Source: Bacteroidales bacterium (GTDB lineage Bacteria; Bacteroidota; Bacteroidia; Bacteroidales; UBA3824). Taken from it: 53,027 nucleotides of DNA. Location: the NCBI GenBank assembly GCA_017541145.1, contig JAFXZT010000097.1, forward strand, positions 1 through 53,027. The letters are read 5' to 3'. The translations under genes were made by a program, and so were the position numbers. Of the stretch, positions 1 to 53,027 are shown piece after piece (the first letter of the stretch is position 1; every line of letters begins with the position of its first letter). The notes beneath the pieces are model-generated. The model made no database searches. It was not told the origin of the DNA and saw only the letters and a list, made by a program, of their open reading frames with translations.

Positions 1-666
1 CAATCCCGGAACTTTTGTATCAGATTTAATTTCTGAATTTTTCAAAAATTCCATCCACTCGTCCATCGCGGTTTTTACATTGTCATCGAACGACTTAACA
101 CGAATCATGTAATATGTCGGCATAATAGCTCCCGCATTGTGACGCTCATATTTGAATTTGCGGTTTTTACTATTTTCCTTATCTTGCTCCTGTTCAAAAA
201 GTGAAAGTTCTTCTTTTTCTGAAATTATCAATTCGTCTTTGCTGTGAACACCAATAAATTTTGTGTTCCCGACATAAAGATAGTCATTACCTTTTCCGAA
301 ATCGTAGTAAACAATTGAAATTGAATATACTTTTTTTATTTTGCCATAATCGTCACCGTCTTTCATTTGCTCGGTTATAGCTTTTGACACTCCGAAAAGT
401 ACACGCTCCATGTAATGAACGTAACGTGTCAACTGAATTTCAACGATAAAAATCTCACCGTCAGAGGATTTAGCTTTGATATCCACACGGTTGAATTTAT
501 CGTCTTCGTTGATGTTATTACTCTCACTTTCAAGAATTTCGATGATTTTACAATCCGGTTTACCGAGAAAAACCTCGATAAAACCTTCAAGAACTCCGAA
601 ATTTGCTTTGTCCCGTAAAAGTTTTTTAATCGCCCAATCGAAACGGATGTAGTTAATTTTGTTCAT
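1..666 (-). CDS. Rpn family recombination-promoting nuclease / putative transposase (partial, C-terminus outside window)
   Basis: The reverse strand is open from an ATG at 666 to the window edge, giving 222 codons with no stop, so the C-terminus is missing. The translation begins MNKINYIRFDWAIKKLL and carries the PD-(D/E)XK nuclease pattern of the Rpn/PDDEXK_2 family: D62 in NRVDIKAK, then E76-x-Q78 in IFIVEIQ, followed by the conserved region around RYVHYMERVLFG. Rpn proteins are DNA endonucleases first annotated as transposases; E. coli members stimulate RecA-independent recombination. Bacteroidota genomes often carry many mobile copies. The gene has its own promoter and is divergent from the small lipoprotein gene. 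The family call rests on motifs seen by eye. The specific biological role (recombination, defence or selfish element) cannot be told from here. Confidence 0.8.
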   Translation of the reverse strand, partial: MNKINYIRFDWAIKKLLRDKANFGVLEGFIEVFLGKPDCKIIEILESESNNINEDDKFNRVDIKAKSSDGEIFIVEIQLTRYVHYMERVLFGVSKAITEQMKDGDDYGKIKKVYSISIVYYDFGKGNDYLYVGNTKFIGVHSKDELIISEKEELSLFEQEQDKENSKNRKFKYERHNAGAIMPTYYMIRVKSFDDNVKTAMDEWMEFLKNSEIKSDTKVPGL

Positions 667-689
667 CTTACATGGAATTTTAGTTGTTG

Positions 690-721
690 CAAAAATAGTT
701 TTTTTTCATATAAAAGCCAAA
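690..721 (-). promoter_or_regulatory. Bacteroidota-type promoter of the Rpn gene
   Basis: On the minus strand TTTG (721-718) is followed after 20 nt by TATTTTTG (697-690), matching the Bacteroidota -33 TTTG / -7 TAnnTTTG consensus. It lies 24 nt upstream of the ATG. Confidence 0.6.
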
Positions 722-743
722 AAATAAGTTTGTGTCATTTTTT

Positions 744-772
744 TTTGAATGTTTGAAAAGTTTGTAATTTTG
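744..772 (+). promoter_or_regulatory. Bacteroidota-type promoter of the small lipoprotein gene
   Basis: TTTG (744-747), 17 nt spacer, TAATTTTG (765-772), 31 nt before the ATG. It is arranged back to back with the Rpn promoter in the same intergenic region. Confidence 0.6.
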
Positions 773-803
773 CGCTTAAATTTATTAAAAAATATTCTAT
801 TTT

Positions 804-1073
804 ATGAAAAGATTTAAATTTTTAATGGTTGCGATAGCTGCAACCGCAATGATGTTTTCGGCTTGCAAAAAAGACGATGAAAAAAATGAACCGGAAGTAA
901 CACCAACACCGGTTGTTGAAGAACCCTCAGAAGAAGAAGTAGATGCTAAATTGGAGAAATTTGACATCTCTAATTCTCAATTTGGTGTAACCAAGACTAC
1001 AGGAATTACGAGATGCAATGATAATTCTTTGTTTAATTTTGATACATGGCAATTGATTTTTGTAAAGGATTAA
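804..1073 (+). CDS. Small hypothetical lipoprotein (89 aa)
   Basis: An 89-residue protein with a lipoprotein signal: basic MKRFK, hydrophobic core, and lipobox FSAC with Cys21. It continues KKDDEKNEPE, an acidic stretch after the Cys of the kind that directs Bacteroidota lipoproteins to the cell surface. A Pro/Glu-rich linker (about residues 30-48) precedes a short tail (TKTTGITRCNDNSLFNFDTWQ). I recognise no domain in the tail. It could be a stand-alone small surface lipoprotein or the surviving N-terminus of a longer protein; the open frame that follows in another phase to about 1220 shows no recognisable homology. A good promoter sits directly upstream and a hairpin follows at 1227-1274. 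Function unknown. Confidence 0.6.
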   Translation: MKRFKFLMVAIAATAMMFSACKKDDEKNEPEVTPTPVVEEPSEEEVDAKLEKFDISNSQFGVTKTTGITRCNDNSLFNFDTWQLIFVKD

Positions 1074-1226
1074 TTCAATTAGTTGTCTTAAATTCGTTGC
1101 AAAATTTTCTGTTAAAAATTCCACTTGCATGCATAATTAAAATTCAACCAATTGCTGGAATTATAAGAAAAAAGCCAGACTTTGATATAGAAAATCAATC
1201 GACGAACATTTACATTTAATAAAAAC

Positions 1227-1274
1227 ATACAATTATTGACACAATAATCTTCGTTGTTGTGTCGATAATTGTAT
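1227..1274 (+). terminator. Long inverted repeat, probable terminator after the small lipoprotein
   Basis: Two 18-nt arms (1227-1244 and 1257-1274) are complementary with a single mismatch around a 12-nt loop. The arms are AT-rich and a T-rich stretch follows (ttctgtttatttgtt), so a terminator is the simplest reading. A near-perfect 18-bp dyad could also be an operator. Confidence 0.5.
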
Positions 1275-1555
1275 TTCTGTTTATTTGTTAGGCTGATATT
1301 AATCGAAGTTTATTTAAATTTTTATTGTCAATAGTGACTCTTTTACAGTTTCCTTTATAAAAATTCATTGTAGATTTATGCCTATCGTTGTTTAATAAAA
1401 TTGTCATTTATTGGTGTATTGTAGCAGAAATATTCTGATTGTCATCGTAACAAAAATATTATAAAATATCTTAACTGTGTACTAAAATTGTCTTAAAAGA
1501 TGTTTTGTCCTAAAAAAATGTTATTTTGTCCACCCGCGAAAAACGTTTCATCGTT
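1275..1555. other. AT-rich intergenic stretch with no gene
   Basis: Very AT-rich sequence between the inverted repeat and the arabinanase promoter. I find no convincing ORF, RNA gene or strong hairpin here. Confidence 0.5.
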
Positions 1556-1563
1556 TAAATTTG
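1556..1563 (+). promoter_or_regulatory. -7 box (TAnnTTTG) of the GH43 gene
   Basis: TAAATTTG lies 39 nt upstream of the GH43 ATG. No TTG is found at the expected distance upstream (the nearest, at 1526-1528, is 27 nt away), so activator-dependent expression is plausible for this catabolic gene. Confidence 0.45.
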
Positions 1564-1602
1564 CGATATAAACTTCTAATAATTTATAACACTTAACGAC
1601 AA

Positions 1603-3396
1603 ATGAAAAAAAGACAATTTTTTATGGCAGCATTAATTTTTGCTGCATTTTTGAGCAGTTGTGGCAAGGACGATGACGGCGGTGTTGGTATTAGTGTTGA
1701 TCCTACAAAAGTTCAACCCGAAGATCCTGCCCCCGTAGATCCTGAAACAGGTGATAGTCCGACACTTTCTAATATCGTTATGCCCGGCACAATAGGTACG
1801 GACGGACTTTCTAAAAATGACAATTACGTATCGTATGCCGCTTGGGCGCAGCATGATTCTTGGAACTTGGCAAACGTTCACGACCCCTCTGTAGCTTATT
1901 ACAACGGCTATTATTACATGTACGGAACTGACGCTTCTTACGGAAACGAACACAACAAAGCTACTCACGGCAAACATTTTCAGGGCAAGCGTTCCAAAGA
2001 CCTTGTTAACTGGGGCTGGGTTGGCGGACCTTTTGACGAAGCACCGTCTTGGATTTTGGATTCTATTAACAGTTTCCGCTCAAAAATGGGGCTTCAAGGT
2101 ACTTTGACTTATAATGATATCAAAGATCAACTCGGATATTGGGCTCCCGTTGTAAGAGTGGTTGACGGTAAATTGAGGATGTATTACAGCGTAGTTTGCG
2201 ACAATCATTTGAAAACCGGTAGCAAAGATTTTGACGGTTCGTGGAATATTTGGGCATTTATCGGGATGTGCGAAACCACCGACCCCGAAAACGACGTTTG
2301 GTACGACAAAGGTTTTGTAACTTGTTCATCTTCAGACAAAGGTAAAGACGGTTGGGCTCGGTCATCAACAAACGATTGGAACGCATATTGTTTTTACAAC
2401 GCCATCGACCCGACATATATCGTAACACCCGAAGGCGAACATTGGCTCATTCACGGTTCATGGCACAGCGGTTTTACATCGTTGCAACTTGACCCGACAA
2501 CCGGAAAACCGTTGAAAGCTGTAGGCGATCCGTGGGCTGACAATGCTGAGGATTTGCAAGCAAGATTCGGAAAACGAGTTGCTACAAGAGGAATTTCCCG
2601 TTGGCAGGCTTCAGAAGCTCCCGAAGTTATTTATAAAGACGGAAAATATTATCTTTTCATGGCTTGGGACGTTTTGGACGTACCTTACAACACCCGTGTA
2701 GTTCGTTCAGAAAACATTCAAGGACCTTATTATACTTCACGAGGTGCAAATTTTACAAACGGAGAGGAGAATACAAAAGTTTATCCTATCGTAACACATC
2801 CGTACAAATTTAAAGACGGTGTGGGTTGGGTAGGAATTTCGCATTGTTGTATTTTTGAAGGCGAAGGCGACCTGAAAGGCACATGGTTTTATATGTCGCA
2901 AGGACGTGCTCCGGTAAATGTTTGGGGCAACGCATATTCAAACGCTTTGATGATGGGACACGTCAGAAAATTGGTTTGGTGTCCTGCTACGGCAGAAGAT
3001 TTAACCGACCTTTGGCCTATTGCACTTCCTGAGCGTTTTGCTAACGTAGAACAAACACCGATTAAGAAGTCAGAAATCCCGGGTAAATACGAATTTATCA
3101 ATTTGGGGTATAAACAAGGAGTTCAGATGGAAGCCGATGAAAATTATCTCGTTTTCAACGAAGACGGTACGATGTCAGGACCTTTGAGCGGCACTTGGGA
3201 GTTTGACGAGACAACAAAATATTTGAAACTTACATCTTCTGACGGTAAATTTCAAGGTTCAGGCAAAAACATCGGTTCTGTGATAGTTTGCGTAGAAAGA
3301 GAACGCGATTGGGAAAAAGGAGTGGAGTCAACATTAGTTTTTGCAGGTTTCCACAAACTTCACACCAACACATTCTGGGGTAAAAAAGTAGAATAA
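1603..3396 (+). CDS. Glycoside hydrolase family 43 lipoprotein, probable endo-1,5-alpha-L-arabinanase
   Basis: A 597-residue secreted lipoprotein: signal peptide with lipobox LSSC (Cys20) followed by GKDDDGG, an acidic surface-export-like signal. The five-bladed GH43 propeller spans about residues 75-480. The expected acidic triad is visible: D94 in NVHDPSVAYY (base), D269 in AIDPTYIV (pKa modulator) and E338 in SEAPE (acid). HGSWHSG and the long loop insertion GKHFQGKRS resemble Bacteroides endo-arabinanases. The C-terminal 110 residues (from about 485, GKYEFINLGYKQG) form the lipocalin-like GH43 accessory domain, with GTMSGPLSGTWEF. It should cleave arabinan side chains of pectin at the cell surface. 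There are no susC/susD genes next to it, so it is not in a classical utilisation locus here. The exact substrate is inferred. Confidence 0.85.
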   Translation: MKKRQFFMAALIFAAFLSSCGKDDDGGVGISVDPTKVQPEDPAPVDPETGDSPTLSNIVMPGTIGTDGLSKNDNYVSYAAWAQHDSWNLANVHDPSVAYYNGYYYMYGTDASYGNEHNKATHGKHFQGKRSKDLVNWGWVGGPFDEAPSWILDSINSFRSKMGLQGTLTYNDIKDQLGYWAPVVRVVDGKLRMYYSVVCDNHLKTGSKDFDGSWNIWAFIGMCETTDPENDVWYDKGFVTCSSSDKGKDGWARSSTNDWNAYCFYNAIDPTYIVTPEGEHWLIHGSWHSGFTSLQLDPTTGKPLKAVGDPWADNAEDLQARFGKRVATRGISRWQASEAPEVIYKDGKYYLFMAWDVLDVPYNTRVVRSENIQGPYYTSRGANFTNGEENTKVYPIVTHPYKFKDGVGWVGISHCCIFEGEGDLKGTWFYMSQGRAPVNVWGNAYSNALMMGHVRKLVWCPATAEDLTDLWPIALPERFANVEQTPIKKSEIPGKYEFINLGYKQGVQMEADENYLVFNEDGTMSGPLSGTWEFDETTKYLKLTSSDGKFQGSGKNIGSVIVCVERERDWEKGVESTLVFAGFHKLHTNTFWGKKVE

Positions 3397-3418
3397 AATC
3401 TCATTTTTTTTGTTTCCG

Positions 3419-3459
3419 GAAACGGTTTTTGATTTATTCAGAAACCGTTTCTTTTTTTT
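3419..3459 (+). terminator. Terminator of the GH43 gene
   Basis: A perfect 10-bp stem (3419-3428 with 3442-3451) with a 13-nt loop is followed by eight T residues, 22 nt after the stop codon. Confidence 0.85.
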
Positions 3460-3623
3460 ATAACATGTAATTTTTCGTAAGTAAAATTATTTAAGTTTCG
3501 CAAGAAATTTTTTTTCACCTGATAAAACAAATCATTCTTAATAAAATAAAATCAACAAGTATAAATTGTTTAATTTGTTGACAAAATACATCTACAAAAT
3601 ATAAAATCAGAGAATTTAATAAC

Positions 3624-3658
3624 ACAAAAAAAGGACAGAAAAACTAATTTCTGTCCTT
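3624..3658 (-). terminator. Terminator of rpoD
   Basis: On the minus strand an 11-bp stem (3658-3648 with 3641-3631) is followed by a T tract (complement of the A run at about 3626-3632), 25 nt after the rpoD stop. Confidence 0.85.
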
Positions 3659-3683
3659 ACAAAGTTCTTAATTATGGGAATTT

Positions 3684-4544
3684 TTATCCTAAATAAGCTT
3701 TCAAAAGATTGCTTCTTGAAGTGTTTCTTAGTCTACGAATTGCTTTTTCGCGTATTTGACGAACGCGCTCTCTTGTCAGACCATATTGATCACCGATTTC
3801 TTCAAGACTCAATTCCTGGCAACCTATTCCGAATGATAGTTTAAGAATAGAACGTTCTCTTTCAGTAAGAGTAGAGAACGCACGCTCGATTTCTTTGCTA
3901 AGAGATTCGTCCATAAGATTACCGTCAGCCACCTGGGAGTCAGTATTTTCCAAAACGTCAAGCAAACTGTTTTCCTCGCCCTGTACAAAAGGAGCATCCA
4001 CGCTCACATGTTTACCAGAAACTCTCATTGTATCAACTACTTTCTCTTGAGGCAGTTCCAAAATCTTACTCAATTCCTCCGGTGAAGGTTTACGTTGATG
4101 TTGTTGTTCGAAATCTGATACAGCTTTGTTGTATTTGCTGAGGGAACTTACTTGGTTTAGCGGCAAACGTACTATACGCGATTGTTCGTTGATTGCTTGC
4201 ATGATAGACTGACGAATCCACCAAACTGCGTAGGAAATAAATTTGAAACCTCTGGTTTCATCGAATTTTTCAGCAGCTTTGATAAGGCCTAAATTACCTT
4301 CATTAATCAAGTCTGGCAAGCTAAGTCCTTGGTTTTGATACTGTTTTGCCACAGAAACCACAAATCTTAGATTTGCTCTTGTTAGTTTTTCAATAGCAGA
4401 TTGGTCTCCTTTGCGAATGCGTTGAGCCAATTCTACTTCTTCTTCTACTGAGATCAACTCATATTTGCCGATTTCTTGCAAATATTTGTCAAGAGATGCG
4501 CTCTCTCTGTTGGTGATTGACTTTGTAATTTTTAGCTGTCTCAT
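3684..4544 (-). CDS. rpoD: RNA polymerase primary sigma factor RpoD/SigA
   Basis: 286 aa, the usual length of the Bacteroidota housekeeping sigma factor, which lacks the long region 1.1 and non-conserved insert of the 613-aa E. coli protein. Region 1.2 is [19 protein letters not shown] (about 19-37). Region 2 contains [17 protein letters not shown], which melts and reads the -7 element. Region 3 lies around residues 130-190. Region 4.2 is [20 protein letters not shown], a helix-turn-helix reading the -33 element. In this phylum it recognises TTTG/TAnnTTTG, the same boxes seen upstream of many genes in this window. It has its own promoter, a leader of about 150 nt and a terminator, so it is monocistronic. 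It is divergent from parC. Confidence 0.97.
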
Positions 4545-4698
4545 AACCTTATATGTATCCTAATTTTCCTTGGTTTACTTTGGTAATCACTGAGTTAACA
4601 ACGATTGATTCTGCCGGGTCGCAATTTGCTAACCATACATATAAACGGATTATTTTTGAAATTGTTTCATAACTTCCGCTTTTTTTATTTCCAAAATG

Positions 4699-4730
4699 CA
4701 AATTTAGTGCAAATTTCTGATATATCACAA
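4699..4730 (-). promoter_or_regulatory. rpoD promoter
   Basis: On the minus strand TTG (4730-4728), 21 nt, TAAATTTG (4706-4699). The implied transcript has a leader of about 150 nt before the rpoD ATG; no leader ORF with a proper start or clear hairpin was recognised in it. Confidence 0.55.
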
Positions 4731-4751
4731 TTTTTTTTCAAAAAAAATTAG

Positions 4752-4782
4752 TTGCATTTTTATCTTTTTATTTTTACTTTTG
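4752..4782 (+). promoter_or_regulatory. parC promoter
   Basis: TTG (4752-4754), 20 nt, TACTTTTG (4775-4782), 28 nt upstream of the ATG. Divergent from the rpoD promoter. Confidence 0.65.
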
Positions 4783-4810
4783 CAATCTCACTAAAGAGAG
4801 GTTTATTTTT

Positions 4811-7465
4811 ATGTCTGACGATATCAACGAAGAAGGTAAAACACAACAAGATACGCCTAAAGATGAGGAACTTACAGGCGGTGATGAGCGCATTGGTGGT
4901 GGTGTACAAAACCATTTGCAGCTGAAATCTGTTTCCGGCATGTTCAAAAATTGGTTTATTGATTATGCCTCATACGTTATTTTGGAACGTGCTGTTCCCG
5001 AATTGGATGATGGTCTGAAACCTGTTCAGCGTCGTATTCTGCATGCTATGAAGCGTTTGGATGACGGTCGTTACAACAAAGTTGCAAACATCGTCGGTTT
5101 CACTATGCAGTATCACCCGCACGGTGATGCTTCTATCGGTGATGCGCTTGTTCAGCTCGGTCAAAAAGAATTATTGATTGATACTCAGGGTAACTGGGGT
5201 AACGTTCTTACCGGTGACTCTGCGGCTGCTCCCCGTTATATTGAAGCGAGACTTTCAAAACTCGCGCTCGATGTGGTTTTCAATCCGAAAACTACTCAAT
5301 GGAAACTTAGTTACGACGGTAGAAACAAAGAACCGATTACTTTGCCGGTAAAATTCCCGTTGCTTTTGGCGCAGGGTGTGGAAGGTATTGCTGTAGGTTT
5401 GTCTTCTAAGATTCTGCCGCACAATTTCAACGAACTTATCGACGCGTCAATTTCGTATTTGCGCAAAGAGCCGTTTGTCCTTTATCCTGATTTCTTAACC
5501 GGCGGATCTATTGATGTCTCTCGTTATCAAGACGGTAAACGTGGCGGACGTCTTCGTGTACGTGCTAAAATCGAAAAACGCGACAAACGTGTTCTTGCAA
5601 TTACAGAAGTACCTTACGGCGTTACTACTCAGGCTCTTGAAGAATCTATTGTAAGTGCCAACGAAAAAGGTAAAATCAAAATCCGTAAAGTGGACGACCA
5701 TACTGCGGCTAATGCTGAAATTCTTATCACTTTGAATTCTGATGTATCGCCCGATGTTACAATTGATGCACTTTACGCCTTTACTGATTGTGAAGTTTCG
5801 TTGTCGGCAAACTCTTGCGTAATTTATGACAACAAGCCCCGATTCATGTCTACAACCGAAATCCTTGAACATTCGGCTGACAGAACCGTGGAATTGCTTA
5901 CAATGGAACTCAAAATATTGCTCAACGAGTTAGCTGACAGTTGGCATGATGCTTCGTTGGAGAAAATCTTCATCGAAAATCATATCTACAACCTTATCGA
6001 AAATTGCGAAACTTGGGAAGCAATTGTTTCTACTATTGATAATGCGTTGGAACCCTTTAAACATCTCTTGAAAAAGCCTGTGACAATCGATGATATTACT
6101 CGACTTACAGAACTGAAAATCAAGCGTATTTCAAAATACGATGCTTTCAAAGCCGACAATTATATCAAGTCGTTGGAAAAGCAGATGGAAGAGGCTCAGT
6201 ACAAGCTCGATCATATTATTGATTATGCAATTGAATATTATCAAAATTTGAAAAATAAATACGGTAAAAATTATCCTCGTCATACCGAAATCAAAAACTT
6301 TGATAATATTGTAGCTCAGGAAGTTGTAGTTGCAAACGAAAAACTTTACGTTAACTGGGAAGAAGGTTTTGCCGGGATGTCTTTGAAAAAAGACGAATTT
6401 GTTTGCAACTGTTCAAATATGGACGATGTAATTGTGTTCCTCAAAAACGGAAAATACACAATATCAAAGATTTCAGACAAGTTTTTCATCGGAAACAATG
6501 CGATGTATATCAATGTATTCCGGAAAAACGACGAACGAACAATTTACAATGCCATTTATCGCGACGGTGCTACCGGAATTACCTACGCAAAACGTTTTTC
6601 TGTAAAAGGAATCACCCGCGACAAAGAATACGATTTAACACAAGGAACTCCGGGTTCTGAAGTGATTTATTTCTCAGCGAATGCAAACGGCGAGGCGGAA
6701 GTTGTAAAAGTATTGTTGCGACCGAAAGCCAAACTTAAAAAACGCAGTTGGGAATTCAATTTCAGTGAGTTGGCTGTTAAAAATCGTGCCTCAATGGGTA
6801 ACATCGTAACAAAATATCCGGTGTTGAGAATTACCAAAGTAACAAACGGTACAAGTACGTTAGGCGGCTTAAAAGTTTGGTTTGACAGTTCTATCGCACG
6901 CTTAAATTCAGACGAACGCGGTGATTATCTCGGTGAATTTTCCGGTGATGACAAAATTGTAACAATCAGAAAAACAGGATATTGCCGACTTTCCGGTTAT
7001 GATTTGAGCGGACATTTTGACGATGACATCATTTTGATTCGCAAGTATAATCCCGATGAAATTTATTCGTTGGCATATTACGACAAGGATATGGAATTCT
7101 GTTATCTGAAACGTTTCAAAATCGAAGATACCGACAAGGAAACATTCCTTTTGGGCGACAATACCGACAGCAAACTTTTTGATATTACAGTAGATCCCGA
7201 TCCGTTGCTTCGTGTAACATTTGGTGGTAAAAACGAAGGCCGTCCAGAGGAAGTTATCAATGCGGTTGACTTTATCGGCGAAAAGAGTTACAAGGCTCAC
7301 GGCAAGCGAGTAAGTATTTACGAAGTTGTCGGAATGAAGTTTGAACCAAATCCTGATGCTGAAGTTCCCGAAGATGGCGACAACAGCGATGATAATCCTG
7401 ATAATTGGGAAGATCCTGAGTTTGAAGTTGTTGGCAGCGAAGGTCAGACAATTTTGAAGTTTTAG
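4811..7465 (+). CDS. parC: DNA topoisomerase IV subunit A (ParC)
   Basis: 884 aa. The type IIA topoisomerase breakage-reunion domain starts at about residue 42. PELDDGLKPVQRRILHAM (63-80) is the N-terminal signature. YHPHGDASIGDAL (101-113) is the quinolone-resistance-determining helix. SAAAPRYIEARL places the catalytic tyrosine at Y143. The coiled-coil tower is at about 400-500 and a divergent beta-pinwheel C-terminal domain follows from about 510. The acidic N- and C-terminal extensions are typical of the Bacteroidota ParC-type paralogue and unlike GyrA, which has a clear GyrA box; none is seen here. With ParE (not in the window) it would decatenate replicated chromosomes. Monocistronic with its own promoter and terminator. 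The choice of ParC over GyrA is based on length and C-terminal divergence. Confidence 0.87.
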   Translation: MSDDINEEGKTQQDTPKDEELTGGDERIGGGVQNHLQLKSVSGMFKNWFIDYASYVILERAVPELDDGLKPVQRRILHAMKRLDDGRYNKVANIVGFTMQYHPHGDASIGDALVQLGQKELLIDTQGNWGNVLTGDSAAAPRYIEARLSKLALDVVFNPKTTQWKLSYDGRNKEPITLPVKFPLLLAQGVEGIAVGLSSKILPHNFNELIDASISYLRKEPFVLYPDFLTGGSIDVSRYQDGKRGGRLRVRAKIEKRDKRVLAITEVPYGVTTQALEESIVSANEKGKIKIRKVDDHTAANAEILITLNSDVSPDVTIDALYAFTDCEVSLSANSCVIYDNKPRFMSTTEILEHSADRTVELLTMELKILLNELADSWHDASLEKIFIENHIYNLIENCETWEAIVSTIDNALEPFKHLLKKPVTIDDITRLTELKIKRISKYDAFKADNYIKSLEKQMEEAQYKLDHIIDYAIEYYQNLKNKYGKNYPRHTEIKNFDNIVAQEVVVANEKLYVNWEEGFAGMSLKKDEFVCNCSNMDDVIVFLKNGKYTISKISDKFFIGNNAMYINVFRKNDERTIYNAIYRDGATGITYAKRFSVKGITRDKEYDLTQGTPGSEVIYFSANANGEAEVVKVLLRPKAKLKKRSWEFNFSELAVKNRASMGNIVTKYPVLRITKVTNGTSTLGGLKVWFDSSIARLNSDERGDYLGEFSGDDKIVTIRKTGYCRLSGYDLSGHFDDDIILIRKYNPDEIYSLAYYDKDMEFCYLKRFKIEDTDKETFLLGDNTDSKLFDITVDPDPLLRVTFGGKNEGRPEEVINAVDFIGEKSYKAHGKRVSIYEVVGMKFEPNPDAEVPEDGDNSDDNPDNWEDPEFEVVGSEGQTILKF

Positions 7466-7488
7466 GACATCAATATAATTTTTGTAAA

Positions 7489-7530
7489 AAAACTCTCATG
7501 GCGGAAAATTTCTGTTATGAGAGTTTTTTT
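7489..7530 (+). terminator. Terminator of parC
   Basis: An 11-bp stem (AAAACTCTCAT with ATGAGAGTTTT, starting 7489 and 7517) followed by a T run; begins 24 nt after the stop codon. Confidence 0.85.
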
Positions 7531-7531
7531 G

Positions 7532-7733
7532 TTGACACTTTATATCTTGTTGATTTTATTTACGTTTTTATGTTAAAAGCTTATCGAAATAATTGTAAAA
7601 TATTGGTATTTAACATCTTAACTTATACGATGTTGGCTTAGCAAGTATAATTTTATGTCAAAGAAAAGAAATCGAAGAATTTTAATTCTCAAATATTTTG
7701 AATGAAAATAAATGATTTTTCGAATTTTTTTAA
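7532..7733. other. AT-rich intergenic stretch with no gene
   Basis: About 200 nt between the parC terminator and the ffh -7 box. I see no ORF of note, RNA gene or strong repeat. Confidence 0.5.
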
Positions 7734-7741
7734 TAATTTTG
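7734..7741 (+). promoter_or_regulatory. -7 box (TAATTTTG) of ffh
   Basis: TAnnTTTG match 37 nt upstream of the ffh ATG. No well-spaced -33 TTG is evident. Confidence 0.5.
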
Positions 7742-7778
7742 CCACATTAATAAATAAAGAAAAAAACAAATTTAAAAA

Positions 7779-9116
7779 ATGTTTGAAAGCTTAACCGAAA
7801 AACTCGAGCAGTCTTTTAAGAAAATTAAAGGCGATGGCAAGTTGACCGAAATCAACGTAGTAGATGCGTTGAAAGAAGTTCGTAGAGCATTACTCGATGC
7901 CGATGTCAATTACAATATAGTAAAAGAATTTACAAACAAAGTTAAAGAAAAAGCCCTTGGTACTGAAGTTCAAGGCGAATTGAAACCAAATCAATTGATG
8001 ATAAAACTCGTTCACGATGAGTTGATTACATTGATGGGTACTTCAGAAACCGAGGTAAATTTGAAAGGTGATCCTGCAATTATTCTTATCGCAGGTCTTC
8101 AAGGTTCCGGTAAAACCACATTTTCCGGCAAGTTTGCCAATTTCATAAAAACACAGAAAGGTAAAAAGCCGTTGCTTGTAGCCGGCGACGTTTATCGTCC
8201 TGCTGCTATCGATCAGTTGAAGGTTTTGGCAGAGCAAATTGATGTTCCGGTATATACCGAAGAAGGTGAAAAAAATCCGGTAAAAATCGCTAAAGCTGCT
8301 GTTAAACAAGCTGTTGCAAACGGTAATGACGTTGTAATCATCGATACCGCTGGTCGTTTGGCTGTTGATGAGGAGATGATGAACGAGATTTCAAACATCA
8401 AGAAGGAAACCAATCCTACAGAAATTCTCTTCGTAGTTGACTCAATGACAGGTCAGGACGCCGTAAATACAGCTAAGGCATTCAACGACAGATTGAATTT
8501 CGACGGTGTTGTTCTTACAAAACTCGATGGTGATACACGTGGTGGTGCCGCTTTGAGTATTCGTTATACTGTTGACAAGCCTATCAAATTTGTGTCAACC
8601 GGTGAAAAAATTGATGCTCTTGACATCTTCTATCCGTCACGTATGGCTGACCGTATTCTCGGTATGGGTGATATCGTGTCGTTGGCTGAGAAACTTCAAG
8701 CTCAATACGATGAGGAAGAGGCAAGAAAACTTCAGAAAAAGATTCTTAAAGATCAGTTTAATTTCAACGATTTTCTTGCTCAGATTCAGCAAATCAAGAA
8801 GATGGGTAATCTCAAGGATTTGGCTTCGATGATTCCGGGCGTTGGTAAGGCAATTAAAAATCTTGATATCAACGATGATGCTTTCAAAGAAATTGAAGCA
8901 ATTATCTATTCGATGACACCTTTTGAGAGAGAAAATCCACAAGTGATAAACGGTAGCCGCAGACGCAGAATTGCAGAAGGTTCGGGTACAAATGTTACAA
9001 TCGTAAACCGTTTGCTCAAACAATTTGAAGAAACCCGCAAATTGATGAAACTTATGTCAGGAAGTGGTGCAAGACGTTTGGCTGGCATGATGTCGCAAAT
9101 GAAAAAGAGACGTTAA
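7779..9116 (+). CDS. ffh: Signal recognition particle protein Ffh (SRP54)
   Basis: 445 aa, full length for the family. N domain (about 1-95), then the G domain with P-loop GLQGSGKTT (106-114), DTAGRLAVDE and TKLDGDTRGGAALS, then the methionine-rich M domain (about 325-445) that binds 4.5S RNA and signal peptides and includes MKLMSGSGARRLAGMMSQM. As a GTPase it pairs with FtsY to deliver nascent membrane proteins to SecYEG. The folD start lies 23 nt downstream of its stop with no terminator between, so ffh and folD are probably cotranscribed. Confidence 0.97.
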   Translation: MFESLTEKLEQSFKKIKGDGKLTEINVVDALKEVRRALLDADVNYNIVKEFTNKVKEKALGTEVQGELKPNQLMIKLVHDELITLMGTSETEVNLKGDPAIILIAGLQGSGKTTFSGKFANFIKTQKGKKPLLVAGDVYRPAAIDQLKVLAEQIDVPVYTEEGEKNPVKIAKAAVKQAVANGNDVVIIDTAGRLAVDEEMMNEISNIKKETNPTEILFVVDSMTGQDAVNTAKAFNDRLNFDGVVLTKLDGDTRGGAALSIRYTVDKPIKFVSTGEKIDALDIFYPSRMADRILGMGDIVSLAEKLQAQYDEEEARKLQKKILKDQFNFNDFLAQIQQIKKMGNLKDLASMIPGVGKAIKNLDINDDAFKEIEAIIYSMTPFERENPQVINGSRRRRIAEGSGTNVTIVNRLLKQFEETRKLMKLMSGSGARRLAGMMSQMKKRR

Positions 9117-9139
9117 TCATTAAAAAATCTTGATATAGC

Positions 9140-10012
9140 ATGCAATTAATAGACGGTAAAAAAACTTCGGCAGAAATCAAGCAAGAGATTGCTGCTGAGG
9201 TAGCTAAAATGGTAGCTGACGGCAAATCTGCTCCGCATCTTACAGCAGTGCTTGTAGGTCATGACGGTGGCAGCGAAACATACGTGGCTCACAAAATCAA
9301 ATCTTGCGAAGAGGTTGGTTTTGTTTCGCAATTGATTCGTTTTGAGGACGATGTTACTGAAGACGAACTTTTGAAAACTGTTGACATGCTCAACAAAGAT
9401 CCTAAAGTTGACGGTTTTATCGTTCAGTTGCCTTTGCCGAAACATATTGACGAACAGAAGATTATAGAGGCAGTAAGTCCCGAAAAAGATGTGGACGGTT
9501 TTCATCCTGTAAATTTAGGAAAACTTGTAGCCGGTCTTGATACATTTGTATCAGCTACACCGTCAGGCATTGTAGATTTGCTGAAACGTTATAATATCCC
9601 GACAGCGGGCAAACATTGCGTAATTATCGGTAGAAGCAATATTGTTGGCCGTCCGTTGAGTATTCTGATGAGTCAAAAAGGTATTGATGCTACAGTTACT
9701 GTCTGCCATTCACGAACCGAAAATCTCAAGGAAATCACGCAATCGGCTGATATTCTTGTAGCTGCAATCGGAAAACCGGGTTTTGTAACCGGCGATATGG
9801 TGAAAGATGGCGTTGCTGTTATCGACGTTGGTACTACGCGTGTAAAATCAGACCAAACAAAATCGGGTTGGAAACTAAAAGGCGATGTTGATTTTGATTC
9901 TGTGTCACCTAAAGCCTCATTTATAACTCCTGTTCCGGGAGGTGTTGGTCCGATGACAATTTGTTCTCTTTTGAAGAACACTCTTAAAGCTGCAAAGAAT
10001 CGTACTAAATAA
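9140..10012 (+). CDS. folD: Bifunctional methylenetetrahydrofolate dehydrogenase / methenyltetrahydrofolate cyclohydrolase FolD
   Basis: 290 aa, standard length. It interconverts 5,10-methylene- and 10-formyl-tetrahydrofolate with NADP, supplying one-carbon units for purine and formyl-Met synthesis in the cytosol. Visible signatures are [19 protein letters not shown] (substrate and catalytic Lys region), [14 protein letters not shown], the Rossmann motif [16 protein letters not shown] and the C-terminal [11 protein letters not shown]. It sits 23 nt after ffh and ends at a strong terminator, giving a likely two-gene transcript. Confidence 0.97.
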
Positions 10013-10025
10013 TTTTTTTCTTTAC

Positions 10026-10059
10026 AAAGAGGTTGCTTATGCAGCCTCTTTTGTTTTTT
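10026..10059 (+). terminator. Terminator of ffh-folD
   Basis: An 11-bp stem (10026-10036 with 10041-10051, one G-T pair) with a 4-nt loop, then a T run to 10059. Confidence 0.85.
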
Positions 10060-10072
10060 AGCTATATACCAA

Positions 10073-10498
10073 ATGGATTTGGAAATAGAAAACCTCTTGA
10101 TTGATAATAATATACGTCCAACTTCTGTACGTATTTTGGTTTGGAAAATTATTCGTGATTTGGATTATGCCTTTTCGTTGCAAGATATAGAAGATTTGTT
10201 GCCGACAATGGATAAAAGTACTATTTTCAGAGCATTACGTTTGTTTTCGGAAAACGATTTGTTGCATGAGCTTGATGACGGTTCGGGACATCAAAAATAT
10301 TGCATTCATACGGGGCAAAGTCATCATCATGAAGAATGTCATCATGTTCATCTTTATTGTACAAGATGTGGTAAAACATTCTGTATCAAGCAAGAACATA
10401 TTCCCGAAGTTCATCTTCCTGAAGGTTTTGTAATGGAGTCGGTTTCTTATATTATTCGAGGTTTGTGTCCGAGATGCGCAAAATTTTCAGAAAAATAG
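10073..10498 (+). CDS. Fur family metal-dependent transcriptional repressor
   Basis: 141 aa. The N-terminal winged helix (about 10-75: RPTSVRILVWKIIRDLDYAF and STIFRALRLFSENDLL) and the C-terminal metal-binding domain are both recognisable. A His-rich segment HHHEECHHVHLYC is followed by CTRC and, near the end, CPRC: the two CxxC pairs of the structural Zn site seen in Fur, Zur and PerR. Which metal it senses cannot be decided; the His-rich region suggests Zn or Fe. The ATG lies only 13 nt after the folD terminator tract and no promoter box is seen, so it may rely on read-through or a non-consensus promoter. DUF2461 follows 55 nt later with its own -7 box. Confidence 0.9.
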   Translation: MDLEIENLLIDNNIRPTSVRILVWKIIRDLDYAFSLQDIEDLLPTMDKSTIFRALRLFSENDLLHELDDGSGHQKYCIHTGQSHHHEECHHVHLYCTRCGKTFCIKQEHIPEVHLPEGFVMESVSYIIRGLCPRCAKFSEK

Positions 10499-10520
10499 TT
10501 CAGTTGCGGGAATTTAATTG

Positions 10521-10528
10521 TACCTTTG
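10521..10528 (+). promoter_or_regulatory. -7 box (TACCTTTG) of the DUF2461 gene
   Basis: TAnnTTTG match 25 nt upstream of the ATG; a TTG at 10504-10506 is only 14 nt upstream, so the -33 element is weak. Confidence 0.45.
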
Positions 10529-10553
10529 TCGCAACAAAAAAATTTATAATTAA

Positions 10554-11267
10554 ATGGCAAAGTACGATATAGAGCAAATGCTTGATTTTCTGAGAGAAAT
10601 CAAAGTAAATAACAATACAGAATGGATGAATGCCAACAGAGGTTGGTACGAACAAGTTCGTGACGGGTTCAAGGCAATGAGTCAGGAAATTTTGATTAAA
10701 CTGCAAGCTATTGATCCGTCGCTTGGAGGTTTGGAAGTAAAAAATTGTATATATCGTTTCAATCGAGATACACGTTTTTCACCTGACAAAGCTCCGTACA
10801 AACGTCATTTAGCATCGTATTTTGCGCCGGGTGGCAAAAAAGCTGTGACTGCCGGTTATTATTTTCATCTCCAGCCTTTTGATTCTGATGATACATTTTT
10901 CGGTCAAACCATGCTTTGTTCCGGTATTTGGGCACCGCCGACCGAGGGTGCAAAACTTATTCGTGAGGAAATTTTTTACGGTGGGGGAGAGGCTCTTACC
11001 GAAATTTTGAACCGTGATGAAATTAAAAAACATTTCGGAAATTCATATAACGAAACGGATAAGCTCAAGGTAATTCCAAAAAACTTAAAAGGTTCTGAAT
11101 ACGAGGAACTTATCCGCTTGAAATCTTGGTTGTTAATCGAATATCTCAGCGATGAAGATTGTCTGAAAAACGATTTCGTGGATTATGTAGTAGAAACTTT
11201 CAGAATCACAAAAGATTTCAATGATTTTTTTAATGAAATACTTTTGGATGCCAATCTTAGTTGGTAG
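10554..11267 (+). CDS. DUF2461 domain protein
   Basis: 237 aa. It matches the DUF2461/TIGR02453 family by eye: LDFLREIKVNNNTEWMNANR at the N-terminus, IYRFNRDTRFSPDKAPYKRH in the middle, and GYYFHLQP. The family is widespread in bacteria and some eukaryotes, with no established biochemical function that I know of. No signal peptide, so cytosolic. It converges on the MCP gene, whose stop lies only 5 nt beyond; there is no visible terminator between, so the two transcripts probably overlap. Confidence 0.85.
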   Translation: MAKYDIEQMLDFLREIKVNNNTEWMNANRGWYEQVRDGFKAMSQEILIKLQAIDPSLGGLEVKNCIYRFNRDTRFSPDKAPYKRHLASYFAPGGKKAVTAGYYFHLQPFDSDDTFFGQTMLCSGIWAPPTEGAKLIREEIFYGGGEALTEILNRDEIKKHFGNSYNETDKLKVIPKNLKGSEYEELIRLKSWLLIEYLSDEDCLKNDFVDYVVETFRITKDFNDFFNEILLDANLSW

Positions 11268-11272
11268 TTTTG

Positions 11273-13321
11273 TTACTGCATAACATTTTTGTTTTTGCCG
11301 GTTTTGATTTCATCAATTCTTGCCAAAAGGTCTTCCACTTGTTTGGTAAGAGAAGCCACTTCGTCTTCGTTGGTATTTTCAAACTTAAAGAACGACATCG
11401 TATCGTCAAGATTTTCGGCTTGAGTTTGAGATTCATCAGCAGAAGACGAAAGTTGCTCTGCCGTGGCTGCATTTTGCTGAGTAATATCGTTTAATTGTTG
11501 CAACGCATTGTTTACTTGTATTGCGCTGTTGTTTTGCTCTACTGACGATGAAGTGATTTCGTGAATCAATTCCGAAGTTTTGTTGATTTGCGGTACAAGT
11601 TGCTCTAATAATTTGCCGGAGCTAACAGCTTGTCTTACACCGTCTTCTGTCAACATGTCGATTTCCTTGGCTGCCTCCTGACTTCTTACGGCGAGTTTTC
11701 GGATTTCGGAGGCAACTACAGTAAAACCTTTGCCAAGTTCGCCGACTCTTGCAGCTTCTATCGCTGCATTCACCGCCAAAAGATCAGTTTTACCTACAAT
11801 TTCGTTTATGATACTTATCTTGTCGGTGATTATTTTCATGGATTCTACCGTAAGACTTACCGAATCGTTGGCTTTTAGTACAGATTCTACAACTTTGTTG
11901 GTAATTTGTTCGGTCTCTCTTGCATTTTCAGCGTTCCTGAGTATCGATGATGACATCTCTTGCATTGCCGATGCAACTTCCTCGCTTGCAGACGCTTGCT
12001 GATTTGCACCCGAAGCCATCATGGCTGCCGAATGGGCTAATTCTTTGCCCGCAATATTCATGTTGATTGATGATTGTTTTACCTCGCCGGTGATATGTTT
12101 TAATGATTGTACCATTTTGTCGAGGGCTATCATCAATTCGGTAATTTCTGTATCGCCGTGTTTAAAATTCAATTTGAAATTTACATTCAACACGCCTTGC
12201 GACAATAATTTTACGCCTTTGAGCATTTTTCGTATCGGAGCACCTATCCGGAATCCTACTAAAACTGATATAATTGCGCCCAAAAGTAAGATTATTATAG
12301 CGAGTATTATCGCCGCAGACATCCGTTTTATGATGCCTTTGGAGAGAATATTTTTATCAATTATTGTAATCACCATCCAAGATGCACCGGCTCTGTTCAA
12401 TTGGAGATGTTCTAAATTTATACATTCGTTGTTTATGATTACCGGTTTGTTTTCAGCAATTGTATTTTTTTCGATTTCCAATCCGGTATGTCCGAGTATC
12501 TCCGTGATTTTTTTGCCGTTGTATTCAATATTTGTCGTGTTGCTTATTATATTAGAATTGCCGTCGGTGACATAGAAATTGCAGCCGTCTAATTCTGAAT
12601 TTATGTTAGGAACGATGTCTTCGATAAATTTTACATTGATATACGTAAATACGCATCCGTAAAAGTCTTCTCCGTTTAATATTGGTACAAGAATCGGTAT
12701 TACAATTTCTCTTCTGCCGGCAACTACAGCTTCTATGCTGGAAAGTACCATTGTTTCTTTGGTTTTGCGAACTTCTTCAAAAAGTTTTTCGTCGAAAACA
12801 AATTTTTTGTCCGGCACAACTTCTCCGTTTGTTTTTGTAAAGTAGTAGCACATCCTACCGTACCATTGTGCATAAGTCGGGTCTTTTTTCAGATTATCGT
12901 CTTGACCGTCAAATGCTTCCCAATCCCAATAGACGCCAAAGATTTCACATTTGTTTATATTTGGGTAATTGGCTTTTAGAAATTCTATTACTTCTGTGCG
13001 TGAAATTTTTACATCCAAACTGTCATTTTTAGCAGTTCCGTAGATATTAGCTAAAGTTTTAGAAATATCAATTGCCTTTTTGATAGTTTGTTGGATGTTT
13101 TCTTTGTATTGAGATGATAGTTCTACCAATTGGGCTTGCCCCTTTGCTTTCATTAGGTTGTTAGCATGGATGTAAAAGAAAATTATCCATGCCGCCAATG
13201 TCCAAAAAACAACGCCCAAAAACCATCTTCTTATTCTGGTGCCTACTGCACTGGAGTAAATGACACTTTTTAGTCCGTGATTTTTGATGTGTTTGATATA
13301 TAATGCCAATTCGTTACTCAT
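11273..13321 (-). CDS. Methyl-accepting chemotaxis protein (dCache-like sensor, HAMP, MCP signalling domain)
   Basis: 682 aa. TM1 at about 32-52, an extracytoplasmic domain of about 280 residues (55-335) with features of a double Cache fold ([18 protein letters not shown]), TM2 at 337-356, HAMP at about 357-412 ([12 protein letters not shown]), then the signalling coiled coil. The hairpin tip that contacts CheA and CheW is at about 505-543 ([20 protein letters not shown]). A signal such as a small organic ligand would be sensed outside and passed to CheA. It is last in the operon, 5 nt after cheW. No C-terminal CheR-tethering pentapeptide is seen, and no CheR or CheB is encoded in the window. 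Confidence 0.92.
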
Positions 13322-13326
13322 AATTC

Positions 13327-13800
13327 TTATTTTTTGATGTTGTTAAGAGAGAAAATGGCTGATGTATCTAAGATTGTAATAAAGTTGTCTTTGTGTTTGA
13401 ATATTCCTTCTGTGTATTCTGTTTTGATTTTTGTATCGAAATCAGGAATCGGCATTATATCTATCGGTTTTACGTCCACTACATCCGAAACGCTGTTAAC
13501 AATAGAAACAACGGTAAGTTTGTTGTCTGGGTCTTCTTTGTTGATTTCCAAAACAATGAGAACGCTGTTGTCGGCATTAAATTCCGCAGTGGCATTCAAT
13601 CCGCATTTTTTACGTACATCAATCAACGGTAATATTTCGCCTCTGAAATTTATAACGCCCATTATGTAAGGCGGAGTTTTGGGTATTATCGTTACCTTTT
13701 GAAGTTCAATTACTTCAATAACTTCAGAGACTTTGTACGCGTATAGTTCCTGATTGAGCAAAAATGTAAGATATGATGTTCCGTTGCTGTAATTTTCCAT
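13327..13800 (-). CDS. cheW: Chemotaxis coupling protein CheW
   Basis: 157 aa, a single CheW SH3-like double-barrel domain: [22 protein letters not shown] at the N-terminus, [22 protein letters not shown] in the centre and GVINFRG as the classical signature. It bridges MCP receptors and CheA. It lies between cheA (34 nt upstream) and the MCP gene (5 nt downstream). Confidence 0.95.
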
Positions 13801-13834
13801 TATATTGTACTTTAGTTGTTATTACAATCTGTTG

Positions 13835-15979
13835 TTAATTTGCTTTTTCCATCTGACGGATCAATTTGTTGGTATCAAGTACGAGGGCTATACTACCGTC
13901 GCCGAGGATACTTCCGCCTGAGATATATTCTTGATTTGCAAAATATCTTCCGAGCGATTTCAATACCGCCTGATGCTCTCCTACGATTTTGTCAACAATT
14001 AGACCTACTCTGCCGTCTTTGTAGTTAACAATGATTACACTTTCTTCTTCGGGCGGTGTACCATGAATTTCCATTTCTTTTCTTAGGTCGATAATTGTTG
14101 TCGGTTCGCCTTCGTAGATAAAACGTCCGTTGTCTTCTTCTAATTTTTGTCTTGTAATCTGAGAACAACTGTCGATAATATATACCGGAATCAATAGCAA
14201 TGTAGTCTCTACCGAAACCAGCAACGCATCTACAATGCTCAGAGTAAGAGGCAGTTTAATTGTTGTAATAGTACCAAGATCCACTTCGGAATCCATTTCG
14301 ATTTCACCGCGAAGTTTTATAATATTTTGTTTTACAACATCCATTCCAACGCCGCGTCCCGAAATTCCGGTAATTTTTTGTGCCGTAGAAAATCCGGGTA
14401 AAAATACAAGGTCATATAATTGACGGTCAGTCGGTTTTTCAGTTGGTTTCAAGAATCCTTTTTCTATTGCTTTTTTCTTTAGATATTCGGGATTCATGCC
14501 TGCACCGTCGTCTTGTACTTGTATGAAAACATTACTTCCTGAGTAGAATGCTGTAAATTTTATAATTCCGTGGTCAGGCTTATGAAGTTCGCGTCTGCGT
14601 TCCACCGATTCTATTCCGTGGTCAATACTATTTCTGATGATGTGCATCAATGGTACGGAAAGGTTGTCAATGATTGTTTTATCAAGCTCAGTATCAGTAC
14701 CTTCAGTTACAAAATCTATTTTTTTGCCCAATTCGTTGCTCAGGTCTCTTACCAAACGTTGAAATCTCAAAACCATGCTTTCTATCGGTACAAGTCGTAT
14801 TGATAAGGCATTGTCTTTGAACTTGTTGGAAAGTTTGTCGATTTTTTCGCAAATAGTACCGAGTTCCGGGATGTTGTATTTTTCGGCGAGCAACAGCATT
14901 TCTGCCTTGGTAGTTACAAGTTCTGATACAAGGTTCATCAACTCGTCGAGCTTGTCGGAATCTACTTTTATGCTTGAATTTTTGTTATCAGAAGTGTCGG
15001 TTGAGCGGCTGTAAGTTTTTTCGTCTGAATACGAATTGTTGATTTTTGCCATTGCCGCCAAAGAGTGTTCTGCGGTTTTGGGCTGTTCGGGTTTGGCTGG
15101 TTCTTCTTGTTTTGTCGGTTGTTCGGGTTGAATATTTGGTTGATTTTTTTCTGTTTGCAAATTACTTCCCGAAGTGCTGTTACCGAAAAGACTGTTTGCA
15201 AATTTTGCGAGTTGGGTAACATCTGTTTTGGTATCGGTAGACTGCAAACGTGTAATTTCTGCTACAAATTCTTCTTTTTGGAAAAGGTCTTTTTCTGCTA
15301 TTTTGGTGATTTTCACCTCGTCAGCCACGAAAAGGAAAATTTCTTCGATTTCGTTGTAAGGTTTTGTAGTAGAAAAAACAGATTCCCAATACATGTAGAA
15401 TTTACCCGTTGCATTTGGGTCGTTGTCGCTCCAAGAACGGGGAATTGTCAGACCATCACCGATAGCATCAATTTCTGCGAGTAAAGATTGAATATTGATA
15501 CCTCGTGTTGTGATGTCGGCTTCGGGTGTAAACAGCACATAATAAGTGGCAGCTCCGTCTGTATCGGGAGCCATCATTGTTGGTTGCTCTTGTGGTTTGC
15601 TGTTGCCGTCGGGACTTATAGTATTGAGTTTTGCTAAAAACTGTTCTACAAGTTTGTCGTCGTCGGGACCCGGAGCGTTTAGCAATTGTCTGAGTAAATC
15701 AATGCACTCCAACGTTATAGCTGAAACTTCTTTGCTTACAGAGATATGATTGTCACGGATTTTACCGTAGATACTTTCCACATCGTGTGTGATTTTTTCC
15801 ACGGTCTTAAACTCGTACATTCCGCTTGTACCTTTTATGGTGTGCATCACTCTGAAGACTTGATTTATCTCGTCTTCACTTGACGGATTTTGTTCAAGTT
15901 GCAGCAACGATCCTTCCATGTCGTTGAGAAGGTCGTTTACTTCTTCAAGATATTTCTTTTTAAATTGTTCGAGCATCAT
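13835..15979 (-). CDS. cheA: Chemotaxis histidine kinase CheA
   Basis: 714 aa. P1 HPt domain (1-105) with phospho-accepting H46 in VFRVMHTIKGTSG. A region at about 130-250 (TYYVLFTPEADITTRG and following) takes the place of the usual P2 domain, followed by a Pro/Gln/Lys-rich linker (about 270-310). P3 dimerisation helices (DSDKLDELMNLVSELV). P4 ATPase with N box HIIRNSIDHGIE, G1 VQDDGAGMNP and G2 GRGVGMDVVKQNI. P5 CheW-like domain at the C-terminus. It autophosphorylates on His under receptor control and passes phosphate to a receiver, most simply the double-receiver protein encoded just upstream. The second ORF codon is also Met, so the start is uncertain by one codon. Confidence 0.95.
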   Translation of the reverse strand: MMLEQFKKKYLEEVNDLLNDMEGSLLQLEQNPSSEDEINQVFRVMHTIKGTSGMYEFKTVEKITHDVESIYGKIRDNHISVSKEVSAITLECIDLLRQLLNAPGPDDDKLVEQFLAKLNTISPDGNSKPQEQPTMMAPDTDGAATYYVLFTPEADITTRGINIQSLLAEIDAIGDGLTIPRSWSDNDPNATGKFYMYWESVFSTTKPYNEIEEIFLFVADEVKITKIAEKDLFQKEEFVAEITRLQSTDTKTDVTQLAKFANSLFGNSTSGSNLQTEKNQPNIQPEQPTKQEEPAKPEQPKTAEHSLAAMAKINNSYSDEKTYSRSTDTSDNKNSSIKVDSDKLDELMNLVSELVTTKAEMLLLAEKYNIPELGTICEKIDKLSNKFKDNALSIRLVPIESMVLRFQRLVRDLSNELGKKIDFVTEGTDTELDKTIIDNLSVPLMHIIRNSIDHGIESVERRRELHKPDHGIIKFTAFYSGSNVFIQVQDDGAGMNPEYLKKKAIEKGFLKPTEKPTDRQLYDLVFLPGFSTAQKITGISGRGVGMDVVKQNIIKLRGEIEMDSEVDLGTITTIKLPLTLSIVDALLVSVETTLLLIPVYIIDSCSQITRQKLEEDNGRFIYEGEPTTIIDLRKEMEIHGTPPEEESVIIVNYKDGRVGLIVDKIVGEHQAVLKSLGRYFANQEYISGGSILGDGSIALVLDTNKLIRQMEKAN

Positions 15980-16027
15980 TGATTTTATGTTGATTGTAAT
16001 AAAAAAATTGAAATATGTAGAAAAATT

Positions 16028-16813
16028 TTATTGCAATGCTTTCTTGATAAACATCAAGAATTTGTCAATAACAAACGGTTTCTGAATCCAACCGGTGATA
16101 CCAATTTGTTTCGATTTTTGTTTCTTTTCTTCGTTGATTTCGGTTGTAAGCAACAAAATCGGTATTCCTCTGTATTCAGGAAGTTTCTTAACAGTTTCTG
16201 CAAGTTCCAAGCCATTTTTTCTCGGCATGTTTAAATCTGTAACCAAAAGATCGATTTTTCTGCCGTCGAAATATTTCAACGCGTCTTGACCGTCTACAGC
16301 TTTGATTACTTCGTAACCGGCTTGTTTTAAAGTGAACTCAATTACGAAACGTGTGTTTTCAAAATCGTCGGCAATAAGAATTGTTTTTTTCGTGTTTTCT
16401 TCTTCTTCCTGGTCCGGCGAAATTTCTTTTGAGAAAAATACTTCTGCTCTCGGATTCTGAAGGATCTGACGGAAAATTTGTGCATTGTCGCTAAGTTTCA
16501 GCAAATAGCCGCGTGCACCTGCATCTATCAAATCGTTTACATATTTCTTGTTGTCGTACATCGAAAGACCGATGATTACAAGTGACGGATTGATTTTTAA
16601 TGCTTCGCGAGTAGCTTCGATACCGTTCATTTCCGGCATTTCGATATCAATAAATACCAAATCCGGATCGCAAGTATCCAAAATACTCAGAAATTCTTTT
16701 CCATTAGAGGCTTCGGCAATAATTTCTACGTCGCCTAATTTTTGTAATAATGTCTTAATGGCATTTCTGTATACCAACTTGTCATCAACAAGTATTACTT
16801 TCATTCTACTCAT
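16028..16813 (-). CDS. Tandem receiver protein (REC-REC, no output domain)
   Basis: 261 aa made of two response-regulator receivers. REC1 (about 4-120) looks NarL/FixJ-like: ILVDDKLVYRNAI, phospho-site Asp in LVFIDIEMPEMNG, and the LGLS/GARGYLLK motifs, but the usual DNA-binding helix-turn-helix is absent. REC2 (about 143-261) looks CheY-like: ILIADDFENTR, phospho-site in LLVTDLNMPRKNG, conserved Lys in IQKPF. Both acidic pockets are complete, so both should be phosphorylatable. The gene lies between a HisKA_3 (NarX-type) kinase gene upstream and cheA downstream, so REC1 is a natural partner for the former and REC2 for the latter (inference). No separate cheY is in the operon. Confidence 0.9.
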   Translation of the reverse strand: MSRMKVILVDDKLVYRNAIKTLLQKLGDVEIIAEASNGKEFLSILDTCDPDLVFIDIEMPEMNGIEATREALKINPSLVIIGLSMYDNKKYVNDLIDAGARGYLLKLSDNAQIFRQILQNPRAEVFFSKEISPDQEEEENTKKTILIADDFENTRFVIEFTLKQAGYEVIKAVDGQDALKYFDGRKIDLLVTDLNMPRKNGLELAETVKKLPEYRGIPILLLTTEINEEKKQKSKQIGITGWIQKPFVIDKFLMFIKKALQ

Positions 16814-16851
16814 GTTAATTTATAATTTGGGTGTTATTTTATTACGTATTT

Positions 16852-19197
16852 TTATTTGTCTCCTTTATTTAGTTGACCGCCGGACATGTACGGTATTTCT
16901 ATCAAAACGTTCAAGCCTTTGTGCGGTTTGGTTTTGAAACTGCATTTGCCGTTTACAGCTTTTACCCTTCCGATGATATTCGAAAGTCCGCGGCCTGTTC
17001 CGTCTTTGGATTTCGGCAGTTTTTTCATGTCGAAACCTACTCCGTCGTCAGCATATTCCAACAACAAATGGTTGTTTTCTGTTGCTAAACTTATCGCAAC
17101 GTTTTTAGCTTTGGCGTGTTTCATTGTGTTGTTTATCAGCTCGTTGATTATACGGTAAACTGATAATTCCAAGGCCTTGTCGTTTGTCGGTTTGTACAAT
17201 GAATGTGAGAATCCGAATTTTATTAATCTGGAATTCTCCAATCCTTCTATGATATTTTTGATTGTGGCTACAAGTCCGAATCTTGATAGTATTACCGGAT
17301 GCAAATTGTTTGCAATTTCCTTAACACTTGAGATTGCCTGACCCACAAGTTCTTTCGTAAGTTTTAGCGTCCTGAAACTTTCTTCGTATTCCGTACCGCC
17401 TGATATTATCAGGTTGATATAGATATTGATACTTGACAGCAATGCACCAAGTCCGTCGTGAAGTTCTTGTGCCAAACGTGTACGCTCTTTTTCTTCGGCA
17501 GCATTCGACGCGCTGAGTATTGCGCTGTCCATGTTTTTCAGTGTAGTGATGTCAGTGAAAATCAGTAATGAAATTACATCGTCGCCAATCGTCATTTTGG
17601 ATGCGGTGGCTTCCACAAACATCTTTGTACCGTCCGATTTTGTTTTTGAAATTGTAGCAGTCTCAAAAAGCGGCGGTTTCCCTACTTTTTCTACAAGTTT
17701 TATTATACCTTTCAGCGGCTCGCCTTTTATAATAGTGTCGAGTTTTACACCCGTAAGGTCATCGTTTTTCGTAATATTAAACAGTTCCAAAAATCTCTTG
17801 TTATAACGTTCTACCTCAAGATTTTGATTGATTGAGATAATGCCGTTTGCGCTATATTTAAACAGGCTTGAGATTTCTTTTTCCTGCTGAATAATTCTTT
17901 TTTCGTAGAATTTTTTTCTGACATTATTTCTCACAAGATTTGCTATTGTGGCTATTGCATAGACACTTTCTTGTGTGATTCCGCCGTAATTGGTTCTGCT
18001 TACGTAAATTGTACCAATCAACATATTCTCGATGATAATCGGATAAACCATGTATCGCGGACTTCTTGATGCGATAACTTCCGGAATCATCGGGTCTTGA
18101 ATATTACAAATTATTGAATTCTTGTTTTCTTTCAGCGTTTTTATAAAATTAGGATATTTCTGGTCTGACGGCGGCATTGTACCTCGTCTGCATCCTTCTT
18201 CGCTACCGTTGTGATAAAAGAATTCAGTCCATTTGTCTTTTCTGCCAATCAAGAGTATAATTTCGTCGGCTTTTATCAATTCCATTAGCGAGTTGACAAG
18301 ATATGTGCAATTTGCCATGAAACTGTGTACCGTGTTGGCGTTTTGAGAAATAAGTCTCAGATTTTTTTGAAACTCCAAATTTTTGCGGACTCTGGCTTCT
18401 GATTTTGCTACTCTTGTGATGTTTCGTGTATTGATTACCAGCATTTTGATATTGCCGTCATCGTCTTTCAAAACCTTACCAAAAGTTTCCAAAACCAAAA
18501 TTTTGCCGTATCTGCTTTTGTGAAGTATAAATCTTTGATTGTAATCTCCTTCCTTTTTTATATTGTTGATTGCCTCTCTTACGGTATCTTTATCTTTCTG
18601 ATTTTCTGCAATTTCAGTAAGATTTCTACCGATAAGTTCAAAATCAAGATCAAAAATATTTTTACTTGATTTCGAGGCATATATTACATTTCCGTCAGGG
18701 TCGGTGAGTATCATTGCGTTGATGAGGTAGTCGCTCATTACTTTCAATGTTTTGTTCTCCGACTCCAATTTTTGCTGAGCTTCTTTGCTTATTTTCAGTT
18801 CGTTGATTAGGTTGTTGTTTTTTTGCGCAATTTCTATTTGTTTAGAAATTCTTGCCAAAAGCTCGTCTCTTGAAAACGGTTTGCAAACATAATCATTTGC
18901 CCCAGCTTTCAATCCCTGCTCAATACTGGTAGAATCATTGAGTTCCGAAACAAAAATTACCGGAATATTTTCAGTATTTTTGTTTTGTTTCAGCTCTTTG
19001 CAAATGGTATAACCATCCTTTCCCGGCAGATTCACTTCCATTAGAATCAAGTCGGGGATATGCTGAAGGGCTTTGTTTACGGCTTCTGCACCATCGGAGG
19101 CCGTTATATACGTGTAATTTTGGCTCAGCATTGCTTCCAGCATCACCAAATTTACACTGTTGCTATCAACAGCAAGTATGGTACATTTTTCTTTCAT
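16852..19197 (-). CDS. Hybrid sensor histidine kinase (pseudo-receiver, PAS, GAF, PAS, HisKA_3, HATPase)
   Basis: 781 aa, no membrane segment, so cytosolic. Order: receiver-like domain (5-120), coiled coil, PAS (about 150-260), GAF (about 285-425), PAS (about 435-555), dimerisation/phosphotransfer domain of HisKA_3 type with H580 in LAQELHDGLGALLSS, and HATPase_c with NELINNTMKHA, DDGVGFDM and GTGRGLSNI. The N-terminal receiver is degenerate: the phospho-acceptor position is E54 (LILMEVNLPGKDG) instead of Asp, and the acidic pair reads DS rather than DD (AVDSNSVN), although the conserved Lys (CKPFSRDE) remains. It should phosphorylate a NarL-type receiver, most likely REC1 of the next gene (39 nt downstream). 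Its start overlaps the recX stop by 4 nt (ATGA), implying translational coupling. Confidence 0.92.
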   Translation of the reverse strand: MKEKCTILAVDSNSVNLVMLEAMLSQNYTYITASDGAEAVNKALQHIPDLILMEVNLPGKDGYTICKELKQNKNTENIPVIFVSELNDSTSIEQGLKAGANDYVCKPFSRDELLARISKQIEIAQKNNNLINELKISKEAQQKLESENKTLKVMSDYLINAMILTDPDGNVIYASKSSKNIFDLDFELIGRNLTEIAENQKDKDTVREAINNIKKEGDYNQRFILHKSRYGKILVLETFGKVLKDDDGNIKMLVINTRNITRVAKSEARVRKNLEFQKNLRLISQNANTVHSFMANCTYLVNSLMELIKADEIILLIGRKDKWTEFFYHNGSEEGCRRGTMPPSDQKYPNFIKTLKENKNSIICNIQDPMIPEVIASRSPRYMVYPIIIENMLIGTIYVSRTNYGGITQESVYAIATIANLVRNNVRKKFYEKRIIQQEKEISSLFKYSANGIISINQNLEVERYNKRFLELFNITKNDDLTGVKLDTIIKGEPLKGIIKLVEKVGKPPLFETATISKTKSDGTKMFVEATASKMTIGDDVISLLIFTDITTLKNMDSAILSASNAAEEKERTRLAQELHDGLGALLSSINIYINLIISGGTEYEESFRTLKLTKELVGQAISSVKEIANNLHPVILSRFGLVATIKNIIEGLENSRLIKFGFSHSLYKPTNDKALELSVYRIINELINNTMKHAKAKNVAISLATENNHLLLEYADDGVGFDMKKLPKSKDGTGRGLSNIIGRVKAVNGKCSFKTKPHKGLNVLIEIPYMSGGQLNKGDK

Positions 19198-19682
19198 ATA
19201 TCGTTTTCTAAATCTCCTAAGAGATTGTCTATTAAAGGTTTTACGTTATTGTATTGATATCCTCGGCTTATGGCAAAGCGCATTAGTTTTTCCCAGATTT
19301 TAGGTTTCGGATACTTCGTTAATACCCGCAATTTTTTTGCCAATTCCTCTGATATCAAATCTTTTTCGTCAGATTCTGAATAACTTTCTTGCAGAGCGTC
19401 TTCAATATCTTCCGATGAAATTTTTTTTATCTTCAATTGGGTTACGATTTTAGTCTTTCCCCATTTGTTGAATCTTAGTTTGTCGGCTACAAAAAATCTT
19501 GCATATCGTTTGTTGTCAACGTATTTATTTTCAACAAGATATTCCACAGCCAAAGCAGCTTCGTCTTCGGTTGCTCCTTTTCTGAGCATGTAGTCGTAAG
19601 CCTCGCTTTCGCATTTTTCGCCGCGGCTGCAAAGTGCCATCAATTTTTGTAACACTTTGGCAGATTCTTCGGTCATTGTCAT
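19194..19682 (-). CDS. recX: RecX family regulatory protein
   Basis: 162 aa with the three-helix repeats of RecX: KLMALCSRGEKCESEAYDYML, AALAVEYLVENKYVDNKRYA and FNKWGKTKIVTQLKIKKIS. RecX caps RecA filaments and limits recombination and SOS activity. In many bacteria recX follows recA; here it is the second gene of a signalling operon, 2 nt after a lipoprotein gene and overlapping the histidine-kinase gene by 4 nt. Cytosolic. The linkage to chemotaxis genes may simply reflect operon history. Confidence 0.9.
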   Translation of the reverse strand: MTMTEESAKVLQKLMALCSRGEKCESEAYDYMLRKGATEDEAALAVEYLVENKYVDNKRYARFFVADKLRFNKWGKTKIVTQLKIKKISSEDIEDALQESYSESDEKDLISEELAKKLRVLTKYPKPKIWEKLMRFAISRGYQYNNVKPLIDNLLGDLENDI

Positions 19683-19684
19683 TG

Positions 19685-20104
19685 TTATTTTATTTTTAGC
19701 GAGTCTTCGTCAAATTTGTAAAACGTAATTTTGTACTCGTTGTCACGCTCTACAAATTCCAATTTCTCAAACATCGTAGCTTCGGGGTAAATTACCTTGT
19801 ATTTGATTCCTACTCTTGTTACTCTGTCTTCTGTAACAGATTCAAAATCATATCTTTCCACATTGAGAACATTGCCGAAAACTTCGTCTTTTCGTGCCAA
19901 TCCTTCCAACCAAACCTCGGCTGGCGATGCGTTGAGTGCTTCTTTGTCAAGAAGGTCTATTATTGCTTCAAATTGTTTGGCCTTCAGATAGTTGTAGAAT
20001 TGTATGCCGATTTGGTCACATTGTTTTACCGAGCCGCACGACATCAATGCTATTGTTATTATCAGAAGTACTGTATAAATTGTCTTATTTAGTATTTTTT
20101 TCAT
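19685..20104 (-). CDS. Hypothetical lipoprotein (139 aa)
   Basis: Signal peptide with lipobox ALMSC (Cys23), then a small alpha+beta domain: CDQIGIQFYNYLKAKQFEAII followed by strands RVTRVGIKYKVIYPEATMFEKLEFV and EYKITFYKF. The layout resembles the NTF2-like folds of DUF3887/DUF4019-type lipoproteins (weak, by eye). Expected in the periplasm or anchored to a membrane. It is the first gene of the seven-gene operon with recX, kinase, receivers, cheA, cheW and MCP, with recX starting 2 nt after its stop. Function unknown. Confidence 0.75.
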   Translation of the reverse strand: MKKILNKTIYTVLLIITIALMSCGSVKQCDQIGIQFYNYLKAKQFEAIIDLLDKEALNASPAEVWLEGLARKDEVFGNVLNVERYDFESVTEDRVTRVGIKYKVIYPEATMFEKLEFVERDNEYKITFYKFDEDSLKIK

Positions 20105-20140
20105 TTGTTTTTACTTTTTTTGTAGATAAAAAGTCAAAGC

Positions 20141-20173
20141 CAAAAATAATAACTTTTTTTTATAATTACCAAA
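20141..20173 (-). promoter_or_regulatory. Promoter of the lipoprotein-recX-kinase-REC-REC-cheA-cheW-MCP operon
   Basis: On the minus strand TTTG (20173-20170), 21 nt, TATTTTTG (20148-20141), about 37 nt before the first ATG. It is the only consensus promoter I see ahead of these seven genes, whose gaps are all 50 nt or less. Confidence 0.6.
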
Positions 20174-20183
20174 CTTATTTTTT

Positions 20184-21032
20184 TTATTGTTCCAACTTTA
20201 TATCTAATATTGATTCGTATTTCCATTTTCCGTCTTGAAAATAGTAGCCTTCAAAAGTCATGTCCGGACCGGAAAATCTTGGGTTTCCTTTGTACTCAGG
20301 AGGCGTTGTAAGATGGTCTGCTACAATTACTTTACGTCGTTTTTCGCCATTCATGTTTTTTACTGAATTTTCAAAACGTAAGCCCATCGCAGCTTTTTCT
20401 GTAAATTCAAAAATTATTCTTGTATTTTTGAAAGAATTTTCTCTTTGAAAATTTCCGCCGAAAATCGGTGTGCCGTCTTCTTGAATTATTATTTGTTCCA
20501 AAACTTTTCTGTTGATAAAAAGATCGGCGCCGTCCCAACCGCAAAGTGCATAAACCGGATATTTTTTCGAACCTACTTGGTGAATTTCGTAATAAATTGC
20601 GCCGAACCAATTGTTGGCTTGCATGTTGCTTTTTTGCGGATTTTCTTGTTTGTCAAAATCGTCTTTCAGTCTGGTTATTACGATGTTACCATTATTATTT
20701 GTTACAATAAAACCCGAATAGAGATAATTTCCGGACTGAAGTTCTACACCAAAAGTCAACACTCTGATTTCGCGGTTTTCGGAGTAGATTGAGGATACAT
20801 TTTTCAGTTTGTAAAAATTGTAATCGAAAGCCGAAGGGTCTTGTAACATCGATTCCAGATTGTCGGTTGCGGCATTCAGACCAGAGATTTTTGCCGAGTC
20901 GTTGTCTGCGGTGTAGCATCGCTCAAAAATTTTTGCGACATTTTCCTGTTCGTTGTGCAGCGAGGTTGTGTCTTGCGCATTAGCTCCAAGGCATAACGCT
21001 GATAATAATATGGTTAAAATTTTTTTGTTCAT
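20184..21032 (-). CDS. Secreted hypothetical protein (282 aa from the chosen start)
   Basis: The frame opens at 21095, but the ATG at 21032 is preferred: it gives a clean signal peptide (MNKKILTILLSALCLGANAQ, cleavage after the last Ala), and a consensus -7 box at 21065-21072 lies between the two ATGs. The mature protein (about 262 aa) has alternating strands such as YKLKNVSSIYSENREIRVLTFG, YPVYALCGWDGADLFINRKV and GNPRFSGPDMTFEGYY. Similar Gln/Asp/aromatic-rich secreted proteins of unknown function are common in Bacteroidota. No catalytic motif recognised. Periplasmic or exported. It stops 11 nt upstream of the -33 box of the downstream operon and no clear terminator is seen. Confidence 0.75.
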   Translation of the reverse strand: MNKKILTILLSALCLGANAQDTTSLHNEQENVAKIFERCYTADNDSAKISGLNAATDNLESMLQDPSAFDYNFYKLKNVSSIYSENREIRVLTFGVELQSGNYLYSGFIVTNNNGNIVITRLKDDFDKQENPQKSNMQANNWFGAIYYEIHQVGSKKYPVYALCGWDGADLFINRKVLEQIIIQEDGTPIFGGNFQRENSFKNTRIIFEFTEKAAMGLRFENSVKNMNGEKRRKVIVADHLTTPPEYKGNPRFSGPDMTFEGYYFQDGKWKYESILDIKLEQ

Positions 21033-21064
21033 GTTTTTGGTCAGTAGAGATATTTTGAGTTTGG

Positions 21065-21095
21065 CAAATATATAAAAAAAAGAATGCAGATTCAA
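21065..21095 (-). promoter_or_regulatory. Promoter of the secreted-protein gene, overlapping the upstream terminator
   Basis: On the minus strand TTG (21095-21093), 20 nt, TATATTTG (21072-21065). The -33 box lies inside the stem-loop that terminates the Hsp20 transcripts. It also decides the start codon of the downstream gene. Confidence 0.6.
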
Positions 21096-21133
21096 CTGAT
21101 TCTTAGAAAAAAATCAGTCAGACCTGCATTCTT
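21074..21133 (-). terminator. Terminator of the Hsp20 gene pair
   Basis: On the minus strand, outer arms 21133-21124 and 21089-21080 (10 bp) and inner arms 21118-21112 and 21101-21095 (7 bp) form a long bipartite hairpin followed by a T tract (complement of the A run at 21074-21080). Confidence 0.8.
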
Positions 21134-21161
21134 ACGACACAATTTTTAGTTTGAATTATAA

Positions 21162-21587
21162 TTATTTGATTTCTATCGATTTAGAGGTAGAAATTTTGGC
21201 ATCTTTAGGAATTTGTAAACTTAAAATGCCGTTCTCGTAAGAACCCGAAATTTTGGTTCCGTCCACACCTTCCGGCAGTGTGAAACTGCGTGAGAAGCTG
21301 CTGAAGTTGTATTCGCGGCGGTAAATGTATGGTTTGTTTTTATCGCTGTGTTTTTCTTCGTTGTTTTCGTTTTTGGATTCTTTGGATACCGAAATTGTCA
21401 ACACATTTTTGTCAACATTTACAGCAAAATCCGATTTTTGATAGCCCGGAGCTGCCATATCAACGGTGTAACAATCTTTCTTTTCTGTTACATTTACAGG
21501 TGGTACACCATTCATTCTGTTGCGGTCTGTGTTGAAAAAATTGTTGCCAAACCAATCCAAGTCGTTGTTGAAAAATCTTTGTAACAT
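21162..21587 (-). CDS. Hsp20/alpha-crystallin family small heat shock protein (copy 1)
   Basis: 141 aa, the usual bacterial sHSP size. It begins MLQRFFNNDLDWFGNNFF. The alpha-crystallin domain spans about 35-135 with PPVNVTEKKDCYTVDMAAPG, SRSFTLPEGVDGTKISGSYENG and the closing strand GILSLQIPKDAK. ATP-independent chaperone that holds unfolding proteins. It lies 82 nt downstream of a paralogue and probably shares its promoter, since no TAnnTTTG box is found between them. A strong Shine-Dalgarno sequence GGAGG (21597-21593) sits 5 nt before the ATG, unusual for this phylum. Confidence 0.95.
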   Translation of the reverse strand: MLQRFFNNDLDWFGNNFFNTDRNRMNGVPPVNVTEKKDCYTVDMAAPGYQKSDFAVNVDKNVLTISVSKESKNENNEEKHSDKNKPYIYRREYNFSSFSRSFTLPEGVDGTKISGSYENGILSLQIPKDAKISTSKSIEIK

Positions 21588-21592
21588 AATAA

Positions 21593-21597
21593 CCTCC
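21593..21597 (-). promoter_or_regulatory. Strong Shine-Dalgarno site of Hsp20 copy 1
   Basis: GGAGG, 5 nt from the ATG. Nearly all other genes in the window lack any such site, as expected for Bacteroidota. Confidence 0.7.
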
Positions 21598-21669
21598 GAT
21601 TTTAAATATTTTTGTTTTTATTGTTTTTGTTCTGTTTGTTTATCTAAATTTATTTACTCTGTTAGAGTA

Positions 21670-22089
21670 TTATTTGATTTCGATAGATTTCTTGGTGACT
21701 TCTTCAGGGAGTTTTGGAATTGAAATTGTAAGGATTCCGTTTTCGTAGCTTCCTTGAATTTTTTCGGTGTCAACGCCTTCCGGCAATGTAAACGACCTTG
21801 AAAAACTGTTGAAACTGAATTCTTGTCTGTAGATATATTGTTCGGTTTCTTTTGTTACTTCGTTTTCATTTCCTTGATTTTCAGTGTTTTTGTCAACTGA
21901 AATTGTCAAAGTGTTGCCGTCAACGTTGGCTGCGAAGTCTGTTTTTTGGTAGCCCGGAGCTGCCATTTCAATTTCAAAACCTTCTTTGTTTTCGCTGATG
22001 TTTACCGGTGGTACGCCGTATTTTACGTTTTCATCTACATAAAACATATTGTTGTCGTAACCACAGTTGTTGAAAAATCTCTGTAACAT
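21670..22089 (-). CDS. Hsp20/alpha-crystallin family small heat shock protein (copy 2)
   Basis: 139 aa, paralogue of the neighbouring Hsp20: both begin MLQRFFNN and share PPVN, MAAPGYQK, FSRSFTLPEGVD and GSYENGIL. The first 30 residues and the Glu/Asn-rich loop (about 75-85) differ, which would alter oligomer assembly or client choice. It is the promoter-proximal gene of the pair. GGAGGC (22099-22094) before the ATG is a second strong Shine-Dalgarno site. The upstream region carries a -7 box and two palindromes that could bind a repressor, so heat or stress control is likely to be transcriptional. Confidence 0.95.
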   Translation of the reverse strand: MLQRFFNNCGYDNNMFYVDENVKYGVPPVNISENKEGFEIEMAAPGYQKTDFAANVDGNTLTISVDKNTENQGNENEVTKETEQYIYRQEFSFNSFSRSFTLPEGVDTEKIQGSYENGILTISIPKLPEEVTKKSIEIK

Positions 22090-22094
22090 AATAG

Positions 22095-22099
22095 CCTCC
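22095..22099 (-). promoter_or_regulatory. Strong Shine-Dalgarno site of Hsp20 copy 2
   Basis: GGAGG, 5 nt before the ATG, in the same sequence context (CGGAGG..ATTATG) as in copy 1. Confidence 0.7.
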
Positions 22100-22235
22100 G
22101 TTTTTATAAAGTTTTAATATTTTTCGTTTTTAATTTTTGTTTTAATTGTTTTTTTCAAGTCTCTCGTTTTATTGAGCGGCTTGCACTTACCCAATAATCA
22201 ATCTTGATGCCAATACCAAAAATGAGTTATTTTAA

Positions 22236-22300
22236 TGACAAGATGTCAGTAAGTAGACAAAATTACACTGACAATTTGTCAAAATGGCGAAAATTTGACA
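22236..22300. promoter_or_regulatory. Repeated TGACA-N3-TGTCA palindromes, candidate operator between Hsp20 and LuxE-like genes
   Basis: TGACA-AGA-TGTCA (22236-22248) and TGACAATTTGTCA (22269-22281) are dyads of the same consensus, 33 nt apart centre to centre (about three helical turns). A further half site TTTGACA follows at 22294-22300. They flank the minus-strand -7 box at 22258-22265: one dyad falls near +1 and one in the spacer, the classic placement of a repressor site. The sequence is not CIRCE. Confidence 0.6.
22258..22265 (-). promoter_or_regulatory. -7 box (TAATTTTG) for the Hsp20 pair
   Basis: Minus-strand TAnnTTTG match giving a leader of about 160 nt before the first Hsp20 ATG. 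The -33 spacing is imperfect, and the box is bracketed by the two palindromes. Confidence 0.5.
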
Positions 22301-22309
22301 GAAAATCAT

Positions 22310-22317
22310 TAATTTTG
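22310..22317 (+). promoter_or_regulatory. -7 box (TAATTTTG) for the LuxE-like gene
   Basis: TAnnTTTG match 23 nt upstream of the ATG, with the TTTGACA half site just upstream. Confidence 0.55.
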
Positions 22318-22340
22318 CGGCTCAAAACGATTAGAACATT

Positions 22341-23336
22341 ATGCAGCCAAAAGATTTAGAAAAACAGATTTTTGAGATTGATTCTGATGCCAAATTCTTT
22401 GAAATAGCGTTGGAAGTATTTGATTTTCAGCGTAAAAACAATCCTGTATATCAAAAATATTTGAAACTTCTCGGCAGGTATGATGCCAAAATTGATAGCT
22501 TGTACCAAATTCCGTTTATGCCCGTAGAATTTTTTAAACAATTTCATGTAAAAACTACAGAATATGAACCTCAGACCGTTTTTACGAGTTCGGGTACTAC
22601 GGGAAATAATACAAGTCACCACTATATCAAGGATTTAGACATCTATTATAAATCTTTGGTAACCGGATTTCAACAATATTACGGTGATATTTGTCAATAC
22701 AAAATTTTGGCATTGTTGCCGGCATATTTGGAGCGTACCGGAAGTTCGTTAGTCGTTATGGTTGAGAAACTTATGGAACTTTCGGGCAATGGTAACGAAG
22801 GCTTTTATCTTTATGATTTCGATTCTTTGGCACGCAAGATTGACGAGTTGATTGTAAAAAATCAAAAAATTCTTTTAATCGGAGTTACATTTGCGTTGTT
22901 GGATTATGCCGAAAAGTTTAAGAAAAATTACGGTGAACACCTTATAATAATGGAAACCGGCGGAATGAAAGGCCGTAAAAAAGAAATTACGCGGGAAGAA
23001 GTTCATCAAATTCTTACTACAAATCTCGGTGTAAGTTCCATTCATTCAGAGTATGGCATGACCGAATTGCTTTCTCAAGCATATTCCAAAGGTAGCGGAA
23101 TTTACAACGAAACTTCTACCATGAAACTTTTGATTCGTGATGCCACAGATCCGTTTCAATATGTAAAACCCGGAGTATCAGGCGGTATCAACGTAATAGA
23201 TTTGGCAAATATTTATTCGTGCAGTTTTATTGAAACACGTGATTTGGGTATAAAATATGCCGACAATTCTTTCAAGGTTTTAGGGCGTTTTGATAATTCA
23301 GATACACGCGGTTGCAATCTGTTGTATGTTAAATAG
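22341..23336 (+). CDS. LuxE-like acyl-protein synthetase / acyltransferase
   Basis: 331 aa, the length of LuxE (PF04443). The nucleotide-binding motif TSSGTTGNNTSHHY is followed by YLERTGSSLVVMVEKLM, TGGMKGRKKEITREE and HSEYGMTELLSQAYS, the conserved core of the acyl-activating LuxE group and related phenazine and exopolysaccharide enzymes. Such enzymes adenylate an acyl group and pass it to a partner protein or carrier. No LuxC, LuxD, carrier protein or polyketide genes are nearby, so the acceptor is unknown. Cytosolic. It is divergent from the Hsp20 genes over a shared regulatory region and ends at a bidirectional terminator. Confidence 0.85.
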   Translation: MQPKDLEKQIFEIDSDAKFFEIALEVFDFQRKNNPVYQKYLKLLGRYDAKIDSLYQIPFMPVEFFKQFHVKTTEYEPQTVFTSSGTTGNNTSHHYIKDLDIYYKSLVTGFQQYYGDICQYKILALLPAYLERTGSSLVVMVEKLMELSGNGNEGFYLYDFDSLARKIDELIVKNQKILLIGVTFALLDYAEKFKKNYGEHLIIMETGGMKGRKKEITREEVHQILTTNLGVSSIHSEYGMTELLSQAYSKGSGIYNETSTMKLLIRDATDPFQYVKPGVSGGINVIDLANIYSCSFIETRDLGIKYADNSFKVLGRFDNSDTRGCNLLYVK

Positions 23337-23343
23337 TTAACAA

Positions 23344-23393
23344 AAAAAATACAACGTGGTAATTTTTGTGGTTATCGCGTTGTATTTTTTTTT
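23344..23393. terminator. Bidirectional terminator between convergent genes
   Basis: Stem AATACAACG/CGTTGTATT (arms ending 23356 and starting 23378), preceded by an A run and followed by a T run, so it works on both strands. It ends within the last bases of the convergent gene. Confidence 0.8.
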
Positions 23394-23865
23394 ATTGGAT
23401 TTTGCTTTTAACATATCTTACAACTGTTGCGGCGTCTTCGCAGCCGAATGCGTAGTTTTTACCTGATTTGGTTTGTATCAGAAATGCCTGTGAGAATTTT
23501 CTCAGTTTTACATGGATGATTCCTATATCAAAGTTGTAAAATATACCGGAATAGCCCAAGAAATTACTCTTCCATAGCTGAATGCCCCTTATTTCTTGCA
23601 TTTCTATTGATTTTATTTCATTGAAATAAATTGTGGTTAGACCTTTTACACAATCCATGGCAATCGATTCGTCGGTTACAATTATTTTTAATGGGATTTC
23701 CAAAATTACGAAAAAAATCATAATATAAATGAATAATCCCAAAATGATAAGTTGATAATAATCTGTAAAAAAAAGAAATGATGCCTGTACAATAAATATT
23801 AGTATAGTTATTACAAATAATATTATTCTTGCTGTACTATAACCTAATTTTTTTTCAAAATACAT
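23392..23865 (-). CDS. Small membrane protein with a possible PH-like domain
   Basis: 157 aa. Two transmembrane helices (about 10-33 and 38-60), then a cytosolic beta-rich domain: IVTDESIAMDCVKGLTTIYF, EIKSIEMQEIRGIQLWKSNFLG and VKLRKFSQAFLIQTKSGKNY. The arrangement is that of bacterial PH-like (bPH) membrane proteins; the assignment is by pattern only. It probably follows the XRE regulator gene in one transcript (gap 27 nt). Confidence 0.6.
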   Translation of the reverse strand: MYFEKKLGYSTARIILFVITILIFIVQASFLFFTDYYQLIILGLFIYIMIFFVILEIPLKIIVTDESIAMDCVKGLTTIYFNEIKSIEMQEIRGIQLWKSNFLGYSGIFYNFDIGIIHVKLRKFSQAFLIQTKSGKNYAFGCEDAATVVRYVKSKIQ

Positions 23866-23892
23866 GATATTTTATGATTTATAAATAATTAA

Positions 23893-24498
23893 TTATTTTT
23901 TTTCAATTGAATCCAGTTTTTCAAATATTTGTTTCATTAAAAGTTCGTTGTAATCGGTTGAATCATATTTCTTTAGAACGAAAATGATTTCAAATTTTTG
24001 AATTATAACAGTATCTGTCATAATTTGCGGCGGAAACAAAAATCCGTTTTCTGATAGAATTATACAATTTTTATTAATCATTTCAGTTTCTTTCAACTGT
24101 TTTGAAATCAAGAAGTTACTGCCTAATTCTATCGCAACAAAGTCGTTAGGATTTGTTTTTGGAATCGAAATAAAATCTTGAGCCGTAAATAAAGTATTGT
24201 TTTTTAGAGAATTACGGTATTCGTTAATATTTTGTTCCGAAATAATCGGAATACCGTAATTATACGTCTTTTTATCAGATACTGACGGTTTTACAGACAA
24301 GTCTTTGCAAATCAAATCGTTTAAATCAACCGAAAAATATTGAGCGACTTTTACAAAAATTTCGACTTTAGGTTCAGCACGTTCTTCTTCGTAAGCACCT
24401 ATAACAGCGCGATTTAAGTTGAAAATTTCGGCGAAAGCAGTCTGGCTCAAGCGGTTAGTAGTTCTAAGAAACTTAATATTTTTTCCAAAAAAAGACAT
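23893..24498 (-). CDS. XRE family transcriptional regulator
   Basis: 201 aa. N-terminal helix-turn-helix (about 7-62: IKFLRTTNRLSQTAFAEIFN and NRAVIGAYEEERAEPK) of the Cro/CI type. The C-terminal half resembles the S24 peptidase fold of CI/LexA repressors (DFVAIELGSNFLI), but I do not see the Ser-Lys catalytic pair with confidence, so it may be a non-cleaving sensor. It is divergent from pspA, with overlapping promoters in a 73-nt gap, so it may control both itself and pspA (inference). Confidence 0.85.
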   Translation of the reverse strand: MSFFGKNIKFLRTTNRLSQTAFAEIFNLNRAVIGAYEEERAEPKVEIFVKVAQYFSVDLNDLICKDLSVKPSVSDKKTYNYGIPIISEQNINEYRNSLKNNTLFTAQDFISIPKTNPNDFVAIELGSNFLISKQLKETEMINKNCIILSENGFLFPPQIMTDTVIIQKFEIIFVLKKYDSTDYNELLMKQIFEKLDSIEKK

Positions 24499-24506
24499 CT
24501 TATTTT

Positions 24507-24537
24507 TTTGTTAATTAAAAAATAATGAATATATTTG
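24507..24537 (+). promoter_or_regulatory. pspA promoter
   Basis: TTTG (24507-24510), 19 nt, TATATTTG (24530-24537), 34 nt before the ATG: one of the best consensus promoters in the window. Confidence 0.7.
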
Positions 24538-24543
24538 ACCGAA

Positions 24544-24551
24544 CAAAATTA
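24544..24551 (-). promoter_or_regulatory. -7 box (TAATTTTG) of the XRE regulator gene
   Basis: Minus-strand TAnnTTTG match 45 nt upstream of the regulator ATG, 7 nt from the divergent pspA -7 box. The two promoters must interfere sterically. Confidence 0.5.
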
Positions 24552-24571
24552 ATAAAAAAAACAAAATCACT

Positions 24572-25426
24572 ATGGGAATTTTTCAACGCCTTTTCAGATG
24601 GGGCAGTTCAGAAGCAAATGCCGCCATCGACAATCTGGAAGACCCTGTAAAGATGGCTGATCAAGGTATCAGAGAGTTGGAACAGGATCTTGACAAAAGT
24701 ATCAAAGCATTAGCAACGGTAAAGGCAGGTGGTATAACAGCCAAAAACGAACTTGACAAGGCCAAGCAAGAAGCTGTAGATTACGAAAACAAAGCTATGA
24801 TGTTTTTGAAAGCTGCAGAGCAAGGTAAAATGGATCAAGCTGAAGCCGACAAACTCGCTACTCAATGTTTGGAAAAAAAGAGCCAAAAGGCTCAACAGAT
24901 TCCGGTTTTGGAATCTAACTATCAAAAATATCAAGCTCAGATTAATAAACTCGAAGTTTCAGTTAAGAATCTGAAATCTCAAATCGATAAATGGAAATCA
25001 GAGGCTAAGATGCTGAAAGCCAGAGCTAAAGTTTCTGAAGCTACTGCCAATGTAAACAAACAATTGGCGGGCATCGATTCTTCTGACACTATTAGTATGC
25101 TTGAGAGAATGAAAGAAAAAGTTGACCAACAAGAAGCTCTTGCTGAGTCTTATTTGGAAATCTCTCAGGACACCAACGAACGCGATATCGACAGCGCACT
25201 TCAGGCTATCGGCGGAAGTGTAGAAGCACAAAACGATTTGGCTGCTTTGAAGGCTAAAATGGCTCAAGCTAACGCTATTGAATCTTCTGTAGACCAAACA
25301 AAAGCTATCAGTTCGGGTGCTGTTTCTGATTTGGACGCTCTCAAACAAAAAATGGCAGACAAACAGCCTGTTTCTAATCAACAAGAAGGTCAAAGACCTA
25401 TGCAACAGGCAGATCCTATGGAATAA
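24572..25426 (+). CDS. pspA: PspA/IM30 family membrane-stress protein
   Basis: 284 aa, almost entirely helical coiled coil, starting with the amphipathic N-terminus MGIFQRLFRWGSSEANAAID typical of PspA/Vipp1, followed by LEDPVKMADQGIRELEQDL. ESCRT-III-like proteins of this family bind damaged inner membrane and form rods or rings that preserve the proton gradient. A C-terminal Gln/Pro-rich tail (about 265-284) extends beyond the helical core. There is no pspF or pspBC nearby; control by the divergent XRE regulator is a guess. Own promoter and terminator. Confidence 0.92.
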   Translation: MGIFQRLFRWGSSEANAAIDNLEDPVKMADQGIRELEQDLDKSIKALATVKAGGITAKNELDKAKQEAVDYENKAMMFLKAAEQGKMDQAEADKLATQCLEKKSQKAQQIPVLESNYQKYQAQINKLEVSVKNLKSQIDKWKSEAKMLKARAKVSEATANVNKQLAGIDSSDTISMLERMKEKVDQQEALAESYLEISQDTNERDIDSALQAIGGSVEAQNDLAALKAKMAQANAIESSVDQTKAISSGAVSDLDALKQKMADKQPVSNQQEGQRPMQQADPME

Positions 25427-25446
25427 TTATTGATTTTTTTGTTTAT

Positions 25447-25505
25447 CCCATAGTACAAAATATCCTTTTCTTCGGATTTTAATTTTGTGCTATGGGTAAT
25501 TTTTT
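25447..25505 (+). terminator. Terminator of pspA
   Basis: A 15-bp stem (25447-25461 with 25482-25496, one G-T pair) then TAATTTTTT. It ends 12 nt before the next start codon. Confidence 0.85.
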
Positions 25506-25517
25506 ACTAATTTGCAA

Positions 25518-26939
25518 ATGAACGCGAAAAATATATTTGTTTTACTTTTAATTTTGACCCTTTTTTCTTGTAACACAGTAAACAACGAACCATTATCGAA
25601 AAAGACAAAGTTTACTTTAACTATTAATAATTGTAAGAATCTCAACAATTTCAATAATCTTTTTGACGATATGCAACTCACTAATTTTAAGCCGGATGAG
25701 TTGTCGGTTTACAGCCTGAGTCTTGGCAAAAACACGATTACGAAAATGGAATTTGTCCCGACAAAACGTCGCGGATATTCTGATAAGTTTGCAATTATTG
25801 CTACTGCCGGCGATAAGATTTTTTCTGTAACAAACGAAAATCCCGTTATTGATTTTGGTGGTACAAATGTTGACAAAATTGATTTGATTTTTGTTAACTA
25901 TCAAAAGTCAGCTCGAAAAGAATTTTACAGAGATTCAGTTCCGTTTGTAATTGAAACCGAAAACGATGTCAACACCTTGGGATTCAATTCGTTGCTGTTA
26001 TATGACGGTAACAAAATAATGAACGATACCACAATCGTAAGAATTGGTAGCGAAAAACCGCAGTCAAAACTCAATAATCACATTTTTAATATTTTTAAAA
26101 ACAAACTCGACGGCGAACTTGTTGGCAAAAAAGTTTGTTACAAAACCTCGGAAACAAAGACTTCCGGAAAAATTTTTGAAGACGGAACTATTTCGTTACT
26201 TGTTGATAATAAGAAATTTATCCACGGTTTGATAAAAGAAAATTCCGATGGTAAATTCTATATTGAAATTGATAAAAATATCGGTTTCAAAATACCGGAA
26301 AATCAAAATGCCGATATGTATATCAACAACAAAATTTTGGAAGTGCCGTCTTTGGATTTGAAACTCACTTTTGAAGCTTCTGACATGGATTTTCTTAATC
26401 TCAAGACTTTCAGCGATTTGTTTTTCTTTGACATCAGATATGCAACAGATAATAATTTTACAAAAATAAAACTTTACGACGAGCCGATTTGTTATCTTCG
26501 TTACGCGGTAGCAAGAGATTTGATGGAAGCTGCAAAAGTTTTTATTTCAATGGGTTACAAAATCAAGATGTTCGACGGTTATCGTCCGTACCGTTTCCAG
26601 GGAATCATGTGGAATGTTTGTCCGAATCCTAATTTCCTCACCAATCCGTTGAAAGGCAGCAATCATAACCGTGGTGTGGCTGTGGATCTTACGATTTGTA
26701 CTCCGGATGGTAATAATCTTGACATGGGAACTGATTTTGATCATGAAGGTTTTGCGGCATATACCACAAATACGGATTTGCCGGAACAGGTTTTGAAAAA
26801 CAGATTGATTCTCAGTGACAATCTCAACAGATTCGGATTTTCAAAAATCAGAACTGAATGGTGGCATTTTTCTGACAGAAATTATATTTCGGCTTCGTCG
26901 ATTTGTGATTTTATTCCGAAAGAATATATTGAATTTTAA
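25518..26939 (+). CDS. Lipoprotein with C-terminal VanX-like D-Ala-D-Ala dipeptidase domain (M15D)
   Basis: 473 aa from the ATG at 25518 (a TTG two codons earlier is less likely). Lipobox LFSC with Cys18. Residues 25-280 form a domain I do not recognise. The C-terminal 190 residues are a VanX/DdpX-like peptidase: zinc ligands and catalytic Glu appear in GSNHNRGVAVD (H383, D390) and EWWHF (E447, H450), with substrate-site Arg in DGYRPYRFQG. VanX enzymes hydrolyse D-Ala-D-Ala dipeptide; as an exported lipoprotein this one would act on peptidoglycan fragments or dipeptide in the periplasm, probably for nutrient recycling rather than glycopeptide resistance (no vanHA genes). It is followed 19 nt later by a coiled-coil membrane protein gene. 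Confidence 0.85.
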   Translation: MNAKNIFVLLLILTLFSCNTVNNEPLSKKTKFTLTINNCKNLNNFNNLFDDMQLTNFKPDELSVYSLSLGKNTITKMEFVPTKRRGYSDKFAIIATAGDKIFSVTNENPVIDFGGTNVDKIDLIFVNYQKSARKEFYRDSVPFVIETENDVNTLGFNSLLLYDGNKIMNDTTIVRIGSEKPQSKLNNHIFNIFKNKLDGELVGKKVCYKTSETKTSGKIFEDGTISLLVDNKKFIHGLIKENSDGKFYIEIDKNIGFKIPENQNADMYINNKILEVPSLDLKLTFEASDMDFLNLKTFSDLFFFDIRYATDNNFTKIKLYDEPICYLRYAVARDLMEAAKVFISMGYKIKMFDGYRPYRFQGIMWNVCPNPNFLTNPLKGSNHNRGVAVDLTICTPDGNNLDMGTDFDHEGFAAYTTNTDLPEQVLKNRLILSDNLNRFGFSKIRTEWWHFSDRNYISASSICDFIPKEYIEF

Positions 26940-26958
26940 TTAAAAAAATATATAGAGA

Positions 26959-27459
26959 ATGACTTTTTACGAAATATCACAAAATCTTGACAATCAGTAT
27001 AAAACATGGTCACGAGACAAAAAAGCTTGGGTTGTGATCGGTGTTGTAATGCTTGCAGTTTTGCTTTTGGTAAGTATTGGCGGTTTGATTTATGTTACTT
27101 ATCAAAAAAACAAAGCTATAAGTGAATACGAGCAACTTTTGCATTTGTCGAAACAGAATTATTATTTGCAAACAATTGAAAATCAAAACCTTTCCAAAAA
27201 ACTTCAGGATATGTCGTTGCGTTTGGCTGAATTAAAAAACAATACGATAGAGCTTGAACGGATGTTTAGAGAACTTTCGGAAGAGAAAGTTAGCCTTGAA
27301 GAAATTCGTTCTCAAATGGAACTTGGTCTCAAGAATACACGTTATCAGCTTGATAAGATGCAAAGTTCTGTAACCTATTTGATTGACCAGCGTAAAAAGA
27401 CTGTAATTAAAACCGAAGATGAAATTATTTATGAAAAAACTGATACTCACGGCAAGTAA
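26959..27459 (+). CDS. Single-pass membrane protein with long coiled coil
   Basis: 166 aa: cytosolic N-terminal 24 residues, one transmembrane helix (about 25-48, VVIGVVMLAVLLLVSIGGLI), then an almost continuous coiled coil (about 52-145). Topology (charged RDKK before the helix) suggests the coil is periplasmic. No known domain. Such proteins often act as scaffolds for envelope or division complexes, but nothing here proves it. It probably shares a transcript with the VanX-like gene. Confidence 0.7.
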   Translation: MTFYEISQNLDNQYKTWSRDKKAWVVIGVVMLAVLLLVSIGGLIYVTYQKNKAISEYEQLLHLSKQNYYLQTIENQNLSKKLQDMSLRLAELKNNTIELERMFRELSEEKVSLEEIRSQMELGLKNTRYQLDKMQSSVTYLIDQRKKTVIKTEDEIIYEKTDTHGK

Positions 27460-27507
27460 GATGTTATGTTTCTGTAAGTTAGTTAATCAATTAAATAGCA
27501 AATAAGC

Positions 27508-28161
27508 ATGAAAAAAATATTGATATTGTTTTGTTTGACATCATTATCTTTAATCTGTAGTTCGCAACAATTTGTCCGCTCCGGCAGACTTGCCCAAGAC
27601 CTTGTGCCAAACGGTTGGGGTTATGAGAAGGTTGTTGGCGAATTGAATAAGGATAAATATGCTGATTTAGTGTTAATTGCGACTCCGAGTTATGACGAAG
27701 GAATTGTAGTAACCGACAATGGAGTTTACAATTTTAATGCGCCGGTGGTTGCCGTTTATTTTGGCAGGGAAGACGGCGTTTATACTCTTTTTAAGCAATA
27801 CAACAATATTTTGGCTCATACTGATAATGATACATGTTTGGTGGAAACTTCGGTGACTATCAATGAGAAACGTGTTTTGAGATTCGGATTTTCGCTTTCA
27901 TGTTCGTCAAGCGAAGAATTTTCGAGGTCAGCAGGTTATCTTTTTCGTTGGGAATCGGGTGATTTGTTTTTGATAGGCGAGGGGTCTGATGTAAAATCCA
28001 ATGTTACGGGCAAAGGTACAAAGTCAACAATAAATTATAATACTCATAAAAAAGAGTTGATTTTGTACGATAATCAAGGCGAAGTTTGTGATCCTCAATG
28101 GTATGACCTTCCAAAAGAACCGAAGAAACCGCTTGGAAGTTTCAAGATGTTTGAAAGGTAA
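27508..28161 (+). CDS. Secreted hypothetical protein (217 aa)
   Basis: Signal peptide MKKILILFCLTSLSLICSSQ, then a beta-rich domain. The start GRLAQDLVPNGWGYEKVVGE and the phrase GELNKDKYADLVLIATP resemble one FG-GAP/VCBS-like calcium-binding blade; the rest (PVVAVYFGREDGVYTLF, SAGYLFRWESGDLFLIGEG) is compatible with a small propeller-like or beta-sandwich fold. A Cys (17) near the cleavage site is not in a good lipobox. Periplasmic or exported; function unknown. Ends the group that starts with the VanX-like gene. Confidence 0.7.
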   Translation: MKKILILFCLTSLSLICSSQQFVRSGRLAQDLVPNGWGYEKVVGELNKDKYADLVLIATPSYDEGIVVTDNGVYNFNAPVVAVYFGREDGVYTLFKQYNNILAHTDNDTCLVETSVTINEKRVLRFGFSLSCSSSEEFSRSAGYLFRWESGDLFLIGEGSDVKSNVTGKGTKSTINYNTHKKELILYDNQGEVCDPQWYDLPKEPKKPLGSFKMFER

Positions 28162-28222
28162 TTCCCGTTTCGTTTGGGCGTTACTTAGTTACGAAAAGAT
28201 GTTAGAAAAAGATGTAAATAAT

Positions 28223-28266
28223 AAAAAAGGTGTTCCGAAAAAATCGAAACACCTTTTTTGTTTTTT
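28223..28266. terminator. Bidirectional terminator between convergent transcripts
   Basis: Stem AAAAAAGGTGTT/AACACCTTTTTT (starting 28223 and 28248) plus an inner CG pair, with A run before and T run after. Serves the plus-strand group and the end of the aromatic operon. Confidence 0.8.
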
Positions 28267-28287
28267 AAGATATGAGGAAATTGTTGT

Positions 28288-28923
28288 TCATTGCACCATT
28301 TCCAATGCGGTTTTCATCTGTGAATATGTGAATTGCCCCGGTGCAGTTGCGTTGCCATAGTCTGAAGCTACGTATGTAAATTCTGCACCGCATTTCAAAC
28401 TTGCGAGTCGTGTAATTTTGCCGAGACTTCCCATGCCGAAAACTACGATATTTTTGTGTTTATTGTACATCGAAAGTATTGTAGCGTTGTCGTCAACAGA
28501 ATTTACCTGACATGCTATTTTTACTATATCAGCGTGATTTTCAAAGCATTGGTCGATAATTTCCGTAAGACTTTCGGCTGACGGCGTTTCTTTGAAATTG
28601 TGATAAGAAACTATCAGTTTGCAGTTGGTACCTTGGCAAGCATTCTTGATTCTCTGAGCTTTTTCGATTCCGCGTTCTATCTCGATGTCGATATATTTTG
28701 CACCGGATTTAGCCGCAGTTTCGAGGTATTGCATCGAAGTTTCTTCGTCGAAAACACCGGGACGGCATGTTACAATGAAATCAATATTTTTGTCGGCAAG
28801 CAGCTGTTTCAGTTCGTCTATTGACGGTTTTACAAGGTCGATTCTTAGTTCAGCGTGCTTGTTTCCGTTTAGTTGTTTCATTGCTTGGTCAACTCCCGGA
28901 GCCGACAAACAGATGTATAACAT
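28288..28923 (-). CDS. aroD: 3-dehydroquinate dehydratase, type I
   Basis: 211 aa, a type I (Schiff-base) enzyme. AELRIDLVKP carries the substrate-binding Glu-x-Arg, VSYHNFKETP the catalytic His, and IVKIACQVNS the Schiff-base Lys. The C-terminal TAPGQFTYSQM closes the active site. It removes water from 3-dehydroquinate in the shikimate pathway, in the cytosol. It is the last gene of the operon and starts 12 nt after the DAHP synthase/chorismate mutase gene. At 211 aa it is slightly short for the family (about 225-250) but appears complete. Confidence 0.92.
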   Translation of the reverse strand: MLYICLSAPGVDQAMKQLNGNKHAELRIDLVKPSIDELKQLLADKNIDFIVTCRPGVFDEETSMQYLETAAKSGAKYIDIEIERGIEKAQRIKNACQGTNCKLIVSYHNFKETPSAESLTEIIDQCFENHADIVKIACQVNSVDDNATILSMYNKHKNIVVFGMGSLGKITRLASLKCGAEFTYVASDYGNATAPGQFTYSQMKTALEMVQ

Positions 28924-28935
28924 ATTTTTCTCTAA

Positions 28936-30012
28936 TTACTTGGTTTCGTTGTTTTTACCGTTTATTACATCTACTTGGATATTGATAGATGCTTGATGAA
29001 TTGCAGTAAAAATCTTGGTAATCAGTTCCTTATCGAGATTTTTCTCCGCACCTTTTTCAACATATTTATTGAGAATAGCATCCCAACGCGACGGCTGGAG
29101 AACAGTCATGTTGTTAGCCTTTTTGTATTCACCGATTTTTTGAGAAATACCCATTCTTTTCTGAAGTGTATCGAGAAGTTCAGCGTCAATCTGGTCGATT
29201 TTGTAACGCAATTCATTGAGTGATTCCATAGAAATACCATCAGGATTAACTTTTCTAACTACCAATTGATCAACCATTTTCATCAAATCGTTAGGAGTGA
29301 GTTGCTGTTTAGCATCGCTCCAAGCTTCGTCGGGATTGCGGTGAGATTCAATCATAAGACCGTCAACATTAAGGTCGAGAGCTTTTTGAGAGATTTCAAA
29401 CAAGTATTCTCTTTTTCCGGCGATGTGAGAAGGGTCGCAAATCAAAGGAAGGTCCGGACGGCGGCGTCTTATTTCGATTGGAACTTGCCAAATAGGAGCG
29501 TTTCTGTAAAGAATTTTTTCGTAAGACGAGAAACCTCTGTGGATAAGTCCGATTTGAGTAAGACCGGCAGCTTCAAGTCTTTCGATAGCACCAAGCCAAA
29601 GTTCAACATCAGGATTAACCGGATTTTTTACGAAAACCGGAATATTGCAACCCCTCAAACTGTCAGCGATTTCCTGCATTGCAAACGGGTTGGCTGTTGT
29701 ACGTGCACCAATCCAAAGGATGTCAATACCGGCTTTTATTGCGTCCCAAACGTGTTTTACGTTGGCAACTTCGGTAGAGATAAGCATACCGGTTTCTTTT
29801 TTTACTTCGCGCATCCATTCCAAACCTACAGCACCTACGCCTTCAAAATTTCCCGGTCTTGTACGAGGTTTCCAAATGCCGGCACGAAATACTTTTATAC
29901 CGTTTTTGGCAAGTTGACGGGCTGTATCAATTGTTTGTTCTTCGGTTTCTGCTGAACACGGACCTGCAATAATCCATGGTTTTTGTCCGAATATTTCGTC
30001 GAAATCTTTCAT
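28936..30012 (-). CDS. Bifunctional 3-deoxy-7-phosphoheptulonate synthase / chorismate mutase
   Basis: 358 aa. The N-terminal DAHP synthase of the type I-beta, KDO8P-synthase-like group (about 1-255) has IIAGPCSAETEEQ, FRAGIWKPRTRPGNFEG, LWIGARTTANPFAMQEIAD and LPLICDPSHIAGKREY. The C-terminal AroQ chorismate mutase (about 268-350) has LRYKIDQIDAELLDTLQKRM and the conserved Lys in IGEYKKANN. The first activity starts the shikimate pathway; the second converts chorismate to prephenate. The fused mutase may also serve as an allosteric module, as in other AroG/AroA-CM fusions. Located 12 nt from both neighbours, so tightly cotranscribed. Confidence 0.95.
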   Translation of the reverse strand: MKDFDEIFGQKPWIIAGPCSAETEEQTIDTARQLAKNGIKVFRAGIWKPRTRPGNFEGVGAVGLEWMREVKKETGMLISTEVANVKHVWDAIKAGIDILWIGARTTANPFAMQEIADSLRGCNIPVFVKNPVNPDVELWLGAIERLEAAGLTQIGLIHRGFSSYEKILYRNAPIWQVPIEIRRRRPDLPLICDPSHIAGKREYLFEISQKALDLNVDGLMIESHRNPDEAWSDAKQQLTPNDLMKMVDQLVVRKVNPDGISMESLNELRYKIDQIDAELLDTLQKRMGISQKIGEYKKANNMTVLQPSRWDAILNKYVEKGAEKNLDKELITKIFTAIHQASINIQVDVINGKNNETK

Positions 30013-30024
30013 TTTATATTGTGT

Positions 30025-30870
30025 TTATTTGTTAAGTACTTTTTTGATTTTGTTTGCGTTGAAAATATAATTGTCGATACCTACAGTGTCTTCGTTTTCC
30101 AAAAGACGTTTGAAATCTTGAAGCTTTTCAATATAAGTATTCAGTACCGTAAGAATATTTTCCTTGTTGTTTTCAAAAATCGGAACCCACATCTCGGCAT
30201 TACTTTTTGCAAGACGAACTGTACTTGAAAAACCGCCTGATGCAAGGTTGAAAATATTTTTCTCGTTTTTCTCTTTTTCCAACACTGTGAGTGCCAATGC
30301 AAAAGAGCTGATATGAGAGATATGTGATACGTATGCTACATGTACATCGTGATTTACAGAATTGAAAAACATCGGGTTCATGTTGAGTACCGAAAACATC
30401 TTTCTTACCTCTTGAACGGCTTTTTCGTCGGAATCCTCGGTGTCGCACATGATAACTGCTTTACCGTCAAACATGCCGGAAATCGCAGACCACGGACCTG
30501 AATTTTCTGTGCCTGCCATCGGGTGACATGCCACAAATCTTTTTCTGTTGCTGTGATATTTTACTCGTTCACAGATAGTTGCTTTGGTAGAACAGATATC
30601 AATTACAATTTGGTTTTCGTTGATTTTTTCCAAAACTTGCGGTAAAATTTTCAGAGCCGCACCAACAGGAACTGCTACAATAATTATATCTCCGTTTTTG
30701 ATAACTTCATCCATAGTCATCTCTTCGTCAATAAGACCGACTTGTTTTGCATAACCTTGGTTTACAGGACTTTTGTCGTAACCGAAAATTCTGTCAGCAA
30801 AATGGCGTTTTCTTAAATCCAATGCCATAGAGCCGCCTATAAGTCCCAAACCTATTATCGATAATTTCAT
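30025..30870 (-). CDS. tyrA: Prephenate dehydrogenase
   Basis: 281 aa. Rossmann fold with GLGLIGGSMALDLRKR at the N-terminus, the catalytic region VACHPMAGTENSGPWSA, and the helical C-terminal dimer domain. Oxidises prephenate to 4-hydroxyphenylpyruvate for tyrosine synthesis. No ACT domain, so feedback control probably lies with PheA, DAHP synthase or the attenuator. Operon neighbours: aminotransferase 26 nt upstream and the DAHPS/mutase 12 nt downstream. Confidence 0.93.
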   Translation of the reverse strand: MKLSIIGLGLIGGSMALDLRKRHFADRIFGYDKSPVNQGYAKQVGLIDEEMTMDEVIKNGDIIIVAVPVGAALKILPQVLEKINENQIVIDICSTKATICERVKYHSNRKRFVACHPMAGTENSGPWSAISGMFDGKAVIMCDTEDSDEKAVQEVRKMFSVLNMNPMFFNSVNHDVHVAYVSHISHISSFALALTVLEKEKNEKNIFNLASGGFSSTVRLAKSNAEMWVPIFENNKENILTVLNTYIEKLQDFKRLLENEDTVGIDNYIFNANKIKKVLNK

Positions 30871-30896
30871 TTTGTTTGTTGTTTTCTTTATATTGT

Positions 30897-32051
30897 TTAA
30901 TCCAATCTGTTTAAAGCTTTAGTCATCAAATCTTCGGGACTGCAAAGCGACAAGCGGATGTATTGATCACCGTTTTTACCGAATATGAATCCCGGTGTTA
31001 AGAAAATGGATTTTTCATAAAGCAGATAATCAGCACATTCGTTACCGTCCTTGAAACGTTCCGGCACTCTTGCCCAAAGGAATAATCCGGCTGTATCGTG
31101 ATTGTAATTTTTGCAACCTAATTTGTCAAGGAACGCAAAACCGATTTTTCTGCGGCGTTCGTATGTTTCGTTTATCGATTTGTACCAATCGTCACCCGCA
31201 TTTAGAGCCGTAATTGCGCCTTCCATTATCGGTTTGTACATGCCGTTGTCGTAATTTGATTTTACACGTAAGATACAGTCAATCACATCTTTGTTGGCAA
31301 AAGCTGCACCCATACGCATTCCCGGCAGATTGCTTGCTTTGGATAATGAATTTAGTTCAACACAAACATCCAACGCATCAGGATTTTGCAACAAACTGTT
31401 AGCTTTTTGAGTGAGAATCAAGCTGTAAGGATTGTCGTTAACAAGAATAAATTTCTTTTTGCGGGCAAGGCTTATAAGTTTTTCAAACAAACCCGGTTTA
31501 GCTTGCTGAGCGGTCGGCATGCCGGGATAAGTAGTCCACATCACTTTGGTTTTGTCGTCGATAAGCGATTCCAATTCGTTGAAATCCGGTTGCCAATCGT
31601 TTTCTTCTTTGAGGTTGTAATATTTGATATTAGCACCCACGAGTTTTGCAGCGGCGGTGTATGCCGGATATCCGGGATCCGGAATTAAAACAGTGTCGCC
31701 GGGATTTACAAAAGCCATGTGAATCAACAAAATGCCTTCTTTACTACCCATAAGAGGCAGAATTTCGGAAGCAGGGTTTACCTCAACGTGGTATATTCTT
31801 TTGTACCAATTTGCAAAAGCCTCTCTCAATTCGGGCAAGCCACGATAACCTTGATATGCGTTGCTGAACGGTTTGTAAAGGGCTTCTGAAATAGATTTGT
31901 GAACTTCAGGCAAAGGTTGCAAGTCAGGGCAGCCTATGCCAAGATGTATGATGTCAGCTCCTTTTTTTTCGAGCTCGGCAATTTCGCTTCTTTTTTTTGA
32001 GAAGTAATATTCCTCAACTTTTGCAATACGTTGTGCAGGTTCTACTACCAT
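30897..32051 (-). CDS. Class I/II pyridoxal-phosphate aminotransferase (probable aromatic/aspartate type)
   Basis: 384 aa, fold-type I. MGSKEGI, PDPGYPAYTAA, NDNPYSLI and the PLP-lysine segment ELNSLSKASNLPGMRMG are visible, with Arg in QYIRLSLC binding the substrate carboxylate. Similarity spans LL-diaminopimelate and aromatic aminotransferases; between pheA and tyrA the natural role is amination of phenylpyruvate and 4-hydroxyphenylpyruvate (inference from context). Cytosolic; 21 nt after pheA. Confidence 0.9.
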   Translation of the reverse strand: MVVEPAQRIAKVEEYYFSKKRSEIAELEKKGADIIHLGIGCPDLQPLPEVHKSISEALYKPFSNAYQGYRGLPELREAFANWYKRIYHVEVNPASEILPLMGSKEGILLIHMAFVNPGDTVLIPDPGYPAYTAAAKLVGANIKYYNLKEENDWQPDFNELESLIDDKTKVMWTTYPGMPTAQQAKPGLFEKLISLARKKKFILVNDNPYSLILTQKANSLLQNPDALDVCVELNSLSKASNLPGMRMGAAFANKDVIDCILRVKSNYDNGMYKPIMEGAITALNAGDDWYKSINETYERRRKIGFAFLDKLGCKNYNHDTAGLFLWARVPERFKDGNECADYLLYEKSIFLTPGFIFGKNGDQYIRLSLCSPEDLMTKALNRLD

Positions 32052-32072
32052 TTTTTTATTGTGTTATTTTGA

Positions 32073-32918
32073 TTATTGATTATGTATTTTACTCCATGAT
32101 TGCTCGCCTTCCATGTATTCGCCGAGGATATGAATTTCTTTCAACAACGGTCTGATGGCGGTAAGCATATTTTGATAGCGGTTTTTGTCGTTGAACTTCA
32201 CGTCGATATAAAACATGTAGTTGAGCGGCTGACCTATAATCGGCAACGATTCAATTTTTGTAAGATCGATACCGTAATACGAAATCATGCTGAGAATCTG
32301 AGCCAGACTTCCGAGCTGATTCGATAAAATGATGTTTAACGAAGCCTTGTTGTATTCGTCGGGACCGCATTCGCTGCCGCGCTGAATTACAAAAAAGCGG
32401 GTATAATTTTTCTTGTTTGTTTCAATACCCTCGGCAACGATATTCAGACCGTAAAGTCCGGCAGCAAGTTCGCCTCCTATCGCTCCGACATTTTCCAATT
32501 GACCTTCCGATACTTCTCTGAGAGCCAACGCTGTATCCGAACATTCCACCAATTTGATATTCGGGTATTTTCTGAAAAACTGTCGGGTCTGATTGATAGC
32601 CATGTAGTGACTTCTTACCTCAGTGATGTCGTTGATGGAAACGCCGGGCAAGGCTGCAAGATTCTGTTTGATACGGATAAAAATTTCACCGCAGATTTTT
32701 ACATCTTTTTGTCTGAGCAGATTCAGATTAGAATGTATAGTGCCGGCAATAGTATTTTCGATTGCAAACATGCCGTAATCGCTTTCAAAATCAGTAACAC
32801 TGTCCAAAACTTCCTCAAATGTCATCTTTTCTACGATGTCGATATCCTTTCCGGAAAAAAATTCCCGAGCTGCTTCTTCGTGGAATGCTCCGCGAACACC
32901 TTGTATAGCTATTTTCAT
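32073..32918 (-). CDS. pheA: Prephenate dehydratase
   Basis: 281 aa from the ATG at 32918; the upstream ATG at 32948 lies within the terminator stem and is rejected. Catalytic domain (1-180): IAIQGVRGAFHEEAA, FAIENTIAGTIHSN, and the catalytic Thr region NYTRFFVIQ. C-terminal ACT domain (about 195-275): NQLGSLAQILSMISYYGIDLTKIESLPI, the place where Phe binds in homologues; the usual ESRP reads ESLP. It converts prephenate to phenylpyruvate. First gene of the operon pheA-aminotransferase-tyrA-DAHPS/CM-aroD, preceded by a leader-peptide attenuator. Confidence 0.95.
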   Translation of the reverse strand: MKIAIQGVRGAFHEEAAREFFSGKDIDIVEKMTFEEVLDSVTDFESDYGMFAIENTIAGTIHSNLNLLRQKDVKICGEIFIRIKQNLAALPGVSINDITEVRSHYMAINQTRQFFRKYPNIKLVECSDTALALREVSEGQLENVGAIGGELAAGLYGLNIVAEGIETNKKNYTRFFVIQRGSECGPDEYNKASLNIILSNQLGSLAQILSMISYYGIDLTKIESLPIIGQPLNYMFYIDVKFNDKNRYQNMLTAIRPLLKEIHILGEYMEGEQSWSKIHNQ

Positions 32919-32928
32919 CTTTTTGTGT

Positions 32929-32968
32929 AAAAAATAAAAAAGCCTCAACCTTGTGAAAGGGTGAGGCT
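32929..32968 (-). terminator. Attenuator terminator upstream of pheA
   Basis: On the minus strand a 12-position stem (32968-32957 with 32952-32941) with one mismatch and a 4-nt loop, followed by a T-rich tract (32941-32929). It ends only 11 nt before the pheA ATG and lies downstream of the promoter and leader ORF. Confidence 0.88.
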
Positions 32969-33014
32969 CAAATTACTTTATTTTAAATTTTTATGTTCAA
33001 CTAACTACAAAGTA

Positions 33015-33083
33015 TTATCGCCTCACTTTATTGCTAAAGTAAAAATAAAAGGCAAAATAATATGATTTGTTCATTGTAGTCAT
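33015..33083 (-). CDS. Phe/Tyr-rich leader peptide of the aromatic amino acid operon (22 aa)
   Basis: ATG at 33083, TAA at 33017-33015. Residues 8-16 are YYFAFYFYF: four Phe (all TTT) and four Tyr codons (three TAT, one TAC) in nine positions, followed by SNKVRR. A second in-frame ATG is at codon 4. Composition, position about 26 nt after the predicted transcription start, and the terminator that follows are those of attenuation leader peptides such as PheL. The peptide itself probably has no function beyond ribosome stalling on uncharged tRNA-Phe or tRNA-Tyr. Confidence 0.85.
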   Translation of the reverse strand: MTTMNKSYYFAFYFYFSNKVRR

Positions 33084-33115
33084 TATATGTTCTGTTTTTG
33101 TTTATCTTTATGCCG

Positions 33116-33123
33116 CAAAGTTA
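33116..33123 (-). promoter_or_regulatory. -7 box (TAACTTTG) of the aromatic operon
   Basis: TAnnTTTG match on the minus strand, putting the transcript start near 33109. No TTG at proper distance upstream, where the sequence is nearly all A/T. Confidence 0.55.
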
Positions 33124-33383
33124 AAATCTTATTCTAATAAAATAAAATTTTTTGTGTTAATTTTTTTGTGTATTTTTTATTTACCTTAGTCAAGATATTG
33201 CTATTCAGGATATAACAGCGTGAAAATGTTAAATATTAAATTTTTTAAGCCGTAAAAATTTTCAGTAAAAACGGTATAAATATTTAGAATTGTAAATCTT
33301 TTTACATGTTAAAATATTTCGTTACACATTTTATTTTCTTACAAAAATCAGATAAAATTGTATAATATTTGCTTGATAATCCT
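33124..33383. other. Very AT-rich intergenic stretch with no gene
   Basis: About 260 nt between divergent -7 boxes (aromatic operon and the Reg_prop gene). Only short meaningless ORFs and weak AT hairpins are visible. Confidence 0.5.
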
Positions 33384-33391
33384 TAATTTTG
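33384..33391 (+). promoter_or_regulatory. -7 box (TAATTTTG) of the first Reg_prop-SpoIIE gene
   Basis: TAnnTTTG match with a TTG 23 nt upstream (33358-33360). The start codon is 165 nt away, so the transcript has a long leader. Confidence 0.5.
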
Positions 33392-33504
33392 CAATAAAGT
33401 TCAAAAATTATTCTTATTTGATAAGAAATTTTATGATTGAAGTTAACCTCATAAAGCGTTGAAACTCAGTTATTATTATAAGATTTGAAAAGTATTGCAA
33501 CCGG

Positions 33505-33533
33505 AAAGCACTTTTTTTAGAAGTGTTTTTTTT
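33505..33533 (+). terminator. Terminator-like hairpin in the leader of the first Reg_prop-SpoIIE gene
   Basis: A 9-bp stem (33505-33513 with 33521-33529, one G-T pair) merges into a T run to 33533, only 22 nt before the ATG at 33556. It resembles an intrinsic terminator in a leader, but I found no convincing antiterminator or leader peptide. Confidence 0.5.
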
Positions 33534-33555
33534 CTGATATTTATGATTTAGATTA

Positions 33556-36500
33556 ATGAGATTTTGGCTCAACATATTATTAGTAGCACTTTTTAATAAT
33601 ATCCTGATATCTAAAGTGTCGGGACAGGATAATTCGCCCTTGTTTTATACAGTTGACGAGCAAGACGGTTTGGTTTCCGATCTTATCAATTGTATAGAAG
33701 TGGACGATTTCGGATATCTTTGGATAGGTTCACAATCAGGGCTTTGCAGATACGATGGTCAGGGTTTTACAATAATGTCGGCTTCCGGCGAGAATACCAC
33801 AAATATCGTTTCCGGAAATTCTATTGCCGATATTGAGCAGGATTTAGAGCATCGAATTTGGATTGCCACCGAAAAAGGTGTATCTTTTTATAACTTGATC
33901 AACGGTGAATTTACATACGTGCCAAAGCTTACAACTAGTGACAACAAAAAGCATTACAGTTATCAGGCTGACAAAATTATAATCTCAAAACATGGTAAAG
34001 TTTATTTCTATTCTACATATAATCAGGTTCATGTATTTCGCGAATCGGATAGTACATTTGTGCCGATTTTTCCCGAATTTTTTAGTAAACATCCTATCCG
34101 TTATGCGCATCTCGACCATAATGATAATTTTTGGTGCATCTCAGAGCAGGAACATGTTATATACAAATTAACATCTCAAGGCGATGTACTTAGAACTATA
34201 GAATGTGATAAGTATGATATACCAAATCCGACAAAAGGAAATTACACATTTTTGGATAACGACAACGGGGATATTTTTTTCGGCGGCGACAACGGAATGG
34301 TAATTTACGACCAGAGAACCAATAAGTTTAAACAGCTTGACGCTGTAAATATTGATATTTTTCCGTCAAAAGAAATGCGATGTTTTTACAAAGACAGTCG
34401 CGGATTGATTTGGATCGGTACCAATGCCAAACACTTATTTAAATATGATCCGGCAACAAAAAAGCTTACAAAAATTGTCTGTTCAGTAAATCATTCGCCT
34501 TACCGACTTAATTCTCCAACCGTAATTGATATTTTGGAAGATAATCGCGGATTGTTGTGGTTCGCAACATGGAAAGGATTGTCGCTCACAGAGATACATC
34601 CGTCGAAAAAGTTTCATAACATCTCAAGCGAAGAGTTGGAAATTTTGCCGGCACGAAATTATATCAGCTCTTTTGATTCTTACGATGATTTGATAGCAAT
34701 CGGCAGCGATGGCGGCGGTGTAACTCTTTGGAAGAAAGGAAGTCCGGCGATGACTGATGTTTTTGACCCCGCAGAGCGCAAAGATACAAAAATGCAAAGT
34801 GCCTCAACATTGGCTCTTTGTTACGACAAAGACGGATATTTGTATACAGGAGGTTACAACCGAGGCGTTACAAGAATACATCCAAATCGTAAAGATGTTG
34901 ATTTATACAAAGTTGACCCAAATAATCCGACTGCCATGCACAACGATTTTACTGTATCAATAATGTGTACGCCCGACAACAAAATTTGGGTTCTCACCAA
35001 TGGCGACGGTCTTTACGAACTTGTTGACAAAAACAAAGGAATTTTCAAATCTCACAAGGTTGACAAAAACGGCAAACCCATGGTTGGAATTTACGGTACT
35101 ACACTTGCTAATTACGACAGCAAAATATTGATAGGCACGTATTTAGGTGTTACAGTTTACGATACAATCAACAATACATTTGATAATTATGTTTGTGATT
35201 TGGAAGATACAACATCGCTGAGTCATGATTGGATTTCGCAAATATTTGTAGATTCCAAAAAACGTATTTGGATTGGTACAAGTTTCGGTCTCAATGAGTT
35301 TGATATCAATACCGGAAAATTTCATCAATACGGACGGAAAGACGGATTTGTAAGCGAAGTAATAAAAGGTATTCTCGAAGACAAAGAAACCGGAAATTTG
35401 TGGATTTCTACTTCCAAAGGTATTTCCAAGTTTTCGACAGAAACTCGCAAAGTTTTAAGAACTTATCTTGCCTCAGACGGTTTGTTGTCCGAAAATTTTT
35501 CGATGCGTGCTTCTCATTGCGATAACGAAGGTACGATGTTTTTCGGAGTTGCAAACGGTTTTATATATTTCAATCCGTCGGAAATTCGCGATGATATCAA
35601 ATTGCCGATGCCGATGATTACCGGATTGATGATAAATTATTCCAAAGTAACGCCGCGGGATAACAATTCGCCGTTGAGCAAATCTACCGAAGCTACCAAC
35701 AAAATAGAACTTGATGCCAATCAAAGTACATTTACAATAGAATTTGCATCGCTTAACTTTTTGAACGAAGGCGGCAACAGATATTCTTATTGTTTGTCGG
35801 GTTACAACGAAAATTGGGTGGATATTGGTACACGTCACGAAATTACATTTACCAATCTTGATCCCGGATATTATCTTTTCAAAGTAAAATGTCAGAATGC
35901 TGACGGAAGCGTTTCTGCTGAGCGTCCTTTGGAAATTATAATCCATCCGCCGTTTTACAGAACTTGGTGGTTTATAATGCTTTATGTGGTTTTTACAATT
36001 GGATTTGTGATCTTGATTTACTATATGAGAACTCGCAGCATAATTTCCAATCAGCGAAAATTGGAAGAAACTGTAAAAGCCCGCACTCAAGATTTGCTTT
36101 TGGCTAACCGCGAACTTGAATCTCAGAAGGAAGAGATGATGCGTCAAAGTTTGGAAATCAGTCAACAGCGTGACGAACTTGTAAGTAAAAATCAAGAACT
36201 TGAACTCAATAGGGTAGAGATTACAAAAAATAATCAGGAAATTAGAAAATCGTTCAAGAATATTCTGGTACTCAACGATATATCGCGACAAATTACTTCG
36301 TCGTTTGATATCGGAAATATCATAATTACGGCGTACAATCATGTGACACAAATTGTAAAAGCTGATTTCTTTTCGGTTGGAACTTATATCAAATCAATAT
36401 ATTCTTTGGAGTTCAATTACATCTTTGTGGAAGGCAAACCTGTGCCGAAAACCAAAATTTCGTGTCAAGAATTGTTGTCCGCAGAAGTTGGATGTTACAA

Positions 36501-37542
36501 TTCCAATACAGATTATTTGTTGAAAGGTTTGGCATGCGAAAAGTCGTTTTTCCGTGACAGAAAAGGTAAAGCATTCGGTACGATGTGTATACTTCCGTTG
36601 CGAGAGGGCGATGTTGCAAACGGTGTATTTGTTGTGGGAAGTTCGGTGGAAAACGATTACAGTAAAACCGATATTGCAAACCTCAGAATGATAAGTTCTT
36701 ACGTAAGCATTGCAATTGATAAAGCCCGCGATTATCATCAAATAAGTCAAAAAAATAATGCCATAAACGGTTCAATACGATATGCCAAAACCATTCAAGA
36801 TGCGATTTTGGTTCGTGAAGAAACTATCAATAGATATTTTCAGGGCATGGTGATTTTCAGACCGAAAGATATTGTGAGCGGCGATTTTTATTGGTTTAAT
36901 CAGATAGGATCCAATCCCGACAAGCCCGAAAAGATTTTTGCTGCGGTTGTGGATTGTACGGGACACGGTGTTCCGGGTGCATTTATGTCGTTGATTAGTA
37001 ATACATTGCTTAATGATATCATAATCAGAGGCGGAGTTTACGAAACCGACCAGATTCTCAAACAGTTGGATATTGAAATTGTGGAGGCTCTCAATCAGAA
37101 CAACAACGACAACAATGACGGTTTGGATATGTCAATTTGCCGTTTTGACTTTAATTCTGAAGGCAAAATTTATCGTGCGGCATATTCCGGTGCAAAAAAT
37201 TCGCTTTATCATTACCGTAAAGGTGCTGAGGCTTTTGAAACTTTGTCGGCTGACAGAATTTCGATTGGCGGCGGACATTGCGATTTCGAGAAAAAGTTCA
37301 CTTCGGAAATAATTGATGTAAATCCCGGAGATATTTTTGTGTTGAGTAGCGACGGAATTTTGGATCAGAATAATATGTTGCGCAAACGTTTTGGCAGAGT
37401 GCGTTTTGTAAATACACTTACACAATGTAAAGATAAAGAGATGTCGTTGATAAAATCTACTATCGAAAGCGAACTTGATAAGTTTATGGCAGGCGAGGAG
37501 CAGCGTGACGATATTTCTGTTATGGGATTAAGAATTATTTAA
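33556..37542 (+). CDS. Transmembrane sensor: Reg_prop beta-propellers, Y_Y_Y domain, GAF, SpoIIE/PP2C phosphatase
   Basis: 1328 aa. Signal peptide (1-23), then about 14 Reg_prop blades forming two periplasmic seven-bladed propellers (about 28-720; blade signatures such as FGYLWIGSQSGLCRYDG and KRIWIGTSFGLNEFD). Y_Y_Y domain (about 725-800, ending NLDPGYYLFKVKCQNADG), one transmembrane helix (about 808-830), coiled coil (about 840-925), GAF (about 935-1075) and a C-terminal SpoIIE-type PP2C phosphatase (about 1090-1328) with FRPKDIVSGDFYWF, DCTGHGVPGAFMS, DGLDMS, SSDGILDQ and DDISV, the Mn-binding Asp residues. Reg_prop/Y_Y_Y proteins in Bacteroidota usually end in histidine kinase plus AraC domains and sense glycans; here the output is a Ser/Thr phosphatase. 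Partner proteins (STAS, anti-sigma kinase) are not in the window. Confidence 0.93.
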   Translation: MRFWLNILLVALFNNILISKVSGQDNSPLFYTVDEQDGLVSDLINCIEVDDFGYLWIGSQSGLCRYDGQGFTIMSASGENTTNIVSGNSIADIEQDLEHRIWIATEKGVSFYNLINGEFTYVPKLTTSDNKKHYSYQADKIIISKHGKVYFYSTYNQVHVFRESDSTFVPIFPEFFSKHPIRYAHLDHNDNFWCISEQEHVIYKLTSQGDVLRTIECDKYDIPNPTKGNYTFLDNDNGDIFFGGDNGMVIYDQRTNKFKQLDAVNIDIFPSKEMRCFYKDSRGLIWIGTNAKHLFKYDPATKKLTKIVCSVNHSPYRLNSPTVIDILEDNRGLLWFATWKGLSLTEIHPSKKFHNISSEELEILPARNYISSFDSYDDLIAIGSDGGGVTLWKKGSPAMTDVFDPAERKDTKMQSASTLALCYDKDGYLYTGGYNRGVTRIHPNRKDVDLYKVDPNNPTAMHNDFTVSIMCTPDNKIWVLTNGDGLYELVDKNKGIFKSHKVDKNGKPMVGIYGTTLANYDSKILIGTYLGVTVYDTINNTFDNYVCDLEDTTSLSHDWISQIFVDSKKRIWIGTSFGLNEFDINTGKFHQYGRKDGFVSEVIKGILEDKETGNLWISTSKGISKFSTETRKVLRTYLASDGLLSENFSMRASHCDNEGTMFFGVANGFIYFNPSEIRDDIKLPMPMITGLMINYSKVTPRDNNSPLSKSTEATNKIELDANQSTFTIEFASLNFLNEGGNRYSYCLSGYNENWVDIGTRHEITFTNLDPGYYLFKVKCQNADGSVSAERPLEIIIHPPFYRTWWFIMLYVVFTIGFVILIYYMRTRSIISNQRKLEETVKARTQDLLLANRELESQKEEMMRQSLEISQQRDELVSKNQELELNRVEITKNNQEIRKSFKNILVLNDISRQITSSFDIGNIIITAYNHVTQIVKADFFSVGTYIKSIYSLEFNYIFVEGKPVPKTKISCQELLSAEVGCYNSNTDYLLKGLACEKSFFRDRKGKAFGTMCILPLREGDVANGVFVVGSSVENDYSKTDIANLRMISSYVSIAIDKARDYHQISQKNNAINGSIRYAKTIQDAILVREETINRYFQGMVIFRPKDIVSGDFYWFNQIGSNPDKPEKIFAAVVDCTGHGVPGAFMSLISNTLLNDIIIRGGVYETDQILKQLDIEIVEALNQNNNDNNDGLDMSICRFDFNSEGKIYRAAYSGAKNSLYHYRKGAEAFETLSADRISIGGGHCDFEKKFTSEIIDVNPGDIFVLSSDGILDQNNMLRKRFGRVRFVNTLTQCKDKEMSLIKSTIESELDKFMAGEEQRDDISVMGLRII

Positions 37543-37689
37543 TACAAAAATTTTATCATAAAAATTTTTTGTGTTAACTTGTTATCATAATATAAATTGA
37601 AACTTCGTGAATAAAATGTACAAAAAAAAATTTGTTGTAAATAATTTTTTTCTGTAATTTTAGCGCGATAAATTAAATTGTAAAAAACT

Positions 37690-38550
37690 ATGTTTTTGAT
37701 AGCAGATTGTGGTTCAACAAAATGTGATTGGGCGGTCTCAGACGGTACCAATGTTACTTTTTTTCAGGGAATTGGTTTCAATCCTATTCACTCGAGTGAA
37801 GAGGCAATTTTGACTGCCATCAAGAATGCTATCATCGATAACAAGGTGGATGCCAAGACAATAGATGATATCTATTTTTACGGTGCCGGCTGTATTGACG
37901 GTATTGGCAGCGAGCGTATCAACGGCAATCTCAGATATTTCTTTCCAAAATCAGAAATTCATACATTTGACGACCTTACCGGTGCAGGGCGTGCCATTTT
38001 CAAGACAGATTCGGGTGTGGCTTGTATTCTTGGTACAGGTTGTAATTCAGGAGTTTATCAAAATTCTGAAATTGTGGATTCTATTCCTCCGATGGGTTAT
38101 ATCATTGGTGATGAGGGCAGTGGCGCAAGTATCGGCAGACGTCTTGTAAATGCAATTTATAAGAAAGAACTTCCGGAATTTTATCGTAATCTTTTCGAGA
38201 AAGAATGTATGTTGAATTATGAAGATGTGATTTCCGGAGTTTATCATAGCGAATCGTCAGCTCAGTTTTTGGCAAGTCTTGTGCCTTTTGTGCATGATCA
38301 TATTGGCGATCAGATTTTTAGAAATTTGGTATTCTGTGAATTTGATTTGTTTTTCAATCGTAATGTAATCAGACTGAGTCGTCCGAAGAGCTATACAGCC
38401 GGATTTGTAGGTTCTATAGCAACGTATTTTTCTGACGTTCTGAAAGATGCAGCCCGTTTTCATGGCATTACAATTTCTTCAATTATTCAGCGTCCGATAC
38501 AACGTTTGGCTGAATATCATAATGAGATGTTGTTTGCAAATCCAAAATAG
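37690..38550 (+). CDS. BadF/BadG/BcrA/BcrD-type ATPase, probable N-acetylglucosamine kinase
   Basis: 286 aa. ASKHA-fold kinase: phosphate-1 loop LIADCGSTKCDWAV at the N-terminus, ILGTGCNSGVY (phosphate-2) and YIIGDEGSGASIGRRL in the middle, AGFVGSIATYF near the end. This matches PF01869 proteins of the N-acetylglucosamine-kinase type common in Bacteroidota. It would phosphorylate an amino sugar, perhaps from cell-wall recycling. A weak -7-like TAATTTTA (37665-37672) lies 18 nt upstream. Cytosolic, probably monocistronic. Confidence 0.88.
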   Translation: MFLIADCGSTKCDWAVSDGTNVTFFQGIGFNPIHSSEEAILTAIKNAIIDNKVDAKTIDDIYFYGAGCIDGIGSERINGNLRYFFPKSEIHTFDDLTGAGRAIFKTDSGVACILGTGCNSGVYQNSEIVDSIPPMGYIIGDEGSGASIGRRLVNAIYKKELPEFYRNLFEKECMLNYEDVISGVYHSESSAQFLASLVPFVHDHIGDQIFRNLVFCEFDLFFNRNVIRLSRPKSYTAGFVGSIATYFSDVLKDAARFHGITISSIIQRPIQRLAEYHNEMLFANPK

Positions 38551-38591
38551 AACAAATTAGTTGTAGATTTTTTTAGCTAAAAAGAAGTGTA

Positions 38592-39977
38592 ATGGAGGGA
38601 GTTCTTTGTACTATATTTCAATTTATTTTTATTTATATTCTTTTTATACAAGGTTACAATCATGAACATGTAGATGATAAGAGCGATGGAGTAAAACGCA
38701 GAGGCCGTTGGGTAGATGGACATTATACTTTTGATGAAGACGAGATAGAAAATAGTCAATCAAATAATTCAAATTCACAATCCAATTTTAAAGGTTACAA
38801 TAATAATTTCGGTTATAAACAATCTGCTACAAACAACAATTCATCGCAACGTCCCGGAGTTGGCAAATATATAAATGTACAATCTGCAAATATCGGTAAC
38901 GGTATACTTGTAGACGGAAAAGAATTTTTGGTGACAGGATATTACCGCACTATCGACAAGGCAAAGGTATTTTATCTCAATAGGGTTTCCGACGGTAAAG
39001 AATATATTTTGGACGGAAATTTCTTGTTTTTGAAAATAACTCATGAACAGTTTACTCCTACAAATATTCAGTATTCCAAAATGGATGTTAGAACCACGAG
39101 TTCAGAAGGAATACCGTGGCTTTGGAGAAACGATTCTATTTGTCGTTTTGAATTTTGTGATGTTCACGAAAACAATATGCTTGTAACATGGCGAATAGAA
39201 GTAATGGGCACAAAAGTTTGGTATTATGTTGGAGGTGAGGGGCGTGAAGTTTTTGCTTTTACATATACTAAACCGTTGGCAGAAAACCGTTATCGACATA
39301 GTAAAGTAAATCCGTTGAGATATATCGATTTCAACGAAAATGATTTTTTCAGAATAAAAAGCAAATATTACGAAATCAAACATATTGATATCGAAGTTGA
39401 CCAAGCGTTTGATATTCGTCAAACAATAAAACTTGAGAATTTGAAATATTACGGTTCGTTATTTAATACGACCTACGCTTTTGAGGAATATACAATGCAG
39501 ATACTTAGAGGCAGTATTATTTTGATTTCAGAAAAATACGGATCTCAGTTGGTAAACGAAAAAGATATTTTTGTAGTAAAAGATTATCATTGGGAGAAAA
39601 CTCAAACGCAGCAGTTTTTCGAAAATATCGCGTATATTGCGCCTTATGCTTTGATTTACAGTATTTTGATACCATTTTTTTGTTGGGAAATCAAAAGTTT
39701 GAATTACGGAATTTTGTTCGTATGGTTTCATCGTGTGAATTATGCGGTAGCGATTGGTTTTGAGATAGTTGTGATATTGTTGATGCCATTGATTATAGAA
39801 AAAATCGGACCTTATTTTGTAAGTATTTTTTCGGATATCAAAAATCGTCCGAAAGATTCTTATCAGCAATATTTGTGGGAAAAAAAGAAAGAGAAAAAGG
39901 CAAAAAATGGCTTTTTTATCAAGAAGATGCACGATTATTTGTTCAAGAAAATATATCGTCATTTCCCAAAATTGTGA
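38592..39977 (+). CDS. DUF4178-like protein with C-terminal membrane anchors (paralogue 1)
   Basis: 461 aa. A hydrophobic N-terminus (about 4-20) precedes a Ser/Asn/Gln-rich low-complexity stretch (about 52-92). Then come two related beta-rich modules. Module 1 is at about 95-210, with ANIGNGILVDGKEFLVTGYY and VSDGKEYILDGNFLFLKI. Module 2 is at about 235-345, with YYEIKHIDIEVDQAFD. The GD.i..dg..y.V.G pattern is that of DUF4178 (by eye). Two or three transmembrane helices occupy about 350-425, followed by a Lys-rich cytosolic tail. A paralogue lies 86 nt downstream. Function unknown. Confidence 0.65.
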   Translation: MEGVLCTIFQFIFIYILFIQGYNHEHVDDKSDGVKRRGRWVDGHYTFDEDEIENSQSNNSNSQSNFKGYNNNFGYKQSATNNNSSQRPGVGKYINVQSANIGNGILVDGKEFLVTGYYRTIDKAKVFYLNRVSDGKEYILDGNFLFLKITHEQFTPTNIQYSKMDVRTTSSEGIPWLWRNDSICRFEFCDVHENNMLVTWRIEVMGTKVWYYVGGEGREVFAFTYTKPLAENRYRHSKVNPLRYIDFNENDFFRIKSKYYEIKHIDIEVDQAFDIRQTIKLENLKYYGSLFNTTYAFEEYTMQILRGSIILISEKYGSQLVNEKDIFVVKDYHWEKTQTQQFFENIAYIAPYALIYSILIPFFCWEIKSLNYGILFVWFHRVNYAVAIGFEIVVILLMPLIIEKIGPYFVSIFSDIKNRPKDSYQQYLWEKKKEKKAKNGFFIKKMHDYLFKKIYRHFPKL

Positions 39978-40063
39978 CAAATTAGAGAAATTCTTACTGA
40001 ATTTTTTTTGAAGTTTCAAACAAAAATTATTTCTTTGTACTTCCTTTTTTATCCAAATGCACT

Positions 40064-40915
40064 ATGATATACAATATTTCACAATATATCGATGCGCAGC
40101 GGGTGAATGCAGGAGATATCGTATTTGTGGACGGTATGGAATTCGTTGTAGTCGGATATTACAGACAGTTGAACAATGGTAAAGTTCTGAAAATGAAAAC
40201 AGTATCCAACGGACAAGAATATTGTTTGGACGGTAAAATACTGTTTAAGAAAATTAATTGCAACGAATTTTGTCCATATTCCAAAGCTCCAATAGAAATT
40301 ACACGTTTTGTAAGTTCGTCGGCGTTTGTACGAGGAATTGGTAAAAACGATTATGTATTTCTTACAGAGTATCAGGATTATGATACAGATAGCAACCCTA
40401 TTTTGTGGCGTATCGAGACAACTGGCATTTATTCAAACTATTACAAAGGTCGTAATGCTGATGATATTACGGCTTTTAGATCCGCTGTGCCCGAAATTCA
40501 GCAGCCTTCGGTACAGTGTAGTGATTTTGCACCTATCAGCGAGATGTCGTTTCATTCCGGAGATTTTCTGTATGTAGATGGTAAGTATTTGGCTGTTAAT
40601 AATATAGAAATAGAAGTAGATGAAAAATATCAAGTGAATCAAATTGTTTCGCTCGAGGAATTGGTTTATACCGGATTTCCTATTTGTCCAAAACATCATT
40701 TCAATTATTACAAACTTGATATCAACAAAAACTCGTTTACATTTATTGGTGACAACAAGTTACAAAAAAATAGTTCAGAAATATATGTACTTAAAAATTT
40801 TAGGCGCAAACGTACTATTTTCAACAACTTTTACAGATGTGTTTCAAAACTGATTCCGATTCCGAGTTTAAAAATGAAAATGCGGTCTTGGATAATTCGT
40901 ACTTTCCCGGAATGA
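40064..40915 (+). CDS. DUF4178-like protein (paralogue 2)
   Basis: 283 aa, clearly homologous to the preceding gene's modules: QRVNAGDIVFVDGMEFVVVG matches ANIGNGILVDGKEFLVTG, NGQEYCLDGKILFKKI matches DGKEYILDGNFLFLKI, and NNIEIEVDEKYQVNQIVSL matches KHIDIEVDQAFDIRQTIKL. It lacks the low-complexity stretch and the strong C-terminal membrane helices, ending instead with a basic tail (KMKMRSWIIRTF). No signal peptide, so likely cytosolic or membrane-associated. Tandem duplication followed by divergence is the simple reading. Confidence 0.65.
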   Translation: MIYNISQYIDAQRVNAGDIVFVDGMEFVVVGYYRQLNNGKVLKMKTVSNGQEYCLDGKILFKKINCNEFCPYSKAPIEITRFVSSSAFVRGIGKNDYVFLTEYQDYDTDSNPILWRIETTGIYSNYYKGRNADDITAFRSAVPEIQQPSVQCSDFAPISEMSFHSGDFLYVDGKYLAVNNIEIEVDEKYQVNQIVSLEELVYTGFPICPKHHFNYYKLDINKNSFTFIGDNKLQKNSSEIYVLKNFRRKRTIFNNFYRCVSKLIPIPSLKMKMRSWIIRTFPE

Positions 40916-40995
40916 TGAAGTATAAATTTTGATTTTTTTCGTACTATTTGGTAAAAGACTTTGTTGTATTGGGTTCTGAATTTAAAATAAATCAT

Positions 40996-41003
40996 TAACT
41001 TTG
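40996..41003 (+). promoter_or_regulatory. -7 box (TAACTTTG) of the PD40-OmpA gene
   Basis: TAnnTTTG match 52 nt before the ATG, with a TTG 24 nt upstream (40969-40971). Confidence 0.5.
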
Positions 41004-41055
41004 TGCGGTAATTTTTTATTTATAAACTTTTATAACAAAATAAACAACCAGATAT

Positions 41056-43068
41056 ATGAAAAACGAACTTATCTTCACAGTGCTGGGAATAGCTGCGTTT
41101 GCAAATCTGTCAATTGCGCAGAATTCCGGTACAAGTGCGTTGCCGATACCTGAGGGCTACAAAGTGGTTTCCTCAAATATATCAGGCAACGGACAAACTG
41201 CGATTGTCGGTATTCAGAAAGATGCCGAGTTGAAGTATTTGTCTTTCAAGAAACAAAATGGTACATTTGGTGCTGCTTCAGAAAACAATCCTCTTAATCA
41301 GTTGATTGGTGAAGGCGTAATACCTCTCAATCCGTCGCAATCAAACGACGGTTCCGAAATTTATTTCGCTGCCAACAACAACGGTAACACTGATATTTTT
41401 GTAATTACAAAGAAAAAAGGTCAGTGGAGCAATCATGTTTCTCTTGGTGACAGTATCAATTCACCGGAGAACGAACAGTATCCGGCAATCAGTCCCGACG
41501 GCAATACGATTTATTTTACGAGGTTGAGTACCAAGGCGATAGACAAACGTTGCGGTGTGATATTCACTTCTCACAGAAATCCGGGCGGGGTCTGGAACAA
41601 AGCAGTAGACGTGCCGGAGCCGGTAACTTTGGGTTGCGATGCTGCTCCTTATGTTTGTCCCGACAACAAAACCATCTATTTTTCTTCAATTCGTGAGGGT
41701 CAAGGCAAAGGCGGTTTTGACATCTATTATACTCAACGTGTTGACGACAAGATGTGGATTATTCCTATTCCTATGGACACTGTAAATTTGCAGGGTGACG
41801 ATTTTTCTCCGACTTTTGATTATGAATCCAAAAAGATGTATTTGGTACAACAAGATGTCAAGAAAAAGTCAAATTACAATTTGTACAGTGCAAATTTACC
41901 GGGAAATTTCATGCATCAACCCGTAGCAAGATTTTACGGCAAAGTGCTTGATAAAGCCAACAACAGACCGATGGCGTCTTCTATTACTGTAACAGACGTA
42001 TTCAGTTCCAATGTGTTGAGCATTTTCAAGACCGATGATATTACCGGTGATTACGATTTCTTTTTGAACGGTTATAACGGGATGTTTCTTGATTACACAT
42101 CTCCTAACTATTCTCACTATATCGAGGAAATTACTCCCGACGGCAAAGAACATAAGCAAAACAATACAATTTTCCCGAAAGTAGAACTTACATTAAATGT
42201 ATTCGACTCTGATATGTATGAGGCACTTAGCTCTGATATCAGTATCACTGCTGACGGTAAAAAGCAGAATATCAAGATAGAAGAGTTTGCCAAGGGGCGT
42301 TACAAAATGGATTTGCCGATTGGTAAAAATTATACGTTAAAAGTTACAAAAGACCGTTACGATGATTTTGTATTTGATTTCAACCTCGATCAAGTTGTAA
42401 TTTTTGATTCATTTGAGCGTGATGCCGAGCTTAAGTCAAACAAATCTCGAATTATTGTAAAGGTAAGAGGATTGGAGCCCGGAGCTACTACCGACGTTAC
42501 AATTTCCAATCTTTCTACGGCTACACGTTTTAGTACCACGCTTACAACTGATGCCAACGGACAGTGCGAACTTCTTGCCCGTAAAGGAGATACTTATAGC
42601 ATTGACATCATGAAAAAGGGTTACACGATGTTCAATCAAGAAGTAAAAATTGAGCAAAACGGTGGCAAAGACGATTACGAAGTAATTGCTGAAATTGCAA
42701 AACTTCAGGAAAATGTTAAAATTACAATTCCTAATATCAATTTCGAGACCAACAGTTCCGTTTTGGATCCGTCGTCATACGAAAATCTCAACAAAGTTGT
42801 ATCCTTGTTGAAATTGAATCCGGATATCAAAATAGAGCTGTCTGCACATACCGACGACAAAGGTACGGATGCTTACAATATGAAACTTTCGCAGCAAAGA
42901 GCCGCATCTGTAGTTTCTTTCATTACTAACAAAGGTATCGACAAAACCAGAATTGTATCAAAAGGTTACGGTGAATCACAGCCTTTGGTGCCGAATACCG
43001 ATGACAACAACAGAGCACTCAACAGAAGAGTGGAACTCAAAATTTTAGGAACAGTAAGCAACCAATAA
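41056..43068 (+). CDS. PD40 beta-propeller, OmpA-family cell-wall-binding protein
   Basis: 670 aa. Signal peptide (1-21, ending SIAQ). PD40/WD40-like propeller at about 85-290 (SQSNDGSEIYFAANNNGNTD, YPAISPDGNTIYFTRLS, DNKTIYFSSIREGQGKGGFD). Carboxypeptidase-regulatory-like beta-sandwich segments at about 300-540. C-terminal OmpA peptidoglycan-binding domain at about 555-668 (INFETNSSVLDPSSYENLNK, HTDDKGTDAYNMKLSQQRA, GYGESQPLVPN, NRALNRRVEL). The architecture resembles PorE of the type IX secretion system without its TPR domain, as well as many other Bacteroidota envelope proteins; being part of T9SS cannot be claimed. It would tether an outer-membrane or periplasmic complex to the wall. The next gene starts 12 nt later. 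Confidence 0.88.
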   Translation: MKNELIFTVLGIAAFANLSIAQNSGTSALPIPEGYKVVSSNISGNGQTAIVGIQKDAELKYLSFKKQNGTFGAASENNPLNQLIGEGVIPLNPSQSNDGSEIYFAANNNGNTDIFVITKKKGQWSNHVSLGDSINSPENEQYPAISPDGNTIYFTRLSTKAIDKRCGVIFTSHRNPGGVWNKAVDVPEPVTLGCDAAPYVCPDNKTIYFSSIREGQGKGGFDIYYTQRVDDKMWIIPIPMDTVNLQGDDFSPTFDYESKKMYLVQQDVKKKSNYNLYSANLPGNFMHQPVARFYGKVLDKANNRPMASSITVTDVFSSNVLSIFKTDDITGDYDFFLNGYNGMFLDYTSPNYSHYIEEITPDGKEHKQNNTIFPKVELTLNVFDSDMYEALSSDISITADGKKQNIKIEEFAKGRYKMDLPIGKNYTLKVTKDRYDDFVFDFNLDQVVIFDSFERDAELKSNKSRIIVKVRGLEPGATTDVTISNLSTATRFSTTLTTDANGQCELLARKGDTYSIDIMKKGYTMFNQEVKIEQNGGKDDYEVIAEIAKLQENVKITIPNINFETNSSVLDPSSYENLNKVVSLLKLNPDIKIELSAHTDDKGTDAYNMKLSQQRAASVVSFITNKGIDKTRIVSKGYGESQPLVPNTDDNNRALNRRVELKILGTVSNQ

Positions 43069-43080
43069 ATTTCGATTATT

Positions 43081-45255
43081 ATGAAAAAGATATTTCTACT
43101 TATATTTGTAACTGCGATATGCGCCAATGCTTTCGGTCAGCGCAAACTTAGATACAAGGATATTTACGATGCTTTCGGTAAAGAACCTGTAGAACATTCG
43201 GCGTTGAAACTTGCTGAATTTCAAAAAAGTAATCCCGATTTTGCGAATACTTATCTCCAACTTGGTATTATTTCGTGGAATTGGCTTCAGCTCGAAGACC
43301 CGTTTTTGAATTATCAGTATGTTTCAAAATTGGTTTATGACACAAAATTGTATTTGGGACTTGCCAAAAACAAAATCGGTCTCGACGACAAGGAGGTTAA
43401 GAAAAACAAAGCTTATTACGCAAATCTCAATATTAAAAGTTTTGAAAGTCTTGACCAACAGGATGTTGTCAATTATATCGACAAACTTATCGACAAGGCT
43501 AACGAGTATGATAAAAATGTTACAAAGATTATTACAAATTACAATACTACTGTTGACAAATACAATCTTTGTATCGAAATTTACAAATCGGTTTTGGCAC
43601 GTCAAAACAGTTACAAAAACTTGTTGATAATGAGTTCTCCTGATTTGAGAAAGCAGATGACAGAACTTTCGCAAAATTTTGATTCTGTGATTTATTATTT
43701 CAACGAGTTTAAATCTGCGTTGAGAAATTATCCGATTAAAAATTACAATCAAACCACCAAAATCAAGAGAATTTCAACTTACCGTCTTGAAGGTTTAACC
43801 TCAAGCAATTTTCTCAATCAAGAAATTCCGCTTTGGGATTATCATACTTGGGTTTCTGAAGCTTTTGCGATTATGGATGCTGACATCAATACCATAAAAT
43901 CAAAAACCGAAACAGAAATCAAAGCCTTGAGAGCAAGAGTTGCCGAGTTGGTTAAAAATAATGCCGAAACTGATAGTATTCAGGAAGTTGTAGCACCAAA
44001 CCGTTTGGTAAATCTTACTGAAAAATACGATTATGAATCGTTGCTTACATCTTGTATGAAATACGAAGTTGCAAAAGCAAACCTCCAGATTGCATCGTTG
44101 CGAGGCTCCAACCACGTGGAAAAATCTGAATCTTTCAACGAAGGTATCAATCAAAAAGCCAATTACTTTTATGATTTGAAATTGTTGGCTGATGTTGCTA
44201 AATCAAATCTCAACGTATTGAAATCCGGAATTACTGAAAAGAATGTTACAAAACACGACGCTTTTGTTACAAGTCTTTACAATGGAAAGCAGAAATTTAT
44301 GGGTTCGTATGTTGCTGATCAGTTGAAAGATATCGACGAAATTCAACGTAAAAATTTTGTGAATTTTCAAAGTTATGTTGTAGAGCAAATCAATCCGGCA
44401 GAAAATGTTTTGGAATTTCAGAAAAAGAAAATTGATGTAAAACCTTCCCAAAAAGCATTTGCAGATGCCGAGTTGAATGTGTATAATACCGTTTATACAA
44501 TAAAAGATGAAAACGGAAACCGTTATTTATCAGGCTTTTTGAAATCATCTGCAACAGCTTCGCACGGTTTTGTAGCAAAAGTTAATTCCGACAACAAAGT
44601 ATTGTGGGTAACTAATGTAAACAACGGTCAAGGCGGAAGCAACAATGTAATTCAAGTAATTCCAACCGCTACCGAAGTTTTTGCTATCGTGTTTAATAAC
44701 AACGGAACTTCTTACAAATCAGCCGTTGTAAAACTTGATGCTGCATCAGGCAAACAGGGTTCAAAAACAGATTTAACATCTTCGCTTTGTCCTACAGTCT
44801 TTACATACGATGACATCAACGAAGTTGCTTCTGTAGTTTTCAAAGGCAATTCCGGCAATGTTCAGACCGAACAAACCGACGATTGTTTGGTAGAAACTGT
44901 TACTTTGGGACAGAAAAACAACGTAGTTTCCGGCACATTCCAATTGAAAGGTCAAATTGTTGACATCATCAACGTACCAAACGGAAACATCGTTATTTGC
45001 AATTTCAAGGAATTGAAAGCGGGCGATAAGTCACAGACTTCGCAGTCTAATATTGCTGTTGTTACATTCAACGGTTCTGCTCCATCGGTAAATTTCTGTA
45101 AATCAAATGGTGATTTGCGAGCTGTTCGTGCTTTTAAAGTAAATGCTGAAACTATCAATATTTTAGGTAGTTCCGACAATATGGACAAAGAAATTTCTAA
45201 TCTTTCAACACCTAATTATTTGTTGATTAACAACAAAGGCGAATTTGTAGATTAG
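43081..45255 (+). CDS. Secreted protein of unknown function, partner of the PD40-OmpA protein
   Basis: 724 aa. Signal peptide MKKIFLLIFVTAICANAFGQ. The N-terminal half (about 20-440) is helical, with a TPR-like opening (LKLAEFQKSNPDFANTYLQL) and coiled-coil stretches (ITNYNTTVDKYNLCIEIYKS, KSKTETEIKALRARVAELV). The C-terminal half (about 455-724) is beta-rich (YTIKDENGNRYLSGFLKSS, GFVAKVNSDNKVLWVTNVNN), like a degenerate propeller. Tight coupling to the PD40-OmpA gene (12 nt) and the shared exported location suggest the two products form a complex. It ends at a strong terminator. I do not recognise the family. Confidence 0.75.
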   Translation: MKKIFLLIFVTAICANAFGQRKLRYKDIYDAFGKEPVEHSALKLAEFQKSNPDFANTYLQLGIISWNWLQLEDPFLNYQYVSKLVYDTKLYLGLAKNKIGLDDKEVKKNKAYYANLNIKSFESLDQQDVVNYIDKLIDKANEYDKNVTKIITNYNTTVDKYNLCIEIYKSVLARQNSYKNLLIMSSPDLRKQMTELSQNFDSVIYYFNEFKSALRNYPIKNYNQTTKIKRISTYRLEGLTSSNFLNQEIPLWDYHTWVSEAFAIMDADINTIKSKTETEIKALRARVAELVKNNAETDSIQEVVAPNRLVNLTEKYDYESLLTSCMKYEVAKANLQIASLRGSNHVEKSESFNEGINQKANYFYDLKLLADVAKSNLNVLKSGITEKNVTKHDAFVTSLYNGKQKFMGSYVADQLKDIDEIQRKNFVNFQSYVVEQINPAENVLEFQKKKIDVKPSQKAFADAELNVYNTVYTIKDENGNRYLSGFLKSSATASHGFVAKVNSDNKVLWVTNVNNGQGGSNNVIQVIPTATEVFAIVFNNNGTSYKSAVVKLDAASGKQGSKTDLTSSLCPTVFTYDDINEVASVVFKGNSGNVQTEQTDDCLVETVTLGQKNNVVSGTFQLKGQIVDIINVPNGNIVICNFKELKAGDKSQTSQSNIAVVTFNGSAPSVNFCKSNGDLRAVRAFKVNAETINILGSSDNMDKEISNLSTPNYLLINNKGEFVD

Positions 45256-45284
45256 AAAAAAAGTTACATAAAAATTTTAGGAAG

Positions 45285-45320
45285 GGGAAAACAGTTTTTA
45301 GAATTGTTTTCCCTTTTTTT
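45285..45320 (+). terminator. Terminator of the PD40-OmpA operon
   Basis: A perfect 9-bp stem (45285-45293 with 45305-45313) and T run to 45320, 30 nt after the stop. Confidence 0.85.
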
Positions 45321-45395
45321 GTTAGAGATACTTTATCAACAATGCTATTGAATTTCTTTTTAGTGAAATTAGTTATGCTCAAAAGGTTACATCCT

Positions 45396-45563
45396 ACCTG
45401 CGATGCGAGGGGCAATAGAACAATCACCACCGGAACAACTGCATTTACACGCGGTTATTGTGTAGTTCATCAGCATTATCCGTCATTTGATATTATTGAT
45501 ATGGGTGGCAGGAAGTACGCCCCGATAATTGGACGGTTTATATCCATTCGACAGAAAAATTGA
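45396..45563 (+). pseudogene. Remnant of an RHS-repeat-associated core domain
   Basis: A short frame reads DARGNRT, then FTRGYCVVHQHYPSFDIIDM and GGRKYAPIIGRFISI before a stop. This lines up with the RHS core consensus ..RGYTGHEHY..F.LINMNGR.YDP..GRF.SPD. Key residues are changed (TGHEH to CVVHQH, YDP to YAP, SPD lost) and both the upstream RHS repeats and the downstream toxin region are absent. It is most likely the decayed trace of a polymorphic toxin gene. The Met at 45342 that opens the frame is probably not a real start. Confidence 0.6.
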
Positions 45564-45709
45564 TTCCTATTTCAAGTATTTTTTTTAAGGAACGATAGTT
45601 TCCTAATTTTTGATATGTTAAAATATAATGAAAAAATGACAATAAAAAACTTGTTTATTTGTTTATTATTTAATAGTTTAGCGTCTCAAGAAATAACGAG
45701 AGGAAACTG
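45564..45709. other. AT-rich spacer upstream of the second Reg_prop-SpoIIE gene
   Basis: No gene. A weak -7-like TAGTTTAG (45674-45681) is the best promoter candidate I find. Confidence 0.35.
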
Positions 45710-48700
45710 ATGAATAAAAACTGTATATTCCTGATAATAATTCTGTTAGCAATAGTTGATGTCGTTTCGGCTCAGATAAAAACCATCGGTACGCCGTATA
45801 TCAAGCATTATTCACAAAATGATTATATCGTAAGTAATCAGAATTTTGATGTATTGCAGGACAACCGTGGAGTGATGTATTTTGCTAACGGTAGCGGAAT
45901 ATTGGAGTTTGATGGTGTTTGTTGGAATATCATAAAAACACCAAGCAATACTGCTGTTTTTTCTTTGGATTATAATGATAGCGAAAATGTAATTTATGTA
46001 GGTGCCAACGGCGATTTCGGATATTTAAAAGCCGATAGTTCAGGCATTATGAAATTCAATTCATTACTAGAAAAAGTTCCCGAACAATCTCGAGTTTTTC
46101 AGCAGGTATATTCTACATTAATCACCGAAAACGAAGGTATAATATTCCAAAGCAAATCCACAATTTTTATTTACAAAGAAGATACAATAATTGTAAAAAA
46201 AGCAGAACATGGATTTCAAGGCGTTTTCAACGTTGGAAACAAAGTGTTAGCGGCTTCTACGGGACACGGTATCATTGAATTGAAAAACGGTGTATTTTCC
46301 AAAATCGATGAACTTTCTCCCGCAGGCGACGACATCAAATATATTGAGCAAATTCAAGACAGTCTGATAATTATTAACAATTCCGACGGTGTTTTCTCTT
46401 ACAAAAATAATGAATGTCACAAAATCGATATTCCTCTCAATACGTTGATTAAGAAAGATTTGTATTGCGTTAGCAGATTGCATGACGGTTCTTACGCATT
46501 CGGTACTCAGTCCAAAGGTATAATCATAACCGACAGCAAATTCAACGTAATTAAAACAGGATTGTTGGATACTCATTTTATAACATCTTTTTATGAAGAC
46601 GAAAACCATGTATTGTGGGCTACTCTTTACAGAAGCGGTTTGGTGTTAATTGACTTATTCTCGCCGTTTTCTAAGTTTTACAACCGTGAAACCAATATTT
46701 CGGGAACGGTAAATTCTGTGTTTCAGAAAGGACAGGATTTGTACCTTGGAACCGATGCAATTTATTATGTTAACATCGATTCATTGAAAAATCCGAAATT
46801 CCAACTGTTGAAAAATCCGAAAGGTCGTGCATCAATTTACAGAATTGATACAATTAACGGTCAAATAATCGGAGGTTTTACAAAAGGTCTTTTTACACTT
46901 AACGGCAAAACGCTAAGTAATGTTGACGAAAAAGATCAAAACGCCAGAATTTTCCATATTAGCAAAACCAACCCGAATATTATGCTTGTAGGTGCGGCTC
47001 AAGGATTTTCGGTTTACGAACTAAAAAACGGAAAATGGAAATACAGCAACGGTCTCAACGGTTTTGATGAGCAAGTACGTCATTTTGTAGAAGATGACAA
47101 CGGTAATTTTTGGATTTCTGTAAAAAACAAAGGCGTTTTCAAAATAAGAATCAACGAGACTTTTACCGAAGTTACTTCCATTAGCAAATACAATTCAGAA
47201 AACGGCTTGCCCTCCGATTTTGAAAACTATGTATTCAGTATCAGACACAAAGTAGTAGTAGCTACAATTCACGGTTTCTACAAGTACGATCAAGATTCCG
47301 ACAAGTTTTTTGAAAATGTTGACATCAACAAGGCATTCGGAAACAACAATGCATACGATTTTATGTATCACGACCGGAGAGGAAACATCTGGGTAAAACA
47401 AGTAATTGCCGGTAAAAAAGATGAAAACGAGCGTACATGGATTCTTCAGCGTTACAGGTTGACATCGGATACCACGGCTGAATGTTTCTACAAACCGTTT
47501 TTACCTTACATGAATCATATATATTCGTTCGGTTACATCGGTAGAAATTGTTATGTAATTGGAGATCAAGATGGTTTTGTACATTATGATGCCAATATTC
47601 AGAAAGATTTTTCACATAAATACAGCGCACATATTACAAATATCGAAAGCATTTACAACGATTCGGTAATTGTTGGAGGCAACTACAGCGGTTCTACAAT
47701 TGTATTACCGTATTCAATGCACGGCATAAGAATTTCATTTTCAGCGATGTATTACGAGTATCCTGAAATGATGAAGTTCAAAACCTATCTTGAAAACAAT
47801 GATGACAACTGGTCGGACTTCAGAAACGAAACTCAGAAAGAATATTCAAACCTTAGTCCCGGTACTTACACATTCCACGTAATCGCCAAAAACGGTTATG
47901 ACCAAGAGAGCGAAGAAACTACAATAACATTCAGAATCCTTGCACCTTGGTATCTCAATCGCGGAATGATAGTAGTTTACCTGTTGTTTCTTGCCGGACT
48001 TATTTGGTTAATCGTAAAAGCTTACACCAAGAAACTTATCCGAGATAAGCAGAAGTTGGAACAAATTGTAGACGAGCGAACTGCCGAAATTCGTGCTCAA
48101 AGCAAATTGATTATTCAAAAAAATGCCGAACTCGACGAGAAAAACAAAAATATCACCGACAGTATAAAATATGCTCAGCAGATACAAGAAGCCATGTTGC
48201 CGTTGAAAGAAAAAATCAACAAAGCATTGCCGGACAATTTTATACTATTCCGTCCGAAAGATATCGTAAGCGGCGATTACTATTGGTTTGCCGAAACCGA
48301 CAGACACATCATAATAACAGCCGCCGATTGTACAGGACACGGAGTTCCGGGAGCGTTCATGAGTATGATTGGTTCTCAGATACTTACAGAAATCGTTACC
48401 GAAGGTATTACTGCCGCTGACGAGATACTTACAAATCAGAACAATCGTATCCGCAAGGCATTGAAACAAGATACTACCGAGAATCACGACGGTATGGATA
48501 TGGCACTTTGCTCTATCGACAAACAGACCAAAATCGTAGAATTTGCCGGAGCTAAGAATCCGCTGATATATGTACAAAACGAAGTAATCGACACTATAAA
48601 AGCCGACAAGCAAGGAATTGGCGGCGACCAGATTGAAGAGAACTTTGTATTCACAAAACATGAGATTCAAGCCGACGGAAATACATGGTTCTACATGTTT

Positions 48701-48898
48701 TCAGACGGGTTCCAAGACCAGTTCGGAGGTCCGAAACAAAAGAAATTCATGATAAAACGTTTACGTGAACTTTTGTTTGAGATTCACAACGAGAAACCGG
48801 AAAAACAACGGGAAATCTTGAACAACGCAATTGAAGATTGGATTGGTCCAGATGGAGAACAAACCGACGATGTAATTTTAATAGGGTTCAAATTATAA
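45710..48898 (+). CDS. Transmembrane sensor: Reg_prop-like propeller, Y_Y_Y domain, SpoIIE/PP2C phosphatase
   Basis: 1062 aa. Signal peptide (1-22, ending VVSAQ), periplasmic propeller region (about 25-680) with blades such as RGVMYFANGSGILEFDG, ENHVLWATLYRSGLVLIDLF and NGNFWISVKNKGVFKI, a Y_Y_Y domain (about 685-750, NLSPGTYTFHVIAKNGYDQE), one transmembrane helix (about 755-778), coiled coil (about 780-825) and a C-terminal SpoIIE-type PP2C phosphatase (about 830-1062) with FRPKDIVSGDYYWF, DCTGHGVPGAFMSM, NHDGMDMALC and FSDGFQDQFGG. It is the same design as the 1328-aa protein about 12 kb upstream but lacks the GAF domain. The M18 peptidase gene follows after 16 nt, so the two are probably cotranscribed. 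Confidence 0.92.
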   Translation: MNKNCIFLIIILLAIVDVVSAQIKTIGTPYIKHYSQNDYIVSNQNFDVLQDNRGVMYFANGSGILEFDGVCWNIIKTPSNTAVFSLDYNDSENVIYVGANGDFGYLKADSSGIMKFNSLLEKVPEQSRVFQQVYSTLITENEGIIFQSKSTIFIYKEDTIIVKKAEHGFQGVFNVGNKVLAASTGHGIIELKNGVFSKIDELSPAGDDIKYIEQIQDSLIIINNSDGVFSYKNNECHKIDIPLNTLIKKDLYCVSRLHDGSYAFGTQSKGIIITDSKFNVIKTGLLDTHFITSFYEDENHVLWATLYRSGLVLIDLFSPFSKFYNRETNISGTVNSVFQKGQDLYLGTDAIYYVNIDSLKNPKFQLLKNPKGRASIYRIDTINGQIIGGFTKGLFTLNGKTLSNVDEKDQNARIFHISKTNPNIMLVGAAQGFSVYELKNGKWKYSNGLNGFDEQVRHFVEDDNGNFWISVKNKGVFKIRINETFTEVTSISKYNSENGLPSDFENYVFSIRHKVVVATIHGFYKYDQDSDKFFENVDINKAFGNNNAYDFMYHDRRGNIWVKQVIAGKKDENERTWILQRYRLTSDTTAECFYKPFLPYMNHIYSFGYIGRNCYVIGDQDGFVHYDANIQKDFSHKYSAHITNIESIYNDSVIVGGNYSGSTIVLPYSMHGIRISFSAMYYEYPEMMKFKTYLENNDDNWSDFRNETQKEYSNLSPGTYTFHVIAKNGYDQESEETTITFRILAPWYLNRGMIVVYLLFLAGLIWLIVKAYTKKLIRDKQKLEQIVDERTAEIRAQSKLIIQKNAELDEKNKNITDSIKYAQQIQEAMLPLKEKINKALPDNFILFRPKDIVSGDYYWFAETDRHIIITAADCTGHGVPGAFMSMIGSQILTEIVTEGITAADEILTNQNNRIRKALKQDTTENHDGMDMALCSIDKQTKIVEFAGAKNPLIYVQNEVIDTIKADKQGIGGDQIEENFVFTKHEIQADGNTWFYMFSDGFQDQFGGPKQKKFMIKRLRELLFEIHNEKPEKQREILNNAIEDWIGPDGEQTDDVILIGFKL

Positions 48899-48914
48899 CA
48901 CTAAAGACAATATA

Positions 48915-50225
48915 ATGAAAAAGAAACTTAACGAAGCACAAGAATTTGCCAACGATTTAATCGACTTTATATCTTACAGCCCCTCTACATTTCACGTTGT
49001 AAGAAATATCAAAGCCGCATTATTGAGAAAAGGCTTCAAAGAATTGTCTCTTACCGAGCCGTGGCAAATAGAGAAAGAAGGAAAATATTTCGTAACCCAA
49101 AACGATACTGCCATTGCTGCAATAGCAGTTGGCATGGGGCAGCCCGAAACCGACGGATTCAGAGTGATTGCAGCTCATACCGATAGCCCGACAATCAAAA
49201 TAAAACCAAGTCCGGAAATGATAATGGGTAATTGCATAAAACTCAACACCGAAGTTTACGGCGGAGCAATACTCAGCACATGGTTCGATCGCCCGTTGAG
49301 CATAGCCGGCAGAGTGGTTTTGAAATCAAAAAATCCGTTCAAACCCGAAGTCCGTCAGTTCAATATGAAAAAACCGTTGTTACAGATACCAAACCTCGCA
49401 ATACATTTCAATCGTAAAGTAAACGACGGAGTAAGAATCGATCCGCAAAAAGAACTTTCACCGCTATTGGCATCTGTAACATCGCCTTTGGAGGGTGAAA
49501 ACTACTTAGTAGAACTGTTAGCTCAAGAGCTGAATATCTCTCCTGACAGCATTTTGGATTTCGATCTCAACCTTTATGACACCGAAAAAGGCTGTCTGAT
49601 AGGAGCTAACAACGAATTTATATCTTCTGCCAAGCTCGACAACCTCTCAATGATACACGCCGGAATGGAAAGCCTCTTTACAAGTCCGAATATCAATGCT
49701 ACACAGATAATGGTTTGTTACGACAACGAAGAAGTAGGAAGCCGTACTCGTCAAGGTGCTGCTTCGCCGTTCTTGAAAAACATCCTCGAACGCATTATCT
49801 ACAAGCTCAACGGTGACAAAGAGGAATATTTGAGAGCAATTTACAATTCGTTTATGATTTCGGCTGATTGCGCACACGCACTTCATCCAAACTATCCCGA
49901 GATGAGTTGCCCGACAAACCATCCGTTGCTCAACAAAGGACCGGTCCTCAAATACAACGCTGACCAAAAATACTGTACCGATGCCGAAAGCGCAGCCGTA
50001 TTTGCAAGTCTTGCAACATTGGCAGGATCTCCGTTGCAACGCTTTACAAACCGTAGCGACCTCGCAGGAGGTTCCACATTAGGAAGTATCTCAACCTCGC
50101 AAACCGATATGAGATGCGTAGACGTAGGAACACCGATACTCGCAATGCACTCAATCAGAGAGTTAGGCGGAGTTTACGACCATTTCAACATGAAAAATAT
50201 ATTCATGAAATTTTTCTCAGTATAG
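48915..50225 (+). CDS. M18 family aminopeptidase
   Basis: 436 aa, standard for M18. The metal-binding and catalytic segments are recognisable: IAAHTDSPTIKIKPSPE (His and Asp ligands), CYDNEEVGSRTRQGAASPF (Glu base and ligand), SADCAHALHPNYPE and MHSIRELGG (last His). Cytosolic zinc or cobalt aminopeptidase that removes N-terminal acidic residues from peptides, as in the ApeB/DNPEP group. It lies 16 nt after the Reg_prop-phosphatase gene; a functional link is not obvious. Confidence 0.92.
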   Translation: MKKKLNEAQEFANDLIDFISYSPSTFHVVRNIKAALLRKGFKELSLTEPWQIEKEGKYFVTQNDTAIAAIAVGMGQPETDGFRVIAAHTDSPTIKIKPSPEMIMGNCIKLNTEVYGGAILSTWFDRPLSIAGRVVLKSKNPFKPEVRQFNMKKPLLQIPNLAIHFNRKVNDGVRIDPQKELSPLLASVTSPLEGENYLVELLAQELNISPDSILDFDLNLYDTEKGCLIGANNEFISSAKLDNLSMIHAGMESLFTSPNINATQIMVCYDNEEVGSRTRQGAASPFLKNILERIIYKLNGDKEEYLRAIYNSFMISADCAHALHPNYPEMSCPTNHPLLNKGPVLKYNADQKYCTDAESAAVFASLATLAGSPLQRFTNRSDLAGGSTLGSISTSQTDMRCVDVGTPILAMHSIRELGGVYDHFNMKNIFMKFFSV

Positions 50226-50260
50226 TGGCGTAAAACCAGCATAACGATTTCATTTCCTTA

Positions 50261-50282
50261 GGGCAGATTCTCATGACTGCCC
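50261..50282. repeat. Small hairpin after the M18 gene
   Basis: GGGCAG/CTGCCC, a perfect 6-bp stem with a 10-nt loop. It is not followed by a T run on either strand, so terminator function is doubtful. Confidence 0.4.
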
Positions 50283-50314
50283 AAAAAATTACACCTTTTT
50301 GAGGAAGATATTAC

Positions 50315-50359
50315 AAAGGATAATCGGGCGGCAACACTATCGGCGTCCGATTATCCTTT
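50315..50359. repeat. Perfect 13-bp inverted repeat in the M18-amidase intergenic region
   Basis: Arms 50315-50327 and 50347-50359 match perfectly around a 19-nt loop. There is no T run after it, so it may be a weak terminator, an RNA-stabilising hairpin or a protein site. Confidence 0.5.
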
Positions 50360-50491
50360 ATAATTATAATTGTGTATCAATCAGAAATTGGGAATAGCAG
50401 AGAAAAAACTATAAAAAAAAATAGAAAAATATTTGTTTTATAAAAATAATTAGTAACTTGCAACCGTAAAATACAGAAAACCAAAACTCAG

Positions 50492-51553
50492 ATGGAAATA
50501 AAAAATAACAGATTGGTAGGAGCTACATTTGTAGAGGCAAATGCTTACAATAAAACAGCAACCATAAAACCCGACGCTATAATAATACACTATACAGCGG
50601 GAGCGAGCGGTGCTGCTACAGTAAAATTGTTTGCTGCCAAAACTGCCACTACATCAGCTCATTTCGTTGTGTCTGAAGACGGAACTATTACTCAGATGGT
50701 AGACCTCAACCGTAAAGCTTACCACGCAGGTACTTCAAGTTACAACGGCAGGTCATCTTACAACGGATTTTCTATTGGTATAGAGATTTCTAATCCGGGT
50801 TACCTGAAGAAAATAGACGGAAAGTATTACACATGGTGGGAAGCAAAAAAGGAAAACAAAACTCCTGTGGATCCAAGCAAGGTATTCACCGGCAAACATC
50901 GCAATGCCGTTACTACCATGACATACTGGTACAAATATACTGATGCTCAGATTGCTGCCGTAAAAGAATTGTGCAAAGCTATCTGCAAGGCTTACGATAT
51001 CAAAGAAATACTCGGTCACGAAGAAATTGCGCCGGGACGTAAGTGCGATCCGGGTCCGGCATATCCGCTCGACGAACTTAGAAACGAAGTGCTGTTCGGT
51101 TCCAACACTGCAAACCTTAGCGACATCTTCAAGGAAGCAATATCGAAGTCGGCAGCTACATCGCTTACTATCGGCAAAGTAAAAGTAAAACTCAATTTCC
51201 GTCAGCAGCCAAGCACTACTGCTGCATTGAAGTCGAGCCCGATAGCCGCAAATTCTTACGTATATATCATTGGCAAAGATTCTTCGGGAGAATGGTTCAA
51301 TATCCTTCACGAAATCTCCGGTTGGATCGACAAAGAGTATATCGAACAAGATAATACTGACAGCGATTACGACGGATGGCTGAATTCTGACAAAGCAATG
51401 CTTTATAGCGATCAGAAAAAGAGCCGCAGAATGGTGTCTGACCTCAAAACCGGTACAAAATTCAATATTCTTGAACAGCAAGAAAACATGTTCAGAATAA
51501 AAGCCGTAGTAGAAGGTTGGGCATGTGCCAAATATATCACCGAACAAAAATAA
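50492..51553 (+). CDS. N-acetylmuramoyl-L-alanine amidase (Amidase_2) with C-terminal SH3-like repeats
   Basis: 353 aa. The Amidase_2 (AmpD/T7-lysozyme fold) domain spans about 8-205, with the zinc ligands of the family at H33 (IIIHYTAGA), H176 (ILGHEEIAPGRK) and D186 (CDPGPAYP). Two bacterial SH3-like modules follow (about 225-287: VKLNFRQQPSTTAALKSSP, and about 295-353: DKAMLYSDQKKSRRM), which usually bind cell-wall peptides. No signal peptide is present, so unless it is exported another way it acts in the cytosol on recycled muropeptides, or by lysis like a phage endolysin. A non-standard TAACTTG (50454-50460) preceded by TTTG may be the promoter. Confidence 0.88.
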   Translation: MEIKNNRLVGATFVEANAYNKTATIKPDAIIIHYTAGASGAATVKLFAAKTATTSAHFVVSEDGTITQMVDLNRKAYHAGTSSYNGRSSYNGFSIGIEISNPGYLKKIDGKYYTWWEAKKENKTPVDPSKVFTGKHRNAVTTMTYWYKYTDAQIAAVKELCKAICKAYDIKEILGHEEIAPGRKCDPGPAYPLDELRNEVLFGSNTANLSDIFKEAISKSAATSLTIGKVKVKLNFRQQPSTTAALKSSPIAANSYVYIIGKDSSGEWFNILHEISGWIDKEYIEQDNTDSDYDGWLNSDKAMLYSDQKKSRRMVSDLKTGTKFNILEQQENMFRIKAVVEGWACAKYITEQK

Positions 51554-51582
51554 AACAATTATACGTAAATAACTGCTCAAAT

Positions 51583-51619
51583 GACGTTTTCTATTGATTT
51601 AGGAAACGTCTTTTTTTTT
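51583..51619 (+). terminator. Terminator of the amidase gene
   Basis: A 7-bp stem (51583-51589 with 51604-51610) followed by nine T residues, 30 nt after the stop. Confidence 0.8.
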
Positions 51620-51685
51620 AAATTCGTGTTTTTCGTAGTTAAACCTATTTGCCGTCCTAGTTTTCAAAAAAATATTTTCCAATTT

Positions 51686-51717
51686 TTTGTTACTTCAAAA
51701 AGTTTATTCTAATTTCG
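51686..51717 (+). promoter_or_regulatory. Promoter of the TANFOR-like pseudogene
   Basis: TTTG (51686-51689), 20 nt, TAATTTCG (51710-51717; one mismatch to TAnnTTTG). Intact although the gene behind it is broken. Confidence 0.45.
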
Positions 51718-51806
51718 CAACGTTAAAAAAGCTAAAAAAAGATTCAAAATGACTGCAAATGTAAATAAAATTTACCTATATTCCCGATAGAAATCGCAAT
51801 TTGTTG

Positions 51807-53027
51807 ATGTTCAATAAATTGGCTGTTTTATTTTATCTGATTTTTTTTTAAAATCCTTTTGCTGTCTTTGCACAAGGCTCAAACTCGGTAAATATCAGTA
51901 TTTTGGGTTGCGGAAATTATAGTGCAAAACTTTCTGATTATTACTCGCCCAAAAATGCCGGGATGTTAACTGTAATTGTCAGAAATACTGACTTCAAAGA
52001 TCCTTATTTGCAAATCCAACTTTACATGTCGGTAACAAACGGTCTCAAAACTTATATCCAAACCAAAAGTCCGAACACTTCAAAAATAAATTAACACTGA
52101 CAATGTGATAATTACAACTCGTTATCGCAGTATTGATACTCCCGTTGGCATGGTTGAGCCTGAGGAACTTGAGAATTTTGTAAAATCGCTTTGGCTTGAT
52201 GGAAATTCGCTCGCCTCATCGTCAAAAATTCGTGATACAATTGTAATTGACCAAAAATTTGATTACCTTTACCGCCGTGAAAGCGGTGAGTTTGTAGCCG
52301 TTATTGTAAATTCAGATGGTTCTACGACAGAAACCGAATTTGACCTTCACAAAAATCCGTCGCAAACGTTGATAAACCGACGGCAAAGGCGACAGCTTGG
52401 TTTATTCACAAAACGGACAAGTAATGGGCATAAAAGAATACAGAGCCTCAGGCGGAAACCGTGCGTTACTCAATGATTACCACCGCAGAAGCGACAGCTT
52501 AGCGCAGTGGCAAATCAACTTTTTGCCCTATGAAGAACAAAATTACGGCTTTGACTACCTTGGCAGCGGTAGCCACGGAATTTATTCAGGTTCAGAATAT
52601 TACCCGTATTTGTCCGGCAATTATGATTTACGTTACAAATCCGTTGAATGCGATCAAAACGACAAAGTAATTGTAGATTTTGGAAGTTATCCCGAAAAAG
52701 ATTCGGTAATTTTCAAAGATAAATACGGCGTAAAACTCAAAGTTTCAAAAGGTAACATCTTGAATTTCAGCGGCGTAACCGATGCTGACACAAATTATAT
52801 TTATGCCTACCGTGGCGATGAAAAAATCGGAAAACTTTCTGTAAATACTTATAAGAAAAAGTCTTACAAAGTTGTTTTGGTGAGTGTAAATAAGGCAAAG
52901 TTACCTGATATAATCAGCTTACAAGATTCTCTAAATAAGTATTACAAACAAAGTGTTGTAAGTTTTGAAGTTGATACGGTTAATTTTTATTTACCAGAAT
53001 TAACAAGTTTTTCGCATGGTGGAAGTC
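51807..53027 (+). pseudogene. Disrupted large secreted protein with TANFOR-like N-terminus (continues past window)
   Basis: Starting at ATG 51807 the frame reads a signal peptide (MFNKLAVLFYLIFF) interrupted by TAA at 51849, then continues in the same frame NPFAVFAQG and into NYSAKLSDYYSPKNAGMLTV and IVRNTDFKDPYLQIQLYMSV until TAA at 52092. The reading resumes one phase over (TDNVIITTRYRSIDTPVG, from about 52093). A second shift near 52350-52376 moves it again, and the third frame (TDGKGDSLVYSQNGQVMG ... ) is open from 52376 to the window end. The first part resembles the TANFOR domain found at the N-terminus of large Bacteroidales surface proteins. Three independent lesions argue for a decaying gene; sequencing error in the T9 run could explain only the first. 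The family call is tentative. Confidence 0.55.

Follow-up and report, generated by a model that had tools for sequence, protein, structure and literature searches.

A putative Phe/Tyr leader-peptide attenuator before pheA in a Bacteroidales bacterium, and its relatives across Bacteroidia

Little is known of how the Bacteroidia, bacteria that are abundant in the gut and in the environment, regulate the synthesis of their amino acids. The question is raised by a 53,027-nt stretch of DNA from a Bacteroidales bacterium (here called the window), in which a short ORF with Phe and Tyr codons precedes pheA on the minus strand: does this leader control the genes behind it, and do related bacteria share it? 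From the conservation of the ORF, the pairing of its tail with the 5′ arm of a terminator and the compensatory changes in the stems, we infer classical ribosome-mediated transcription attenuation in response to Phe and Tyr. The pheA leader is very probably an attenuator of this kind, which would sense charged tRNA-Phe and tRNA-Tyr and control an operon for both amino acids. The initial annotation had proposed a Phe/Tyr leader-peptide attenuator with competing antiterminator and terminator, and conservation, compensatory changes and pairing controls support that proposal. A counterpart of the textbook Phe control of E. coli, with Phe plus Tyr codons, is thereby indicated across the class.

The five genes from pheA to the 3-dehydroquinase lie on the same strand and are separated by small gaps (Table 1). 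The best NCBIfam model for the pheA product is prephenate dehydratase, below its cut-off; the gene is taken to start at the ATG at 32918, the TTG at 32948 given by the ORF lister not being the likely start. Domain searches found both pheA and tyrA in the operon, as had been claimed, and the four Phe and four Tyr codons of the leader stand before it. The operon downstream of the leader encodes steps of Phe and Tyr synthesis, as expected of attenuation. Among 80 named loci, prephenate dehydrogenase and prephenate dehydratase are encoded on one strand in 68, some of the other 12 being cut by contig ends.

Table 1. Features of the pheA leader and the operon behind it (window positions)
Feature	Position	Strand	Basis
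Promoter box TAACTTTG, TAnnTTTG, -7 type of Bacteroidota	33116..33123	-	sequence; motif counts in relatives
Leader ORF MTTMNKSYYFAFYFYFSNKVRR and stop, 22 codons (ATG 33083-33081, stop 33017-33015)	33015..33083	-	sequence, conservation
Start-codon region; pairs with 33010-33002 past the stop, closes the 1:2 domain	33074..33082	-	folds
Regulatory codons YYFAFYFYF (4 Phe, 4 Tyr, one Ala)	33036..33062	-	sequence
Region 1, inside the aromatic codons; pairs with 33024-33013 (anti-antiterminator)	33049..33062	-	fold and genus covariation
Region 2, GTGAGGC, in the last leader codons	33020..33026	-	sequence, pairing tests, genus covariation
ACTTT, antiterminator extension; pairs with AAAGT 32979-32975	33009..33013	-	window sequence and fold only
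Region 3, terminator 5′ arm (GCCTCAC 32967-32961); partner is region 2 or region 4	32961..32968	-	pairing tests, folds
Intrinsic terminator hairpin	32941..32968	-	fold and genus alignment
Terminator U tract (end about 32929)	32929..32941	-	sequence
pheA, prephenate dehydratase (PDT) with ACT domain	32073..32918	-	PF00800, E 2.2e-55; ACT below cut-off
Aminotransferase class I/II	30897..32051	-	domain search
tyrA, prephenate dehydrogenase (PDH)	30025..30870	-	domain search
DAHP synthase–chorismate mutase fusion (DAHPS/CM)	28936..30012	-	domain search
Type I 3-dehydroquinase (DHQase)	28288..28923	-	domain search

Within the leader region, the positions first assigned to leader, terminator and pairing were recovered from the sequence to the base. 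These included the 22-codon ORF with its eight aromatic codons in nine positions and both parts of the alternative pairing, GTGAGGC with GCCTCAC and ACTTT with AAAGT. The leader is the sole ATG-started ORF of 8–40 aa with at least 7/9 F/Y/W residues in the whole window, both strands considered. The terminator folds at -16.3 kcal/mol (z -4.7), and the fold of the whole leader has a z of -2.97. A simple consensus terminator scan called no terminator at the pheA leader, probably because the stem contains a mismatch.

A leader of this type is conserved well beyond the genus. It was defined as an ATG-started ORF of 8–45 aa with at least six F/Y/W among nine residues, lying at most 450 nt upstream of the gene and ending before it. 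PDT (PF00800) was present in 68/148 genomes of the order and 41/149 of the class. An F/Y-rich leader preceded it in 57 of the 67 usable order genomes, against 0.89 expected (shuffle mean; maximum 4); this set includes the window and one congener, and L198 was dropped as it had no upstream sequence. In other orders the count was 21 of 36 genomes, against 0.19 expected (maximum 2), while none was found in 29 loci of other classes, which were the best-scoring 29 of about 190 matches and not a fair sample. Within the genus, every locus with upstream sequence had the leader (15/15; of 17 fetched, L013 and L018 lacked such sequence and were dropped). The leader was missing by the definition in 10/67 order and 15/36 other-order genomes. 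Among these 25, an aromatic ORF is present all the same in three (L203, with a GTG start; L214, in an ATT-started frame; and L223, at -499), and pheA stands right behind another gene in four (L173, L174, L137 and L171); the rest have no aromatic ORF or only a weak one.

As to the composition of the aromatic run, both F and Y occur in the best nine residues of 151 of 154 distinct leaders, three lacking Y, which fits a joint Phe/Tyr operon. Outside the aromatic codons the peptide varies between relatives. Alignment with relatives, the check that the initial annotation had set against its own claim, found the leader ORF and the stems conserved rather than absent. Trp also occurs in the aromatic run of 23 of the 154 leaders (for example L049, L050, L052, L054, L057, L059, L060, L154 and L177), as if all three aromatic amino acids mattered to the operon through the DAHP synthase step that they share.

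A promoter motif recurs in front of the leader. TAnnTTTG occurs no more than 90 nt upstream of the leader ATG in 44/56 order genomes (2.9 expected from mononucleotide shuffles), 10/21 other-order genomes (1.5 expected) and 15/16 members of the genus (0.4 expected), mostly at a distance of 15–35 nt; it is the consensus reported for flavobacteria in PMC9723704. A Shine-Dalgarno-like motif of the AGGA type is rare, with 1/56, 0/21 and 0/16 in the same three sets. Any translation of the leader would therefore begin without a Shine-Dalgarno site, which agrees with the lack of these sites that PMC9723704 notes in flavobacteria.

The start site, the translation of the leader, the stalling and the response to Phe and Tyr are all predicted from sequence, and together they suggest the following course of events. 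The RNA would start directly downstream of the TAnnTTTG box. Under a shortage of Phe or Tyr, the ribosome would stall on the aromatic codons and cover region 1, leaving region 2 to pair with region 3; the terminator would then not form, and the operon would be read. When both amino acids are plentiful, the ribosome would reach the stop codon directly behind region 2 and cover this region, so that regions 3 and 4 would pair and transcription would end before pheA. In an untranslated leader, the 1:2 helix would hold region 2, again allowing the terminator. Stalling at the last two aromatic codons would already place the ribosome over part of region 2, so that simple release seems to fit the earlier codons only.

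Folding of the window sequence reproduces the competition between helices. In the full stretch 3:4 wins, and in a stretch ending just before the U tract 2:3 forms instead, at -20.1; the antiterminator extension at ACTTT is present in the fold of 33030-32942. The 2:3 helix reaches 94.6% pairing over the 14 distinct rows of the genus alignment, against at most 53.7% for control slides, and contains a compensatory change at column pair 65:130 (UA in 9 rows, CG in 5). The terminator helix, 3:4, is 97.3% paired and has its own compensatory change at 130:149; column 130 hence covaries with a different partner in each helix, the pattern required of structures that exclude one another. The 1:2 helix joins the aromatic codons to the end of the ORF. 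It is 86.2% paired, and two of its pairs (33:72 and 34:70) show compensatory changes; the 1:2 hairpin is thus present as a predicted, covarying helix at the level of the genus. The choice between antiterminator and terminator had been foreseen correctly by the initial annotation; this third stem, formed by 33062-33049 with 33024-33013, it had missed. Read by eye, 14/15 genus folds showed an outer stem, in varying places, in which the first codons pair with sequence past the stop.

In paired cells and covariation score, 2:3 and 1:2 exceeded all 500 shuffles of the genus alignment, the cells being sequences and not events, with few independent lineages in the genus. The covariation score of the terminator is not exceptional, being reached by 57/500 shuffles, and in none of the three helices did the number of pairs with changes on both sides stand above shuffles (reached by 466/500 for 2:3 and 433/500 for 1:2).

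Beyond the genus, pairing was assessed in 72 of the 79 loci with a leader, out of 105 given for the order and class. Pairing of the terminator 5′ arm with the sequence that follows the aromatic codons has a mean of -13.6 kcal/mol, against -7.3 for shuffles. At p≤0.05 the pairing surpassed the locus's own shuffles in 63/72 of these loci and in 14/15 of the genus, and it was better than three control windows in 70/72 and 15/15, respectively. When arms were exchanged between 128 loci (184 entries less 41 lacking a leader, 12 in which no terminator was detected and 3 duplicates, L017 having been entered twice), the mean was -13.5 with the locus's own arm and -8.9 with the arms of others; the own pairing was within the best 5% in only 60/128 and the best in 12/128. 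This test is blunt because a TCCCG core is common to many arms, which is why shuffles and control windows were used as well. In the same 128 loci, and with the search reaching up to 45 nt past the last aromatic codon, the partner of the arm falls, relative to the end of the stop codon, anywhere from 43 nt upstream to 18 nt downstream. A partner placed from the last codons to just past the stop would be covered by a ribosome at the stop, and in the relatives the C-terminal leader codons track the RNA pairing. The TCCCG core of the arms, and CGGGA in the leader tails, recur in the order and class across very different leaders; this core could be a mark of shared ancestry or of a factor that reads it.

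It is extremely improbable that AT-rich sequence, with its TTT and TAT codons, produced the leader ORF by chance before an ordinary terminator. The region is AT-rich, and in the 450 nt upstream a short ATG-started ORF with at least 6/9 aromatic codons arose in 98/5000 dinucleotide shuffles, though one with 8/9, as in the window, arose in 1/5000. Against chance stand the leaders of the 57 order and 21 other-order genomes, where shuffles yield 0.89 and 0.19, and the match between leader tail and terminator arm. In a second reading, codons and terminator are real, but the ORF plays no part and a ligand-binding RNA, a T-box or a protein exerts the control. T-boxes and riboswitches, too, take the form of a structured 5′ region that ends in a terminator ahead of amino acid genes; yet the part conserved here is the F/Y ORF, and the partner of the arm keeps near the stop (-43 to +18 nt in the 128 loci, within a search that reached 45 nt past the last aromatic codon). 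Moreover, an Rfam search of the window found no family at threshold, T-box and other leader families included, and in 20 related loci it found two tRNA genes only, both outside the leaders. The search for an existing Bacteroidota family at the leader, as advised by the initial annotation, thus returned none at threshold, and control by such an element is very unlikely.

The remaining alternative, to which we give a small probability, is that the leader acts mainly on pheA translation, or that its peptide works in trans, with termination secondary. Leader peptides with functions in trans are known, peTrpL being one (PMC7298713). Here, however, the peptide varies outside the aromatic codons, its C-terminal codons follow the RNA pairing, and a hairpin with a U tract stands between leader and gene in 131 of 143 leader entries (3 of the 131 being duplicates).

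The window locus has a single attenuator, and some relatives appear to have two. This tandem arrangement is the most unusual feature of the family, and lies outside what the initial annotation considered. Two F/Y-rich ORFs in series were found in 12/67 order genomes and 2/36 genomes of other orders; L156, counted among them, may be false, its second leader having no preference for its own terminator. In 23 of 25 candidate loci (those with both terminators detected, some of them closely related), a preference for the leader's own terminator was seen for the first leader in 21 loci, for the second in 20 and for both in 18. Loci where each of the two leaders has a separate terminator, preferred by the tail of that leader, include L144, L170, L202, L209, L215, L220, L229, L049, L053–L055, L057, L059 and L060. 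A PDT tree of 111 sequences requires at least 10 changes of the tandem state, the tree being a quick one with several weak branches and ORF-based labels, from which three short PDT pieces were dropped. The tandem share of its rows has no meaning since ten named loci were added largely for being tandem.

Ribosome-mediated attenuation requires a ribosome that keeps pace with RNA polymerase. The spread of the family without Shine-Dalgarno sites would imply close coupling of transcription and translation in the leader regions of the phylum, and the leaders make such coupling in Bacteroidota directly testable. It is likely, on the whole, that a Phe-plus-Tyr family undetected by Rfam extends across Bacteroidia, that two complete attenuators in series have been gained or lost repeatedly, placing two independent ribosome checkpoints before one operon, and that close coupling is implied. 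The tandem leaders offer a natural two-checkpoint logic to study.

Of known systems, E. coli pheL is among the closest, and the mechanism is the same. When the K-12 sequence was compared, the aromatic run FFFAFFF stood against YYFAFYFYF here, and GGGAGGC/GCCTCCC against GTGAGGC/GCCTCAC; in E. coli, too, the terminator is followed by TTTTTTATT and then by pheA. The differences are that E. coli uses Phe codons only rather than Phe and Tyr, that its region 2 lies after the stop and not within the last codons, and that its tyrA and aroF are on the other strand, whereas here there is one operon. Homology with pheL on the strength of the GAGGC core and the FFFAFFF and YYFAFYF runs was rejected, since most other listed loci use other cores; the GAGGC-type core was seen in the genus, and the likeness is probably convergence. 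Membership of Rfam Phe_leader (RF01859) was likewise rejected, the full-length weak match scoring 22.9 bits against a threshold of 55. In the order, 0/99 genomes exceeded the RF01859 threshold and 23 had weak matches. One sub-threshold match of 39.4 bits (L245, G377:C897:22654-22772) lies just upstream of a PDT gene (22979); no other among the matches listed for RF01859 was matched to a PDT gene.

Within the phylum, Bacteroid-trp (RF01692) is presumably a leader-peptide attenuator, which would fit the ORFs with WW or WWW held by 6/6 of its hits in the order. It was over threshold in 5/99 order genomes, with 6 at E≤0.001, under stricter filters by which weak matches are lost; no match was listed in the window and none at the pheA leader. 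It resembles the present leader in being a cis-regulatory element of the same phylum (so listed in 2010 in PMC2864571) and differs in its Trp codons. For Flavobacterium psychrophilum, likewise in this phylum, PMC9723704 reports hints that leader peptides bring about attenuation before amino acid biosynthesis operons; the passage names no operon, and pheA may or may not belong. In B. thetaiotaomicron, sORFs resembling leader peptides are mentioned in PMC7366714, and PMC6429828 reports F/Y uORFs at shikimate genes among its five genomes. For the tandem arrangement, the mgtCBR operon of Salmonella offers a likeness (PMC3641672), with two leader ORFs in series before one operon; it is not concerned with amino acid biosynthesis, whereas both leaders of the present relatives are F/Y-rich, most with their own terminator and matching tail.

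The initial annotation was aware of no description from the phylum, but attenuation is in print there, with Bacteroid-trp (RF01692) and the F. psychrophilum report (PMC9723704). No description of a Phe/Tyr leader of Bacteroidota was among the literature matches listed, supplementary tables aside, and an earlier pheA listing is possible. A survey of attenuation across bacteria by Lopatovskaya et al. (2010, Mol Biol 44:128) could hold earlier predictions for the phylum. Passages from PMC9723704, PMC7366714, PMC2864571, PMC6429828, PMC4833913 and PMC7819879 describe no Phe or Tyr leader in Bacteroidota. The class-wide Phe/Tyr family and the tandem variant in relatives seem undescribed.

The same genome holds further candidate leaders. 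For ilvD, I/L/V-rich ORFs were seen in its own genome, and none was judged a leader. Before trpB (TIGR00263), which precedes a chorismate-binding gene on the same contig, stands a short ORF, MMIHVALYNRYWWRLQ (L252:1416, plus strand, offset from 0; G000:C84), a probable Trp leader that the Bacteroid-trp model search did not report for this genome. A probable His attenuator leader, an ORF with HHLHHHH, stops some 140 nt short of hisG (L253, minus strand, about 3476-3590 of the reverse complement; G000:C54); its reading begins at a TTG, and an internal ATG gives MKLFNSHIAFHHLHHHH. Together these Trp and His leaders suggest that attenuation probably serves several pathways in this genome.
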